45,416 bases of DNA from Actinomadura soli (lineage in GTDB: Bacteria; Actinomycetota; Actinomycetes; Streptosporangiales; Streptosporangiaceae), in contig NZ_VCKW01000040.1 in NCBI RefSeq assembly GCF_005889715.1, forward strand, positions 1 to 45,416, in the 5' to 3' direction. The notes below the pieces were generated by a model. It had not been told where the DNA came from. It ran no database searches and worked only from the letters and a program-made list of their open reading frames with translations. Numbering within the stretch: the stretch's first letter is position 1; each line of letters opens with the position of its first letter. Made by a program: the position numbers and the translations under genes. Below, one piece after another: positions 1 through 45,416 of the stretch.

Positions 1-169
1 GCCCGGCCCCACACCCGACATCAACCACCGCCACGCCCGCCGCGACGCCGAGCAACCCATAAGAACGCGCCCGCAACTCGCGCATCTCAGCAATGCTCTC
101 CGCGACGTCGAGTTGAGCAATAAGCGCGTCGGTACCGCTGGAACCGCCTGCCGTCTGCTTCTGATCCAT
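1..169 (-). CDS. SAM-dependent methyltransferase, N-terminal part (runs off left edge)
   Basis: Reading the minus strand from an ATG at 169 gives an open frame to the window edge (56 codons): a short polar N-terminus, a helix rich in Glu/Arg, then VVDVGCGAG, the glycine-rich motif I of class I SAM-dependent methyltransferases. Only this N-terminal part is visible, so substrate and subfamily cannot be told. It lies 70 bases downstream of another methyltransferase on the same strand and is probably the last visible member of the cupin/ATPase/methyltransferase operon. The methyltransferase call rests on one motif but that motif is characteristic. Confidence 0.72.
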   Translation of the reverse strand, partial: MDQKQTAGGSSGTDALIAQLDVAESIAEMRELRARSYGLLGVAAGVAVVDVGCGAG

Positions 170-239
170 GTCCAGAATCCTGCAACTTCAAGCCCACTTG
201 AAGTCAACCAGGCTTTCGGCGACGCCGGATCACCAGGGG

Positions 240-971
240 TCAACGTGTTTTCAGCAGGAAGAAGTAATGCATGTACTCGCCGAACAGTCCCGGGCGCAGC
301 CTGATGGCGAGCCTGCGCGCTCGTAGGCCAGGCCGGGAGTACAGTTTCGGGTTCTTGACATCGACCTCCTTGACCTTCAGGTCCGCGGGCAGGTCCAGGT
401 CCGCGACCATCGCCTCCAGCTCGCCGCCACATCGCCAGAACCGGTAATGGAGCCCCTCACCGGGCTTGGAGTGCAGGAAGTCGGGGTGGAACTCGCCGCG
501 CAGGAAGGCGAGGCGGATCTTCCAGGTCAGCGGATTGGGCAATGTGACGAAGAGGGACCCGCCCGCTCGGAGCACCCTGACCGCCTGCGCCAACGCGTGT
601 TCCGGGTGCGGGATGTGCTCCAGAACGCAGGAGAGCACCACAGCGTCGAACGAGGCACCGTCGAAGGGCAGAGGTGACATCGAGATGTCACTCTTGCTGG
701 CTTTGATGCCTTGGGATCGCGCCTTATCGAGCGCGTAGTCGGAGACGTCCACTCCGAAGACGTCGCAGCCCTTGTCGCGAATCAGCCGAGCGCCGAGAAC
801 ACCGTCTCCGCATCCCATGTCGAGAACGTCCGCCCGCTCCCGAATATGCGCGGCGACGAAGTCCCATCTGCTCCGCCATCGCCTGTTCAGTGTGGCGTAC
901 TCTGGACGATTCAGTTTCACCCGCCATGCCTCGTCATAGTATGCCTCGGTGGGTGTGACGTCTTCACCCAT
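240..971 (-). CDS. Class I SAM-dependent methyltransferase
   Basis: A 243-residue protein with a complete Methyltransf_11-like fold: motif I as VLDMGCGDG, an acidic strand-2 end (VFGVDVS), a motif around LPFDGASFDAVV, LSCVLEHIPHPEHALAQ (the post-motif II segment of this family) and RAGGSLFVTLPNP. It would transfer a methyl group from S-adenosylmethionine to an unidentified small molecule or protein. A longer frame begins at GTG 989, overlapping the upstream stop as GTGA. I prefer ATG 971 because AAAGG lies 10 bases upstream, whereas the GTG has no ribosome binding site. It follows the ATPase/TPR gene closely in the same operon. Substrate unknown. Confidence 0.85.
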   Translation of the reverse strand: MGEDVTPTEAYYDEAWRVKLNRPEYATLNRRWRSRWDFVAAHIRERADVLDMGCGDGVLGARLIRDKGCDVFGVDVSDYALDKARSQGIKASKSDISMSPLPFDGASFDAVVLSCVLEHIPHPEHALAQAVRVLRAGGSLFVTLPNPLTWKIRLAFLRGEFHPDFLHSKPGEGLHYRFWRCGGELEAMVADLDLPADLKVKEVDVKNPKLYSRPGLRARRLAIRLRPGLFGEYMHYFFLLKTR

Positions 972-985
972 GATGCGCCGACCTT

Positions 986-3889
986 TCACTCGTTCAGGAA
1001 CGTCCTGATCAATTTTGGCAGGGTGGGGAGGTGCGCGGGCGTGGATTCGCGCCGCCGCTGCTCGGCCTCTACGTCTTCGAGTCGGTTGCGCCGGTATTCG
1101 TGCAGAACACCGTGCGCAAATTCGTTCAGTCGTTCGCCCGATACGAGGCCGGCCCTCTCCAAGGCCCTTCCGTCGTCCAGGACAGTTTCGACGGATTCAT
1201 GGCCGCAATAGGGGTTGTATCGCAGGCTCCGGGATATCGCACCGGACAGTGCGGCCGTTTCCGGTCCGGTGCTCTCGGCACCCCGAGCGCGGCCCAAGAG
1301 AGCCGTATAGAGTCGAGCATAGGATTCGAGGTCGGCGAAGGTGTTCTCCGCCATTACGATCTCACCGTAGGTGGCGCGGGCGGCGTCGAAGTCGCCCTGC
1401 CTCATCTGCGCTCTTCCACGAGTTACCCTCGCCCAGGAACGCACATATCTCAGGTCGAGGTGGTCGGCGATTCCGATGGCCTCCTGGCAGCACGCCAGCG
1501 CCTGATCATAGGAGCGTTCGAGCAACATCATGTCGGCCATGTACTTGAGCGTGACGGCGACTCCGCGCTCGTACTGCTGTTCCCGTTTGATCCGAAGACT
1601 GTCTTCGAGGTACCTGGCGGCGAGGGCTCTGTCGCCCAGCGCGTGATGCACCACTCCGAGGCTGCCGTAGAGCGGCCCGATCTCCCGCCAGGAACCCATC
1701 TTTCCGTGAATGGAGATCGCGCGCTCGTACAGGGACAGCGCACGCCTCCAGTTTCTGCGCCGGCGCTCGATGTTCCCACGGAACAGATAGATGTTGCCCA
1801 GGTCGTATTCAAAGGGGGCCTGCTCTTCCAGGGTCAGCGCTTGGCGCAGCAGATCCTCCGACGCGACCCAGATCCCGCTGTGGCTGAGCAGCCGCGCGAG
1901 CTGGATCATCGCGAAGGCCCCGGACCGCGGGTCGTCCTCAGTCTTGTAGATCCCCACCGCCTCCTTGGCGGCCTCGATCCCCTCGTCGGTCCTGCCGTGC
2001 AGTCGGCACACCGTTGCCTTGGCCAGGAGAAGCCGGGCCCGCGAGAGCGGATCCCCGCCGATCCGCCGCATCCCGCGCGCGATGTTCGCGTCGGCCTCGG
2101 AGAATCGGGAGAGAATGCCGCACGTCTCGACCAGCCGGTAATAGGACTCGGTCATGGCGATCGGCTCGGCGGCGGCGCCGGCCTCCAACTCGTCGACGGC
2201 GGCTTGATAGAGGCTCAGTGCCTCCTGGTAGCTTCCGCGGCCGACCAGCACGATCGCCCGCATCTCGATGATCCAGAGCTTGAGGTCACCCGGCAGATCG
2301 GAATGGAAGTCCAGGTCGTCTAGCAGTCGTTCGGCGGTGTCCCACTCGCCGTTTCTGATGGCCTCCTGGCTGGTGCACAGCAGCTTCCACAACTGGCCGT
2401 TTCTCGTCGCGTACTGAAAGGCCGCCATTTCCTTGATCATAGGATCGAGTGAGGTGCTGTAGCCGATGTTCCGCGCGGCGCGGATCATCTCGTGCCCCAG
2501 TTCGATTCCCATCTCTTCGTCAGCGGACAGGAGATGGTAGATCTCGTCGCTCAGGTACTGCGCGCCCCTCGCGCTCCTCCTGGAGCGGAGCAGGGAGGCG
2601 ACCGTGCCGTGCATTCGCCGGACCCGGTCGGGGTCGAGCGCCCTGGTGTCGGCCAGCAGTGCGCCACGTGCCAGATCGTGCAGGCCGTAGCTGCCGTCCC
2701 TGTTCCTCAGCACGAACGACAGGCCGACGATGACGTCGAAATGCTCTCGTGCGTCCGGCCCGACCAGGGCGTCTACCATCTCCCTGTCGAACCAGCGGGG
2801 GATCGCGCAGGCCCGGATGATCTGCACGAGCGTGTCTTCGCCCAGTTCGGACATGAATCGGGAGATGACCCTATCCACCACCGCCGGATGGTCGTTGAGG
2901 TCGCTCAGGTTGCTGGTCCACAGACGGTCCGACTTGGCGCGATGCGTGTCCGCGATGACACCGCAGAGGAAAGGGTAGCCCCGGGTGGTGGTGTGGATGA
3001 GCCTGGCCTTGACTTCGTCGGCCATACCGTGCAGCCGCCAGAACTCGATGCTTTCCGTCTCGGTGAAGGAGGTCAATTCATAGGGGTGGGTGACGAATAT
3101 GAGCGGTTCCCAGCTCGGCAACTCGGCTAGGGGGATTCTTCCGGCCACGACCAATGTCACTTCGGTTTGCAGATGCGGGATCACACTCTGCAGCAGCCAC
3201 TCGTCCAGGCCGGCCGTGCACTGCTCGTAGACGTCCACGGTGAGAAGGAAGGCTCCCTGTTCGAGCGCCAGGTGGTTCAGCACCTTCACCGTGAGCTCGG
3301 TCAGCTTGGCCTCCGCGTTCGCGCAGAACTGGATGTCCTCCTCTTTGAGCCCGGTGCTCCGTGAGATGCGACGAACGTCGGATCTGCTGATCCTGCCGCC
3401 GATGAAGCTCCCGATGTGAGAGCCGACCATGGAGCCCATCGGCAGCCCGGTCGCCGATCCCAGCGTCTCCCCGACCACGCCGCCGAGAAGTCCGCCCGAT
3501 TCCCTGGCCTCCGCCGACATGGCGCCCGCCGCGTGCGCCAGCTTGATTTCGATGGCCTCCAGCTTTTCGAAGTGCCTCTCGACCTCTCGAAGCAGGGACG
3601 CCGGGGTGGAGTTCCTGAGCTGAGAATAGAGACTTTGGAGCGCCGAAAAGGGAGTCCTCTGCTTCTGCACGCTGATGCCGGCGACGGGATGGCCCTCGGC
3701 CTCGGCCAGCGTGGCGAACTGCAGGAGCAAAAAGGACTTGCCCATTCCTGTCTGGCCATGGATGTTCAGGATCGCCACGTCTTCGAACGCGCCGTTGCGA
3801 AGCCTCCTGAGGAACATACTCAGAATCTCCTGCCGGCCCGCGAACCTGTTCGTCCGGCGGGACTTCAGGAGATCCGAGTAGGTGCCCAT
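986..3889 (-). CDS. P-loop (STAND/AAA-type) ATPase with internal glycine zipper and C-terminal TPR region
   Basis: A 967-residue soluble-looking protein. Walker A is GQTGMGKS (45-52); Walker B is FLLTVD (214-219); a strand ending VVAGR (to 251) resembles sensor I/arginine elements of Orc1/STAND ATPases. About residues 500-850 are tandem helical repeats of TPR type (for example around GDRALAARYLEDSLRIKREQ). Between Walker A and Walker B, residues 132-164 place a glycine at every fourth position nine times in a row (132,136,...,164), a glycine zipper preceded by an amphipathic helix. There is no LuxR-type HTH at the C-terminus and no room for an N-terminal effector domain, so this is not an ordinary LAL regulator. 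Start ATG 3889 follows GGGGA; the cupin stop is only 9 bases upstream. Inferred: an oligomerising sensor/switch ATPase; target unknown. Confidence 0.8.
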   Translation of the reverse strand: MGTYSDLLKSRRTNRFAGRQEILSMFLRRLRNGAFEDVAILNIHGQTGMGKSFLLLQFATLAEAEGHPVAGISVQKQRTPFSALQSLYSQLRNSTPASLLREVERHFEKLEAIEIKLAHAAGAMSAEARESGGLLGGVVGETLGSATGLPMGSMVGSHIGSFIGGRISRSDVRRISRSTGLKEEDIQFCANAEAKLTELTVKVLNHLALEQGAFLLTVDVYEQCTAGLDEWLLQSVIPHLQTEVTLVVAGRIPLAELPSWEPLIFVTHPYELTSFTETESIEFWRLHGMADEVKARLIHTTTRGYPFLCGVIADTHRAKSDRLWTSNLSDLNDHPAVVDRVISRFMSELGEDTLVQIIRACAIPRWFDREMVDALVGPDAREHFDVIVGLSFVLRNRDGSYGLHDLARGALLADTRALDPDRVRRMHGTVASLLRSRRSARGAQYLSDEIYHLLSADEEMGIELGHEMIRAARNIGYSTSLDPMIKEMAAFQYATRNGQLWKLLCTSQEAIRNGEWDTAERLLDDLDFHSDLPGDLKLWIIEMRAIVLVGRGSYQEALSLYQAAVDELEAGAAAEPIAMTESYYRLVETCGILSRFSEADANIARGMRRIGGDPLSRARLLLAKATVCRLHGRTDEGIEAAKEAVGIYKTEDDPRSGAFAMIQLARLLSHSGIWVASEDLLRQALTLEEQAPFEYDLGNIYLFRGNIERRRRNWRRALSLYERAISIHGKMGSWREIGPLYGSLGVVHHALGDRALAARYLEDSLRIKREQQYERGVAVTLKYMADMMLLERSYDQALACCQEAIGIADHLDLRYVRSWARVTRGRAQMRQGDFDAARATYGEIVMAENTFADLESYARLYTALLGRARGAESTGPETAALSGAISRSLRYNPYCGHESVETVLDDGRALERAGLVSGERLNEFAHGVLHEYRRNRLEDVEAEQRRRESTPAHLPTLPKLIRTFLNE
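3395..3496 (-). other. Coding segment for a nine-repeat glycine zipper
   Basis: Codons for residues 132-165 of the ATPase/TPR protein. Glycines fall at 132, 136, 140, 144, 148, 152, 156, 160 and 164, with mainly Leu, Val, Ile, Met, Ser and Thr between, giving (GxxxG) repeats without a break. Glycine zippers are known from membrane-channel and membrane-associated helices, where they pack helices tightly. Here the segment contains few charges (one Glu, one His), so a membrane-inserting or oligomerising hairpin is possible. It sits inside the NTPase domain, where this family normally has a loop. Confidence 0.85.
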
Positions 3890-3898
3890 GCTTCCCCG

Positions 3899-4285
3899 TT
3901 ATGCCTCGCCGCCTGCTCGCGGCCACATCATGACCCCCTGTTCCGGCCCAGGAGGTGAAAAGATGTACAGCTGGCGGAGGGTGGTCTCGCCTGCCTTGTT
4001 GACATGCTGGTGTTCGGTTCCGGCGGGAATGTAGATCGCGTCACCGGGGTCGAGCATGAACTCCCTGCCGCACGAGAGGATGGTGGCGATTCCCTCGATC
4101 ACATAGATGAACTCATCGACCTCTCGCGTATGCGGTGGGACGCTCGACCCCGCGGCGAAGGAGATGTATCCGAGGGCAAGACTTTTCGCACCGGTCGATC
4201 TCGGGTCGATGAGCACCTGCGCAAGCACACCCTCGGCGCCTTTGTGGACTTCTGCCCTATTACCACGCGCGATGACGGGCTCCAT
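3899..4285 (-). CDS. Cupin-domain protein
   Basis: A 128-residue single-domain cupin. The first motif is visible as SSVPPHTREVDEFIYVIEG (G(X)5HXH-like, with the second metal ligand replaced: PPHTREVDEF) and the second as DPGDAIYIPAGTEHQ, containing the GDxxxxPxxxxH core. It probably binds a metal or small ligand; whether enzymatic or sensory is not clear. A longer frame starts at 4342, but ATG 4285 has AGGGGAGG six bases upstream and is preferred. First gene of the minus-strand operon that continues with the ATPase/TPR protein and two methyltransferases; its stop lies 9 bases before the ATPase start, so the two are likely translationally coupled. Confidence 0.85.
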   Translation of the reverse strand: MEPVIARGNRAEVHKGAEGVLAQVLIDPRSTGAKSLALGYISFAAGSSVPPHTREVDEFIYVIEGIATILSCGREFMLDPGDAIYIPAGTEHQHVNKAGETTLRQLYIFSPPGPEQGVMMWPRAGGEA

Positions 4286-4403
4286 CGCCGGCCTCCCCTG
4301 CTGATCGTTCTTTGCGGGTACCCTGCATGCCCATCTTTGCATGTTCGGCGGAGAGGCAACAGAAAAGGATCTTTCCTGCTCATGCTATGTGCAAAACTAC
4401 GCA

Positions 4404-4424
4404 TTGACTCCGTCAGTTGACTCC
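4404..4424. repeat. Direct repeat TTGACTCC, two copies 13 bases apart
   Basis: TTGACTCC occurs at 4404-4411 and 4417-4424, about 120 bases upstream of the cupin start (GGAGTCAA on the operon strand). It lies in the 229-base intergenic stretch 4286-4514, which is visibly more AT-rich than its surroundings and has no gene. It may be a binding site for a regulator of the cupin operon; no matching promoter hexamers could be assigned with confidence. Confidence 0.4.
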
Positions 4425-4514
4425 CCGCATGGTCCTTTAACCGTATTTTCGGGCATCCCACTCGATCGTTTTGCATATCCGATCAGGTCCGCTGCCAGGG
4501 GCGGAGGCAATTGA

Positions 4515-4901
4515 TCAGCGGCCTGGCCAGGTGGAGGGGAACATGCGGTGTTTGAGGAGGCCGTCCACCTCGTCGGCGGCCTGTTTCGCGTCGCCGCAGG
4601 GGCAGAGGTAGCCGTGCCTGCCGCGCCCCGCCTCGTAGTAGGCCCAGTCCCCGCCGGGTGTCGCGCGGACGTGAACCGCGACGCGGACGTGGCGGTCCTG
4701 GCCGAACGCGAGGACCCACAGGAGCGGGGGACGGGTCGGGAACTCGTCGGCCTGGTAGAGCTTGATGTACCGATAGTTCTTGGGCGCGAGGGCGGCGGCG
4801 AGCAGGTCGAGGTGGTGGATGGCCGTGGCGCGTCCCAGACGGGTCCGCCACCGCAGCAGGTAGCGGCCCACCTGGACTTTCAGCGGGCGCAGCGGGCCCA
4901 T
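4515..4901 (-). CDS. Conserved hypothetical protein, partner of the ATP-binding regulator
   Basis: A 128-residue protein (starts MGPLRPLKVQ) with no family I can name. It has basic N-terminal and aromatic-rich middle segments (KNYRYIKLYQADEF, GDWAYYEAGRGRHG), followed by a CPCG pair and a helical C-terminus (AKQAADEVDGLLKHR). ATG 4901 is preceded by GGGGGGAAAG and lies 22 bases inside the end of the ATP-binding gene in another frame, indicating translational coupling. The much longer frame through this region (to 5360) is an Arg/Ala-rich shadow of the ATP-binding gene and is not used. In actinomycetes such small genes commonly accompany RsbW-like ATPases and Scr1-type regulators, but its function is unknown. 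Confidence 0.75.
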   Translation of the reverse strand: MGPLRPLKVQVGRYLLRWRTRLGRATAIHHLDLLAAALAPKNYRYIKLYQADEFPTRPPLLWVLAFGQDRHVRVAVHVRATPGGDWAYYEAGRGRHGYLCPCGDAKQAADEVDGLLKHRMFPSTWPGR

Positions 4902-5278
4902 ACGAGCTTTCCCCCCTCGCCCAGCCGCCGGACACCCCAGTCGTGGACGAGCTGCGCCATCAGCAGCAGGCCGCGCCCGCTCTCGGCGTCGTCGTCCTCG
5001 TCCCGGACCACGGGGAGCGCGGTGCCCTCGTCCTCGACCTCGATGACGGTGAGCGGCTCGCACCCGTCCGGGAAGACGCGGACGACGATGCGCCCGATAC
5101 CGACGTGCTTGTAGGCGTTGGTCACCAGTTCGGTAACCACGAGCCGCCCGGCGAAGTCGTCGGCGTGCCCGAGTTCGCGGAACCGCTCGGTGAGGTAGCG
5201 CCGCGCTTTCGCGGGCGCCTGGTCGTCCGGCTCCAGCACGAGCGCCGGCGACTCGGGCGCGAGTAGCGCTGCGGGCAT
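4880..5278 (-). CDS. ATP-binding protein, anti-sigma (RsbW)-like HATPase
   Basis: A 132-residue HATPase_c_2-type protein. The N box is ELVTNAYKHV (Glu and Asn for Mg/ATP), the G1 box VIEVEDEG (DxG-like) and the G2 region ESGRGLLLMAQLVHDWGVRR with GRGL. This is the minimal GHKL fold of anti-sigma factor serine kinases such as RsbW/SpoIIAB. Here it stands alone, as is common in Streptomyces and Streptosporangiales next to helix-turn-helix/DUF397 pairs. Start ATG 5278 follows GGAGGGGG by eight bases. It diverges from the Scr1-type regulator at 5487. Partner or substrate is unknown; no anti-anti-sigma gene is nearby. Confidence 0.88.
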   Translation of the reverse strand: MPAALLAPESPALVLEPDDQAPAKARRYLTERFRELGHADDFAGRLVVTELVTNAYKHVGIGRIVVRVFPDGCEPLTVIEVEDEGTALPVVRDEDDDAESGRGLLLMAQLVHDWGVRRLGEGGKLVWARCAR

Positions 5279-5486
5279 CGGTGAATCCCCCTCCAGCTTG
5301 GACGGCGGCTGATCTCGAACGGGGCCAATCCGCCAAACCGGAAGTACCCGCCGTAATCACCCTGTGTTATCGAACGACCACCATCCAGCCACAGAAAGAC
5401 GTACGTTAATTGTTGACCTGGCAAGCACCCGCATTCCGGTTGCGTTCCTGAGCAGCCTGGTTGCGCCTCTGGGAATGGAGATCAAG

Positions 5487-6290
5487 ATGGCTGAGACCAG
5501 CAACAAGGGCAAAGACAGCCCTGAGCTCCGGACCTTCGGCGCAGTGGTCAGGCGGTCGCGGGAAGCGGCAGGGCTCAACCAGACCAAGCTCGCCGCCCTG
5601 GTGAACGTCTCGCGCGCCTACGTCAGCCACGTTGAACGCGGCGCGACGCGGTGCCGCTTCGACTTCGCCAATCGGCTGGACAGTGCGCTGCACGCGAACG
5701 GTGAGATCGTCGAGGCCTGGCACGAACTGCTGGAGGCGATCAAGTCGATCAAGTACGCCACGTACTTCGTGGACTTCCCGAAGGCGGAGCTGACGGCCAA
5801 TCTCATCCGCGTCTACGAGACACACATAGTGAACGGGCTGTTCCAGACCGAGAGCTACGCCAGCGCAGTCCTGAAGAGTCCCGATGACGTGGCCACCCGG
5901 ATGTACAGGCAGAAGCAGGTCCTGAGCGACCCCGCACCCAAGATATTCGTGGTGCTGGAGGAGAGCGTCCTGCACAGGCAGGTCGGCACAGTGGACGTCA
6001 TGCGGGAGCAACTCGAGTACCTGCTCGAGCTCTCCCATAGGGACGGCATCCGGCTCCAGATCCTCCCGACCGTCTACGTCGAGGAAGCGCGGGCGGCCTT
6101 CGCGATCGCAACCCAGGCGGACCGCCGCGAGGCTACATACATCGTCAACGCGACGGATGGTGTGACCAGCGCAGACCCGGCAGACCTGGCGACCCTGAAC
6201 GAAACGTTCGCTAGTCTTCAGGCAGAGGCGCTCAACGTGAGAGACAGCCGAGCGCTGATTAGAAAGGTGATTGACGAGAGATGGACCTGA
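5487..6290 (+). CDS. Helix-turn-helix regulator, Scr1/DUF5753 type
   Basis: A 267-residue regulator: an N-terminal Xre-type HTH (residues about 14-70; RSREAAGLNQTKLAALVNVSRAYVSHVERG) and a C-terminal DUF5753 domain that starts around YFVDFPKAE and contains IVNGLFQTESYASAVLKSP, the usual hallmark. These proteins act with small DUF397 proteins, and the pair is often annotated as Scr1-family TA-like antitoxin regulators. Start ATG 5487 has GGAG six bases upstream; upstream in-frame ATGs at 5364 and 5475 lack a comparable site. The last 10 bases overlap the DUF397 gene, indicating coupling. Target genes unknown, probably including itself. Confidence 0.9.
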   Translation: MAETSNKGKDSPELRTFGAVVRRSREAAGLNQTKLAALVNVSRAYVSHVERGATRCRFDFANRLDSALHANGEIVEAWHELLEAIKSIKYATYFVDFPKAELTANLIRVYETHIVNGLFQTESYASAVLKSPDDVATRMYRQKQVLSDPAPKIFVVLEESVLHRQVGTVDVMREQLEYLLELSHRDGIRLQILPTVYVEEARAAFAIATQADRREATYIVNATDGVTSADPADLATLNETFASLQAEALNVRDSRALIRKVIDERWT

Positions 6291-6466
6291 GCAAGGCGGT
6301 GTGGCGCAAGGCTTCACGCAGCACGGTTCAGAATGACAACTGTGTTGAGGTTGCAGGCGCCCCGAACGCCGTGGCGTTCCGTGACAGCAAGGACCCCAGT
6401 GGTCCCAAGCTCATCATTAGCACCAGCGACTTCCAGCACTTTGCGAACATTCTCAAGCAACTTTAA
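6281..6466 (+). CDS. DUF397 domain-containing protein
   Basis: A 61-residue protein with every DUF397 hallmark: WRKASRS near the start, NCVEVA, VAFRDSKDPSGPKL and a C-terminal helix (FQHFANILKQL). DUF397 proteins are actinobacteria-specific small partners of Scr1-type HTH regulators and are proposed to act as toxin-like or modulating subunits. The start overlaps the regulator stop by 10 bases. It is the intact member of a tandem pair; the second copy directly downstream is broken. Confidence 0.92.
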   Translation: MDLSKAVWRKASRSTVQNDNCVEVAGAPNAVAFRDSKDPSGPKLIISTSDFQHFANILKQL

Positions 6467-6503
6467 CTCGACATCCTGATTACCCGGCGAGGTCATGAGA
6501 ATC

Positions 6504-6656
6504 ATGAGCGCTAACGAAGCGCCTTGACCGAAGTCGGCTCGCAGTAGTGAATCTGGAGATAACTGTGTTGAGGTCGCTGATGCGCCGAGCGCAGGGGTAG
6601 TCCGCGTGAGTCGCTGTGACTTCCGACGGCTTGTCGGGGTGCTCAAGGAGCGGTGA
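6504..6656 (+). pseudogene. Decayed DUF397 gene (nonsense plus internal deletion)
   Basis: A frame from ATG 6504 to TGA 6654-6656 reads MSANEAP, a TGA stop at codon 8 (6525-6527) exactly where the family Trp (TGG) should be, then PKSARSSESGDNCVEVADAP, then a short join to CDFRRLVGVLKER. The family core VRDSKDPxGPxL, about 14 residues, is missing, while the NCVEVA block and the C-terminal helix align with the intact neighbour (SDFQHFANILKQL). The reading frame is otherwise kept to the end. This is best explained as a tandem duplicate in decay; a readthrough product is unlikely. Confidence 0.8.
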
Positions 6657-6692
6657 CGGGCGCGTGCAGTGGATGGCTCAGGGCAGCGTCGG

Positions 6693-7139
6693 CTATGGGT
6701 TGATGGTGCGTGCGTGATGAAGTGCGTCGTTTAGTAGGTTGGTGAGGCGCTGTTTGCCCTCTGCGGAGGGGGTTCCGCTCTGCCAGGCGCTGACCGCGTG
6801 CCATCCATGATTGGACAGCGGGAGTATGGGGTCCTTGGTTTCGACGTTGTCTGGGAGTTGCGGCAGTCTGACCATTAACCAGTTGGTTCCGAGAGCGGCG
6901 GCTGCGGCGATTCCGTTGGCTGCGAGGGCGGGAACGCCGAACAGCGGGATGATCGGGGCGTCGTCTGGGGCGATTTCTTCGAACCGTTCCAGCAAATCGG
7001 GGTGGGTGCGGAGTTCCCATCCGTCCAGGGCGTAGGTGTGGCCAATGGGTGTATTGGGGCGGCGGGCTCGCGTTTGCAGGTAGTCGAGCAGCACCCGGTT
7101 GGCTGGGTGGTAGGCCAATACTGGGTCGCTTCGCTCCAT
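6693..7139 (-). CDS. Hypothetical protein
   Basis: A 148-residue soluble protein of a family I do not recognise. Its composition is balanced, unlike the Arg-rich shadow frames here. It contains a central Ala-rich helix (VPALAANGIAAAAALGTNWLMVRLP) and aromatic stretches (HGWHAVSAWQSG). No signal peptide or membrane segment is seen. The ATG at 7139 has only a weak ribosome binding site (GGCGG). It is divergent from the TetR gene at 7331, with an inverted repeat (7188-7208) between them. The codon pattern is less GC-biased at third positions than its neighbours, which may indicate transfer. Confidence 0.6.
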   Translation of the reverse strand: MERSDPVLAYHPANRVLLDYLQTRARRPNTPIGHTYALDGWELRTHPDLLERFEEIAPDDAPIIPLFGVPALAANGIAAAAALGTNWLMVRLPQLPDNVETKDPILPLSNHGWHAVSAWQSGTPSAEGKQRLTNLLNDALHHARTINP

Positions 7140-7187
7140 GGCCGCCAGCGTAGAGGCCGTGGTCGGACGTCCACTTGACCATGGCGA

Positions 7188-7208
7188 CCTGCGCTAATCA
7201 GGCGCAGG
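7188..7208. repeat. Inverted repeat CCTGCGC-N7-GCGCAGG
   Basis: Perfect 7-base arms at 7188-7194 and 7202-7208 with a 7-base spacer (TAATCAG), in the intergenic space between the divergent hypothetical gene and the TetR gene. Size and position suit an operator, possibly for the TetR protein. No direct proof of a promoter overlap. Confidence 0.4.
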
Positions 7209-7330
7209 CGGGCCTGTGTGCTGGCCGGGGTGGATGTCTGGGACGGGTGGAGGGTCGGCCCTGGCGCGGTTTGGGTGGGAAAATGCGGAAGAATGGGGGC
7301 GGTCACTGCAGGGCGGACAGGGCGGTCATA

Positions 7331-7942
7331 TTGGGCGAGGGCGAGCGGTTCGCCGTTGCGCGGACGCTGAGCAAGGACCAGCGGGAGCGGCGGGAGCGGC
7401 TGATCGACTCGGCGCGGGAGCTGGCGCTGGAGGGCGGCTATCCGGCCGTCACCATGCATGACGTCGCGGACCGCGCCGGGGTCGGCCGTGCGACCGTCTA
7501 CCGCTATTTCGCCACCAAGGACCACCTGCTCACCGAGGTCGCGGCGACGTGGGCGCACCGCGTCACCGACGACATCGAGGTGCTCGCGGTCGGGGACACG
7601 CCGCTCGAACGGCTGACCGCGCTGCTGGAGCGCATCGTGTACGTCGCGGCGGACGAGCCGACGCTGACCTCGGCCATCATCCAGGCGGTGACGTCGGACG
7701 ACTCCAGCGTGGACGACGCGCGCACCGTCCTGTTCCTGTTCCTGCGCGACCGGCTGTCCACGGCGATCGGCGACCCGGTGCCCGAGCGGGAGGACGTCGA
7801 GCTCGTCCTCGGGCACGTCCTGCTCGCCGCGCTGGTCAGCCTCGCGTCGCTGCGCCAGCCGGTGGAGGAGGTCGCCGCGATGGTCCGCACGGCGGGCCGT
7901 CTGGTGCTGGCGGGCGCCCTCACCGCGCCCACTGCCCCTTGA
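7331..7942 (+). CDS. TetR family transcriptional regulator
   Basis: About 203 residues. The N-terminal HTH is clear: RERLIDSARELALEGGYPAVTMHDVADRAGVGRATVYRYFATKDHLLTEV. The rest is an all-helical ligand-binding domain without recognisable subclass. The start is uncertain: TTG 7331 gives about 20 residues before the HTH, the usual amount, whereas ATG 7282 adds a Cys/His-bearing stretch that does not look coding; neither has a strong Shine-Dalgarno. It is followed 68 bases later by a LysE-type exporter on the same strand, a common regulator/exporter pairing, so the exporter is a likely target. Confidence 0.85.
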   Translation: MGEGERFAVARTLSKDQRERRERLIDSARELALEGGYPAVTMHDVADRAGVGRATVYRYFATKDHLLTEVAATWAHRVTDDIEVLAVGDTPLERLTALLERIVYVAADEPTLTSAIIQAVTSDDSSVDDARTVLFLFLRDRLSTAIGDPVPEREDVELVLGHVLLAALVSLASLRQPVEEVAAMVRTAGRLVLAGALTAPTAP

Positions 7943-8010
7943 ATTGGTCCTGTTGGGGTGGGGTTGATTGGCTCTGGCGCGGGGACCACGCTGGTCCGTA
8001 GCGTGCTCGG

Positions 8011-8640
8011 GTGACGAACCCGCTGCTGTTCCTGCTGGCCGCGCTGGCGCTCGTCGCCATTCCCGGCCCGAACCACCTGTACATCACGACGCGCAGCATC
8101 GGAGAAGGGCGCCGGGCCGGGATCGCGTCCGCGCTCGGCGTCGAGGCGGGGACGGTCGTCCACATCGCCGCGGCGGGAGCAGGGCTTTCGGCGGTTGTTG
8201 CCGCGTCCGCGACCGCGTTCGGGTTCCTGCGCTATGCGGGTGCCGCCTACCTGGTTTTTCTGGCCTACCGGGCGTTGCGTGGGCGCCATGAAACAGGTGA
8301 CATGGCGCTCGAACCGCAGCCGTTGCGCCGCGTCTTCCTGGACGGGATGCTCGTCAACGTCCTCAACCCGAAGGTCGTGCTGTTCTTCCTGGCGTTCCTG
8401 CCTCAGTTCGTCGATCAGGACGCGGGCGCGGTGCCGCTGCAGATCGTCGCGATGGGGGTCGTCACCGCGCTGATCGGCCTGGGGAGCGACCTGGTGTACG
8501 CGGTCGCGGCGGGCTCGATCGGTGGGTGGCTGCGTGCCCGTCCCGCGTTCCGGCGGCGGCAGCGGTACGCGACGGGCCTCATCTACCTGGGGCTCGGGGC
8601 CGCCGCCGTGTTCGCCGGTCCCAGCGCCCGCCGCACCTAG
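8011..8640 (+). CDS. LysE family translocator (amino acid or metabolite exporter)
   Basis: 209 residues from GTG 8011, with about six hydrophobic segments and the LysE/RhtB signature near the N-terminus (ALVAIPGPNHLYITTRSIGEGRRAG, the PGPN motif). A second landmark is the conserved loop LVNVLNPKVVLFFLAFLPQF (NPK). The family exports basic amino acids, homoserine, threonine or related compounds from the cytoplasm; the substrate here cannot be predicted. The stop codon TAG is part of a CTAG at 8637-8640 that borders the inserted IS element, so the gene is intact but its downstream region was displaced by the insertion. Confidence 0.9.
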   Translation: MTNPLLFLLAALALVAIPGPNHLYITTRSIGEGRRAGIASALGVEAGTVVHIAAAGAGLSAVVAASATAFGFLRYAGAAYLVFLAYRALRGRHETGDMALEPQPLRRVFLDGMLVNVLNPKVVLFFLAFLPQFVDQDAGAVPLQIVAMGVVTALIGLGSDLVYAVAAGSIGGWLRARPAFRRRQRYATGLIYLGLGAAAVFAGPSARRT

Positions 8641-8656
8641 ATCGTTGATGGGGGTT
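8634..8656 (+). repeat. Left terminal inverted repeat of the IS982 element (with target bases)
   Basis: The 23 bases starting CACCTAGATCGTTGATGG are the perfect reverse complement of 9618-9640. The outer seven bases (CACCTAG) probably belong to the palindromic target, the inner 16 to the element. Confidence 0.8.
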
Positions 8657-9633
8657 TGCCGAACCGGCTTCGGGCATGGCGAAGGGCGCCCATGATCAGT
8701 GTGTGAAGACAAACCTGGACGCCCTTCTGACCGCACTCTATGTCCATCTGGATGACCACGTCCTGCGCTCGGCCGGCCGGCCCCGCAGACGTGGTCCCGA
8801 CCGGGTACTCAACGATGCCGAACTGGTCTGCATCGCCGTCGCCCAGGTGTTGCTGGGCTGCGATTCCGAGCGCCGGTGGCTCCGAAGCGCCCATGTCAGG
8901 ATCGGTCACCTGTTCCCGCGGCTGCCCGGCCAGTCCGAGTACAACCGGCATCTGCGCGATGCGGCTCCCGCCCTGTACGCCGCGTCGATGTGGCTGGTGC
9001 GCCGGATCCCGTCCTGGCACGACCGGGTGCGGTTGATGGACGGCACCCCGCTGCGGTGCGGTGCCTCGCGCGCCACCGTGAACCGCTCGTCACTGGGCGA
9101 AGTGGCCGGCTACGGCATGGACAAATCGCACCACGCCTTCTACTGGGGCGCCAAACTGATGCTAATCACCACCGCCGAAGGCGCGGTTTGCGCCTTCAGC
9201 CTGGCCCATCCCAAAGAGCTGGACGAGCGCAAGCAGGCGGTGCACCTGCTGCACGTCCAGCAGGCCGCGCCGGGACCGTGCCCGATCGTGTGCGACAAGG
9301 GATTCGCCGGCGCCGGAGTGCAGAAGGCCGCCGCCGATCTGGGCCATGTGCTGATCCGACACGTCCGCCAAGACGAGCCCGATCCGCCGGTGGTGATGTT
9401 CCCGAGCTGGCTGCGTCAGCGGATCGAAGCGGTGATCTGGACGCTGAAGAACCAGCTCGGTCTGGAACGCCACGCCGCACGCACCGCGGAGGGGCTGTGG
9501 ACACGGCTGTGCCAGCGCATCTGCGCGCTCAACGCCGCGATCTGGCACAACTGGCTGATCAGTGCTCCGGTCAAGCGATCACTGATCGCCTACGACCATT
9601 AACCCGACCTCCCCTACAACCCCCATCAACGAT
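8641..9633 (+). mobile_element. IS982-family insertion sequence, complete
   Basis: A 993-base element holding one transposase gene and bounded by terminal inverted repeats. The repeat identity begins ATCGTTGATGGGGGTT and is perfect for 16 bases. Outside it, CTAG stands on both sides (8637-8640 and 9634-9637), which can be read as a 4-base target duplication; the match even extends to CACCTAG/CTAGGTG. Removing the element restores CACCTAGGTG between the lysE stop and the 3' end of the hydrolase pseudogene, so it landed in a convergent intergenic space without breaking a gene. Exact ends remain uncertain by a few bases because of the palindromic target. Confidence 0.85.
8703..9602 (+). CDS. IS982-family transposase
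   Basis: 299 residues, a DDE transposase. Visible landmarks are the N-terminal helical region (LNDAELVCIAVAQVLLGCDSERRWLR), the first catalytic Asp in RVRLMDGTPLRCG, the second in CPIVCDKGFAG, and the third acidic residue in the QRIEAVIWTLKNQLGLERHAARTAEG segment. The C-terminus, KRSLIAYDH, is the typical ending of actinobacterial IS982 transposases. GTG 8703 matches the family start (KTNLDALLTALYVHLDD); an in-frame ATG at 8676 adds nine residues. The frame is intact, so the element may be active. Confidence 0.9.
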   Translation: MKTNLDALLTALYVHLDDHVLRSAGRPRRRGPDRVLNDAELVCIAVAQVLLGCDSERRWLRSAHVRIGHLFPRLPGQSEYNRHLRDAAPALYAASMWLVRRIPSWHDRVRLMDGTPLRCGASRATVNRSSLGEVAGYGMDKSHHAFYWGAKLMLITTAEGAVCAFSLAHPKELDERKQAVHLLHVQQAAPGPCPIVCDKGFAGAGVQKAAADLGHVLIRHVRQDEPDPPVVMFPSWLRQRIEAVIWTLKNQLGLERHAARTAEGLWTRLCQRICALNAAIWHNWLISAPVKRSLIAYDH

Positions 9634-9640
9634 CTAGGTG
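9618..9640 (-). repeat. Right terminal inverted repeat of the IS982 element (with target bases)
   Basis: Perfect inverse of 8634-8656; the inner part ends ...CATCAACGAT, followed by the CTAGGTG flank. Confidence 0.8.
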
Positions 9641-9644
9641 TTGT

Positions 9645-10393
9645 TCAGCCGCGTGCCGTGAACTTCGCAGTGAGGTGGGCCATCAGCCGCGCGGGGGCGT
9701 CCTCCTGGAGGAGGTGACCGGCAGCGAGACTTCGCCCAGCAAATGCTCGTAGTCGGCCGTATCCACCTCCTGGATCTAGCTGTACTGGCGGTAGAACGCG
9801 GCCTGCCCCTCGGCGCCCTGCCACGGCGCGAGGAAGGCATCGAGGACCCCTGGCCGGAAGCCGACATGCGTGGCGTGGCGGAGGTGGGCGGCCACCAGCG
9901 CCTCGTGCGCGTAATCGGGAAGCTGACGGAAGACCTCTGCCCGCTGCAGGATGAGCTGGAACAAGCCCCTCTCCCACCGGCCGCCGCTCACCGCGTCGAA
10001 GAGGGTGAGATCCCCGAAACTCGCCCCTTCCAGCAGCAGCGTCCGCAGCGCCACCGCTCCGCCGATGTCGTGGGCGACGACGCTTGGACGGGACAGTCCC
10101 CAGTGGTTCAGGAGCCGGCTGAAGTTCCTGGCATGAGCGGCCAGGCTGAGGTCCTGGCCTTCGCGTTGGTCCGACCGGCCGAATCCCAGGTGGTCGAAAA
10201 CGAAGACCTTGCGGGTCAGCGCGAGCGCCGGAGCGATGTCCCGCCACAGAAGGGACGAGTACGGGGTGCCGTGTACGAGCACGACCGGGTCGCCGCTGCG
10301 CATGACCACCCACCGCACGACCCCGTCAGGCGTCTGGAATTCTTCGTCCAGCCCCCAGTCCACGATGACCCCCTGTTCGAGCGAATGCGGCAC
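9645..10393 (-). pseudogene. Alpha/beta hydrolase (haloalkane dehalogenase-like), broken
   Basis: The 5' two-thirds are a good alpha/beta hydrolase: VVLVHGTPYSSLLWRDIAP (oxyanion HGT), FDHLGFGRSD, and the nucleophile elbow PSVVAHDIGGAVAL, in which the nucleophile is Asp as in haloalkane dehalogenases. The frame ends at a TAG (9776-9778) after AFYRQYS. Beyond it the same frame continues homologously (IQEVDTADYEHLLGEVSLPV). It then jumps, through a deletion and frameshift near 9715, to LQEDAPARLMAHLTAKFTARG, the family C-terminus after the catalytic His region. The segment with the acid and probably the His loop is gone. Start GTG 10393 is likeliest. It is divergent from the TetR gene and shares its operator region. 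Confidence 0.8.
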
Positions 10394-10440
10394 TGACCGC
10401 CATCCCCGCCTGTGCGACCCGCTATGCCGCGTCGTCGTCC

Positions 10441-10456
10441 TCAATCAAACGATTGA
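10441..10456. promoter_or_regulatory. Palindromic operator TCAATC-AAAC-GATTGA
   Basis: Perfect 6-base arms with a 4-base spacer in the divergent space between the hydrolase pseudogene and the TetR gene. The right arm overlaps the -35 element of the TetR promoter (10453-10458). Size, symmetry and position are those of a TetR-family autoregulatory site; binding is inferred. Confidence 0.65.
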
Positions 10457-10482
10457 CCGGTTCGTTGCGGAGCGTCTAGTTT
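10453..10482 (+). promoter_or_regulatory. Promoter of the tetR/MFS/PLP-lyase operon, probably near-leaderless
   Basis: TTGACC (-35, 10453-10458), 18-base spacer, TAGTTT (-10, 10477-10482). The TetR ATG is at 10490, seven bases after the -10, so transcription would begin at or next to the start codon. The operator palindrome covers the -35. Confidence 0.6.
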
Positions 10483-10489
10483 GTGGTGA

Positions 10490-11098
10490 ATGACCAGCAG
10501 CGATGCCGGTGGGCGCGAGCGCATCCTGGACGCGGCCGGACGGCTGTTCGCCGCGCTCGGCTACGACGGCACGTCCACCCGCATGATCGCCGAGGCGGCC
10601 GGGCTCAACGTCGCCACCGTCGCCTACCACGTCGGCGGCAAGCGCGACCTGTACCTCGCCGTCATGGAGCGCGCACACCTGGCGGAACGGGCGGCGCTGG
10701 AGGGCGCGCTCGCCGAGGCCGACCTGGACGCGGAGGGCCTGCTCACCCTCGCCGACCGGTACATCGACTTCTGCGTCGACAACCCGGAGATCCCCGCGCT
10801 GTGGATGCATCGCTGGCTGTCGGACGCCTCCGACGTCGCGCACCTTGAGGAGCAGTACGTCAGGCCGCTGACGGACATGGTCGTCGCCGCCGCCCGCCAG
10901 GTCATGCCCGACGACGTCGACATCGAGTACGTCGTGTGGACGGTCGTCTGGTGCACCCACGGGTTCTTCTGCGGCGGCGTCCTGGACGGTGAAGGGCGGC
11001 GCCACGGCCGGAACGACCCGCGCGAGCTGGCCCGGTTCCGCGCCCACGTGCGCCGCCTCGTCGCCACCGCGATCGGCCTGCCCGCCCGGGCCGACTGA
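10490..11098 (+). CDS. TetR family transcriptional regulator
   Basis: 202 residues. HTH region: GGRERILDAAGRLFAALGYDGTSTRMIAEAAGLNVATVAYHVGGKRDLYLAVMERA. The rest is a helical effector domain with WMHRWLSDASD and VVWTVVWCTHGFF. First gene of a three-gene operon: its stop overlaps the start of the MFS gene as TGATG, and that gene overlaps the PLP enzyme. It therefore probably controls export and metabolism of one compound and represses itself through the palindrome at 10441-10456. Confidence 0.9.
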   Translation: MTSSDAGGRERILDAAGRLFAALGYDGTSTRMIAEAAGLNVATVAYHVGGKRDLYLAVMERAHLAERAALEGALAEADLDAEGLLTLADRYIDFCVDNPEIPALWMHRWLSDASDVAHLEEQYVRPLTDMVVAAARQVMPDDVDIEYVVWTVVWCTHGFFCGGVLDGEGRRHGRNDPRELARFRAHVRRLVATAIGLPARAD

Positions 11099-12438
11099 TG
11101 GCGGGCGGGCTGCCCCGGCGCCGGCTTCTCGGCTACGGCGTCGGCTCGGTCGGCACCGGCGTGTTCTCCGCCGTCCCCGGCCTGCTGCTCCTGTACTACC
11201 TGACCGATGTTCTCGGTGTTTCCGCCGCGATCGCCGGGGTCGTGCTCGTGGTGCCGAAGGCATGGGACGTCCTGCTCAACCCCATCGTCGGCGCCGCCAG
11301 CGACCGGGAGGCCGTGCGGACCGGCCGCCGCACCAGGCTGCTCCTCCTCGGCGCGGTGACGCTGCCGTTCCTGTTCGCCGCGATGTTCGCCGTGCCGGTC
11401 GACTCCCCGGGGTTCGCGGCGGGTTGGGCCGGGATCACGTTCCTGCTGGCCGCGAGCGCTTTCGCCTGTTTCCAGGTGCCGTACGTGGCGCTGCCCGCCG
11501 AGGTGTCGGACGAGCCGTCCGAGCGGGGGCGCGCGATGGCGTGGCGGGTCGTCTGCCTGACGCTCGGCATCCTGCTCGCGGGCGGCCTCGCCCCCGCGCT
11601 GGCGGACGCGGGCGGTGGCGGGCGCGCCGGATACGCGCTGATGGGGGCCATGATCGGGCTCGCCATGGGTGCCGCGATGGTCGCGAGCACGCTCGCGAAC
11701 CGCTGGATACCGTCCCGTCCGGGGCCGCGCCCGCTGGGGCTGGTCGCGGCGCTGCGCACCGCACGCGGGAACAGGCCGTTCTTCATGCTGCTCGGCGCGT
11801 ACGTCGCGCACACCCTCGCCGTCGCGATCATGCTGGCGGGCGCGCCGTACGTGGCGACCTACCGGCTGGACGACTACGGGCTCACCTCCGCGATGTTCGT
11901 CTGCATGGTCGGGCCGAGCGCGTTCGCGGTGCCGCTGTGGCGACGGCTGTCGCGCAGGTATGGGCAGATCGAGTGCTATGCGGCCGGGCTCATGCTGTTC
12001 GCGGTGACGGCCGCCGCGCTGTATCCGGCGATCGGCTCGACGGCGGGCGTGCTGGCGCTCAGCGCGCTGATCGGCGTCTGCTACGCGGCCGTCCAGCTGC
12101 TGCCGCTGTCGCTGCTGCCGGAGACCGTCCACGCCGACGCGGGACGGACCGGGCACGCGCAGTCGGGAGCCTTCACCGGGCTGTGGACGGCCGCCGAGAC
12201 GGGCGCGCTCGCGCTCGGCCCCGGCGTTTTCGCGCTGATCCTCGCGGCGTCGTCGTTCCGGTCGTCCGACCTGGATGAGCCCGTGCTCCAGCCGGACTCC
12301 GCGCTCACCGGGCTCACCGCCGGGTTCACGCTCGTCCCAGCGGTGCTCCTGCTGCTCAGCGTCCCCCTGGTGCTGGCGTACCGCCGGCTCGCCGCCGTCC
12401 ATCAACGCAGTGAGGAAACAGCGGAACATGCCGTCTGA
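11098..12438 (+). CDS. MFS transporter, GPH (sugar:cation symporter)-like
   Basis: 446 residues with about twelve hydrophobic segments. The N-terminal half contains TDVLGVSAAIAGVVLVVPKAWDVLLNPIVGAASDR, matching the glycoside-pentoside-hexuronide (MFS_2) family, where the K/R-x-WD...P..G...DR segment is diagnostic. A second-half counterpart lies around CYAAVQLLPLSLLPETVHAD. It likely moves a sugar or lipid-like metabolite across the cytoplasmic membrane; its pairing with an S1P-lyase-like enzyme would also suit a lysolipid-type substrate (inference). ATG 11098 overlaps the TetR stop, and its end overlaps the next gene by 11 bases. Confidence 0.85.
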   Translation: MAGGLPRRRLLGYGVGSVGTGVFSAVPGLLLLYYLTDVLGVSAAIAGVVLVVPKAWDVLLNPIVGAASDREAVRTGRRTRLLLLGAVTLPFLFAAMFAVPVDSPGFAAGWAGITFLLAASAFACFQVPYVALPAEVSDEPSERGRAMAWRVVCLTLGILLAGGLAPALADAGGGGRAGYALMGAMIGLAMGAAMVASTLANRWIPSRPGPRPLGLVAALRTARGNRPFFMLLGAYVAHTLAVAIMLAGAPYVATYRLDDYGLTSAMFVCMVGPSAFAVPLWRRLSRRYGQIECYAAGLMLFAVTAAALYPAIGSTAGVLALSALIGVCYAAVQLLPLSLLPETVHADAGRTGHAQSGAFTGLWTAAETGALALGPGVFALILAASSFRSSDLDEPVLQPDSALTGLTAGFTLVPAVLLLLSVPLVLAYRRLAAVHQRSEETAEHAV

Positions 12439-13852
12439 CCATCTCCCCGAGATCGGCCGCCCGGCCGGTGAACTGCTCGCCGAACTCGCCCGGCTGCGGG
12501 ACGCCGACCTGCCCGTGCGCGGCGGCCAGGTCACCGCCTACGTCTACGACACCGGACGCGAAGCCGTGCACGACCTCGCCGCCACCGCCTACGCGGAGAT
12601 GCTGGAGGTCAACTGCCTGGACCCGACCGCGTTCCCCAGCGTCGTCGCCCTCGAACGCCAGATCGTCGGCGCGGTCGCGGACCGGCTGGGCGGCGGTTCC
12701 GGTGTTTTCACCAGCGGCGGCACCGAGTCGATCATGCTGGCGGTCAAGGCCGCCAGGGACGCGCACCCGGTGGACGGGCGGCCGGAGATCGTCCTCCCGG
12801 CGACGGCCCACCCCGCCTTCCACAAAGCCGCGCACTACCTGGGCCTGGAGGTCGTGCACGTCCCCGTCGACGCGTCGTTCCGCGCCGACCCCGCCGGGAC
12901 CGCCGCCGCGCTGTCGCCCCGGACCGTCCTGGTCGTCGCGTCCGCGCCGTCCTACCCGCACGGCGTCATGGACCCGGTCCCGGAGATCGCCGCCATCGCC
13001 GCCTCCGCCGGGGTCCGCTGCCACGTGGACGCGTGCGTCGGCGGCTGGGTCCTGCCCTGGCTGCGGGACACCGGACGGGACGTCCCGCCGTTCGACCTGT
13101 CCGTTCCCGGCGTGACGTCCCTCTCCTGCGACCTGCACAAATACGGTTACGCGCCCAAGGGCGCCTCGGTCGTCCTGTTCGCGGACGAGTCGCTGCGCCG
13201 CCACGCCTACTTCGCCTCCGCCGGATGGCCCGGCTACACCGTGATCAACGCGGGCGTCCAGAGCAGCCGCAGCGCCGGACCGCTCGGCGCCGCCTGGGCG
13301 ACTCTCAACGCGATCGGCGCGCAGGGCTACCGCGACCTCGCCGGGAACGCCATGAGAACAGCGGAACGGCTCATCGCGGGCGTCGCCGAGATCCCGGGGC
13401 TGCGCGTCCTCGGCCGGCCCGTCGTGCCGCTGGTCGCCGTCACGTCCGACGACCCGTCCCTGGACGTGTTCGTCATCGCCGACGAGGCCCGGTCGCGCGG
13501 CTGGTTCTTCCAGCCTCAGCTGTCCTACCAGGGCATCCCGCCGAACCTGCATTTCACGCTGACCGGCGTCAGCGACATCGACGCGCTCCTCACGGCACTG
13601 GCCGATGCCACGAAGGCCGCCCGCGCCGCCGGACCGCCCGACGTCCCGTCCGGCCTGGTCGAGGCCCTCGCCACCCTCGACCTCGACACCGTGGACGACG
13701 CAGGCTTCGCCGCCCTCCTCGCCTCCGTCGGCGTGGACCTCTCCAATGGCGGCGACCCGGAGATGGCCACGGTGAACGCCGTCCTGAACGCCCTGCCACC
13801 CGCAACCAGGGAGGAACTGCTGATCCGCTTCCTCTCCGCCCTCTACACCTGA
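12428..13852 (+). CDS. PLP-dependent lyase/decarboxylase, sphingosine-1-phosphate lyase-like
   Basis: 474 residues, fold-type I PLP enzyme of the group II decarboxylase/S1P-lyase branch. Visible: GVFTSGGTESIMLAVKAAR (phosphate/cofactor loop, 93-111), CHVDACVGG with Asp201 contacting the pyridine nitrogen, and SLSCDLHKYGYAPKG with Lys238 as the Schiff-base lysine. It could cleave phosphorylated long-chain bases or decarboxylate an amino acid; sequence alone does not decide. ATG 12428 follows GAGGAAAC at a long spacing and lies 11 bases inside the MFS gene; the longer frame from 12275 is an overlap artefact. Last gene of the TetR operon. Confidence 0.88.
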   Translation: MPSDHLPEIGRPAGELLAELARLRDADLPVRGGQVTAYVYDTGREAVHDLAATAYAEMLEVNCLDPTAFPSVVALERQIVGAVADRLGGGSGVFTSGGTESIMLAVKAARDAHPVDGRPEIVLPATAHPAFHKAAHYLGLEVVHVPVDASFRADPAGTAAALSPRTVLVVASAPSYPHGVMDPVPEIAAIAASAGVRCHVDACVGGWVLPWLRDTGRDVPPFDLSVPGVTSLSCDLHKYGYAPKGASVVLFADESLRRHAYFASAGWPGYTVINAGVQSSRSAGPLGAAWATLNAIGAQGYRDLAGNAMRTAERLIAGVAEIPGLRVLGRPVVPLVAVTSDDPSLDVFVIADEARSRGWFFQPQLSYQGIPPNLHFTLTGVSDIDALLTALADATKAARAAGPPDVPSGLVEALATLDLDTVDDAGFAALLASVGVDLSNGGDPEMATVNAVLNALPPATREELLIRFLSALYT

Positions 13853-13877
13853 CCCGCCGCCGCGCGGTTCGAGAGCC

Positions 13878-15665
13878 TCAGCCGAGGCGGATCAGGCGTT
13901 TGACGATGGACGGCTCGTTCAGCGTCCGGCCGAGTTCCAGGGGTACGCGCGCCGCTCCGGCCGTCACGGTCGCGACCCGCTCGCCGGGCCCGCCTTCGCG
14001 TGGCGGGTCGCCCTGGACGCGGATCGGGACGGTCAGGCCGGCCCAGCCGACCACGGTCACCGGGGAGGCGGCGCGCAGGGGCGTGGTGTCGCCGAGGCCG
14101 TCATCGATCCGCCCGACCCTGGCCCCCTTCGGCGCGAGGGTCGCCACGGTCAGCGCCGCCTCGGCCGCCGTGACGAGCTGCCCCGCCGTGTTGACGGCGC
14201 CCGCGGCCGTCGGCGACTTCTGGCCCATCACCGCGCCCACGATCAGGGTGTTCACGCCGGCGACGTTCTTGCGCGCCGCGAACACGAAGTTGCCGCCGGC
14301 CGCGTCGGTGTATCCGGTCTTTCCGCCGACGACCCCGAACTGCCCCAGCAGGAAGTTCCCGCCCTCCCGGGTCTCGCCGCCGTCGTCCGGGACGTACGCC
14401 CGGGTGTTCACGATCTCGGCGAAGGCCGGGACGTTCATCGCCGCGCGCAGCAGTTTCACCTGGTCGGCCGCCGTGCTCACCGTCCCCGAGTGGTAGCCGC
14501 TCGGATCGGTGTAGCGCGTGCCCGTCATGCCCAGCGACGCGGCCGCCGCGTTCATCTTCGCCACGAACGCCTGGGCGTTACCGGCGTCCCACCGCGCCAG
14601 CTCGTGCGCGACGTCGTTCGCTGAGATGATCATCAGCGCCTCGAGCGCCTTGCGCTGGGTCAGCTGCTGGTTCGCCGTCACGCCGAGGATCGACTCGCCG
14701 CGCTGCTTGCGCCCGGGGATCTGCGCCGCCGCCTCCGGCGACACCGTCATCACCGGCCCCGCCTCGCCCGGTTTCAGTGGATGGTCGCGCAGGTACACGT
14801 AGGCGGTCATCACCTTGGCGACGCTGGCCGTCGGGATCGGCGTGGCCCCGCCCGACGTGCCCATCGTGCCGAGCCCGTCCACGTGGACGACCGACTGCCC
14901 GGCCGACGGCCACGGCAGCGCCGGAGCTTGCCCGGGGAAGGCGTGGCTGGACGCGAGGGCCAGCTCGACGGACGGCTCGGGCACCGGCCGCGCGAGCTGC
15001 CCTACGACGATCCCGGCGACGAGCACCAGCGCCGCTGCGACGACGACGAGCCAGTGCCGTCCTCGCTTGGGCTCTGCGCCCGTCTCGGCAACCGCCTCCA
15101 GGGGAGGTGCGGGTGGTCCGGGCAGAGCGGGAGGCGCGGGGGACGCTGGAGCGGGGCCGTCCCACGGCACCGTCCATTGCCCGGACGATCGAACAGCCGG
15201 AAATTGCGCTGGCGCGCTCTGCGACGGCGCGCTCTGCGCTGGCGGGGAGTGCGGCGGAGCGCTCTGCGATGGTGGGGGCAGGACTGGCAGCGCCTCAACT
15301 CGCGTGGGCCCTGCGCTGCCGGACTCAGGCTTAGCTGGTGTCTCCGCTGGGACGGCCTCCGGCGCCGCAGCCTTTTCGTCCTCCTCGGGCTCCTCCGCCT
15401 CGCCGGTGGGCTTCGGGAGGGGGACGTACCAAGGGCCTTGCGAGGGAGTGGGCGCGGGCTCTTCGGATGCGTCGTCGTCCGAGGCGGACTCTGGCGCGGC
15501 CTCGTCGGTGGCAGGACGGCGGATGGAGATGTCGGGCCTGGTCAGCGATACGTTCTCGGGAATGCGGAACTCGGCGGTGGCGGCGCGGGCGGACTCGTGC
15601 TCGTCGTCGGCGCGCTTCTTGTCCGAGCCGGACGTCACCGGTTCCTGCTGGGCGTCGTCGTCCAC
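13878..15665 (-). CDS. Membrane-anchored D-alanyl-D-alanine carboxypeptidase (peptidase S11)
   Basis: 595 residues. The N-terminal ~200 are acidic then Pro/Ala/Ser-rich with repeated SAPxQ units and probably stay cytoplasmic. One transmembrane helix (about 204-225, HWLVVVAAALVLVAGIVVGQL) leads to the extracytoplasmic penicillin-binding domain: SVAK (Ser281, Lys284), SAN (348-350) and KTG (449-451), the three catalytic motifs in the right order. A C-terminal beta domain follows. It would trim the terminal D-Ala of peptidoglycan stem peptides. GTG 15665 is chosen because AAGGAGGG lies six bases upstream. It converges with the PLP-lyase gene, the stops being 25 bases apart. Confidence 0.9.
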   Translation of the reverse strand: MDDDAQQEPVTSGSDKKRADDEHESARAATAEFRIPENVSLTRPDISIRRPATDEAAPESASDDDASEEPAPTPSQGPWYVPLPKPTGEAEEPEEDEKAAAPEAVPAETPAKPESGSAGPTRVEALPVLPPPSQSAPPHSPPAQSAPSQSAPAQFPAVRSSGQWTVPWDGPAPASPAPPALPGPPAPPLEAVAETGAEPKRGRHWLVVVAAALVLVAGIVVGQLARPVPEPSVELALASSHAFPGQAPALPWPSAGQSVVHVDGLGTMGTSGGATPIPTASVAKVMTAYVYLRDHPLKPGEAGPVMTVSPEAAAQIPGRKQRGESILGVTANQQLTQRKALEALMIISANDVAHELARWDAGNAQAFVAKMNAAAASLGMTGTRYTDPSGYHSGTVSTAADQVKLLRAAMNVPAFAEIVNTRAYVPDDGGETREGGNFLLGQFGVVGGKTGYTDAAGGNFVFAARKNVAGVNTLIVGAVMGQKSPTAAGAVNTAGQLVTAAEAALTVATLAPKGARVGRIDDGLGDTTPLRAASPVTVVGWAGLTVPIRVQGDPPREGGPGERVATVTAGAARVPLELGRTLNEPSIVKRLIRLG

Positions 15666-15769
15666 GGCCGACCCTCCTTGACTGGTTCCTCCAGGCGGAC
15701 GGAGCGGCCCTCCCCGACAACCCCCGTGCATCTTGAAGGATGCGCAGTTTATCGAGAAGGTTCGCGTGC

Positions 15770-16200
15770 ATCGGCACTTGCGCCGTGGTGTCGCGACGCG
15801 GATCCTGGCCCAGCGCGACGCGCGGCCGTGGCTGTTCGGCATCGCGACGAAGCTGGTCGCGCGGCATCACCGGACGGAGGCCGCGCGCTACCGGGCGCTG
15901 CGCAGGAGCCCGGTGGACGGGCCCGTCGAGGGTCCCGCCGACAGGGTCGCGGCAGGTGACCGCGTCGGCGACGCGTCCCGCGCTGGCCGAGGCGCTGGCG
16001 GGGCTGCCGAGACGGGGACCTGGACGTCCTGCTGCTGGTGGCGTGAGGCGACCTGGCGTACGAGGAGGTGGCGCGGGCGTTCGGCATTCCGGTCGGCACC
16101 GTCCGCTCCCGGCTGAACCGGGCCCGGCGCAAGGTGCGCGCGGCGCTCGGCGGCACGAACCCGTTGCAGGCGGACCCGATGGGCGGAGGAGGCGTGACCA
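15770..16200 (+). pseudogene. ECF sigma factor, N-terminally truncated with frameshifts and a stop
   Basis: Pieces of one ECF sigma factor are spread over three frames. The end of region 2 and the linker read DARPWLFGIATKLVARHHRTEAARYRALRRS up to about 15957. A frame change gives TRPALAEALAGLPRR, a second change near 16012 gives DLDVLLLVA, a TGA at 16044-16046 stands where Trp is usual, and then region 4 continues, GDLAYEEVARAFGIPVGTVRSRLNRARRKVRAALGG. Regions 2.1-2.3 are missing; the sequence upstream is the 5' end of the carboxypeptidase on the other strand. At least two indels and one nonsense change make it non-functional. Confidence 0.8.
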
Positions 16201-16487
16201 TGGACGATCTCGAACTGATCCGCGACTTCGGCCGGGACCTGGAGCACCAGCCGGCGGCGTCGCTGCTCCGGCAGCGCAGGCGGCTGGTGGACGCGGCGAC
16301 GGCGCACAAGCGGCATGACCGGCGCGGCCCCGGGCGGTGGACGCTGTTCGGCGCGCTGGCGGCGGTGGCCGCGGCGGCGGTGACGGCCACGGCGATCATC
16401 GTCCCGGCTCCCGCGCCCGAGGATCCGAACCGGGTGGTCTGGGACCCGGCGGGCGCGGAGCGGATGTTCGCCCCGTTCCGCTCCTGA
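16201..16487 (+). CDS. Short membrane protein, probable truncated partner of the ECF sigma factor
   Basis: 95 residues from ATG 16201, which has GGAGG nine bases upstream. A charged N-terminus (MDDLELIRDFGRDLEHQP) is followed by a basic stretch, then one transmembrane helix (TLFGALAAVAAAAVTATAIIVP) and a short outer tail. The N-terminus resembles actinobacterial CU044_5270-type proteins encoded next to ECF sigma factors, which are about 300 residues long, so this looks like the N-terminal remnant of such a partner. Family assignment is tentative. It continues in frame from the sigma region 4 remnant. Confidence 0.45.
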
Positions 16488-16581
16488 ACGCCGCCCCGGC
16501 CTCCATGAGTGAGCCCGTTCCTGCCGGGTAGGGCCCGACTCGTCCCGGGCCAGAGGCAACGCGAGGCTCAAGGAGTGAGCG

Positions 16582-17001
16582 ATGGCTACGAAGGTGCGCG
16601 ACATCATGACCGGCTCCCCGACGTCGGTGTCCCCGGAACTCGACATCGTGACCGTGGCGCGGGCGATGCGCGACGAGGACATCGGCGCGGTGCTGGTCAT
16701 CGACGGCGAGGATCTGCAGGGCCTGGTCACCGACCGCGACCTGGTCATCCGGGGGCTGGCCGCGGGCGGCGACCCGGCCCACGCGAAGATCGGCGGCATC
16801 GCCAGCAGGGCCACCGCCACGGTCGGGCCCGACGACTCGCTGGACAGGGCGGCGCAGATCATGCGGGAGCGGTCCGTGCGGCGGCTCCCCGTCATCGAGG
16901 ACGGTCGCCCGGTCGGCATCGTGTCCATCGGTGACCTGGCGATGGAGGAGGACTCCGAATCGGCGCTCGCCGACATCAGCGCCGCCCGCCCGAACACCTA
17001 A
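16582..17001 (+). CDS. CBS domain-containing protein
   Basis: 139 residues made of two CBS motifs: VRDIMTGSPTSVSPELDIVTVARAMRDEDIGAVLVIDG...GLVTDRDLVIR and ATATVGPDDSLDRAAQIMRERSVRRLPVIEDGRPVGIVSIGDLA. The pair forms a Bateman module that usually binds adenine nucleotides. Nothing else is attached, so it may work as a stand-alone energy sensor, as similar stress-induced actinobacterial proteins do. ATG 16582 follows AAGGAGTGAGCG. Its TAA overlaps the stop of the convergent aminotransferase in the 4 bases 16998-17001. Confidence 0.92.
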   Translation: MATKVRDIMTGSPTSVSPELDIVTVARAMRDEDIGAVLVIDGEDLQGLVTDRDLVIRGLAAGGDPAHAKIGGIASRATATVGPDDSLDRAAQIMRERSVRRLPVIEDGRPVGIVSIGDLAMEEDSESALADISAARPNT

Positions 17002-18164
17002 GCGGTGCCGGGGAGGACGGACAGCAGACGGTCGATCTCGTTTTCGGTGTTGTAGTAGTGCACGGAGGCCCGCACGGCCGACGGAACGACGTGCGGGTCG
17101 TATCCGTGTGAGATCGGGCTCGTGACATTGACGTTGACGCCGTGTTCCCTTGCTGCCGCCTTGATGGCGAACGGCTCGTGGCCGTCCACGGTGAACGTGA
17201 CAATGCCGGACGGCCGCACACCCTTGTCCAGGACGGTGACACCAGGCCGGACGGCCAGTGCCTCACGCAGCGTCCGTGCGAGCCCAAGCACGCGCTTCTC
17301 GATCGCGGGCATTCCCAAGGCGGACGCGTAGTCGGCGGCGACGCCCAGACCTATCTGCCCTGCGACGTACCGTTCCCATGTCTCGAAGCGGACGGCGTCC
17401 TGGCGCATCTCGAAGCCGTCCGGTGCGTTCCAGGTGGCGGCCTGCAAATCGAGGAAAGGCGGCTCCAGCGTCCGGACGACTCCGCGCCGCACGTACAGGA
17501 ACCCTGTCCCGCGCGGGCCGCGCAGGAACTTGCGTCCGGTCGCGGACAGCAGGTCGCAGCCGATGTCGTTGACGTCCACGGTCAGCTGGCCGACCGACTG
17601 GCACGCGTCCAGCAGGTACAGGACGCCGTGCTCCCGGCAGAGCCGTCCGACCTCCGCGACCGGGTGGACGAGCCCGTTGTGCGTAGGGATGTGGTTGAGC
17701 GACACCAGCCGGACGCCGCCTTTGACGAGTTCGGCCTCCAGCGCGTCCAGGGAAATCGTTCCGTTGGGCTCGTCCGGGACGACTTCCACGCTCACGCCCT
17801 TGGTCGCGGCCATCTGCTGGTATGCGATCGCGTTGCTGGAGTACTCGCTCGTCGTCGTGAGGATGCGGTCGCCGTTCGTGAACGGAATCGCGTAGAACGC
17901 CATGTCCCATGCCCGGGTGGCGTTCTCCACGTACGCGATCTCGTCCGCGTGCGCGCCGATCAGCCCCGCCACCGCGTCGTAGAAGTGCTGGACGGCCGCC
18001 GCGTTCCGGTCCGCCGCCTCGTACCCGCCGATCGTCGATTCCAGCGCGAAATGCTCCGTCACCGCGTCGATCACCGGGCGCGGCGGCAGCGCGGCGCCGG
18101 CGTTGTTGAGGTGGGCCACGCTCGCGCAGCCGGGGGTGTCGGACCGGATCTCGTCGATGTCCAC
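16998..18164 (-). CDS. Aminotransferase class V-fold PLP-dependent enzyme
   Basis: 388 residues. HLNNAGAALPPRPVIDAV near the start, YLLDACQSVGQLTVDVN with the cofactor-binding Asp, and LLSATGRKFLRGPRGTGFLYVR with the Schiff-base Lys identify the class V (NifS/isopenicillin epimerase/EgtE-like) group. It lacks an obvious desulfurase catalytic Cys loop, so sulfur transfer is not assured; an ergothioneine-type lyase, epimerase or desulfurase role cannot be separated. I use GTG 18164 (GGGAAGGG five bases upstream) rather than GTG 18215, which has no ribosome binding site. It diverges from the ABC exporter across a MerR/SoxR-like operator. Confidence 0.85.
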   Translation of the reverse strand: MDIDEIRSDTPGCASVAHLNNAGAALPPRPVIDAVTEHFALESTIGGYEAADRNAAAVQHFYDAVAGLIGAHADEIAYVENATRAWDMAFYAIPFTNGDRILTTTSEYSSNAIAYQQMAATKGVSVEVVPDEPNGTISLDALEAELVKGGVRLVSLNHIPTHNGLVHPVAEVGRLCREHGVLYLLDACQSVGQLTVDVNDIGCDLLSATGRKFLRGPRGTGFLYVRRGVVRTLEPPFLDLQAATWNAPDGFEMRQDAVRFETWERYVAGQIGLGVAADYASALGMPAIEKRVLGLARTLREALAVRPGVTVLDKGVRPSGIVTFTVDGHEPFAIKAAAREHGVNVNVTSPISHGYDPHVVPSAVRASVHYYNTENEIDRLLSVLPGTA

Positions 18165-18239
18165 GTACGCCCTTCCCTCGAAAATGTCGTACCCGTCCGG
18201 CACCGTGGGATCCACGGGTCGCGTGCCGGCGCCCTCGGC

Positions 18240-18270
18240 TTGACCTCAACCTCCCTTGAGGTCACATCAT
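18240..18270 (+). promoter_or_regulatory. MerR/SoxR-like operator within an elongated-spacer promoter
   Basis: TGACCTCAA (18241-18249) and TTGAGGTCA (18256-18264) are perfect 9-base inverted arms with a 6-base spacer. Within them, CCTCAA-N6-TTGAGG has exactly the half-sites and spacing of the known SoxR box, although the central six bases (CCTCCC) are not the usual ones. TTGACC (18240-18245) and CATCAT (18265-18270) lie 19 bases apart, the unusually long spacing of MerR-family-activated promoters. The direction suits the ABC exporter at 18320. No soxR gene is in the window. Confidence 0.6.
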
Positions 18271-18319
18271 TACCTCTATTCAGGCTAACGATCAGTGCCG
18301 TCGATCAGCGGGGGGCGTC

Positions 18320-20212
18320 ATGGACATGGAAGTCACCGCGTGGATGTCGCTGCACCACGCGATGAACGCGCGCGACAGCAGGCCCTTCTCCAAGAAGACC
18401 CTGCGCCGCATCGCCGGGTTCGCCCGCCCCCACAGACGGGCGCTGGCCGCCTTCCTCACGCTCAGCGTGGCCCTGGCCGTCCTCACGGTCGCGACGCCCG
18501 TGCTGGCCGGGCAGGTCGTCAACGCCATCGTCGACCAGGCCGCCACGTCCACGGTCGTGGGCCTCGCCGTGCTGATCGCCATCCTGGCGCTCGGTGAGGG
18601 CGGCCTCGGGCTCGCCAACCGGTGGCTGTCCGCGCGGATCGGCGAGGGCCTGATCCTCGACCTGCGCACCTCGGTGTTCGACCACGTCCAGCGCATGCCG
18701 GTCGCGTTCTTCACCCGTACCCGCACCGGCGCGCTCGTCAGCCGCCTCAACAACGACGTCATCGGCGCCCAGCGCGCCTTCAGCGACACCCTCTCCGGCG
18801 TCGTCAGCAACCTGGTGACCGTGCTGCTCACGTTCGCCGTGATGGTGCGGATCTCCTGGCAGATCACCCTTCTCGCGCTGGTCCTGCTGCCCGTGTTCGT
18901 CCTCCCCGCCCGCCGCATGGGCAGCCGCCTGGCGCGCCTCGAACGCGAGGCCGCCTCGCACGACGCGGCGATGAGCACGCAGATGACCGAGCGCTTCTCC
19001 GCGCCCGGCGCGACGCTGGTGAAGCTGTTCGGCCGCCCGTCCCGGGAGTCCGCCGAGTTCGCGGCGCGGGCCCGGCGCGTCCGCGACATCGGCGTCCGCA
19101 CCGCGATGGTGCAGCACGTCTTCATCACGGCGCTCACCATGGTGTCCGCGCTGGCCCTGGCGCTCGTCTATGGGCTCGGCGGCTTCCTCTCCCTGCGCGG
19201 CCACCTCGACGCGGGCGCCGTCGTCGCCCTCGCCCTGCTCCTCACCCGCCTCTACGCGCCGCTCACCGCGCTGGCCAGCGCCCGCGTCGAGGTGATGAGC
19301 GCCCTGGTCAGCTTCGAGCGCGTCTTCGAGGTCCTCGACCTGCGGCCGCTGGTCGCCGAGAAGCCCGAGGCCGAGATCCGCACCGTCCCGGCGGGGCCCG
19401 TCGCCGTCGAGTTCGACGGGGTCCGCTTCGCCTACCCGGCCGCCGACAAGGTCTCCCTGGCCTCGCTCGAAGAGGTCGCGACGCTCGACACGCGCGGCGG
19501 CGTCGACGTCCTGCACGGCATCTCCTTCCGCGCCGAACCCGGCCAGATGATCGCGCTCGTCGGCTCGTCCGGGGCCGGGAAGTCGACCATCGCCCAGCTC
19601 CTGCCGCGCCTCTACGACGTCGACGAGGGCACCGTCCGGATCGGCGGCGTGGACGTCCGCGACCTGTCCTTCCAGGGCATCCGCGACACGCTCGGGATGG
19701 TCACGCAGGACGGGCACCTGTTCCACGAGTCGATCCGCGAGAACCTCCTCCTCGCCCGTCCCGAGGCCGCCGAGGACGAGCTGTGGGACGTCCTGCACCG
19801 CGCCCGCCTCGACACCCTCATCAGGGGCCTCCCGGACGGCCTCGACACCATCGTCGGCGAGCGCGGCTACCGCCTGTCCGGCGGCGAGCGCCAGCGCCTC
19901 ACCATCGCCCGCCTCCTCCTGGCCCGCCCCCGCGTCGTGATCCTGGACGAGGCCACCGCCCACCTCGACTCGACGTCCGAGGCCGCCGTTCAAGAAGCGC
20001 TGACCGAAGCCCTCGACGGCCGCACCGCCGTCGTCATCGCCCACCGCCTCAGCACCGTCCGCGCCGCCGACCTCATCCTCGTCGTGGAGGACGGCCGCAT
20101 CGTCGAGCGGGGAACCCACGGCGACCTCCTCGCCGCCGAGGGCCGCTACGCCGACCTGTACCGCACCCAGTTCGCCGACGCCGACCGGCCGCCCATGGAG
20201 CCCGTCGCCTGA
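18320..20212 (+). CDS. ABC exporter, fused permease and ATPase
   Basis: 630 residues: a six-helix type I exporter domain (about 35-330), then a nucleotide-binding domain with Walker A GSSGAGKST (415-423), Q-loop VTQDGHLFHESIRENLLLA, signature LSGGERQ (519-525), Walker B VVILDEAT (Asp543, Glu544) and the H-loop in VIAHRLSTV. It would work as a homodimer or with another half transporter, exporting lipids, peptides or drugs. The NBD has a short insertion before the Walker A strand (SLASLEEVATLDTRGGVDVLHG). ATG 18320 follows a G-rich Shine-Dalgarno. The upstream SoxR-like box suggests redox-cycling compounds as inducer or cargo (inference). Confidence 0.92.
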   Translation: MDMEVTAWMSLHHAMNARDSRPFSKKTLRRIAGFARPHRRALAAFLTLSVALAVLTVATPVLAGQVVNAIVDQAATSTVVGLAVLIAILALGEGGLGLANRWLSARIGEGLILDLRTSVFDHVQRMPVAFFTRTRTGALVSRLNNDVIGAQRAFSDTLSGVVSNLVTVLLTFAVMVRISWQITLLALVLLPVFVLPARRMGSRLARLEREAASHDAAMSTQMTERFSAPGATLVKLFGRPSRESAEFAARARRVRDIGVRTAMVQHVFITALTMVSALALALVYGLGGFLSLRGHLDAGAVVALALLLTRLYAPLTALASARVEVMSALVSFERVFEVLDLRPLVAEKPEAEIRTVPAGPVAVEFDGVRFAYPAADKVSLASLEEVATLDTRGGVDVLHGISFRAEPGQMIALVGSSGAGKSTIAQLLPRLYDVDEGTVRIGGVDVRDLSFQGIRDTLGMVTQDGHLFHESIRENLLLARPEAAEDELWDVLHRARLDTLIRGLPDGLDTIVGERGYRLSGGERQRLTIARLLLARPRVVILDEATAHLDSTSEAAVQEALTEALDGRTAVVIAHRLSTVRAADLILVVEDGRIVERGTHGDLLAAEGRYADLYRTQFADADRPPMEPVA

Positions 20213-20283
20213 CCTCCCGGTTTGACGTGCGGCCCGTGGGGATGACACGCCGCGAGGGACGCCACGCAGGGGGAGGACGCGAG

Positions 20284-20739
20284 ATGGTCGACCGGAGCAG
20301 GCTGCCCGCTCCCGAGCAGGGGCTGGTGCTGACGCATTTCCTGACCGTGCGGGACGTGGCCCGGTCCCGCGCGTTCTACGCCGACGTCCTCGGCGGGGAG
20401 GTGGTGCTGGACGAGAACCCCGCCATCGTGAAGGTCGCCAACACCTGGATCATCATGAACCCCGGCGGCGGCCCCACCCCGGACAAACCGGACGTCACGC
20501 TGACCGCGCCCGAGCCCGGCGACCCGGTCTCGGCGTTCATGAACGTCCGCGTCGCCGACATCGCCGCGTTCTACGCGGCGGCGACCGCCCGCGGCGCCGA
20601 GTTCCTCACCGAGCCGATCGACCGCAAGGCCGAGATCCGCTGCTACATGCGCGACCCGGACGGCCACCTCATCGAGGTCGGCCAGGCCACCGGCATGCTC
20701 GAAGGCCGCTACGCCGGCCCACCCGCCACGACCGGCTAG
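20284..20739 (+). CDS. VOC (glyoxalase/bleomycin-resistance) family protein
   Basis: 151 residues with two beta-alpha-beta-beta-beta modules: TVRDVARSRAFYADVLGGEVV in the first, and MNVRVADIAAFYAAATARGAEFLTEP with YMRDPDGHLIEVGQ in the second, which provides the metal-binding His/Glu (DPDGHLIE). Members are metalloenzymes or binding proteins for small toxic compounds; substrate unknown. ATG 20284 has GGGGAGG seven bases upstream. The very long Arg-rich frame that begins inside the ABC gene (18622) and reads into this one is a shadow joined by chance. The TAG is shared on both strands with the next gene through CTAG 20736-20739. Confidence 0.88.
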   Translation: MVDRSRLPAPEQGLVLTHFLTVRDVARSRAFYADVLGGEVVLDENPAIVKVANTWIIMNPGGGPTPDKPDVTLTAPEPGDPVSAFMNVRVADIAAFYAAATARGAEFLTEPIDRKAEIRCYMRDPDGHLIEVGQATGMLEGRYAGPPATTG

Positions 20740-21179
20740 GCGGTCTCGGCGAGGACCTGGCGGAGGGCGCGCAGGACGTGGGAGCGCCAGCCGCTGCCCA
20801 TGCCGCGGAAGGCGAAGGCGTGGACGGGATCGTCCAGGTCGAAGCCCTCGTGCCGGATGAACAGGCGGGTGCCGCGGCCCTCCGGGACGAGCCGCCAGGT
20901 CACCGTCGTGTCGAGGGAGCCGCCGCCCCAGCTGATGCGCAGCAGGCGTTCGGCGTCGATGTCGAGGACCTGGCAGGCGATCGTCCCGTCGAAGCCGATG
21001 TTCGGGATCGGGCGGGTCGCGAAGGCGAAGCGGTGCCCGACCACGGGCTTGAAGTCGCTCGGCATCAGCCAGCGCGCCAGCAGGTCCGGGTCGGTGAGCG
21101 CCCGCCAGACCTTGGCGGGCGGATGCGGGAGGAACTCGTCCACCTCGATGGCCGCCCGCTCACCGCCGCCGCCGCTCAT
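20736..21179 (-). CDS. SRPBCC (AHSA1-like) domain protein
   Basis: 147 residues of the START/AHSA1 fold: IEVDEFLPHPPAKVWRALTDPDLLARWLMPSDFKPVVGHRF, then LRISWGGGSLDTTVTWRLVPEGRGTRLFIRHEGF, and a C-terminal helix (GWRSHVLRALRQVL). These bind hydrophobic ligands or act with ArsR-type regulators of drug-response operons. ATG 21179 follows AAGGTG. It is the last gene of the minus-strand VOC/ArsR/ABC operon, 32 bases after the permease stop. Confidence 0.9.
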   Translation of the reverse strand: MSGGGGERAAIEVDEFLPHPPAKVWRALTDPDLLARWLMPSDFKPVVGHRFAFATRPIPNIGFDGTIACQVLDIDAERLLRISWGGGSLDTTVTWRLVPEGRGTRLFIRHEGFDLDDPVHAFAFRGMGSGWRSHVLRALRQVLAETA

Positions 21180-21211
21180 GCCGTCACCTTGATCCACGTC
21201 GCGTGCCCCTC

Positions 21212-21991
21212 TCAGATCCGGCGGAAGCGGGCGACGGCGACGGCGGCGGAGACGATGATGATCCCGGCCGTCCACGCCAGCGCCCGCGTGATCTCTCCGG
21301 TGTGCGGCCCGGGGTCCTGCGTGAGGGCCCGGACGGCGTCCATCATGACGGTGACCGGCTGGTTCTCGGCGAAACCGCGCAGCCATCCCGGCATCGTCTC
21401 CACGGGGACGTAGGCGCTGGACACGAAGCTCAGCGGCAGCGCGAGGAACCCGGCGCCCTGCGCCGCCTGCGGGTTCGCGGTGAGCAGGCCGAGCGCGACG
21501 AACGTCCACACGAAGGCGAAGCCGAACAGGACGCACAGGCCGAACGCGGCCAGCGCGGCGGCCCAGCCCTCGTGCACGCGGAACCCGACGGCGAACGCCA
21601 GCGCGGCCGAGACCGCGAGGATCAGCGTGAGCCGGACGGTGTCGGCCAGCACCTGCCCCGCGATGACGGCGGTGCGCGGCATCGGAAGCGACCTCAGCCG
21701 GTCGAGGTAGCCCGAGGCGGCGTCGTCGGCGACCGCGACGGCCGCGCTCATCCCGGCGAACAGGCCGCTCACGGTCAGCAGGCCCGGGATCATGTAGTCG
21801 ACGTAGCCGGCGCCGCGGGTGTCGATGGCGCCGCCGAACACGTACCGGAAGATCAGCAGGAACGCGACGCTCTGGACGAGGCCCATCACGATGATCTGCG
21901 GTGTCCGGAGCGTCCGCCGGAGCCCGCGCTGCGCGACGACCCAGCTCGCCGTGGCCAGGCCCGGCCCCGCGGGGGCTTGGGTCACCGCCAT
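21212..21991 (-). CDS. ABC-2 type permease, DrrB-like
   Basis: 259 residues with six hydrophobic segments; MIPGLLTVSGLFAGMSAAVAVADDAASGYLDRLRSLPMPRTAVIAGQVLAD is the conserved ABC-2 region of daunorubicin-resistance permease relatives. It would form the membrane channel for the ATPase encoded immediately upstream (34-base gap), exporting a hydrophobic drug-like compound. ATG 21991 is preceded by GAGGCGG. Confidence 0.9.
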   Translation of the reverse strand: MAVTQAPAGPGLATASWVVAQRGLRRTLRTPQIIVMGLVQSVAFLLIFRYVFGGAIDTRGAGYVDYMIPGLLTVSGLFAGMSAAVAVADDAASGYLDRLRSLPMPRTAVIAGQVLADTVRLTLILAVSAALAFAVGFRVHEGWAAALAAFGLCVLFGFAFVWTFVALGLLTANPQAAQGAGFLALPLSFVSSAYVPVETMPGWLRGFAENQPVTVMMDAVRALTQDPGPHTGEITRALAWTAGIIIVSAAVAVARFRRI

Positions 21992-22025
21992 GATGGCCGC
22001 CTCACGGTTGCCGCGTGGTGGTCGT

Positions 22026-22973
22026 TCATGTCGGGCTCCGTTCCGGGGTGGCGGCGGTCAGGGAGAGGAAGACCTCGTCGAGGGTCGGGCGGCGCAGGGC
22101 GATGTCCGCGATGGCGGCGTGGTGGCCGGCCAGCGCGTGGACGGCCTTCACGAGGTCGTCCGGACCGTTCCCGGCGGGCATGGTCAGCAGCAGCGAGGAC
22201 GCGTCGGTCTGGACGGGGCCGACTCCTTCCAGCGCTCGTGCCGCCGGTGCGACCGCGGCGTGGTCCCGGACGCGCACCTCCACGAGATCGCCGCCGACCC
22301 GCGATTTCAGTTCGCGCGGCGTCCCCTCGGCCACCACCCGGCCCCGGTCGATGATCACGACCTGGTCGGCGAGGCGGTCGGCCTCGTCCAGGTACTGGGT
22401 GGTCAGCAGCACGTCGGTGCCTCCGGCCACGAGGTCGCCGATGGCGTCCCATAGGCCGATGCGGCTGCGCGGGTCGAGGCCGGTGGTGGGCTCGTCCAGG
22501 AGCAGCAGCCGGGGCGCGCCGACCAGGCTCGCGCCCAGGTCGAGGCGGCGGCGCATCCCGCCGGAGTAGGTGCGGACGAGCCGGTCGGCGGCCTCGTCCA
22601 GCGCGAGCCGTTCGAGCACGTTCCGCGCGCTCGCGCGGGCGGCGCGGCGGCCCTGCCCGAACAGCCGCGCGATCATCTCCAGGTTCTCCCGGCCGGTCAT
22701 CGCCGCCTCCACGGTCGCGTGCTGCCCGGCCAGGCCGATGATCCGCCGCACCCGGGCGGGGTCGCGGACGGCGTCGATCCCGGCCACGCGCAGCGTCCCG
22801 CCGTCCGGCCGGACGAGCGTCGCCACCGACCGGACGAACGTCGTCTTCCCGGCGCCGTTCGGCCCGAGCAGCGCGACCACCCGGCCCGGTTCGGCGACCA
22901 GGTCGAGCCCGGCGAGGGCCGTCACGTCGCCGAACCGCTTGACCAGGCCCTCGGACTGCAGGACCGGCGTCAC
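22026..22973 (-). CDS. ABC transporter ATPase, DrrA-like
   Basis: 315 residues. Walker A LGPNGAGKTT, Q-loop IIGLAGQHATV (with the AGQxATVEEALTGREN-like DrrA variation), signature YSGGMRRRLDLGASLVG, Walker B LLLLDEPTTGLD, then TTQYLDEADRLAD. The C-terminal DrrA-type extension (PAARALEGVGPVQTD...) is present. GTG 22973 overlaps the ArsR stop as GTGA and has GAGGAGGAC upstream; the longer frame to 23051 overlaps ArsR and is rejected. It energises the DrrB-like permease; the operon probably confers resistance to, or exports, a secondary metabolite. Confidence 0.92.
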   Translation of the reverse strand: MTPVLQSEGLVKRFGDVTALAGLDLVAEPGRVVALLGPNGAGKTTFVRSVATLVRPDGGTLRVAGIDAVRDPARVRRIIGLAGQHATVEAAMTGRENLEMIARLFGQGRRAARASARNVLERLALDEAADRLVRTYSGGMRRRLDLGASLVGAPRLLLLDEPTTGLDPRSRIGLWDAIGDLVAGGTDVLLTTQYLDEADRLADQVVIIDRGRVVAEGTPRELKSRVGGDLVEVRVRDHAAVAPAARALEGVGPVQTDASSLLLTMPAGNGPDDLVKAVHALAGHHAAIADIALRRPTLDEVFLSLTAATPERSPT

Positions 22974-23314
22974 AGCTCGTCCTCCTCGTCCAGCAGTTTC
23001 CGCAGGTCCGACAGCCTCTCGCGCCAGAACCGCTCGTAGGGGCTCAGCCATTGCGACAGCTCGCGCAGCGGCTCGGCCTCCAGCCGGTAGATGCGCTGCC
23101 GGCCGCTCCGCCGCTCGCTGACCAGCCCGGCGTCGCGCAGCACCTTCAGGTGCTCCGAGACGCTCGGGCGGCTCATCGCGAAATGCGACGCCAGGTCGTT
23201 CACCGGGCGCGGGCCGTCCAGCAGCAGCGCCGTCAGCTCCCGCCGGACGGGGCTCGCCAGCGCCGCGAAGACGTCCCCGTCGCCGTGCGCGCCGAGGTCG
23301 GCGTCGGAGCGCAT
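22970..23314 (-). CDS. ArsR family transcriptional regulator
   Basis: 114 residues with a winged HTH: FAALASPVRRELTALLLDGPRPVNDLASHFAMSRPSVSEHLKVLRDAGLVSERRSGRQRIYRLE. It lacks the Cys-rich metal site of classical ArsR/SmtB proteins and belongs to the group that is paired with SRPBCC/AHSA1 genes, as here. The start is one base after the VOC stop. The twin operators at 23690-23730 are its likely binding sites. Its C-terminus is acidic (DEEDEL). Confidence 0.9.
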   Translation of the reverse strand: MRSDADLGAHGDGDVFAALASPVRRELTALLLDGPRPVNDLASHFAMSRPSVSEHLKVLRDAGLVSERRSGRQRIYRLEAEPLRELSQWLSPYERFWRERLSDLRKLLDEEDEL

Positions 23315-23315
23315 G

Positions 23316-23675
23316 TCAGCCCTCCGCGAGGACGATGCCGTTGCCGTCGGGGTCGGAGAGCGTGGCCTGCCGCCCCCAGGGCAGGTCCTGCGGCCCGTCG
23401 ACGCCGACCCCGGCGCGGCGGAGCCGCTCGCAGTCGCCGTCCAGGTCGGATGTCTCCAGGATCAGCCCGTGGACGCTGCCCGGCGCCATTCCCGGGATGT
23501 GGTTCGCGAGGACGACGTTCGTCCGCGCGCCCTTCGGGGCGAGCTGGAGCCAGCGGATCGGCCCGTTGGACTCGTCACACACGACCTCGAACCCGAGCGT
23601 GTCCGCGTAGAAGGTCTTGGCGGCGTCCTGGTCGGACACCGGGACGGTCAGCAGCCGTACATGCGTGATGTTCAT
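23316..23675 (-). CDS. VOC (glyoxalase/bleomycin-resistance) family protein
   Basis: 119 residues: VRLLTVPVSDQDAAKTFYADTLGFEVVCDES, then RWLQLAPKG and VHGLILETSDLDGDCERLRRAGVGVDGPQDLPWGRQATLSDPDGNGIVL, the two half-modules of the fold. First gene of the five-gene operon VOC-ArsR-DrrA-DrrB-SRPBCC. The ATG lies seven bases after the -10 hexamer, so the mRNA is probably leaderless; no Shine-Dalgarno is present, in line with that. Likely role: binding or modifying the compound exported by the ABC pair. Confidence 0.9.
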   Translation of the reverse strand: MNITHVRLLTVPVSDQDAAKTFYADTLGFEVVCDESNGPIRWLQLAPKGARTNVVLANHIPGMAPGSVHGLILETSDLDGDCERLRRAGVGVDGPQDLPWGRQATLSDPDGNGIVLAEG

Positions 23676-23682
23676 GCGGCAG

Positions 23683-23712
23683 ACGATACGTAGGAGGTTC
23701 CCTACCTGTCAA
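23683..23712 (-). promoter_or_regulatory. Promoter of the VOC/ArsR/ABC operon, probably leaderless
   Basis: On the minus strand TTGACA (23712-23707), an 18-base spacer and TATCGT (23688-23683) are followed by seven bases and then the ATG at 23675. This is the best promoter match in the window, and its start point should coincide with the start codon. Confidence 0.75.
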
Positions 23713-23730
23713 ACGTAGGAACCTCCCTAC
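23690..23730. promoter_or_regulatory. Twin operators overlapping the promoter
   Basis: GTAGGAGGTTCCCTAC (23690-23705) and GTAGGAACCTCCCTAC (23715-23730). Each has GTAGG/CCTAC arms around a GGTTCC/GGAACC core, and they are near mirror images of one another, 25 bases centre to centre. The first fills the -35/-10 spacer, the second lies just upstream of the -35. ArsR-family binding is the natural inference, giving repression by occlusion. Confidence 0.7.
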
Positions 23731-23742
23731 GCATCACCAGCC

Positions 23743-24663
23743 TCAGGGGATGATGACGAGCTTGCCGCGGGTGTGGCCGCCCCGGCTGGCGTCGAAGGCC
23801 GCGCCGACCTGGTCCAGCGGGAACGTCCCGGCGACCTCGACGCCGAGCGCGCCGCGGTCGGCGAGGGCGGCCAGCCGGGCGAGAGCCGCGCCGTCCGGAC
23901 GCACCCAGATCCAGTGGCCGCCGTGCCGCTCGACGTCGCTCTCGGTGATCGAGACGTGGCGTCCGCCGGGGCCCAGCACGGACAGCGTCGTCTCCAGCTG
24001 GCCACCGGCGAAGTCGGCGACCGCGGACACCCCGTCGGCCGCCAGGTCCCGGACGCGGCCGGCCAGCCCGTCCCCGTAGACGACCGGTTCGGCGCCGAGT
24101 TCCCGCAGGTAGGCATGGTTCGCCTCGGATGCCGTGCCGATGACGCGGGCGCCCCGGTCGCGTCCGAGCTGGACGGCGAAGCTCCCCACGCCGCCGGACG
24201 CCGCGTGGACGAGGAGCACATCGGCCGGGCCCACGTCCAGGCGGTCGAGGGCGCGCTGCGCGGTCATCCCGGCCAGCGGCAGGCCACCGGCCTGGTTCCA
24301 GTCGAGGGCGGCCGGTTTGCGTGCCACGTGGTCCGCCGACACGGTCACGTACTCGGCGAACGTGCCCGCGCCTATGACGTCCTTGCGCGCGTAGGACATG
24401 ACTTCGTCGCCCGGAGCGAAGTCCGGCGTGTCGGGGCCGAGCGCCCGGACCACCCCGGCGACGTCCCAGCCGGGAACGACGGGGAACACCGCGTCCATCA
24501 TGCCGTCGAGGCCGCCCGCCATGACCTTCCAGTCCACCGGGTTCACCCCGGCGGCGCGCACCTCGATCAGCACCTGCCCCGGGCCGACCTTCGGATCGGG
24601 GACGACGCCGACCCTGAGCCGCGAATTGTCGTTGGCGAACGAGTCATACGAGACGGCGCGCAT
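23743..24663 (-). CDS. NADP-dependent quinone oxidoreductase-like (MDR superfamily)
   Basis: 306 residues from ATG 24663. A GroES-like N-terminal half (GPGQVLIEVRAAGVNPVDWKVMAGG, PVVPGWDVAGVV) is followed by a Rossmann half with VLLVHAASGGVGSFAVQLGRDRGARVIGTAS, where the AxxGxxG pattern suits NADPH. No catalytic or structural zinc cysteines are seen, so it is a quinone-reductase/enoyl-reductase type rather than an alcohol dehydrogenase. The long in-frame extension upstream to 25950 runs antisense to the P450 and is not coding. It diverges from the P450, with 87 bases between the starts. Confidence 0.9.
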   Translation of the reverse strand: MRAVSYDSFANDNSRLRVGVVPDPKVGPGQVLIEVRAAGVNPVDWKVMAGGLDGMMDAVFPVVPGWDVAGVVRALGPDTPDFAPGDEVMSYARKDVIGAGTFAEYVTVSADHVARKPAALDWNQAGGLPLAGMTAQRALDRLDVGPADVLLVHAASGGVGSFAVQLGRDRGARVIGTASEANHAYLRELGAEPVVYGDGLAGRVRDLAADGVSAVADFAGGQLETTLSVLGPGGRHVSITESDVERHGGHWIWVRPDGAALARLAALADRGALGVEVAGTFPLDQVGAAFDASRGGHTRGKLVIIP

Positions 24664-24750
24664 GCCCCCAACCTGCCACGGCGCCCACCGGCTAAACCGG
24701 CGCCTTCCGGGTAGAGGGTGCTTCGGCATCGGACGATCGGGGAGAACGCC

Positions 24751-26037
24751 ATGCGCCTCATGGAACGGCTGGACAGCACAGTGCCGCTGGCGGCGCGGCC
24801 CTACGGGCTGTTGTCGTCCCGCGCCCGCCGCATGAACCGCGACGTCTACGACACGCGACTGCTGCTGCAGAAGACGACCTGCATGACGGGTGCGGACGCG
24901 GCCCGCGTCTTCTACGACCCGGGCCTTTTCGTCCGGGCCGGCGCCGCGCCGCGCCGGTTGAGCCTCACCTTGTTCGGTGAGAACGGTGTGCAGTCGCTGG
25001 ACGGAGAACGGCATCGCGCGCGCAAGGCGATGTTCATGTCGCTGATGGCACCGGACGCTCGGGACGAACTTCGCGATATCGCGTCCAGGTTCTGGCGGGA
25101 GCGCATCCGGGAGTGGGAGGGGCGAGGGCAGGTCGTCCTGTACAACGGGGTCAGCGAGCTGCTGTGCCAGGCCGTCTGCGCATGGACGGGAGTGCCCGTC
25201 GCCGAGCGCAACGTCCCCGCGATCACCAGTCTGCTCACCGCGCTGATCGACGCGCCCGCCGCCATCGGCCCCCGCTACCTGCGCGGACGCGCCGCCCGGA
25301 GGATCGCCGACCGCTGGGCGGCCGGTCACATCCGCCGTGCCCGCGCCGATTCGGCCGCCGAAGCCCCGGCCGCCGACGGCCCGGACGGCGGGACGGCCGT
25401 GGACGTCATCGCCTCCTACCGCGACACCGACGGACGCCTCCTCCCCCCGGACGTGGCGGGCGTCGAACTGCTCAACGTCCTCCGTCCCACGGTGGCGGTG
25501 GGGCGCTTCGTCGTCTTCGCCGCCCTCGCCCTGCACGAAAATCCCCAATGGCGGCACCGTCTCGCGACGGAGGACGACCCGGAACTGCTGGAGGCGTTCG
25601 TCCAGGAGGTGCGGCGCTTCTATCCCTTCTTCCCGATGGTCGCGGCCCGGGCCGCACGCGACTTCGAATGGCACGGACACCATTTCCCGAAGGGCCGGCG
25701 GGTGCTGCTCGACCTGCAGGGAACCGATCACGATCCGCGCTTGTGGGAACGTCCCGACCAGTTCCGGCCGGAGCGTTTCATGGGCCGGGAGCCGGACGCG
25801 CATTCCATGATCCCGCAGGGCGGCGGCGACCATTACGACGGGCACCGCTGCGCCGGAGAATGGATCACCAAGGATCTGATGAAGGTGTCCGTCACGGCGC
25901 TGACCCGGTGGATGAGCTACTCGGTGCCCCCACAGGACCTGCGCGTCCACCCGTGGCGGGCCCCCGCCATCCCGAAGAGCCGCTTCATCGTCACCCAGGT
26001 CACGGACACCCGCGTCGAGGCCGCCACGGGCGGCTGA
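24751..26037 (+). CDS. Cytochrome P450, CYP152 (fatty-acid peroxygenase) type
   Basis: 428 residues that track CYP152A1 (BS-beta) and OleT along the whole length. The heme ligand is Cys367 in IPQGGGDHYDGHRCAGEWIT; the K-helix motif is FVQEVRRFYPF. The I-helix lacks the usual acid-alcohol pair and instead has LNVLRPTVAVG with Arg245-Pro246, the arginine that binds the fatty-acid carboxylate in this family. Gln81 (GVQSLDG) occupies the place of Gln85 of CYP152A1, where OleT has His85, so hydroxylation is more likely than decarboxylation. Such enzymes use hydrogen peroxide and need no redox partner; none is encoded here. ATG 24751 follows GGGGAGA. Confidence 0.9.
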   Translation: MRLMERLDSTVPLAARPYGLLSSRARRMNRDVYDTRLLLQKTTCMTGADAARVFYDPGLFVRAGAAPRRLSLTLFGENGVQSLDGERHRARKAMFMSLMAPDARDELRDIASRFWRERIREWEGRGQVVLYNGVSELLCQAVCAWTGVPVAERNVPAITSLLTALIDAPAAIGPRYLRGRAARRIADRWAAGHIRRARADSAAEAPAADGPDGGTAVDVIASYRDTDGRLLPPDVAGVELLNVLRPTVAVGRFVVFAALALHENPQWRHRLATEDDPELLEAFVQEVRRFYPFFPMVAARAARDFEWHGHHFPKGRRVLLDLQGTDHDPRLWERPDQFRPERFMGREPDAHSMIPQGGGDHYDGHRCAGEWITKDLMKVSVTALTRWMSYSVPPQDLRVHPWRAPAIPKSRFIVTQVTDTRVEAATGG

Positions 26038-26057
26038 CCGTGGCGGCCTCGACGCGG
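26010..26057. terminator. Long perfect hairpin over the P450 stop codon
   Basis: A perfect 20-base stem (26010-26029 with 26038-26057) and an 8-base loop that contains the P450 TGA stop (26035-26037). There is no T-run after it. Placed between the convergent P450 and SDR genes, it probably ends transcription in both directions. Confidence 0.65.
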
Positions 26058-26098
26058 CGCGGGCCCTGACACGCGCGGACCCGGGCGCGTGCGGGCGG

Positions 26099-26848
26099 TC
26101 AGTCGACCAGGGCCCCGGCGGAGATGTTGACCTGGGTCGAGGTGAGGCTGGCGGCGCGGTCGGACGCGAGGAACGCGGCGACGTGGCCGACGTCGGCGAG
26201 GGTCGCGGCCCGCTTGAGCAGGGTGGAGTCCACGATCTGCTGCCTGAACTGGGCGGTCTCCGGGATGTCGGGGAAGGACTCGGGGATGCCGCCGGTCTTC
26301 ATCGACAGCACGCGGACCGAGTGCGCCCCCAGCTCGCACGCCCACTGGCGGCGCATCGCCTCGATCATGTCGAACCCGACCTGGACGTTCCCGAGGCCCG
26401 GCGAGTGGTTCGTGCTGTCGGAGCCGCCGAAGTGCAGGATCACGCCGGAGCCCTGCTTGACCATGTGGCGCGCGGCGGCCCCCGTGGTCAGCATGAACGT
26501 CCGGGCCATCTTCTCCAGGGACGCGGCGAAGTCGCCGACCGGAATCTCGATCATGGGCCGGAACAGCCCCTCCATCGAGATGGCGTTCACCGAGACGTCG
26601 ACGCTCCCGGCGGTCGCCGCGACCGAGTCGACCCAGCTGTTGACGGCGTCCTCGTCCAGGGCGTCCACGCGGGCGGTCTCGGCGAGCCCGCCCGCCTCCC
26701 GGATCTCCCCGGCGACGGCGTCGAGCTTGTCGGGCGTCCGTCCGGCGAGGAAGACCCGCGCGCCCTCGGCGGCGAAGGCGCGCGCCATGGTGCCGCCGAT
26801 CGTCCCGCCGCCGCCGTAGATGATCGCGGTCTTGTTCTCCAGAAGCAT
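26099..26848 (-). CDS. SDR-family oxidoreductase, atypical (no YxxxK)
   Basis: 249 residues of the short-chain dehydrogenase/reductase fold: the nucleotide loop is YGGGGTIGG (11-19), RVFLAGRTPDKL follows strand 2, VDVSVNAIS stands for NNAG, and the C-terminal ASLTSTQVNISAG is canonical. The catalytic Tyr and Lys are absent: between residues 141 and 166 (GGSDSTN...GLGNVQVGFDMIEAMRR) there is no Tyr or Lys. It may therefore be a binding or regulatory protein, or use other chemistry, as in divergent enoyl-reductase-like SDRs. ATG 26848 is preceded by AAGGAG. It follows the LAL regulator gene on the same strand after 164 bases. Confidence 0.85.
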   Translation of the reverse strand: MLLENKTAIIYGGGGTIGGTMARAFAAEGARVFLAGRTPDKLDAVAGEIREAGGLAETARVDALDEDAVNSWVDSVAATAGSVDVSVNAISMEGLFRPMIEIPVGDFAASLEKMARTFMLTTGAAARHMVKQGSGVILHFGGSDSTNHSPGLGNVQVGFDMIEAMRRQWACELGAHSVRVLSMKTGGIPESFPDIPETAQFRQQIVDSTLLKRAATLADVGHVAAFLASDRAASLTSTQVNISAGALVD

Positions 26849-27012
26849 CGCTTTCTCCTTCGTCTTCGCGGTGACTCGAAGCTAGGCGCGCGGCCCCGCG
26901 CCCCGCATCGGTCGCCGGACGTACCCTCGAAAACGCAGGTCAGAGCAGGAATCGGCAGCCCGGGAAGACCATCCGGGCGGACGCGTCCCGGCGACGCACC
27001 GGCACGGCTAAG

Positions 27013-29718
27013 TCAGATGACCGATACGAGCCGCGCCAGCTCCATGCGCCGGGTGACGCCGATCTTCGGATACGCCTTGTAGAGGTGGTGCCCGACCGTG
27101 CGCGGGCTCAGGTAGAGCTGCGCGGCGATCTCGCGGTTGCTGAGCCCGGCGGCGGCGAGCCGGACGACCTGCAGCTCCTGCGGGGTCAGCCGCTTGAGCG
27201 GGTCGGCGTCCCCGGCGCGGGCCGCCGGACGGTCGCCGAGGGCCTCCAGTTCGGCGCGGGCGCGCTCGGCCCAGCGTTCCGCGCCGAGCCGGTCGAACGC
27301 GTCCAGCGCCGAGGTCAGTTCCGCCCGGGCCTCGGTGCGGCGGCGCCGGCGGCGCAGCCATTCGCCGTAGAGGAGCCGGGTCCGCGCGGCGTCGTAGGCG
27401 CGGTCGCCGTGCAGGCTCAGCGCGGCCCGGTAGTGCTCGTCCGCGTCGTCGCCGTCGGACAGCAGCGCGCGGCAGCGGGACACCAGCGCGGTGAACGACG
27501 TCGCCGCCGCCCATGCCTCGAAGGCGGGAAGGTACGTCCGGGCCAGGTCCGGCCGCCCGGCACGCACCGCGGCCTCCGCATGGTCCGGGACGGCGCGGAT
27601 CAGCACGTCGTGCCGCGCCGGGCCGGAGCACACGGCGTCCAGATGCTCCAGCGCGGCGCCGGCGTGGCCGTCGGCGAGATCGTGCAGGCCCAGCCCCCAG
27701 GACGCCAGCGCCGTGTTGGTCGGCATCAGGTGCGCGTGCCGGAGGACGCCGGGCGCCAGCGAGCGGCTGCGCTCCGCGTCCGACTCCAGCCGGACCGTAA
27801 CGCAGTTCAGCACGGTGACCTGCATGTCCATGCCGATGTCGGCGGCGAGCGACAGGCCCTCCGCCGCGGCCGACTCGGCGCCGTGCAGGTCACCGAGGAG
27901 GAGCCGTCCGATCGCGAGGGGCTCCAGGACGTACGGCAGCCAGCCGAGCGCGCCCTGCGCCTTGACCTCCGCCGCGAGGGCTTCCAGCAGCGCGGTCGCG
28001 GCCCGGTCGTCGGCGGCGAGCAGCCCCAGGAAACCGGCGATGATGCGTTCGAGGACGCCGTCGACGTCCCCGGTCCGCGCCGCCTCGGCCAGCGCCCGCA
28101 TCGGCGCGACAGCCCCGGACGCGCCGCCCGGCAACCGCCCGTAGGCGATCAGGCCGCCCGCCACCAGCGCCTTGGCCGAGCCCGCCGGAACCTTCGCCCG
28201 CCTGAGCAGCTCGACGGCGTCCCGGACGAGATCATGCGCACCGGCGTCCCGGGCGGCCCAGACGGCCTCGGTCAGCATCGACACCGCCTGCTCCGGATCG
28301 CTCTGCACGATCAGCGCCGCGCCCTCCAGCGCGAGTTCGGCGTCGGCGGCCGGGGACGTGCGCTCGTAGGCGACCTGGGCGCGGATGAACGTGGCCTCGG
28401 CGATGACCCCGTCCTCCCCGGTGAGGTGCGCGGCCTCCTCGGCGAGACGGGTCGCGGCGTCGGGGCGTCCGGCGTCGTAGGCGGCCCGCGCCGCGTGGAC
28501 GAGCCGCCGGGCCTTGCCCTCCGCGTCCGTGCTGAGCCGCGCCGCCCGCTCGTAGGCGGTGGCGACGGCGGCCGTCCCGCCCCTGTCCCCGGCCCGCCGC
28601 GCGGCCCGCTCCAGCTCGGCCGCGACGCTCTCGTCCGGCCCGGTGGCGGCCGCCGCCCGATGCCACGCCCGCCGGTCGGCGTGCTCGTCGCCGCCGAGCG
28701 TCCCGGCCAGCGCGCCGTGCACGGCGATCCGCTGATGATGCGTCGCGTTCTGGTAGGTCACAGCACGGATGAGCGGATGCCGGAACCGCACCTCGTCGCC
28801 GTCGAGCACCACAAGCCGGGCCTCCTCGGCGGGCCCCAGATCGGCCGCGCCGAGCCCGAGCGTCTCCGCCGCCCGCAGGACGACGCCCAGGTCGGCGGTG
28901 CCGTCGGCCGCGACGACCAGCAGCAGCAACCGGGTCGCCTCCGGCATCCCGGCGAGCTGGAGGCGGAACGCCTCCTGGACCCGTCCGCCGACCTGGCCGC
29001 CGACCGGCAGCGGCCCCGCGTGGCGGGCTTCCCGCGACTGGAGCGCGTTCGCGAGTTCGATGAGGGCGAGCGGGTTGCCGCCCGCCTCGTCCAGGAGCCG
29101 CTCCCGAACCGGAACCGTCAAACCGGGCGCGTGCGCGTCCACGAGGTCCTGCGCGGCGGCGCGGTCCAGGCCCTCCAGCCGGACGAGGTCCAGCCCGTGG
29201 TCCGGGAACGGGGCGGCGGCGTCCCGCACCGTGAAGATCATGCCGATGGGGTCGGCGCCGAGCCGCCGGGCGGCGAACAGCAGCGCGTCCAGCGAGGCCC
29301 GGTCGAGCCACTGCGCGTCGTCGGCGAGGCACAGCACCGGACGGTCGGCGGCCAGCTCCGACAGCAGCGTCAGCGTCGCCGCGCCGATCAGGAACCGGTC
29401 GCTGACCTGCCCGGACGCCAGCCCGAACGCCGACCGCAGCGCCGCCGCCTGCTGGCCGGGCAGCGCGTCGAACCGGTCCGCGTACGGGTACAGCATCAGG
29501 TGCAGCCCGCTGAACGGCAGCTCCGTCTCGGACTCCACGCCCGCACCGCGCACGAGCAGCATGTCCCTCGCGTCCGCCGCGATCCGGTCGATCAGCGAGG
29601 TCTTCCCGATGCCCGCCTCGCCCCGGATGATCATCGCGCCGCTCCGTCCGGCACGAGCGCACTCCAGCACCCCGCCGACGCGCTCTCTCTCGCGATCACG
29701 CCCAATGAGCACGCGCAA
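27013..29718 (-). CDS. Large ATP-binding LuxR (LAL) family transcriptional regulator
   Basis: 901 residues: an N-terminal AAA ATPase with Walker A GEAGIGKT (33-40) and Walker B RPVLCLADDAQWLD (about 139-152), a long TPR-like helical middle, and a C-terminal LuxR HTH (about 838-895: LTPQELQVVRLAAAGLSNREIAAQLYLSPRTVGHHLYKAYPKIGV). LAL proteins are pathway activators in actinomycetes. The downstream SDR and convergent P450 are possible targets. The start is uncertain: TTG 29718 or GTG 29712, neither with a Shine-Dalgarno, so a leaderless message is possible. A degraded copy of its first 35 codons occurs at 41519-41612. Confidence 0.92.
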   Translation of the reverse strand: MRVLIGRDRERERVGGVLECARAGRSGAMIIRGEAGIGKTSLIDRIAADARDMLLVRGAGVESETELPFSGLHLMLYPYADRFDALPGQQAAALRSAFGLASGQVSDRFLIGAATLTLLSELAADRPVLCLADDAQWLDRASLDALLFAARRLGADPIGMIFTVRDAAAPFPDHGLDLVRLEGLDRAAAQDLVDAHAPGLTVPVRERLLDEAGGNPLALIELANALQSREARHAGPLPVGGQVGGRVQEAFRLQLAGMPEATRLLLLVVAADGTADLGVVLRAAETLGLGAADLGPAEEARLVVLDGDEVRFRHPLIRAVTYQNATHHQRIAVHGALAGTLGGDEHADRRAWHRAAAATGPDESVAAELERAARRAGDRGGTAAVATAYERAARLSTDAEGKARRLVHAARAAYDAGRPDAATRLAEEAAHLTGEDGVIAEATFIRAQVAYERTSPAADAELALEGAALIVQSDPEQAVSMLTEAVWAARDAGAHDLVRDAVELLRRAKVPAGSAKALVAGGLIAYGRLPGGASGAVAPMRALAEAARTGDVDGVLERIIAGFLGLLAADDRAATALLEALAAEVKAQGALGWLPYVLEPLAIGRLLLGDLHGAESAAAEGLSLAADIGMDMQVTVLNCVTVRLESDAERSRSLAPGVLRHAHLMPTNTALASWGLGLHDLADGHAGAALEHLDAVCSGPARHDVLIRAVPDHAEAAVRAGRPDLARTYLPAFEAWAAATSFTALVSRCRALLSDGDDADEHYRAALSLHGDRAYDAARTRLLYGEWLRRRRRRTEARAELTSALDAFDRLGAERWAERARAELEALGDRPAARAGDADPLKRLTPQELQVVRLAAAGLSNREIAAQLYLSPRTVGHHLYKAYPKIGVTRRMELARLVSVI

Positions 29719-29796
29719 ACAGTAACAACCCGGCCACCCCCCAGCACCGATTCCACCTGCTCACTCCAGCGGCGCCGACGCTTCATCCGGAGATGG

Positions 29797-29813
29797 ACGG
29801 GGCGGAGCCCCGT
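29797..29813. terminator. Short GC hairpin downstream of the propeller gene
   Basis: ACGGGGC-GGA-GCCCCGT, a 7-base stem with a 3-base loop, about 50 bases past the stop of the minus-strand propeller gene and before the LAL start. It may be a terminator without a T-run. Confidence 0.4.
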
Positions 29814-29861
29814 GCCAGCCGAACTCCGCCCGTTCCGGTCATTCCTCCACGGTCAGCTGCC

Positions 29862-31502
29862 TTACCCCGCTTGGACGGGGTCGCTGGCGGGAGATCGGGT
29901 GGTGTTTCCGTAGTGGTCGGTGGCGCGGATCGAATAGGTGTGGGTGCTGCCAGGGGTGAGTCCGGTGTCGGTGTGGTTGAGGGTTTTCAGATCCCAGTAC
30001 TTGGAGCGTGAGTCGAGGGTGTGGACGACGGTGGTGCCGTCGCGGATGACCTGGTAGGTGAGGGTGTTGTTGTCGCGGTCCCAGGTCTGGGTCCAGGTGA
30101 TCTGAAGGGTGCCGGTGGTGCCGTCAGGTCTGGTGACGGTGGGTTTGATGATCGGCTCGGGTGGGCCGGTGTCGTTGGTGACGGTGAGGGTGCCGAAGCG
30201 GGTGAGTGATTGCTGGGGGCGTTGGTTGACGGTGGTGAAGTCGCCGCCGACCCAGAGGTAGTTGTCGTTGCCGTCCATGGCACGGGGGCCTTGTCCGGCG
30301 TCGGGGCCCGCGTTGGTGGTGGGGAACCAGTGCAGGATGGGCGGGGTGTCGGTGCCAGTGGGTTGGGCGGGTTCGGCGAGGAGGCGCTGATAGCCGTCGA
30401 TGGAGGGGAATCCGTCCGGTTGGCTGGCGCAGTCGTGGGCGTGGGAGCCGCTGTACAGCACGCCGGCGATGAGGGCGATGGCCTCCGTGCCGCCCTTGCA
30501 GTTGTCGACCCAGCGCAGGTGTCCGCCGTTGGGATCGATGGCCATGCGTCCGTCGAAGGTGCTGGTGCCGGCGGCGCTGACGTAGATGGTGTCGGTGGCG
30601 GTGTCGGCGATCAGGTCCGTCGCCCAGGAGTGGCGGGAGTCGCTGACGTACTCCAGGCCGGTCTGCCAAGGGGTGCTGGTGCCGGTGGCGTCAGTGCGGA
30701 CGGCGCCCAGGCCGTGCGGGGGGTTGCCGTTGATGGTGTTGAACTTGCCGCCGATGATGACCTGGGTTCGGTCGGGGGAGATGGCCATGGACATGACGCG
30801 GCGGTCCGCGGTCGGCGCCCAGGCGGTGAGGGCGCCGGTGGCGGTGTTGAAGGCGGCCAGACGTTGGCGTGGGGTGCCGTCGACGCTGGCGAAGACGCCG
30901 CCGACGTAGAGGGTGGTGTCGGTGGCGGCAAGGGTTTCGACGGCGGCGTCGATGTCGTGCCGCAGGCCGGTGAGGGTGCCGCCGGGCAGGGTGAAGGCGG
31001 CGATGCGGGGACGTTGCTGGCCGTTGACGGTGATGAAGCTGCCGGAGAGGTACAGGGTGCGGCCGTCGGGGGAGGCTTGCAGGTCATGGACGATGTCCTG
31101 TTTGCCGGGGACGGCTTGGACGTCGGGCGCCCAGGGGAGCGGCTGGCCGGTGGCGGCGTTGAACGCGGCCAGGTTGTTGCGGGGCAGCTCCTGCGGGTCG
31201 CCGGGGCTGGTGCCGGGCGGGCGGATGGCGGTGAAGGTGCCGCCGACGTAGGCGGTGTCACCGACCACCTCGACATCCCAGACGGTGCCGTTGGTCTGCC
31301 AGGTCGGCAGCGGATCGGCGGTCACGGTCGGCAACTCCCCGGCCGGCGGCGCGGTATCGGCCGCCGCCGACGGTGCCATGGCGAGGATCGTGGCGGTCAG
31401 GCTCGCTAAGCCGAGCAAGGACCGGGCGTGGACAGTTCGTCTTCGCTGGCGGGGACGCCGGTGCTGTGGGGGATATGGCGGTGGCCAGGAGATGGAGAAC
31501 AT
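29862..31502 (-). CDS. Secreted beta-propeller (DUF5122-like) protein with C-terminal fibronectin type III domain
   Basis: 546 residues. The long signal peptide has a basic n-region and hydrophobic LLGLASLTATILAMAPSAAA, cleaved after about residue 48. Five to six blades follow, each carrying a y-V/I-GG-x-F-xx-V-x-G unit (AYVGGTFTAI, YLSGSFITVNG, YVGGVFASVDG, VIIGGKFNTING, LWVGGDFTTVN), then LAAFNAATG, as in delta-60/DUF5122 propellers. The last ~100 residues are an FN3-like domain (LQITWTQTWDRDNNTLTYQVIRDG, THTYSIRATDHYGN). It is extracellular and probably a binding or adhesion protein. ATG 31502 has GGAGAGG five bases upstream. It diverges from the RHS toxin gene over 420 bases. Confidence 0.85.
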   Translation of the reverse strand: MFSISWPPPYPPQHRRPRQRRRTVHARSLLGLASLTATILAMAPSAAADTAPPAGELPTVTADPLPTWQTNGTVWDVEVVGDTAYVGGTFTAIRPPGTSPGDPQELPRNNLAAFNAATGQPLPWAPDVQAVPGKQDIVHDLQASPDGRTLYLSGSFITVNGQQRPRIAAFTLPGGTLTGLRHDIDAAVETLAATDTTLYVGGVFASVDGTPRQRLAAFNTATGALTAWAPTADRRVMSMAISPDRTQVIIGGKFNTINGNPPHGLGAVRTDATGTSTPWQTGLEYVSDSRHSWATDLIADTATDTIYVSAAGTSTFDGRMAIDPNGGHLRWVDNCKGGTEAIALIAGVLYSGSHAHDCASQPDGFPSIDGYQRLLAEPAQPTGTDTPPILHWFPTTNAGPDAGQGPRAMDGNDNYLWVGGDFTTVNQRPQQSLTRFGTLTVTNDTGPPEPIIKPTVTRPDGTTGTLQITWTQTWDRDNNTLTYQVIRDGTTVVHTLDSRSKYWDLKTLNHTDTGLTPGSTHTYSIRATDHYGNTTRSPASDPVQAG

Positions 31503-31922
31503 CAGGCCCTCTCCGAGATCGTCGAGGTCTGGTCGCCGTGATCATCACATTCGAGGGCCGCCCGGACAACATCGGTACTGACCCATTTTGATATTTAGGG
31601 TCATCTCATTCATGTGCGGCAGTGGGCCTTATTGATTTGTGCGCGCGGACGTTTGTTGTGGGCGGCTGGTTGTCTTGGTGTCCGGACATGGTCTTGGCCC
31701 CGTCATTGACCTGTGGTTCTCGCGACCGGCCACCCGTGATGCCCGGGAACGCCTTGATCGACTTCCCTTTTGATCGCATCGTGTTGATCGCATTGTCGAG
31801 AGCGTTTACTGCCCGTGTAAGCCACGTGCTTTGGGGTGATGTGGCGTGCTGCCGTCGTTGCCAACGACCGTTGACTTTTTCCGGCTCGGCTTATGTGGCC
31901 GTCCGTTGTTGTGGAGGAACTG
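31503..31922. promoter_or_regulatory. Divergent intergenic region of the toxin island, with TTGATCG repeats and a palindrome
   Basis: 420 bases between the propeller and RHS genes, with an AT-richer core around 31570-31640 and no gene. TTGATCG occurs three times, at 31754-31760, 31770-31776 and 31784-31790, the last two extended to TTGATCGCAT. A 15-base palindrome, GTCGTTGCCAACGAC, lies at 31854-31868, directly before TTGACT (31871-31876), a possible -35 for the RHS gene; TATGTG at 31892 is a weak -10 with a short spacing. The repeats may bind a regulator of either gene. Confidence 0.45.
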
Positions 31923-34900
31923 GTGAAGACCAAGGGCCGGAGGCATGTGCTCGGAATAGGGCGGCCGCTGCGGACCATGGCCGCCGGGATGACGGTCGTC
32001 CTGGCGGCGGGCCTGGCCACCGCGCCCGCCGCGCAGGCGGATCCACCGCATTCGGAACGTCCCACCGTCGCCGACCACGAACGCAAGGTCGACGGCAAGC
32101 AGCTCAAGGCCCGCCCGCGGACGCCCGACCCCGCGGGTAAACCTGCGCCTCCGGCCAGAGCGGCGTGGCCCAAGGCGGGCACCGCCGAAGTGGAGGTCTC
32201 GGGGCGGCAGGCGCGGAGCACCGGCTCTTCGGAGGGGTTGGCCCAGGCCAAGGGCCTGCCGGTCGCGCTGGCGTCCCCGGGACCGGCCTCGGGTGCCGCC
32301 CAGGCGGGTCCGGTATCGCGGGGGACGGTGAAGGTCGCGGTGCTGAACCGCGAGGCCGCCGGCCGGGCCGGGGTCGAGGGGCTGCTGTTCACCCTGACCC
32401 CCGCCGATGCGGGCGCGGCGGGACGCGTCGGAGTCCGCGTGGACTACGCGGCGTTCGCCCAAGCGTTCGGCGGCGCCTACGGCACCCGCCTGCGTCTGGC
32501 CCAATTGCCGGCCTGCGCCGTGACCACTCCGTCCAGGCCGGAATGCCGGGGCGTGACACCGCTGACCACCACCAACAACGGTGAAACTCATACCCTCACC
32601 GCGGATGTGGCCACCGCCCAGACCGGTCCGACGGTGCTGGCGGCGGTCGCCGCACCCGAAGGTTCACAAGGCGATTACTCGGCCACAAAGCTGGAGCCGT
32701 CCGCCACGTGGAAAACCTCGGGAAACACCGGTGATTTCACCTGGTCCTATCCACTCAGAGTGGCACCCGTGCCCGGTGAGCTCACGCCCGGCATCGCGCT
32801 GGCCTATTCGGCTCAAAGCGTCGACGGCCGGACGACCAACACCAACAGCCAGCCTTCCTGGGTCGGTGAAGGATTCGACTTCTGGCCCGGCTTCATCGAG
32901 CAGCGCTACAAGTCCTGTGCCGACGACGGTGCGCCCAAGAACGGCCAGGGCCAGTCGCCGGGGGATTTGTGCTGGGGCTATGAGAACGCGACCGTCACCT
33001 GGAACGGCAAGGGCGGTGAGTTGGTCAAGGCCGCCGACGGGACGTGGCGGCTGAAGAACGATGACGGCACCCGGTTCGAGAAGCTCCGCTCGTCCGAGAC
33101 CGGCAACGGCGACCACGAGGGCGAGTACTGGAAGGTCACGACGACCGACGGCACCCGCTACTTCTTCGGCAGGAACCGGCTGCCGGGCTGGGGTTCGGGC
33201 GGCCCGGAGAGCAAGTCCGCGTGGACGGTGCCGGTGTTCGGCGACGACGCGGGCGAGCCGTGCCACAAGGATTCGGGATTCGCCGACTCGTGGTGCCAGC
33301 AGGCGTGGCGCTGGAACCTCGACATGGTCGTCGACCCCAACGACAACGCCGCGATCTACCTGTACGAGCAGGAGACCAACCACTACGGCCGCAACCTCAA
33401 ACCGGAGGATGCCACCCCCTACACCCGCGGCGGCCACCTCAAGACGATCGAGTACGGGCTGCGCGGCTACAACGTCTTCGCCGGCGCGCCCCCCGCCCGG
33501 GTGCTGTTCGACACGGCCGAGCGGTGCGTCCCCACCGACACCTTCGACTGCGCCCCCGCCAAGATCGTCACCAGTCCCGAGCAGTGGCCGGACGTGCCAT
33601 GGGACATGAACTGCGCCGCCGGGACCCGGTGCGAGAGCGGGCACGGCTCGACCTCGCCCACCTTCTGGTCCCGGTACCGGCTCAAGAAGGTCACCACGCA
33701 GATCGCCGGGGCCCCCGGGTGGCCGTATCGGCCCGTCGACTCCTGGACGCTGGACCACCACTGGGGCGCCGTCAACGACGAGCGCGACCTCCTGCTCAAG
33801 GAGATCCAGCACACCGGGCTGGCCGGCCCGACCGCCGCCGACGACATCAAGCTGCCCAAGGTCACCTTCAACCACGAACCCAAGGCCAACCGCCTCGATC
33901 AGGCGGGTGACGGGCTGCCGTCCTACACCCGCTACCGGGTGAGCAAGATCTTCGATGAGTCCGGCGGCGAACTCGACATCGCCTACTCCGGCCCCGAATG
34001 CTCCCGGACAGCGCCGCCCACCCCGCACACCAACACCAAACGCTGCCACCCGTTGGTCTGGCACCAGTCCGGCCAGCCCACACCATTAACGGACTGGTTC
34101 AACAAGTACGTGGTCACCGCGGTGGTCCAGAAGGACCGCACCGGCCACGCCGCCGACATGGCCACCCGGTACGAGTACCTCGGCGGCGCCGCCTGGCATT
34201 ACGACGATGACGACGGGCTGACCCGGGAGAAGAACAAGACCTGGTCGCAATGGCGCGGCTACGGCCAGGTGCGCGTCACCACCGGCGGAACGGGCGACCC
34301 CAAGTCGCAGACAGACACCTACTACATGCGCGGCATGCACGGCGATCGCGCCGGACCCGACGGCGGCACCAGGAACGTCTCCGTCCCCGACGGCGAAGGC
34401 GGCACGCACACCGATCACGAGGGCCTGGACGGGTTCGCGCTGCGCACCGTCCAGTACACGGCACCCGGCGGATCCGTGCACGACAAGACCGTCCGCACCC
34501 CATGGCGTGTGGTCACCGCCACCCGTGAGCGTTCCTGGGGCACTGCCAACGCCACCGCGATCAAGGTGGACATCGCCCGCACGTGGACGGCAATGGACGG
34601 CGGCACCTGGCGCGAGACCAAGACCGACACCGACTACGAGACCCAGTTCATCGGCGTCGGACGCGTGAAGAGCGTCAACGACCTCGCTGACGTCGCCACC
34701 GCCACCGACGACCGGTGCACCCGTACCACCTACGCCGACAACGTCTACGCGCACATGCTCGACTTCCCGTCGCGGGTGGAGACGGTCTCGGTGGCCTGCA
34801 CGGCCGACGCCGACCGGACCAAGGACCTGAACTCCGACACGCGCACCTTCTACGACGGCGGTGGCTTCGAGGACGCGCCGACCAGGGGCAACGTCACCAA

Positions 34901-37900
34901 GACCGAAAAGGTCGCCGGACATGACGGTGACACGGCGCGATACGTCACCGAGGCGGAGATGACCTATGACGGGCACGGCCGTGAGCTGACCTCCACCGAC
35001 GCGCTGGGCCAGACCACCACCACCCGCTACACCGAGACCGCAGGCCTGACCACCCGGACGGCCGTCACCAGCCCGCCCGCCCGCGGCGGCGACTCCTCGT
35101 CCGCGCTGACCATGACCACCTGGCTCGAACCGGCCTGGGGAGATCCGATCGCCAAGGTCGATCCCAACGGGCTGCGCACCGACCTGGCCCGTGACGCGCT
35201 CGGCCGCCTCACCAAGGTGTGGCTGCCCGACCGCGCCAGGACCAGCGGCAAGGTTCCGAACCTGGAGTTCCAGTATCAGATCGCCGACGGGAAGATCGTC
35301 GCGGTCACCACAAAGACCGTCACCAACGACGAAAGCCAACGTCTCATCGTCGAGCTCTTTGACGGATGGCTGCGCACCCGGCAGACCCAGGCGGAAGGCC
35401 CCGGTGGCCGGCTGATCAGCGACACCTTCTACGACGACCGGGGCAACGCGGCCAAGGAGTACAACGTCTATCCGGCCGGCGGTGCGCCTCAACCGGCCCT
35501 GTTCGCTCCCGACGCCGGTGACGTGGAGACGCAGATCCATCACGCCTACGACGGGCTGGGCAGGCAGACCGTCCAACGGCTGCTGACCGGCGCCACCGGT
35601 GAGAAGTGGCGCACCACGACCAGCTACGGCGGCAACTGGACGGCCATCGACCCGCCGTCCGGAGGCGTGCCCAGCGCCGAGTACACCGACGCACGCGGGC
35701 AGGTCACCGAGCGCCGCCAGTACAGCGGCCCGGCGCCGAGCGGGACCTACGACGCCACGAAATACGCCTGGGACGGCGCCGGGCGGATGACCGGCATCAC
35801 CGACCCGTCCGGCAACACCTGGACCACCGCCTACGACGTGCGCGGCCGCAAGATCAAGACCATCGATCCCGACCGGGGCACGTCCACCTTCACCTACGAC
35901 GACCTCGACCGGGAGTCCTCCGCCACCGACGCGCGCGGGCGGACGCTGTTCACGACCTACGACGGGCTGAACCGCAAGACCAACATCCGCGAAGGTTCGG
36001 CGACCGGTGCCCGCCTGATCTCGTGGGGTTACGACACCGCGGCGCGCGGCAAGGGCAGGCCCGCCTCGGCCACCCGGCACCGCGACGATGGCGACTACAC
36101 CACCGGCATCACCGGCTACGACGTGCTGGGACGTACCGAGGGCGGCACTGTCACCATCCCGTCTTCACAGGGCGCCCTGGCGGGCAGCTACACCTTCGGC
36201 GAGACCTTCAACGCGGACGGCACCCCCGCCACCCGGACGCTGCCCGCCGCCGGAGGGCTGCCCGCCGAGACGCTGACGCTGTCCTACGACGGCTACCGGC
36301 ATCCCACCCGGCTGACCAGCGGACTCGGCACTTACGTCAATGCCGCCGAGTACACCCCGACCGGCAAACCCAAGCTGCTGGAGCTGGGCGCCACCGGCAA
36401 GCGCGTGTGGAACGCCCTGACCTGGCAGTACGGCACCCAGCGGCTGGAGTCGTCCCGCACCTACCGCGAAGGCGTCACCGGCGACCCCCGCCGCGCCGCC
36501 TACCGCTACGACGAGGCGGGCAACATCCTGTCGATCTCCGACATCTCAGCCGACGGCACCGACAACCAGTGCTACACCTACGACCACCTCCGCAGGCTCA
36601 CCGGCGCCTGGGCCGAAGGCGACACCACCTGCTCGGCCGCACCCTCCGCAGATGTCATCGGCGGGCCCGCGCCGTACTGGCGCACCTTCAACTACGACAA
36701 GGCCGGAAACCGCAAGACCGAGATCCGCCACGGCGTCGGCGGCAAACCCGACACCACCCGCACCTACGCCTACGCGCCGCCCGGCGAGGGCAACCGGCTC
36801 ACCAAGATCACCCAGGCCGGCGGCGACGGCGACCGCACCGACACCTTCACCTACGACGAGGTCGGCAACACCACCGGCCGAGCCCTCGGCACCGCGCGCC
36901 AGACGCTGGACTGGAACAGCGAGGGCGACCTGGCGACCGTCACCCAGAACGGCGCTACCACCCAGTTCATCAACGGCCCCGGCGGCGACCGGCTGATCCG
37001 CAAGGACCCCGGCGGCGCCACCCTCTACCTGCCCGGCATGGAGCTGCGCGCCGAGCCCGGGGCCACCACCCCGACGGCGACCCGCTACTACACCCACGGC
37101 GGCGAGACCGTCGCGCTTCGCACCACCACCGGCGGTCTCACCTTCCTGACCGGCGACCACCAGGGCACCGCCCAGGTCGCCGTCGCCGCCGCCGACCTGA
37201 AATCCACCGTCCGGCGCTTCACCCCCTTCGGGACCGAACGCGGCACGCCCGACGACGCCACCTGGCCGGACGACAAGGGCTTCGTCGGCGGCATCAAGGA
37301 CCCCACCGGCCTGACCCACCTCGGCGCCCGCGACTACGACCCCGAAACCGGCCGGTTCACCAGCGTGGACCCGGTCATGGACCCCGCGGACCCGCAGCAG
37401 CTCAACGGATACACCTACGCCAACAACACGCCGGTCGTCTCCAGCGACCCCGACGGTCTCCTCCGCGACGGCGGCGGCCAGTGCGGCACCATCCCGGAGA
37501 ACCCCTGCAGCGGCGGCCGAAGGTACAACCCGGGCGTCAGTAAGGCCTACGACAAGGCGGTGGAGAAGGCGGAGGAGACCCGCCGGAACACCCACGGCAC
37601 CGCGGCGTCCCAGTGCTACATGAACCCGCTGCGCGGAGGCTGCCCGATACCGGACGGCAAGCTGGGCGAGGCCGCAGTTATCGAACTCGCGCTCCAGCTG
37701 TATGAAAGGGGCCACTGGGGCTTCAAGAAGCGCAGCTTCAAAGAACAACTCTGGGATATGACCAAGTTCAGCGTACAGGTCTTGGTCTTTGTTTACGGCG
37801 GTCCCGAAGAGCTGGCTCTGGGAGCGATACTCAAGGGTCTGCAGCTGGCGCTGAGGTCGCGCAAGATAAGAAATCTGGCCGACAAGGCTCCGGACCTGCC

Positions 37901-38726
37901 CAAGTCCGATCGCCCGCCGCCCGGTGCTCCCAAGCCCCGATGCAGTAGCTTCCCACCGGGGACCAAGGTGCTGATGGCCGACGGCAGCCGCAAACCGATC
38001 CAGCAGCTGAAGCGCGGCGACAAGATCCTGGCGACCGACCCGGCCACTGGTGACACACGTCCACAGGTCGTCGTCGACACCATGACCAGCACCGGCGTCA
38101 GGACCATCATCCAGGTCACCGTCGACACCGACGGTGACCGCGGTGACAAGTCAGGCGTGGTGGTCGCCACCGACGAACACCCCTTCTGGGTCGCCGGCGA
38201 CCTCGACCGGTGGGTCCAGGCCAAGAACCTCAAGCCCGGGATGCGGCTCCGCACCAGCGCGGGCGCTCACGTCCAGGTCACCGCCCTCAAGAGCGGCGCA
38301 CGGCCGTTCCAGACCGTCCACAACCTCACCATCGCCAACACCCGCACCTACTACGCCCTGGCGGGCGGCACGCCGGTGCTGGTGCACAACTGCGGGGGCT
38401 GGGTGGACGGACACAGCCCCAACTGCCGCTGCGCGCATGGCGACGAGCCCATTCTCAACGACCCGCCGGTTACGGCGCCCGCCGATGAGCTCGATGATTT
38501 TACGGGTCACGCACTGCAGCGTCTTGAAGACCATGGGGTTTCGGCAGAGGACGCTCGGGCCGTCCTTGAGCGAGATCCTTTCTCCTACTACCATGAAGAT
38601 CAGTGGAAGTTGGGCTACTACGATCCTCAATCCAAAGTCTTTGTGGCGAAGACCATCGACGGAAATGTCAACACCGTGATAGTGAACGCGAGCCGGGCTT
38701 ATATCGACCGCCTTATGGGGGGCTGA
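31923..38726 (+). CDS. Secreted RHS-repeat polymorphic toxin with HINT domain and DUF4258-like C-terminal toxin
   Basis: 2267 residues from GTG 31923 (GGAGG five bases upstream). Order: Sec signal peptide (about 1-40, ending PAAQA); a SpvB/TcB-like wall-protein N-terminus with LAYSAQSVDGRTTNTNSQPSWVGEGFDFWPGFIEQRY; many YD/RHS repeats (YDxxGR, TYDDLDRESS, YTYDHLRRLTG) to about 1800; the RHS core box (ARDYDPETGRFTSVDPV... LNGYTYANNTPVVSSDPDG); a variable link with a hydrophobic stretch; a HINT domain from Cys2007 (CSSFPPGTKVLMADGS) to HN-Cys2157 (PVLVHNC) with DEHPFW inside; and a 110-residue tip. The tip (TGHALQRLEDHGVSAEDARAVLERD ... VFVAKTIDGNVNTVIVN) resembles DUF4258, a RelE-like TA toxin family. 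HINT autoproteolysis would free the tip. Antibacterial delivery is inferred. Confidence 0.88.
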   Translation: MKTKGRRHVLGIGRPLRTMAAGMTVVLAAGLATAPAAQADPPHSERPTVADHERKVDGKQLKARPRTPDPAGKPAPPARAAWPKAGTAEVEVSGRQARSTGSSEGLAQAKGLPVALASPGPASGAAQAGPVSRGTVKVAVLNREAAGRAGVEGLLFTLTPADAGAAGRVGVRVDYAAFAQAFGGAYGTRLRLAQLPACAVTTPSRPECRGVTPLTTTNNGETHTLTADVATAQTGPTVLAAVAAPEGSQGDYSATKLEPSATWKTSGNTGDFTWSYPLRVAPVPGELTPGIALAYSAQSVDGRTTNTNSQPSWVGEGFDFWPGFIEQRYKSCADDGAPKNGQGQSPGDLCWGYENATVTWNGKGGELVKAADGTWRLKNDDGTRFEKLRSSETGNGDHEGEYWKVTTTDGTRYFFGRNRLPGWGSGGPESKSAWTVPVFGDDAGEPCHKDSGFADSWCQQAWRWNLDMVVDPNDNAAIYLYEQETNHYGRNLKPEDATPYTRGGHLKTIEYGLRGYNVFAGAPPARVLFDTAERCVPTDTFDCAPAKIVTSPEQWPDVPWDMNCAAGTRCESGHGSTSPTFWSRYRLKKVTTQIAGAPGWPYRPVDSWTLDHHWGAVNDERDLLLKEIQHTGLAGPTAADDIKLPKVTFNHEPKANRLDQAGDGLPSYTRYRVSKIFDESGGELDIAYSGPECSRTAPPTPHTNTKRCHPLVWHQSGQPTPLTDWFNKYVVTAVVQKDRTGHAADMATRYEYLGGAAWHYDDDDGLTREKNKTWSQWRGYGQVRVTTGGTGDPKSQTDTYYMRGMHGDRAGPDGGTRNVSVPDGEGGTHTDHEGLDGFALRTVQYTAPGGSVHDKTVRTPWRVVTATRERSWGTANATAIKVDIARTWTAMDGGTWRETKTDTDYETQFIGVGRVKSVNDLADVATATDDRCTRTTYADNVYAHMLDFPSRVETVSVACTADADRTKDLNSDTRTFYDGGGFEDAPTRGNVTKTEKVAGHDGDTARYVTEAEMTYDGHGRELTSTDALGQTTTTRYTETAGLTTRTAVTSPPARGGDSSSALTMTTWLEPAWGDPIAKVDPNGLRTDLARDALGRLTKVWLPDRARTSGKVPNLEFQYQIADGKIVAVTTKTVTNDESQRLIVELFDGWLRTRQTQAEGPGGRLISDTFYDDRGNAAKEYNVYPAGGAPQPALFAPDAGDVETQIHHAYDGLGRQTVQRLLTGATGEKWRTTTSYGGNWTAIDPPSGGVPSAEYTDARGQVTERRQYSGPAPSGTYDATKYAWDGAGRMTGITDPSGNTWTTAYDVRGRKIKTIDPDRGTSTFTYDDLDRESSATDARGRTLFTTYDGLNRKTNIREGSATGARLISWGYDTAARGKGRPASATRHRDDGDYTTGITGYDVLGRTEGGTVTIPSSQGALAGSYTFGETFNADGTPATRTLPAAGGLPAETLTLSYDGYRHPTRLTSGLGTYVNAAEYTPTGKPKLLELGATGKRVWNALTWQYGTQRLESSRTYREGVTGDPRRAAYRYDEAGNILSISDISADGTDNQCYTYDHLRRLTGAWAEGDTTCSAAPSADVIGGPAPYWRTFNYDKAGNRKTEIRHGVGGKPDTTRTYAYAPPGEGNRLTKITQAGGDGDRTDTFTYDEVGNTTGRALGTARQTLDWNSEGDLATVTQNGATTQFINGPGGDRLIRKDPGGATLYLPGMELRAEPGATTPTATRYYTHGGETVALRTTTGGLTFLTGDHQGTAQVAVAAADLKSTVRRFTPFGTERGTPDDATWPDDKGFVGGIKDPTGLTHLGARDYDPETGRFTSVDPVMDPADPQQLNGYTYANNTPVVSSDPDGLLRDGGGQCGTIPENPCSGGRRYNPGVSKAYDKAVEKAEETRRNTHGTAASQCYMNPLRGGCPIPDGKLGEAAVIELALQLYERGHWGFKKRSFKEQLWDMTKFSVQVLVFVYGGPEELALGAILKGLQLALRSRKIRNLADKAPDLPKSDRPPPGAPKPRCSSFPPGTKVLMADGSRKPIQQLKRGDKILATDPATGDTRPQVVVDTMTSTGVRTIIQVTVDTDGDRGDKSGVVVATDEHPFWVAGDLDRWVQAKNLKPGMRLRTSAGAHVQVTALKSGARPFQTVHNLTIANTRTYYALAGGTPVLVHNCGGWVDGHSPNCRCAHGDEPILNDPPVTAPADELDDFTGHALQRLEDHGVSAEDARAVLERDPFSYYHEDQWKLGYYDPQSKVFVAKTIDGNVNTVIVNASRAYIDRLMGG
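38394..38726 (+). other. Toxin tip: DUF4258-like domain after the HINT cleavage site
   Basis: Codons 2158-2267 of the RHS protein. After the VHNC junction there is a short Cys/His linker (SPNCRCAHGD), then an alpha-beta domain: helix HALQRLEDHGVSAEDARAVLERD, then beta strands YYHEDQWKLGYYD, SKVFVAKTI and VNTVIVNAS. His and Arg of the first helix and the strand order are as in DUF4258/BrnT-RelE-like folds. Base composition falls visibly below that of the RHS body from about 38470 onward, as expected for a swapped tip. Confidence 0.6.
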
Positions 38727-38728
38727 CC

Positions 38729-38971
38729 GTGGTGGACGTCAGGGTTACCTATGATCAGGTAGCAAATGCGGCGTACGTCGATCTGGCCAATCGAAAGGCG
38801 GGCCAACGGGTGGCGCACATGTACCCCTGCGACCCGGTCGAGGTCGGAGGAATGATCAATCTCGATTTCGACGAGGACGGCCGCCTCATCGGCATAGAAG
38901 TCCTGGCGGCCAACAAGAAACTGCCTCAACGGCTGATCGACGCGGCGGAACGAATTGACCGCAAAAAATGA
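38729..38971 (+). CDS. DUF2283 protein, probable immunity protein for the RHS toxin
   Basis: 80 residues from GTG 38729, two bases after the toxin stop, with GGGGGG six bases upstream inside the toxin gene. VTYDQVANAAYVDLANRKAG and INLDFDEDGRLIGIEVLAANKKL are the two halves of the DUF2283 signature (YDxxADAxYI ... DxDEDGRLVGIEIL). DUF2283 proteins are small antitoxin-like partners commonly found beside DUF4258 genes; here the pair has the tight toxin/immunity layout of polymorphic toxins. It is cytoplasmic, with no signal peptide. Direct binding to the tip is inferred. Confidence 0.82.
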   Translation: MVDVRVTYDQVANAAYVDLANRKAGQRVAHMYPCDPVEVGGMINLDFDEDGRLIGIEVLAANKKLPQRLIDAAERIDRKK

Positions 38972-38981
38972 GTGACCGCGC

Positions 38982-39109
38982 ACCGGCACGTATGCCCGCG
39001 CTCTGACCGTGCAGGCCGGGGCGCATCGCTCCTCGTCCACAACTACGGCCGCGAGGAGGACCGGCCGGGTCCCCTCAATCCCGGCCGACCTCCCGCGCCC
39101 TCCACCTAG
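38982..39109 (+). pseudogene. Remnant of a displaced HINT tail and start of an older toxin tip
   Basis: Two frames joined by one shift reproduce the end of a HINT domain: TGTYARALTVQAG from 38982, then ASLLVHNYGREEDRPGPLNP to a TAG at 39107-39109. The intact gene has NTRTYYALAGGTPVLVHNCG at the equivalent place; VHNY replaces VHNC. Nothing of the RHS core is repeated, and the following tip is only about 20 residues. It lies ten bases after the DUF2283 stop, just before two more immunity-like genes. Confidence 0.7.
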
Positions 39110-39150
39110 GGCTGTGCGCAGCTTCCCAGCCGAATGGGGATGAGCGGCCG

Positions 39151-39567
39151 ATGAGCGCCTCCGGAGTCGGACCGTTCGAGAATGATGATGCCCAGGACTT
39201 CAAGGACGAACTCTTCGAAGCGTCCGAAGGCGAACGAAGCAACATGGTGAGGGAAGTGCTGCAACGTGTTGCGAGCATCCCGGCGGACTCATTTCTTGAT
39301 CGAGAGTTCGCCGAACCGGCAGTAGCGGCGGCAGCTCTTGTCTCGGCAAGTATCCGAGGAGACGAGGCGACCTTCGAGGACGCCAAATTGCCGATCCCTC
39401 CGCTGGACTGGTCCAGTGACTTGTGCCGCCTGGCCCTTACCGCTTTGAGAAAAGTCGTTCGTGAAAACTCCGAGATCTGTGCGGAATGGTTTGAGGTTGG
39501 CTTGGGAGAGGAATGGAAGAGTGGTGTCGACACCCTCATGGAGCAGCTCTCTCAAGGCATCGAGTGA
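39151..39567 (+). CDS. DUF4259 domain protein, probable orphan immunity protein
   Basis: 138 residues, acidic. The N-terminus, GVGPFENDDAQDFKDELFE, is the DUF4259 hallmark (GxGPFDNDxAxDFxxEL). The rest is helical (AEPAVAAAALVSASIRGD, WSSDLCRLALTALRKVVREN). DUF4259 genes are often found singly or near polymorphic toxins; here it follows the displaced HINT remnant, so it is plausibly immunity to the lost toxin. Ribosome binding is weak (GGGGATGAG upstream). GC content is lower than in the flanking chromosome. Confidence 0.72.
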   Translation: MSASGVGPFENDDAQDFKDELFEASEGERSNMVREVLQRVASIPADSFLDREFAEPAVAAAALVSASIRGDEATFEDAKLPIPPLDWSSDLCRLALTALRKVVRENSEICAEWFEVGLGEEWKSGVDTLMEQLSQGIE

Positions 39568-39580
39568 GGGTCGTGCCCGG

Positions 39581-39841
39581 ATGGACGTCAACAAGGTCCT
39601 CGTTCGCGCGTTCGTCAGCCTTGTCGTCTCCATAGACCTGACGGACGATGAAGACATCGACCCGGATATCGCAACGGACATCCTTGAACCTGCCGCCGCC
39701 CTCTTCCGCGAGCTCACGGAGGAGGGGCGCAGGGAGGTTACCTCCCTGATTCTTGAATGCGCCGAACTGGAAGAGGACCCGGTGCGGAAGAGGTCTACCC
39801 TGGACCTCCCAGGAGATATCGGCCTTCTCGACGAAGACTGA
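39581..39841 (+). CDS. Small acidic protein, candidate immunity protein
   Basis: 86 residues from ATG 39581, 13 bases after the DUF4259 gene. It is all-helical and very acidic (VVSIDLTDDEDIDPDIATDILEPAAALFRELTEEGRREVTSLILECAELEEDP). No family name can be given. Length, charge and place in the toxin island suit an immunity protein. The frame reading in from 39461 overlaps DUF4259 and is not used. 39842-40084 downstream holds no gene. Confidence 0.65.
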   Translation: MDVNKVLVRAFVSLVVSIDLTDDEDIDPDIATDILEPAAALFRELTEEGRREVTSLILECAELEEDPVRKRSTLDLPGDIGLLDED

Positions 39842-40084
39842 TCCAGGAGATCAAGGCCATCAGCGTTCCGATCCGACCGGAACGAGAACTCCGATCACGC
39901 CTGTTCACCGGCCGCTCCGCAGGGAGGCGCAGAGCGCGAGCATGAGTACACCCGGGTGACAAAGGTCCAAGAGCGTCCGGGGAGAGCAGGGGGCATCACG
40001 GCCGTGGTCGGCGGCAGGCATGGGTGCTGGCCTTCCAGCCCGGCGGCTCATCGGAGCCTGGCGCCGACCAGTGGGTTCGACGGG

Positions 40085-40804
40085 TCAGCGCAGGAGTGAT
40101 CTCGCGGTCGGGGCAAGGGTCAGCCGCTTCAGGGTTGGTGCCAGGGCGGGCTGGATATGGGTCGTCCATTCCGGGGTGCGCGCCAGGTGGTCAAGGTGGT
40201 CGCGGTGGTGTTCGGCGTCGGCGAAGCAGGTGAACCAGACGAAGACGTTCTCGCCCGTCCGTACCGGAAGACCCGGAAAGGTGTTCTCCGCAGGCTCGGT
40301 CTGGAAGCGGGCAATGGGCGCCGCGCCGAGCTCCGTGAGGAACGGCGCGACCTCGTCCTCGAAGAACGTGGTGAACGCATCGTCGACGGCTTCGTCCTTG
40401 TGGACGATGGTGGCCATGACACGGGATTCCGGCGGCGTCGCGCCTATTGGCGGCCGTTCACTCCCGGCGGCGAAACCGGAATCGGACGTGATCGGACGCA
40501 GGAGATGAACGTCGTCCGAGTCGACCATCGTGGCACCGGCGGCGGGCCCGTGCGCCTTCCACGCCGCGCCGTCGACGTAGAACGCGGTGAGCGCCGCCTT
40601 TCTCGCTTCCATGTCGTGGAAGCCGCGCAGCCACACGAAGCGGTTCGGGTCGTCCACGTCGCGGAACTGTCCGAGGACGCGAATTCCGACGGCCTCCTGG
40701 GTTTCGACGAACTCGCGCTCGAAAAGGTCGATGAGCACGTCCCGTCCACCGGGGTGCAGGGTGTACTGCCTGAGCTCGACGACGGAGCAGATCGGCGCGG
40801 TCAT
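40085..40804 (-). CDS. NIPSNAP family protein
   Basis: 239 residues from ATG 40804 (AAGGAGC six bases upstream), made of two ferredoxin-like halves. The first, VVELRQYTLHPGGRDVLIDLFEREFVETQEAVGIRVLGQF ... RFVWLRGFHDMEARKAAL, is the classical NIPSNAP unit; the second, VFVWFTCFADAEHHRDHLDHL, is a diverged repeat. The family comprises alpha-beta barrel dimers of mostly unknown function. It diverges from the SRPBCC gene at 40963. Confidence 0.85.
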   Translation of the reverse strand: MTAPICSVVELRQYTLHPGGRDVLIDLFEREFVETQEAVGIRVLGQFRDVDDPNRFVWLRGFHDMEARKAALTAFYVDGAAWKAHGPAAGATMVDSDDVHLLRPITSDSGFAAGSERPPIGATPPESRVMATIVHKDEAVDDAFTTFFEDEVAPFLTELGAAPIARFQTEPAENTFPGLPVRTGENVFVWFTCFADAEHHRDHLDHLARTPEWTTHIQPALAPTLKRLTLAPTARSLLR

Positions 40805-40962
40805 CGGGAAGCTCCTTGCACGGGTGGTCGCTGGGGCGACGTCCAAAATGGCAGTCCCGCACCTGCGGCCACTAGGGGCAAAGGCGCCAAGTTCCACGCA
40901 TTCTCCGCCACGACCACCGCCCTTGCCGGTGCCCTCGGCAGGACATGTCTAGGCTGGACGCC

Positions 40963-41421
40963 ATGTATTCGACGCGCATCTCTCGTCACGTGAAGGCCGA
41001 GCGGTCGGTGGTCTACCGGGCGCTGCTCGACGCGGACGCGATCGCGAAGTGGCGGGTGCCGACCGGCATGAGCAGCCACGTGCACGAGTTCGACGCCCGC
41101 GAGGGCGGGGCGTTCCGGATCTCGCTCACCTACGACGAGCCGACCGGCACCGGGAAAACGACGGCGCGGACCGATACCTACCACGGCCATTTCATGAAGC
41201 TCGTGCCGGACGAGCAGGTCGTCGAGGTGTCCCGGTTCGAGACCGACGACCCCGAACTGAGCGGTCAGATGACGATGACCACGACGCTCACCGATGTGGA
41301 CGGCGGCACCGAGGTCCTCATCGTGCACGAGGGCATCCCCGACAGCATCCCCGCCGCGGAGAATGAGACCGGCACACGAATGGCCCTGGACAACCTCGCC
41401 ATTCTCGTGGAGACCAACTAG
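40963..41421 (+). CDS. SRPBCC (AHSA1-like) domain protein
   Basis: 152 residues: TRISRHVKAERSVVYRALLDADAIAKWRVPTGMSSHVHEFDAREGGAFRISLTYD, TYHGHFMKLVPDEQVVEVSRFETDDPELSGQMTMTTTLTDVDGGTEVLIVHEG and MALDNLAILVE form a complete AHSA1/START domain. Such proteins bind small hydrophobic ligands. ATG 40963 fits the family start; an in-frame ATG at 40945 adds six residues. No ArsR partner is adjacent. Confidence 0.88.
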   Translation: MYSTRISRHVKAERSVVYRALLDADAIAKWRVPTGMSSHVHEFDAREGGAFRISLTYDEPTGTGKTTARTDTYHGHFMKLVPDEQVVEVSRFETDDPELSGQMTMTTTLTDVDGGTEVLIVHEGIPDSIPAAENETGTRMALDNLAILVETN

Positions 41422-41448
41422 GGCGTTTCGAGCCCGTCCGCCACCTGA

Positions 41449-41520
41449 TCAGAGCAGTTCGCCGCGTTCGAGGCGCCGGGCGGTGCCGTCGCGGTGGGTG
41501 GCGTGAGCGCGCACTCGGTC
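41449..41520 (-). pseudogene. Short unidentified C-terminal coding remnant
   Basis: The minus strand from 41520 reads DRVRAHATHRDGTARRLERGELL and a TGA (41449-41451). It has a coding-like composition but no start of its own, and abuts the LAL-like remnant upstream. It may be the tail of a deleted gene. Identity unknown. Confidence 0.3.
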
Positions 41521-41612
41521 ACCGGATCATCACCGTCCCGCTCCGTCCGGAGCGAGCGCCCTCCAGTCTCCCGGTGACGCGCTCCCTCGCGGTCACGCGC
41601 AAACAGTGACGA
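41519..41612 (-). pseudogene. Degraded 5' end of a LAL regulator gene
   Basis: The stretch reads (minus strand) GTTTGCGCGTG, then after small deletions ERVTGRLEGARSGRSGTVMIR and a TGA at 41519-41521. The intact LAL gene of this window has RERERVGGVLECARAGRSGAMIIRGE at its N-terminus, preceded by the same GTTTGCGCGTG. Nucleotide similarity covers about 90 bases and stops at the TGA, before the Walker A loop. The rest of 41613-41843 has no gene; it holds the promoter region of the HTH-ricin gene. Confidence 0.7.
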
Positions 41613-41843
41613 GAGCGAGACATTCATCCCAACCGTTTCCGCTGTGACCGTCAGGGTGAGGATACGGAGGCCCAGATGGCCCCGTGCGCAACGCTTTATC
41701 GGTTCGCGGGGCCAGGCACTGCTTATCCGGCAGATTCATGCAGAAGCAGCACCGGTTCCGGACATTGCCCGGGTAACCGCGTTGCTCGAAGGTGGGTTTC
41801 GGCAGCGGCATGATCACCGCAGGCCGCGTTGGAGGTATCTGCG

Positions 41844-42878
41844 ATGGGATCTGAATACTCCGTCTCCGAGCCCGATGACCTGAGTGATGTCCCTTCTTTC
41901 AAGGCGGGTCTGCGGCGGCTGAAAGCCTGGTCAGGGATGTCCTACCGGGAACTGGAACGGAAGGCGAAGGCGGCTGGGGAGATCCTCCCGGCCACGACCA
42001 TCGCGGACATGCTCAACCCCTCCCGTCCCCGCATGCCGCGAGAGAACCAGGTCCGGGCGCTCGTCCGCGCATGCGGGTGCGACGAGGACCAGGTCGCCGC
42101 CTGGCTCAGGACGCGCCGGCGGATCGTGATGAGCGAGGCCGCGCCGCCGGACGGCCGCCCCGCCGCACACGAGGATGGCGGGCAACCCGGTACGGACGTC
42201 GTTCCGGCTCCGGATGACCCGCACGTACGCCCGGGCCCGGCGAGTGTCCACCCCGTCCGGCGGCGCCTTACGTCCGGCCGTACCGCGATCAACGGATTGT
42301 TGACGGCCTGCGGGATCCTGCTGCTGGTCGGCGCCGGTGCGCCCCTCGTGGCACCGGCACTCGACGGCAAAGCCGATTCCGCGGAGGCTCCGCGACCGCA
42401 GTCGATGGCGATTCCCCGTCCGCCCGCGCCGGGGCTGCCGGTATCGGGTCCGTACCGCATTCGCGCAGCGCATTCGAGCCTGTGCTTGTCCGAGCGTCGA
42501 GGCACCACGAGTGGCCTCGTCCTGCAAACGTCGTGTTCCCGGGCCTTTCCACCAATGTCCCTGGAACACCAGGCTGCCACCCGGTATCGCATCACCACCG
42601 ACCACCCCGAGTTCGGGCCAGGCTGCATGGGCATCTCCAAGGCCCGGAATACTCCCGGCTCATATGTGTTCGATGATTTCTGCGGCAACGAGAACGCAGG
42701 GGCGGAGATATTCTTCCTCACACGCGTCATCACTCCGGCCCACGGTTACACCATCCGTGTCGCCAGTAATGGCCTCTGCCTCGGATTCCCCGAGAACACC
42801 ACCCGGGATGGAGCGCCCTTGCATCAGATGGAGTGCGACCAGAGCATCGGCCAGGTGTTCACCGCAGAACCACGGTAG
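41844..42878 (+). CDS. HTH domain - transmembrane - ricin-type lectin fusion protein
   Basis: 344 residues from ATG 41844 (GGAGG eight bases upstream). Residues about 18-92 are a helix-turn-helix-like module (FKAGLRRLKAWSGMSYRELERKAK... VRALVRACGCDEDQVAAWLRTRR) of the type found at the N-terminus of many actinobacterial membrane proteins. A Pro-rich linker leads to one transmembrane helix (149-171). The outer part (202-344) is ricin B/CBM13-like: repeated Cys pairs, YRIRAAHSSLCLS, CMGISKARN and YTIRVASNGLCLGFPENTTRDGAPLHQMECD, with the final QxF/W (GQVFTAEP). A membrane-spanning carbohydrate sensor is plausible. Not proven to bind DNA. Confidence 0.78.
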   Translation: MGSEYSVSEPDDLSDVPSFKAGLRRLKAWSGMSYRELERKAKAAGEILPATTIADMLNPSRPRMPRENQVRALVRACGCDEDQVAAWLRTRRRIVMSEAAPPDGRPAAHEDGGQPGTDVVPAPDDPHVRPGPASVHPVRRRLTSGRTAINGLLTACGILLLVGAGAPLVAPALDGKADSAEAPRPQSMAIPRPPAPGLPVSGPYRIRAAHSSLCLSERRGTTSGLVLQTSCSRAFPPMSLEHQAATRYRITTDHPEFGPGCMGISKARNTPGSYVFDDFCGNENAGAEIFFLTRVITPAHGYTIRVASNGLCLGFPENTTRDGAPLHQMECDQSIGQVFTAEPR

Positions 42879-42881
42879 GCA

Positions 42882-43196
42882 CTAGGCACACGTGGGAATA
42901 CCCGAACTCACGCCGTCGACGTCCCCCGAATAGATCCAGCCGGGATCCCAGTGATCACCTGGGTCCTCCGGCTCAGGGCGGACGTAGTACCAGGTGTTGC
43001 CCGAGCTGTCGAGAGTCTGGCACCACGCCCACAACTCTTGTCCCGTGGGCAGGTTGGGCCCCCCGATCCAGTCGCAGACCGAGGCGGGACCGTATTTCAG
43101 ACGGATCGGCTTGTTGGTGCGCATGGACCCAGGACCGTGGGTGCGGGGACCCCGGCCACAGTCGGGAGCCGGCGCGGTCGCTCGTGCCAGTCTCAT
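42882..43196 (-). CDS. Small WYY-containing hypothetical protein, perhaps SH3-like
   Basis: 104 residues from ATG 43196, with AAGGGGAAGC directly upstream. The N-terminal 30 residues are irregular (MRLARATAPAPDCGRGP) and might be a decayed or frameshifted signal peptide. The rest is beta-rich with four Cys (ASVCDWIGGPNLP, LWAWCQTLDSSGNTWYYVRPE, GWIYSGDVDG, PTCA) and resembles a secreted bacterial SH3-type domain. Its stop is three bases from the stop of the convergent HTH-ricin gene. Function unknown. Confidence 0.6.
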   Translation of the reverse strand: MRLARATAPAPDCGRGPRTHGPGSMRTNKPIRLKYGPASVCDWIGGPNLPTGQELWAWCQTLDSSGNTWYYVRPEPEDPGDHWDPGWIYSGDVDGVSSGIPTCA

Positions 43197-43509
43197 GCTT
43201 CCCCTTCAGGTGAGTGAAAGCTGATCGACTGACAATTGAGCACGCCGAACGGTGATGGCAATCACTCGCCCTGTTCGAGGTCGTCCGAGATCGTCCGCAC
43301 ATGTACGAAGATCCCATCACTCCAGGTCAGCAGCGGGGCCGGTGCGTCCGGCGCAGTACGGGCTTGATCGGGCGGCGCACCGGGCCCGTGGTCCGCGCCG
43401 CCGGGTCAATGCAGCGGTTCGGGGCGGCCGCGTAGCGTTCCCGGCTCGGGACCCCTCTCCGGCGGACGCGGCTAGCTTGTGGCCGATCTCGGTGAAAGCG
43501 GGAGAAGTC
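43197..43509. other. Intergenic region without a recognisable gene
   Basis: 313 bases between the divergent small WYY protein gene and the lipoprotein gene. It must hold both promoters. No convincing hexamers, repeats or RNA structures were found; an in-frame extension of the lipoprotein ORF to 43252 is Arg-rich and non-coding in look. Confidence 0.5.
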
Positions 43510-44022
43510 ATGCGAAAGACGCAAGCCCCTGGATGGCGCACCGCGTGGCCTCTGGGCATCCCCATGTTCGCACTGCTGCTCGCGGGGTGCGGCGACGATG
43601 AACCGGGCAAGGCCACTCCCGCCTCCAGCGCGACGCACCCGCCGGTGACCACGCGCCCCGCCTCCCCAACTCCGACGCCGACCCCGACCGCGACGCTGCC
43701 GAAGGCGGCGAACGGCAGCCAGCTCGCCGCCTGCGCGGACGCCAGGTGCGAGGTGGAGGTCGGAGTCGGCGACGTCATCCGCTTCAACGCCCGCGTGAGA
43801 GGCCAGGCCGGACTGGCCGAGATGACGGTCGCGAGCATCGGAGACATGGCGATCGAATTCAAGATGGCGGGCGGAGGCATCGGATTCAGCCCACCCGGGT
43901 CGGACGATCCCTTCAACATCAACGGCACTTTCTCCCACACCCTGATAGGCACCGCTGGTCAGAAGGCCGTCATCCGCCTGGCCGCCCCCAAGCCCGGCGC
44001 CGGCGGAGCCGAAATCGGCTAA
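43510..44022 (+). CDS. Lipoprotein of unknown function
   Basis: 170 residues from ATG 43510 (GGGAGAAG three bases upstream). A signal peptide ends in the lipobox LLLAGC, so the mature N-terminal Cys would be lipidated and anchored to the outer face of the membrane. A Thr/Pro linker (TPTPTPTATLP) follows, then a beta-rich domain (ARCEVEVGVGDVIRFNAR, EMTVASIGDMAIEFKMAGGGIGF, FSHTLIGTAGQKAVIRLA). No family is recognised. A strong hairpin lies 18 bases after the stop. Confidence 0.8.
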   Translation: MRKTQAPGWRTAWPLGIPMFALLLAGCGDDEPGKATPASSATHPPVTTRPASPTPTPTPTATLPKAANGSQLAACADARCEVEVGVGDVIRFNARVRGQAGLAEMTVASIGDMAIEFKMAGGGIGFSPPGSDDPFNINGTFSHTLIGTAGQKAVIRLAAPKPGAGGAEIG

Positions 44023-44040
44023 CCCGCCCGCCCCTCATGC

Positions 44041-44072
44041 GACGCCCGGCCCTGGGCGGAGGGCCGGGCGTC
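44041..44072. terminator. Bidirectional terminator hairpin
   Basis: GACGCCCGGCCC (44041-44052) and GGGCCGGGCGTC (44061-44072) form a perfect 12-base stem with an 8-base loop, between the convergent lipoprotein and DUF397 genes. Confidence 0.8.
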
Positions 44073-44081
44073 CTTCGGGCA

Positions 44082-44258
44082 CTACCGCTTGAGGTTGCTG
44101 AGGATGGTGTGGAAGGTGTGGGGGGTCAGCATGAGTTGGGGGCCGTTGGGGTCTTTGGAGTCGCGGACGGCCACGGCATCAGGGAACCGTGCAACCTCAA
44201 CGCATGCACCGCCCTGGTCGCCGCTTTGCTGTGCTTTCCGCCACTTGATCACGTCCAC
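44082..44258 (-). CDS. DUF397 domain-containing protein (second of pair)
   Basis: 58 residues from GTG 44258: MDVIKWRKAQQSGDQGGACV continuing EVARFPDAVAVRDSKDPNGPQL and ending LSNLKR. All DUF397 landmarks are present (WRK, CVEVA, VRDSKDPxGP). The start overlaps the stop of the preceding DUF397 gene by 10 bases, the same overlap as at 6281-6290, so the two are translated in series behind the regulator. It is too short for many gene finders. Confidence 0.9.
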   Translation of the reverse strand: MDVIKWRKAQQSGDQGGACVEVARFPDAVAVRDSKDPNGPQLMLTPHTFHTILSNLKR

Positions 44259-44437
44259 CGGTCAACCGCCTTCTGCAGCAGCTCGCGGAGAGCGTTGGGT
44301 GTGAGGGTGAGGTGCCTGGCGTCGGGATCCTTGCTGTCGCGGATGCCAACGACGCCGGACAGGGCCGCGACCTCGACGCATTGTCCGGATGTGCCGTCAG
44401 AGGAATGGCTGGACTTGCGCCAAACCGGAGTGCTCAT
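44249..44437 (-). CDS. DUF397 domain-containing protein (first of pair)
   Basis: 62 residues: TPVWRKSSHSSDGTSGQCVEVAALSGVVGIRDSKDPDARHLTLTPNALREL. A typical DUF397 partner of the Scr1-type regulator encoded immediately upstream, whose stop it overlaps by 4 bases (ATGA-type). The usual Gly-Pro after DSKDP is replaced by Ala-Arg. Confidence 0.92.
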   Translation of the reverse strand: MSTPVWRKSSHSSDGTSGQCVEVAALSGVVGIRDSKDPDARHLTLTPNALRELLQKAVDRWT

Positions 44438-45240
44438 CTCAATGCCTCCATCGCTTGCTCGATCAGCTCCGCGGTGGAGTCTACGGGCGCGGCCTTCGCC
44501 GCGATGCGGTCGAAGCGCATGCGCAAGGCACGCGCACCATCTGCATCCATGATGAGCCGTCCGCCAGTGGCTGCTTCGATGTAGCCGATTTCGCCCTCTC
44601 GAACGGTGATGACTTTGAAGGAACCGTCCAGCGCCTCAGAGGCCCCCGAGGTTCGAGGCACGATGCGCATGATGATGTTGGGCCGCTCAGCCAATTCTCG
44701 CAGGTAAGCCAGCTGTTCGAGCATGGTTTCCACGCCACCGACCGGCCAGGTGAGGATGTTCTCTGTCAGCAGGACCCATAGCTCTGGCGGGTTGGGCCGC
44801 GTGAGGAGCTTCTGGCGCGCGAGGCGCTTTGTAAGATCGCTCTCGACGTCCATGTTTCGCCCGGCCAGCAGAAGGGCGCGGGCGTAATCGGGGGTCTGAA
44901 GAGGCCCGGGAATGAGTTGGCCGCTGAACATATGGATGAGGTACGCGCGGGCCTCGAACTCGGTGTAGCTCGACAACCACTGCGGGCTGGGAGCGAGCCG
45001 GGCGTACCACAGGGCGAAGGTGAAGAATCCGCCCGTCCGCCATGCTTTGTCCAGCTTGGCGGCCTGCTTGTCGGTGAGTTGGGCCTCGCCACCCTCCAGT
45101 CTGGAAATCGTGGACCGCGAGCAGTTGAGGATCTTGGCCACGGCGTCACCGGTGAGGCTGCGTTCTATGCGCTGAAACCGCAGCTGGTAGGCGATCCATG
45201 CCCACATGCTCGACTGCGGATCGGGGGGTTGATTGGTCAT
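44434..45240 (-). CDS. Helix-turn-helix regulator, Scr1/DUF5753 type
   Basis: 268 residues from ATG 45240. The N-terminal HTH is RIERSLTGDAVAKILNCSRSTISRLEGGEAQLTDKQAAKLDKAW; the DUF5753 domain follows (SYTEFEARAYLIHMFSGQLIPGPLQTPDYARALL, NIIMRIVPRTSGASEALDGSF). It heads a three-gene string with two DUF397 proteins, all overlapping. The longer frame to 45327 lacks a ribosome binding site; AAGGGTC lies seven bases before ATG 45240. It diverges from the gene cut by the right edge. Confidence 0.9.
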   Translation of the reverse strand: MTNQPPDPQSSMWAWIAYQLRFQRIERSLTGDAVAKILNCSRSTISRLEGGEAQLTDKQAAKLDKAWRTGGFFTFALWYARLAPSPQWLSSYTEFEARAYLIHMFSGQLIPGPLQTPDYARALLLAGRNMDVESDLTKRLARQKLLTRPNPPELWVLLTENILTWPVGGVETMLEQLAYLRELAERPNIIMRIVPRTSGASEALDGSFKVITVREGEIGYIEAATGGRLIMDADGARALRMRFDRIAAKAAPVDSTAELIEQAMEALR

Positions 45241-45353
45241 GTCACATGACCCTTCAAGATCATGAATTTTTCGGGAATTGCGTGGTCTGGCGACAACTCT
45301 ATGTGGGTGAGCGCACTGTGTCACCAACAGGGAACGATCTGTGAGGTGATCAG

Positions 45354-45416
45354 GTGAGCGAGCCGGAGACGATTGTGATCAAGGCGGATGTGCGGGCGGT
45401 GCGGGAGGCGCGGGAC
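45354..45416 (+). CDS. Partial CDS at right edge
   Basis: GTG 45354 has GAGGTGATCAG directly upstream and opens 21 codons (MSEPETIVIKADVRAVREAR...) to the window end. Too short for identification. It diverges from the Scr1-type regulator; the 113-base gap between them has no assignable promoter. Confidence 0.5.
   Translation, partial: MSEPETIVIKADVRAVREARD

Follow-up and report, generated by a model that had tools for sequence, protein, structure and literature searches.

The 2012 survey of polymorphic toxins describes, in the portion of its text available to us, RHS and HINT domains within toxin architectures and BECR-type tips shared with the toxins of toxin-antitoxin (TA) modules, which are usually antitoxin-first (PMC3482391). 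The DUF4258 family (PF14076) appears in the available part of a further source as the type 8 CdiA-CT of Escherichia coli, listed as 'tRNase (?)' (PMC11630599), and in excerpts of another among the BECR-fold families of TA toxins, with its activity listed as unknown (PMC11980606). Orphan Rhs-CT/immunity pairs are known in enterobacteria, according to the accessible text of a fourth source (PMC3967940). DUF2283 was named in no paper found by a search that is weak on subscription literature; no paper found named DUF4258 and DUF2283 together and, by titles and abstract openings, none dealt with this pair.

The window analyzed here is a 45,416-nt stretch of the Actinomadura soli genome (9.0-Mb assembly, 622 contigs) and is likely to hold an actinomycete polymorphic RHS-HINT toxin with a DUF4258-like tip and a DUF2283 immunity protein, the cassette being kin to a TA-like family. 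The RHS-repeat protein with its HINT domain and C-terminal tip is encoded on the plus strand at 31893..38726 by an open reading frame of 2277 aa, and an alternative start at 31923 gives the 2267-aa form that is both the database version (P0013) and the version of the first-pass annotation; residue numbers of the 2277-aa form, used throughout, equal those of that annotation plus 10. The N-terminus (31893..32040, plus strand) is signal-peptide-like as read by eye (RPLRTMAAGMTVVLAAGLATAPAAQA-DPP), and the protein is probably exported. The RHS/YD repeats and Rhs-associated core occupy 35769..37460 on the plus strand (residues 1293-1856, the best stretches of the profile matches), with the RHS repeats at a Pfam E of 8.5e-15 and 55.2 bits, above the cut-off of 22, and Rhs_assc_core at E 8.7e-15, above its curated cut-off. 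The protein had previously been called SpvB/RHS, a name of which the RHS half held, whereas SpvB scored 15.1 bits and fell below its Pfam cut-off of 22. Haemagglutinin repeats gave no Pfam match in the protein at E up to 1, so it does not have the filamentous haemagglutinin architecture of CdiA.

The PT-HINT domain extends from Cys2017 to His2165-Asn2166 (37941..38390, plus strand), with a Pfam match at 37971-38390 (residues 2027-2166; E 1.6e-14, 54.8 bits against a cut-off of 27.7). Cys2017, TDEHPF from residue 2093, and His2165-Asn2166 were all present and followed directly by Cys2167, and we take these residues to be catalytic in this protein, as in HINT domains and inteins generally. With RHS and PT-HINT above their cut-offs and the HINT catalytic residues in place, the protein has the make-up of an RHS-HINT polymorphic toxin, and the earlier statement that a complete HINT domain precedes the tip was borne out. 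Among the matches listed, at least 14 long relatives from outside the window all carried both PF07591 and PF05593.

The tip comprises residues 2167-2277, the last 111 of the RHS protein, and begins with a Cys2167-x6-His2174-x3-Cys2178-x-Cys2180 linker (38391..38432, plus strand) that is a candidate metal-binding connector. Most window-type tips had this Cys-His-Cys-Cys linker after the HINT Asn in common and it was also seen in one tip whose toxin core is different (L165/L193, genome G1020), such that it may constitute its own module, perhaps metal-binding. The toxin-like core (38484..38723, plus strand; 80 aa) has a predicted helix-helix-four strands-helix arrangement, and 20 of its positions were invariant in 12/12 aligned tips, including His2206, His2234, Lys2239, Lys2253, Thr2254, Asp2256, and Asn2260. 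The DUF4258 profile scored the window tip at 17.0 bits against a Pfam cut-off of 25 (E 0.0077), with 24.5 bits for the best-scoring window-type tip scanned (L087), and because the score lies under the cut-off the tip is named DUF4258-like and not a member. The first-pass annotation had judged the tip to look like DUF4258; Pfam membership was not upheld, while profile kinship of the helical half was, since hhalign of the tip gave 93.1-96.6% (96.6% against standalone DUF2283-paired DUF4258 proteins), over just 26-32 columns of that half, with a control at 0.3%. A RelE or BrnT fold had also been suggested for checking: BrnT membership was rejected (E 0.15 only), and the predicted tip fold weakly resembled BECR RNases, with weak matches to CdiA-CT, HigB, and colicin E5/D (3ao9 being presumably colicin E5). 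The sequence profile of the tip retrieved no solved relative (best E 0.3), and the tip had no match at E 1e-3 among 72,556 plasmid records.

The DUF2283 gene (38729..38971, plus strand; 80 aa, GTG start) begins after a gap of 2 nt from the TGA stop of the tip that ends at 38726, as had been reported from the first reading, and its product matched PF10049 with 47.1 bits (Pfam cut-off 23; E 2.7e-12). No solved relative of this protein was found by sequence (best E 0.44) and a fold search was without clear match. The next gene passed the Pfam DUF2283 cut-off in 15/15 window-type tip loci read (the window and 14 others), consisting of nine RHS proteins, one HINT protein lacking an RHS match whose start is signal-like (G661), and five orphan or broken pieces (L040, L043, L046, L048, and L088); the presence of DUF2283 behind the tip at all 15 indicates that their adjacency is not due to chance. 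The A1 profile, representing the window-type tip, identified at least 4 of 394 class genomes including that of the window, with DUF2283 adjoining in each.

Orphan elements were seen in other genomes. At L154 (G651:C34, 8070-8157 and 8275-8520), an orphan window-type DUF2283 gene lay 117 bp behind a tRNA-Leu gene and encoded a protein with 62% identity over 77 residues to that of the window, with no tip seen upstream. The upstream DNA of orphan tip-DUF2283 cassettes from three genomes (L043, L046, and L088/L153) had GACCTGCGAAAACGCAGGT in common. This sequence contains a perfect inverted repeat of 7 nt, lies immediately ahead of what is left of the HINT end, and is a possible recombination or terminator site.

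The tip and the DUF2283 gene form one exchangeable toxin-immunity cassette, diverging together and not with the shell. In the set of nine full RHS proteins, distances between tips were correlated with those between immunity proteins (r 0.72, p 0.001; 0.69 at constant shell), with r -0.50 for tip and shell and r -0.30 for immunity and shell, and mean identity was 63% in the tip, 62% in the immunity protein, 41% in the HINT domain, and 32% in a 450-residue shell stretch. The tip-immunity correlation was 0.90 over 26 pairs (without L046, L048, and the L034 pair), 0.82 in 13 window-type pairs, and 0.55 in 13 others. In the one orthologous shell compared, from G1027 of the same genus, the HINT Asn codon is the site of a different cassette: a single plus-strand blastn match to window 31959-38390 (82% nucleotide identity) ended at the last base of this codon, within the Asn2166/Cys2167 junction (38388..38393, plus strand) that is the predicted HINT cleavage site. 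Beyond it lay a different tip without a Pfam match and a next gene with a sub-threshold SUKH-3 match, so that the same shell bearing a different tip was found in one relative.

Further traces of exchange may lie behind the DUF2283 gene. At 39029..39109 (plus strand), a second HINT-tip coding stretch survives as a degraded 3' end (..LLVHN-YGREEDRPGPLNPGRPPAPST stop), which is a probable relic of a displaced tip; [LIV]VHN occurred at only two places in the six frames of the 45-kb window, 38379 and 39032. In 65 same-genus genomes, the DNA relatives of 38990-39115 besides the window itself were only matches of at most 49 bases, and a HINT end was present at 0/6 of the same-genus loci read with such short matches. 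The following DUF4259 gene (39151..39567, plus strand; 138 aa) is a weak candidate for an immunity gene left over from the displaced tip. DUF4259 was matched in 51/298 family genomes and was rejected as a usual RHS immunity gene, as a HINT-type end lay within 1.5 kb upstream at only 1/24 non-window loci read (G539), which makes an immunity role here a guess. At the G539 locus (L152/L115, G539:C4), the DUF4259 gene was directly behind an RHS-HINT tip that matched GIY-YIG below threshold (E 0.031). In the window, the DUF4259 gene is followed by an 86-aa open reading frame (39581-39841) for which neither Pfam nor NCBIfam gave a match up to E 1.

In the 394 Actinomycetes genomes, DUF2283 was found at 32 sites in 28 genomes, and a DUF4258-like domain was directly upstream at 17 of the 32, the upstream side having been read at all of them. 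Ten of the 17 passed the Pfam cut-off as cut-out domains, four had E values from 3e-5 to 0.0065, and three were counted by A1 kinship, meaning that 7/17 counted pairs are without a DUF4258 match above the cut-off. The pairs took the form of seven standalone small proteins, nine large carriers, and one orphan tip (G743), where the carriers included RHS proteins (the window, C304, G486, and G461), the HINT protein of G661, proteins with sub-threshold WXG100_2 matches (G500 and G673), and proteins with signal-like stretches read by eye (G706 and G553). The WXG100_2-like proteins (L085 in G500 and L098 in G673), each with a DUF4258-like tip and DUF2283 behind, may carry a type VII secretion version of this pair. 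The second protein of standalone pair L099 (G749:C9) was DUF2283 fused to HTH_17, which suggests an autoregulator-like, antitoxin-like design. L111, a 497-aa protein before a DUF2283 gene, was rejected as a pair for want of a DUF4258 match. A second DUF2283 half suspected in the L097 partner was dismissed, Pfam showing a single stretch. An RHS-HINT gene of the same genus (L199, G1021) had a DUF4258 tip (E 8.5e-9) with a DUF2283-like frame behind by eye. Of 14 control genomes, those of Bacillus subtilis, Corynebacterium glutamicum, and Methanocaldococcus jannaschii also had DUF2283.

At the phylum level, the DUF4258 Pfam domain occurred in 68/396 genomes. Among 30 DUF4258 loci taken from the best scorers, DUF2283 was within 1.5 kb at only two and a CxxC...CxxC, MqsA-like reading frame was just behind 21, the tree label 'mqsA' denoting this motif and not a family scan. 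A 55-row tree (90 columns with long branches, L046 and L048 left out, and the orphan rhs_L088 labeled in the RHS group) split 27 DUF2283-paired rows from 28 others by a branch with support 98/95, in which partner is confounded with taxonomy as the non-DUF2283 rows are the best DUF4258 Pfam scorers and mostly from other classes. Profiles and phylogeny give good evidence that the cassette is part of a DUF4258-DUF2283 lineage also found as small TA-like pairs.

In the proposed mechanism, the RHS shell would be exported carrying the small C-terminal toxin, the HINT domain is predicted to cut after Asn2166 and so free the tip, and the tip would enter a neighboring cell, where it would most likely work as an RNase of the BECR type that needs no metal. 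The product of the next gene, DUF2283, is proposed as the immunity protein that would bind the tip and protect the producer. The window pair differs from a type II TA module, defined as two small proteins with no export part, in that its toxin part ends a 2277-aa protein. The first-pass annotation had inferred a recruited TA pair at the locus, a view that the analysis bears out in part: kinship to standalone DUF2283-paired DUF4258 was supported (hhalign 96.6%; the 98/95 branch), and recruitment from TA pair to exported toxin is the favored direction. That a whole intracellular DUF4258-like/DUF2283 TA pair, its antitoxin in one lineage still joined to a DNA-binding HTH, was taken up at least two times in actinobacteria to serve exported proteins (RHS-HINT, signal-bearing, and WXG-type) as tip and immunity protein is put forward tentatively, with chances a little short of even. 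The opposite history, an ordinary polymorphic tip with no TA recruitment and standalone pairs derived from released or orphaned cassettes that turned into TA-like modules, appears rather unlikely to us despite the commonness of shell-less orphan or broken tip-DUF2283 pieces (5/15 window-type loci) and the toxin-first order of the standalone pairs read, as in polymorphic toxins and contrary to the usual antitoxin-first order that the available survey text gives for classical TA modules (PMC3482391). Across the 98/95 branch, however, DUF4258 without DUF2283 in the phylum sample was mostly a small standalone protein, making standalone the simpler ancestral state; in addition, two changes are required to account for the tips on the tree, a single tip clade was rejected (AU p 0.032), and the DUF2283-HTH fusion resembles an antitoxin.

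The activity of the tip allows for another explanation, improbable in our judgment, in which it is a toxin of some mechanism other than RNase with DUF2283 as immunity protein, and its BECR likeness is a chance product of a small alpha-beta fold. Against this, 13/50 structural matches listed were colicin E5/D, CDI, or HigB toxin entries and a second DUF4258 tip of the same genome (DUF4258 E 1.2e-7) matched Colicin_E5 at E 4.5e-5 with 24.1 bits, just under the cut-off of 25, while DUF4258 is itself listed as a BECR family in the excerpted source (PMC11980606). A toxin, perhaps an RNA cutter, is the reading retained for the tip. The broken state of some copies (L048) would also suit a cell-surface adhesin or structural RHS protein with an inactive tip and DUF2283 as an unrelated neighbor, but this is highly improbable given the co-divergence of tip and DUF2283 and their adjacency in 15/15 loci with differing shells, the 20 invariant core positions, and the other tip and other downstream gene borne by the G1027 shell.

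If the pair acts as toxin and immunity protein, DUF2283, a family with no assigned function, gains a role that can be tested, that of an antitoxin and immunity protein. A natural experiment is also at hand, with kindred toxin-antidote pairs found by themselves, as tips of RHS-HINT proteins, and attached to WXG-type carriers. The G1027 comparison places tip exchange at the codon of the expected HINT cut in actinomycete RHS genes and, if the uptake reading is true, the antitoxins also make up a new family of immunity proteins and supply orphan immunity genes. Among described systems, the locus shares with the RHS/WapA-type PT-HINT toxins an RHS shell, HINT, a toxin at the C-terminus, a proposed immunity gene directly behind it, and exchangeable tips; DUF4258 and DUF2283 are absent from the text of that survey as searched, whereas the tip-immunity pair and the exchange codon (from one comparison) are defined here (PMC3482391). 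CdiA-CT type 8 similarly delivers DUF4258 as a toxin tip, but the accessible text describes two-partner CDI with no HINT-RHS shell (PMC11630599). The small TA modules employ the same domain family and, in the excerpted source, are antitoxin-first with DUF4258-MqsA fusions, in contrast to the DUF2283-paired subgroup read here, in which the toxin comes first and which forms its own side of the tree (PMC11980606). The tRNase domains of colicins E5 and D are alike in predicted helix/strand arrangement, in weak structural matches, and in the sequence match that the sister tip gives close to the threshold, although the window tip itself had no significant match. Displaced tip fragments with an immunity gene behind the main rhs gene also characterize the orphan Rhs-CT/immunity pairs, as far as the available text describes them, while the probable relic in the window is degraded and orphan DUF4258-like cassettes were seen in other genomes (PMC3967940). 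The kind of system is therefore already known, and what appear to be new are its details, namely a toxin-immunity family made up of this pair, the several carrier types on which it occurs, and the exchange point.
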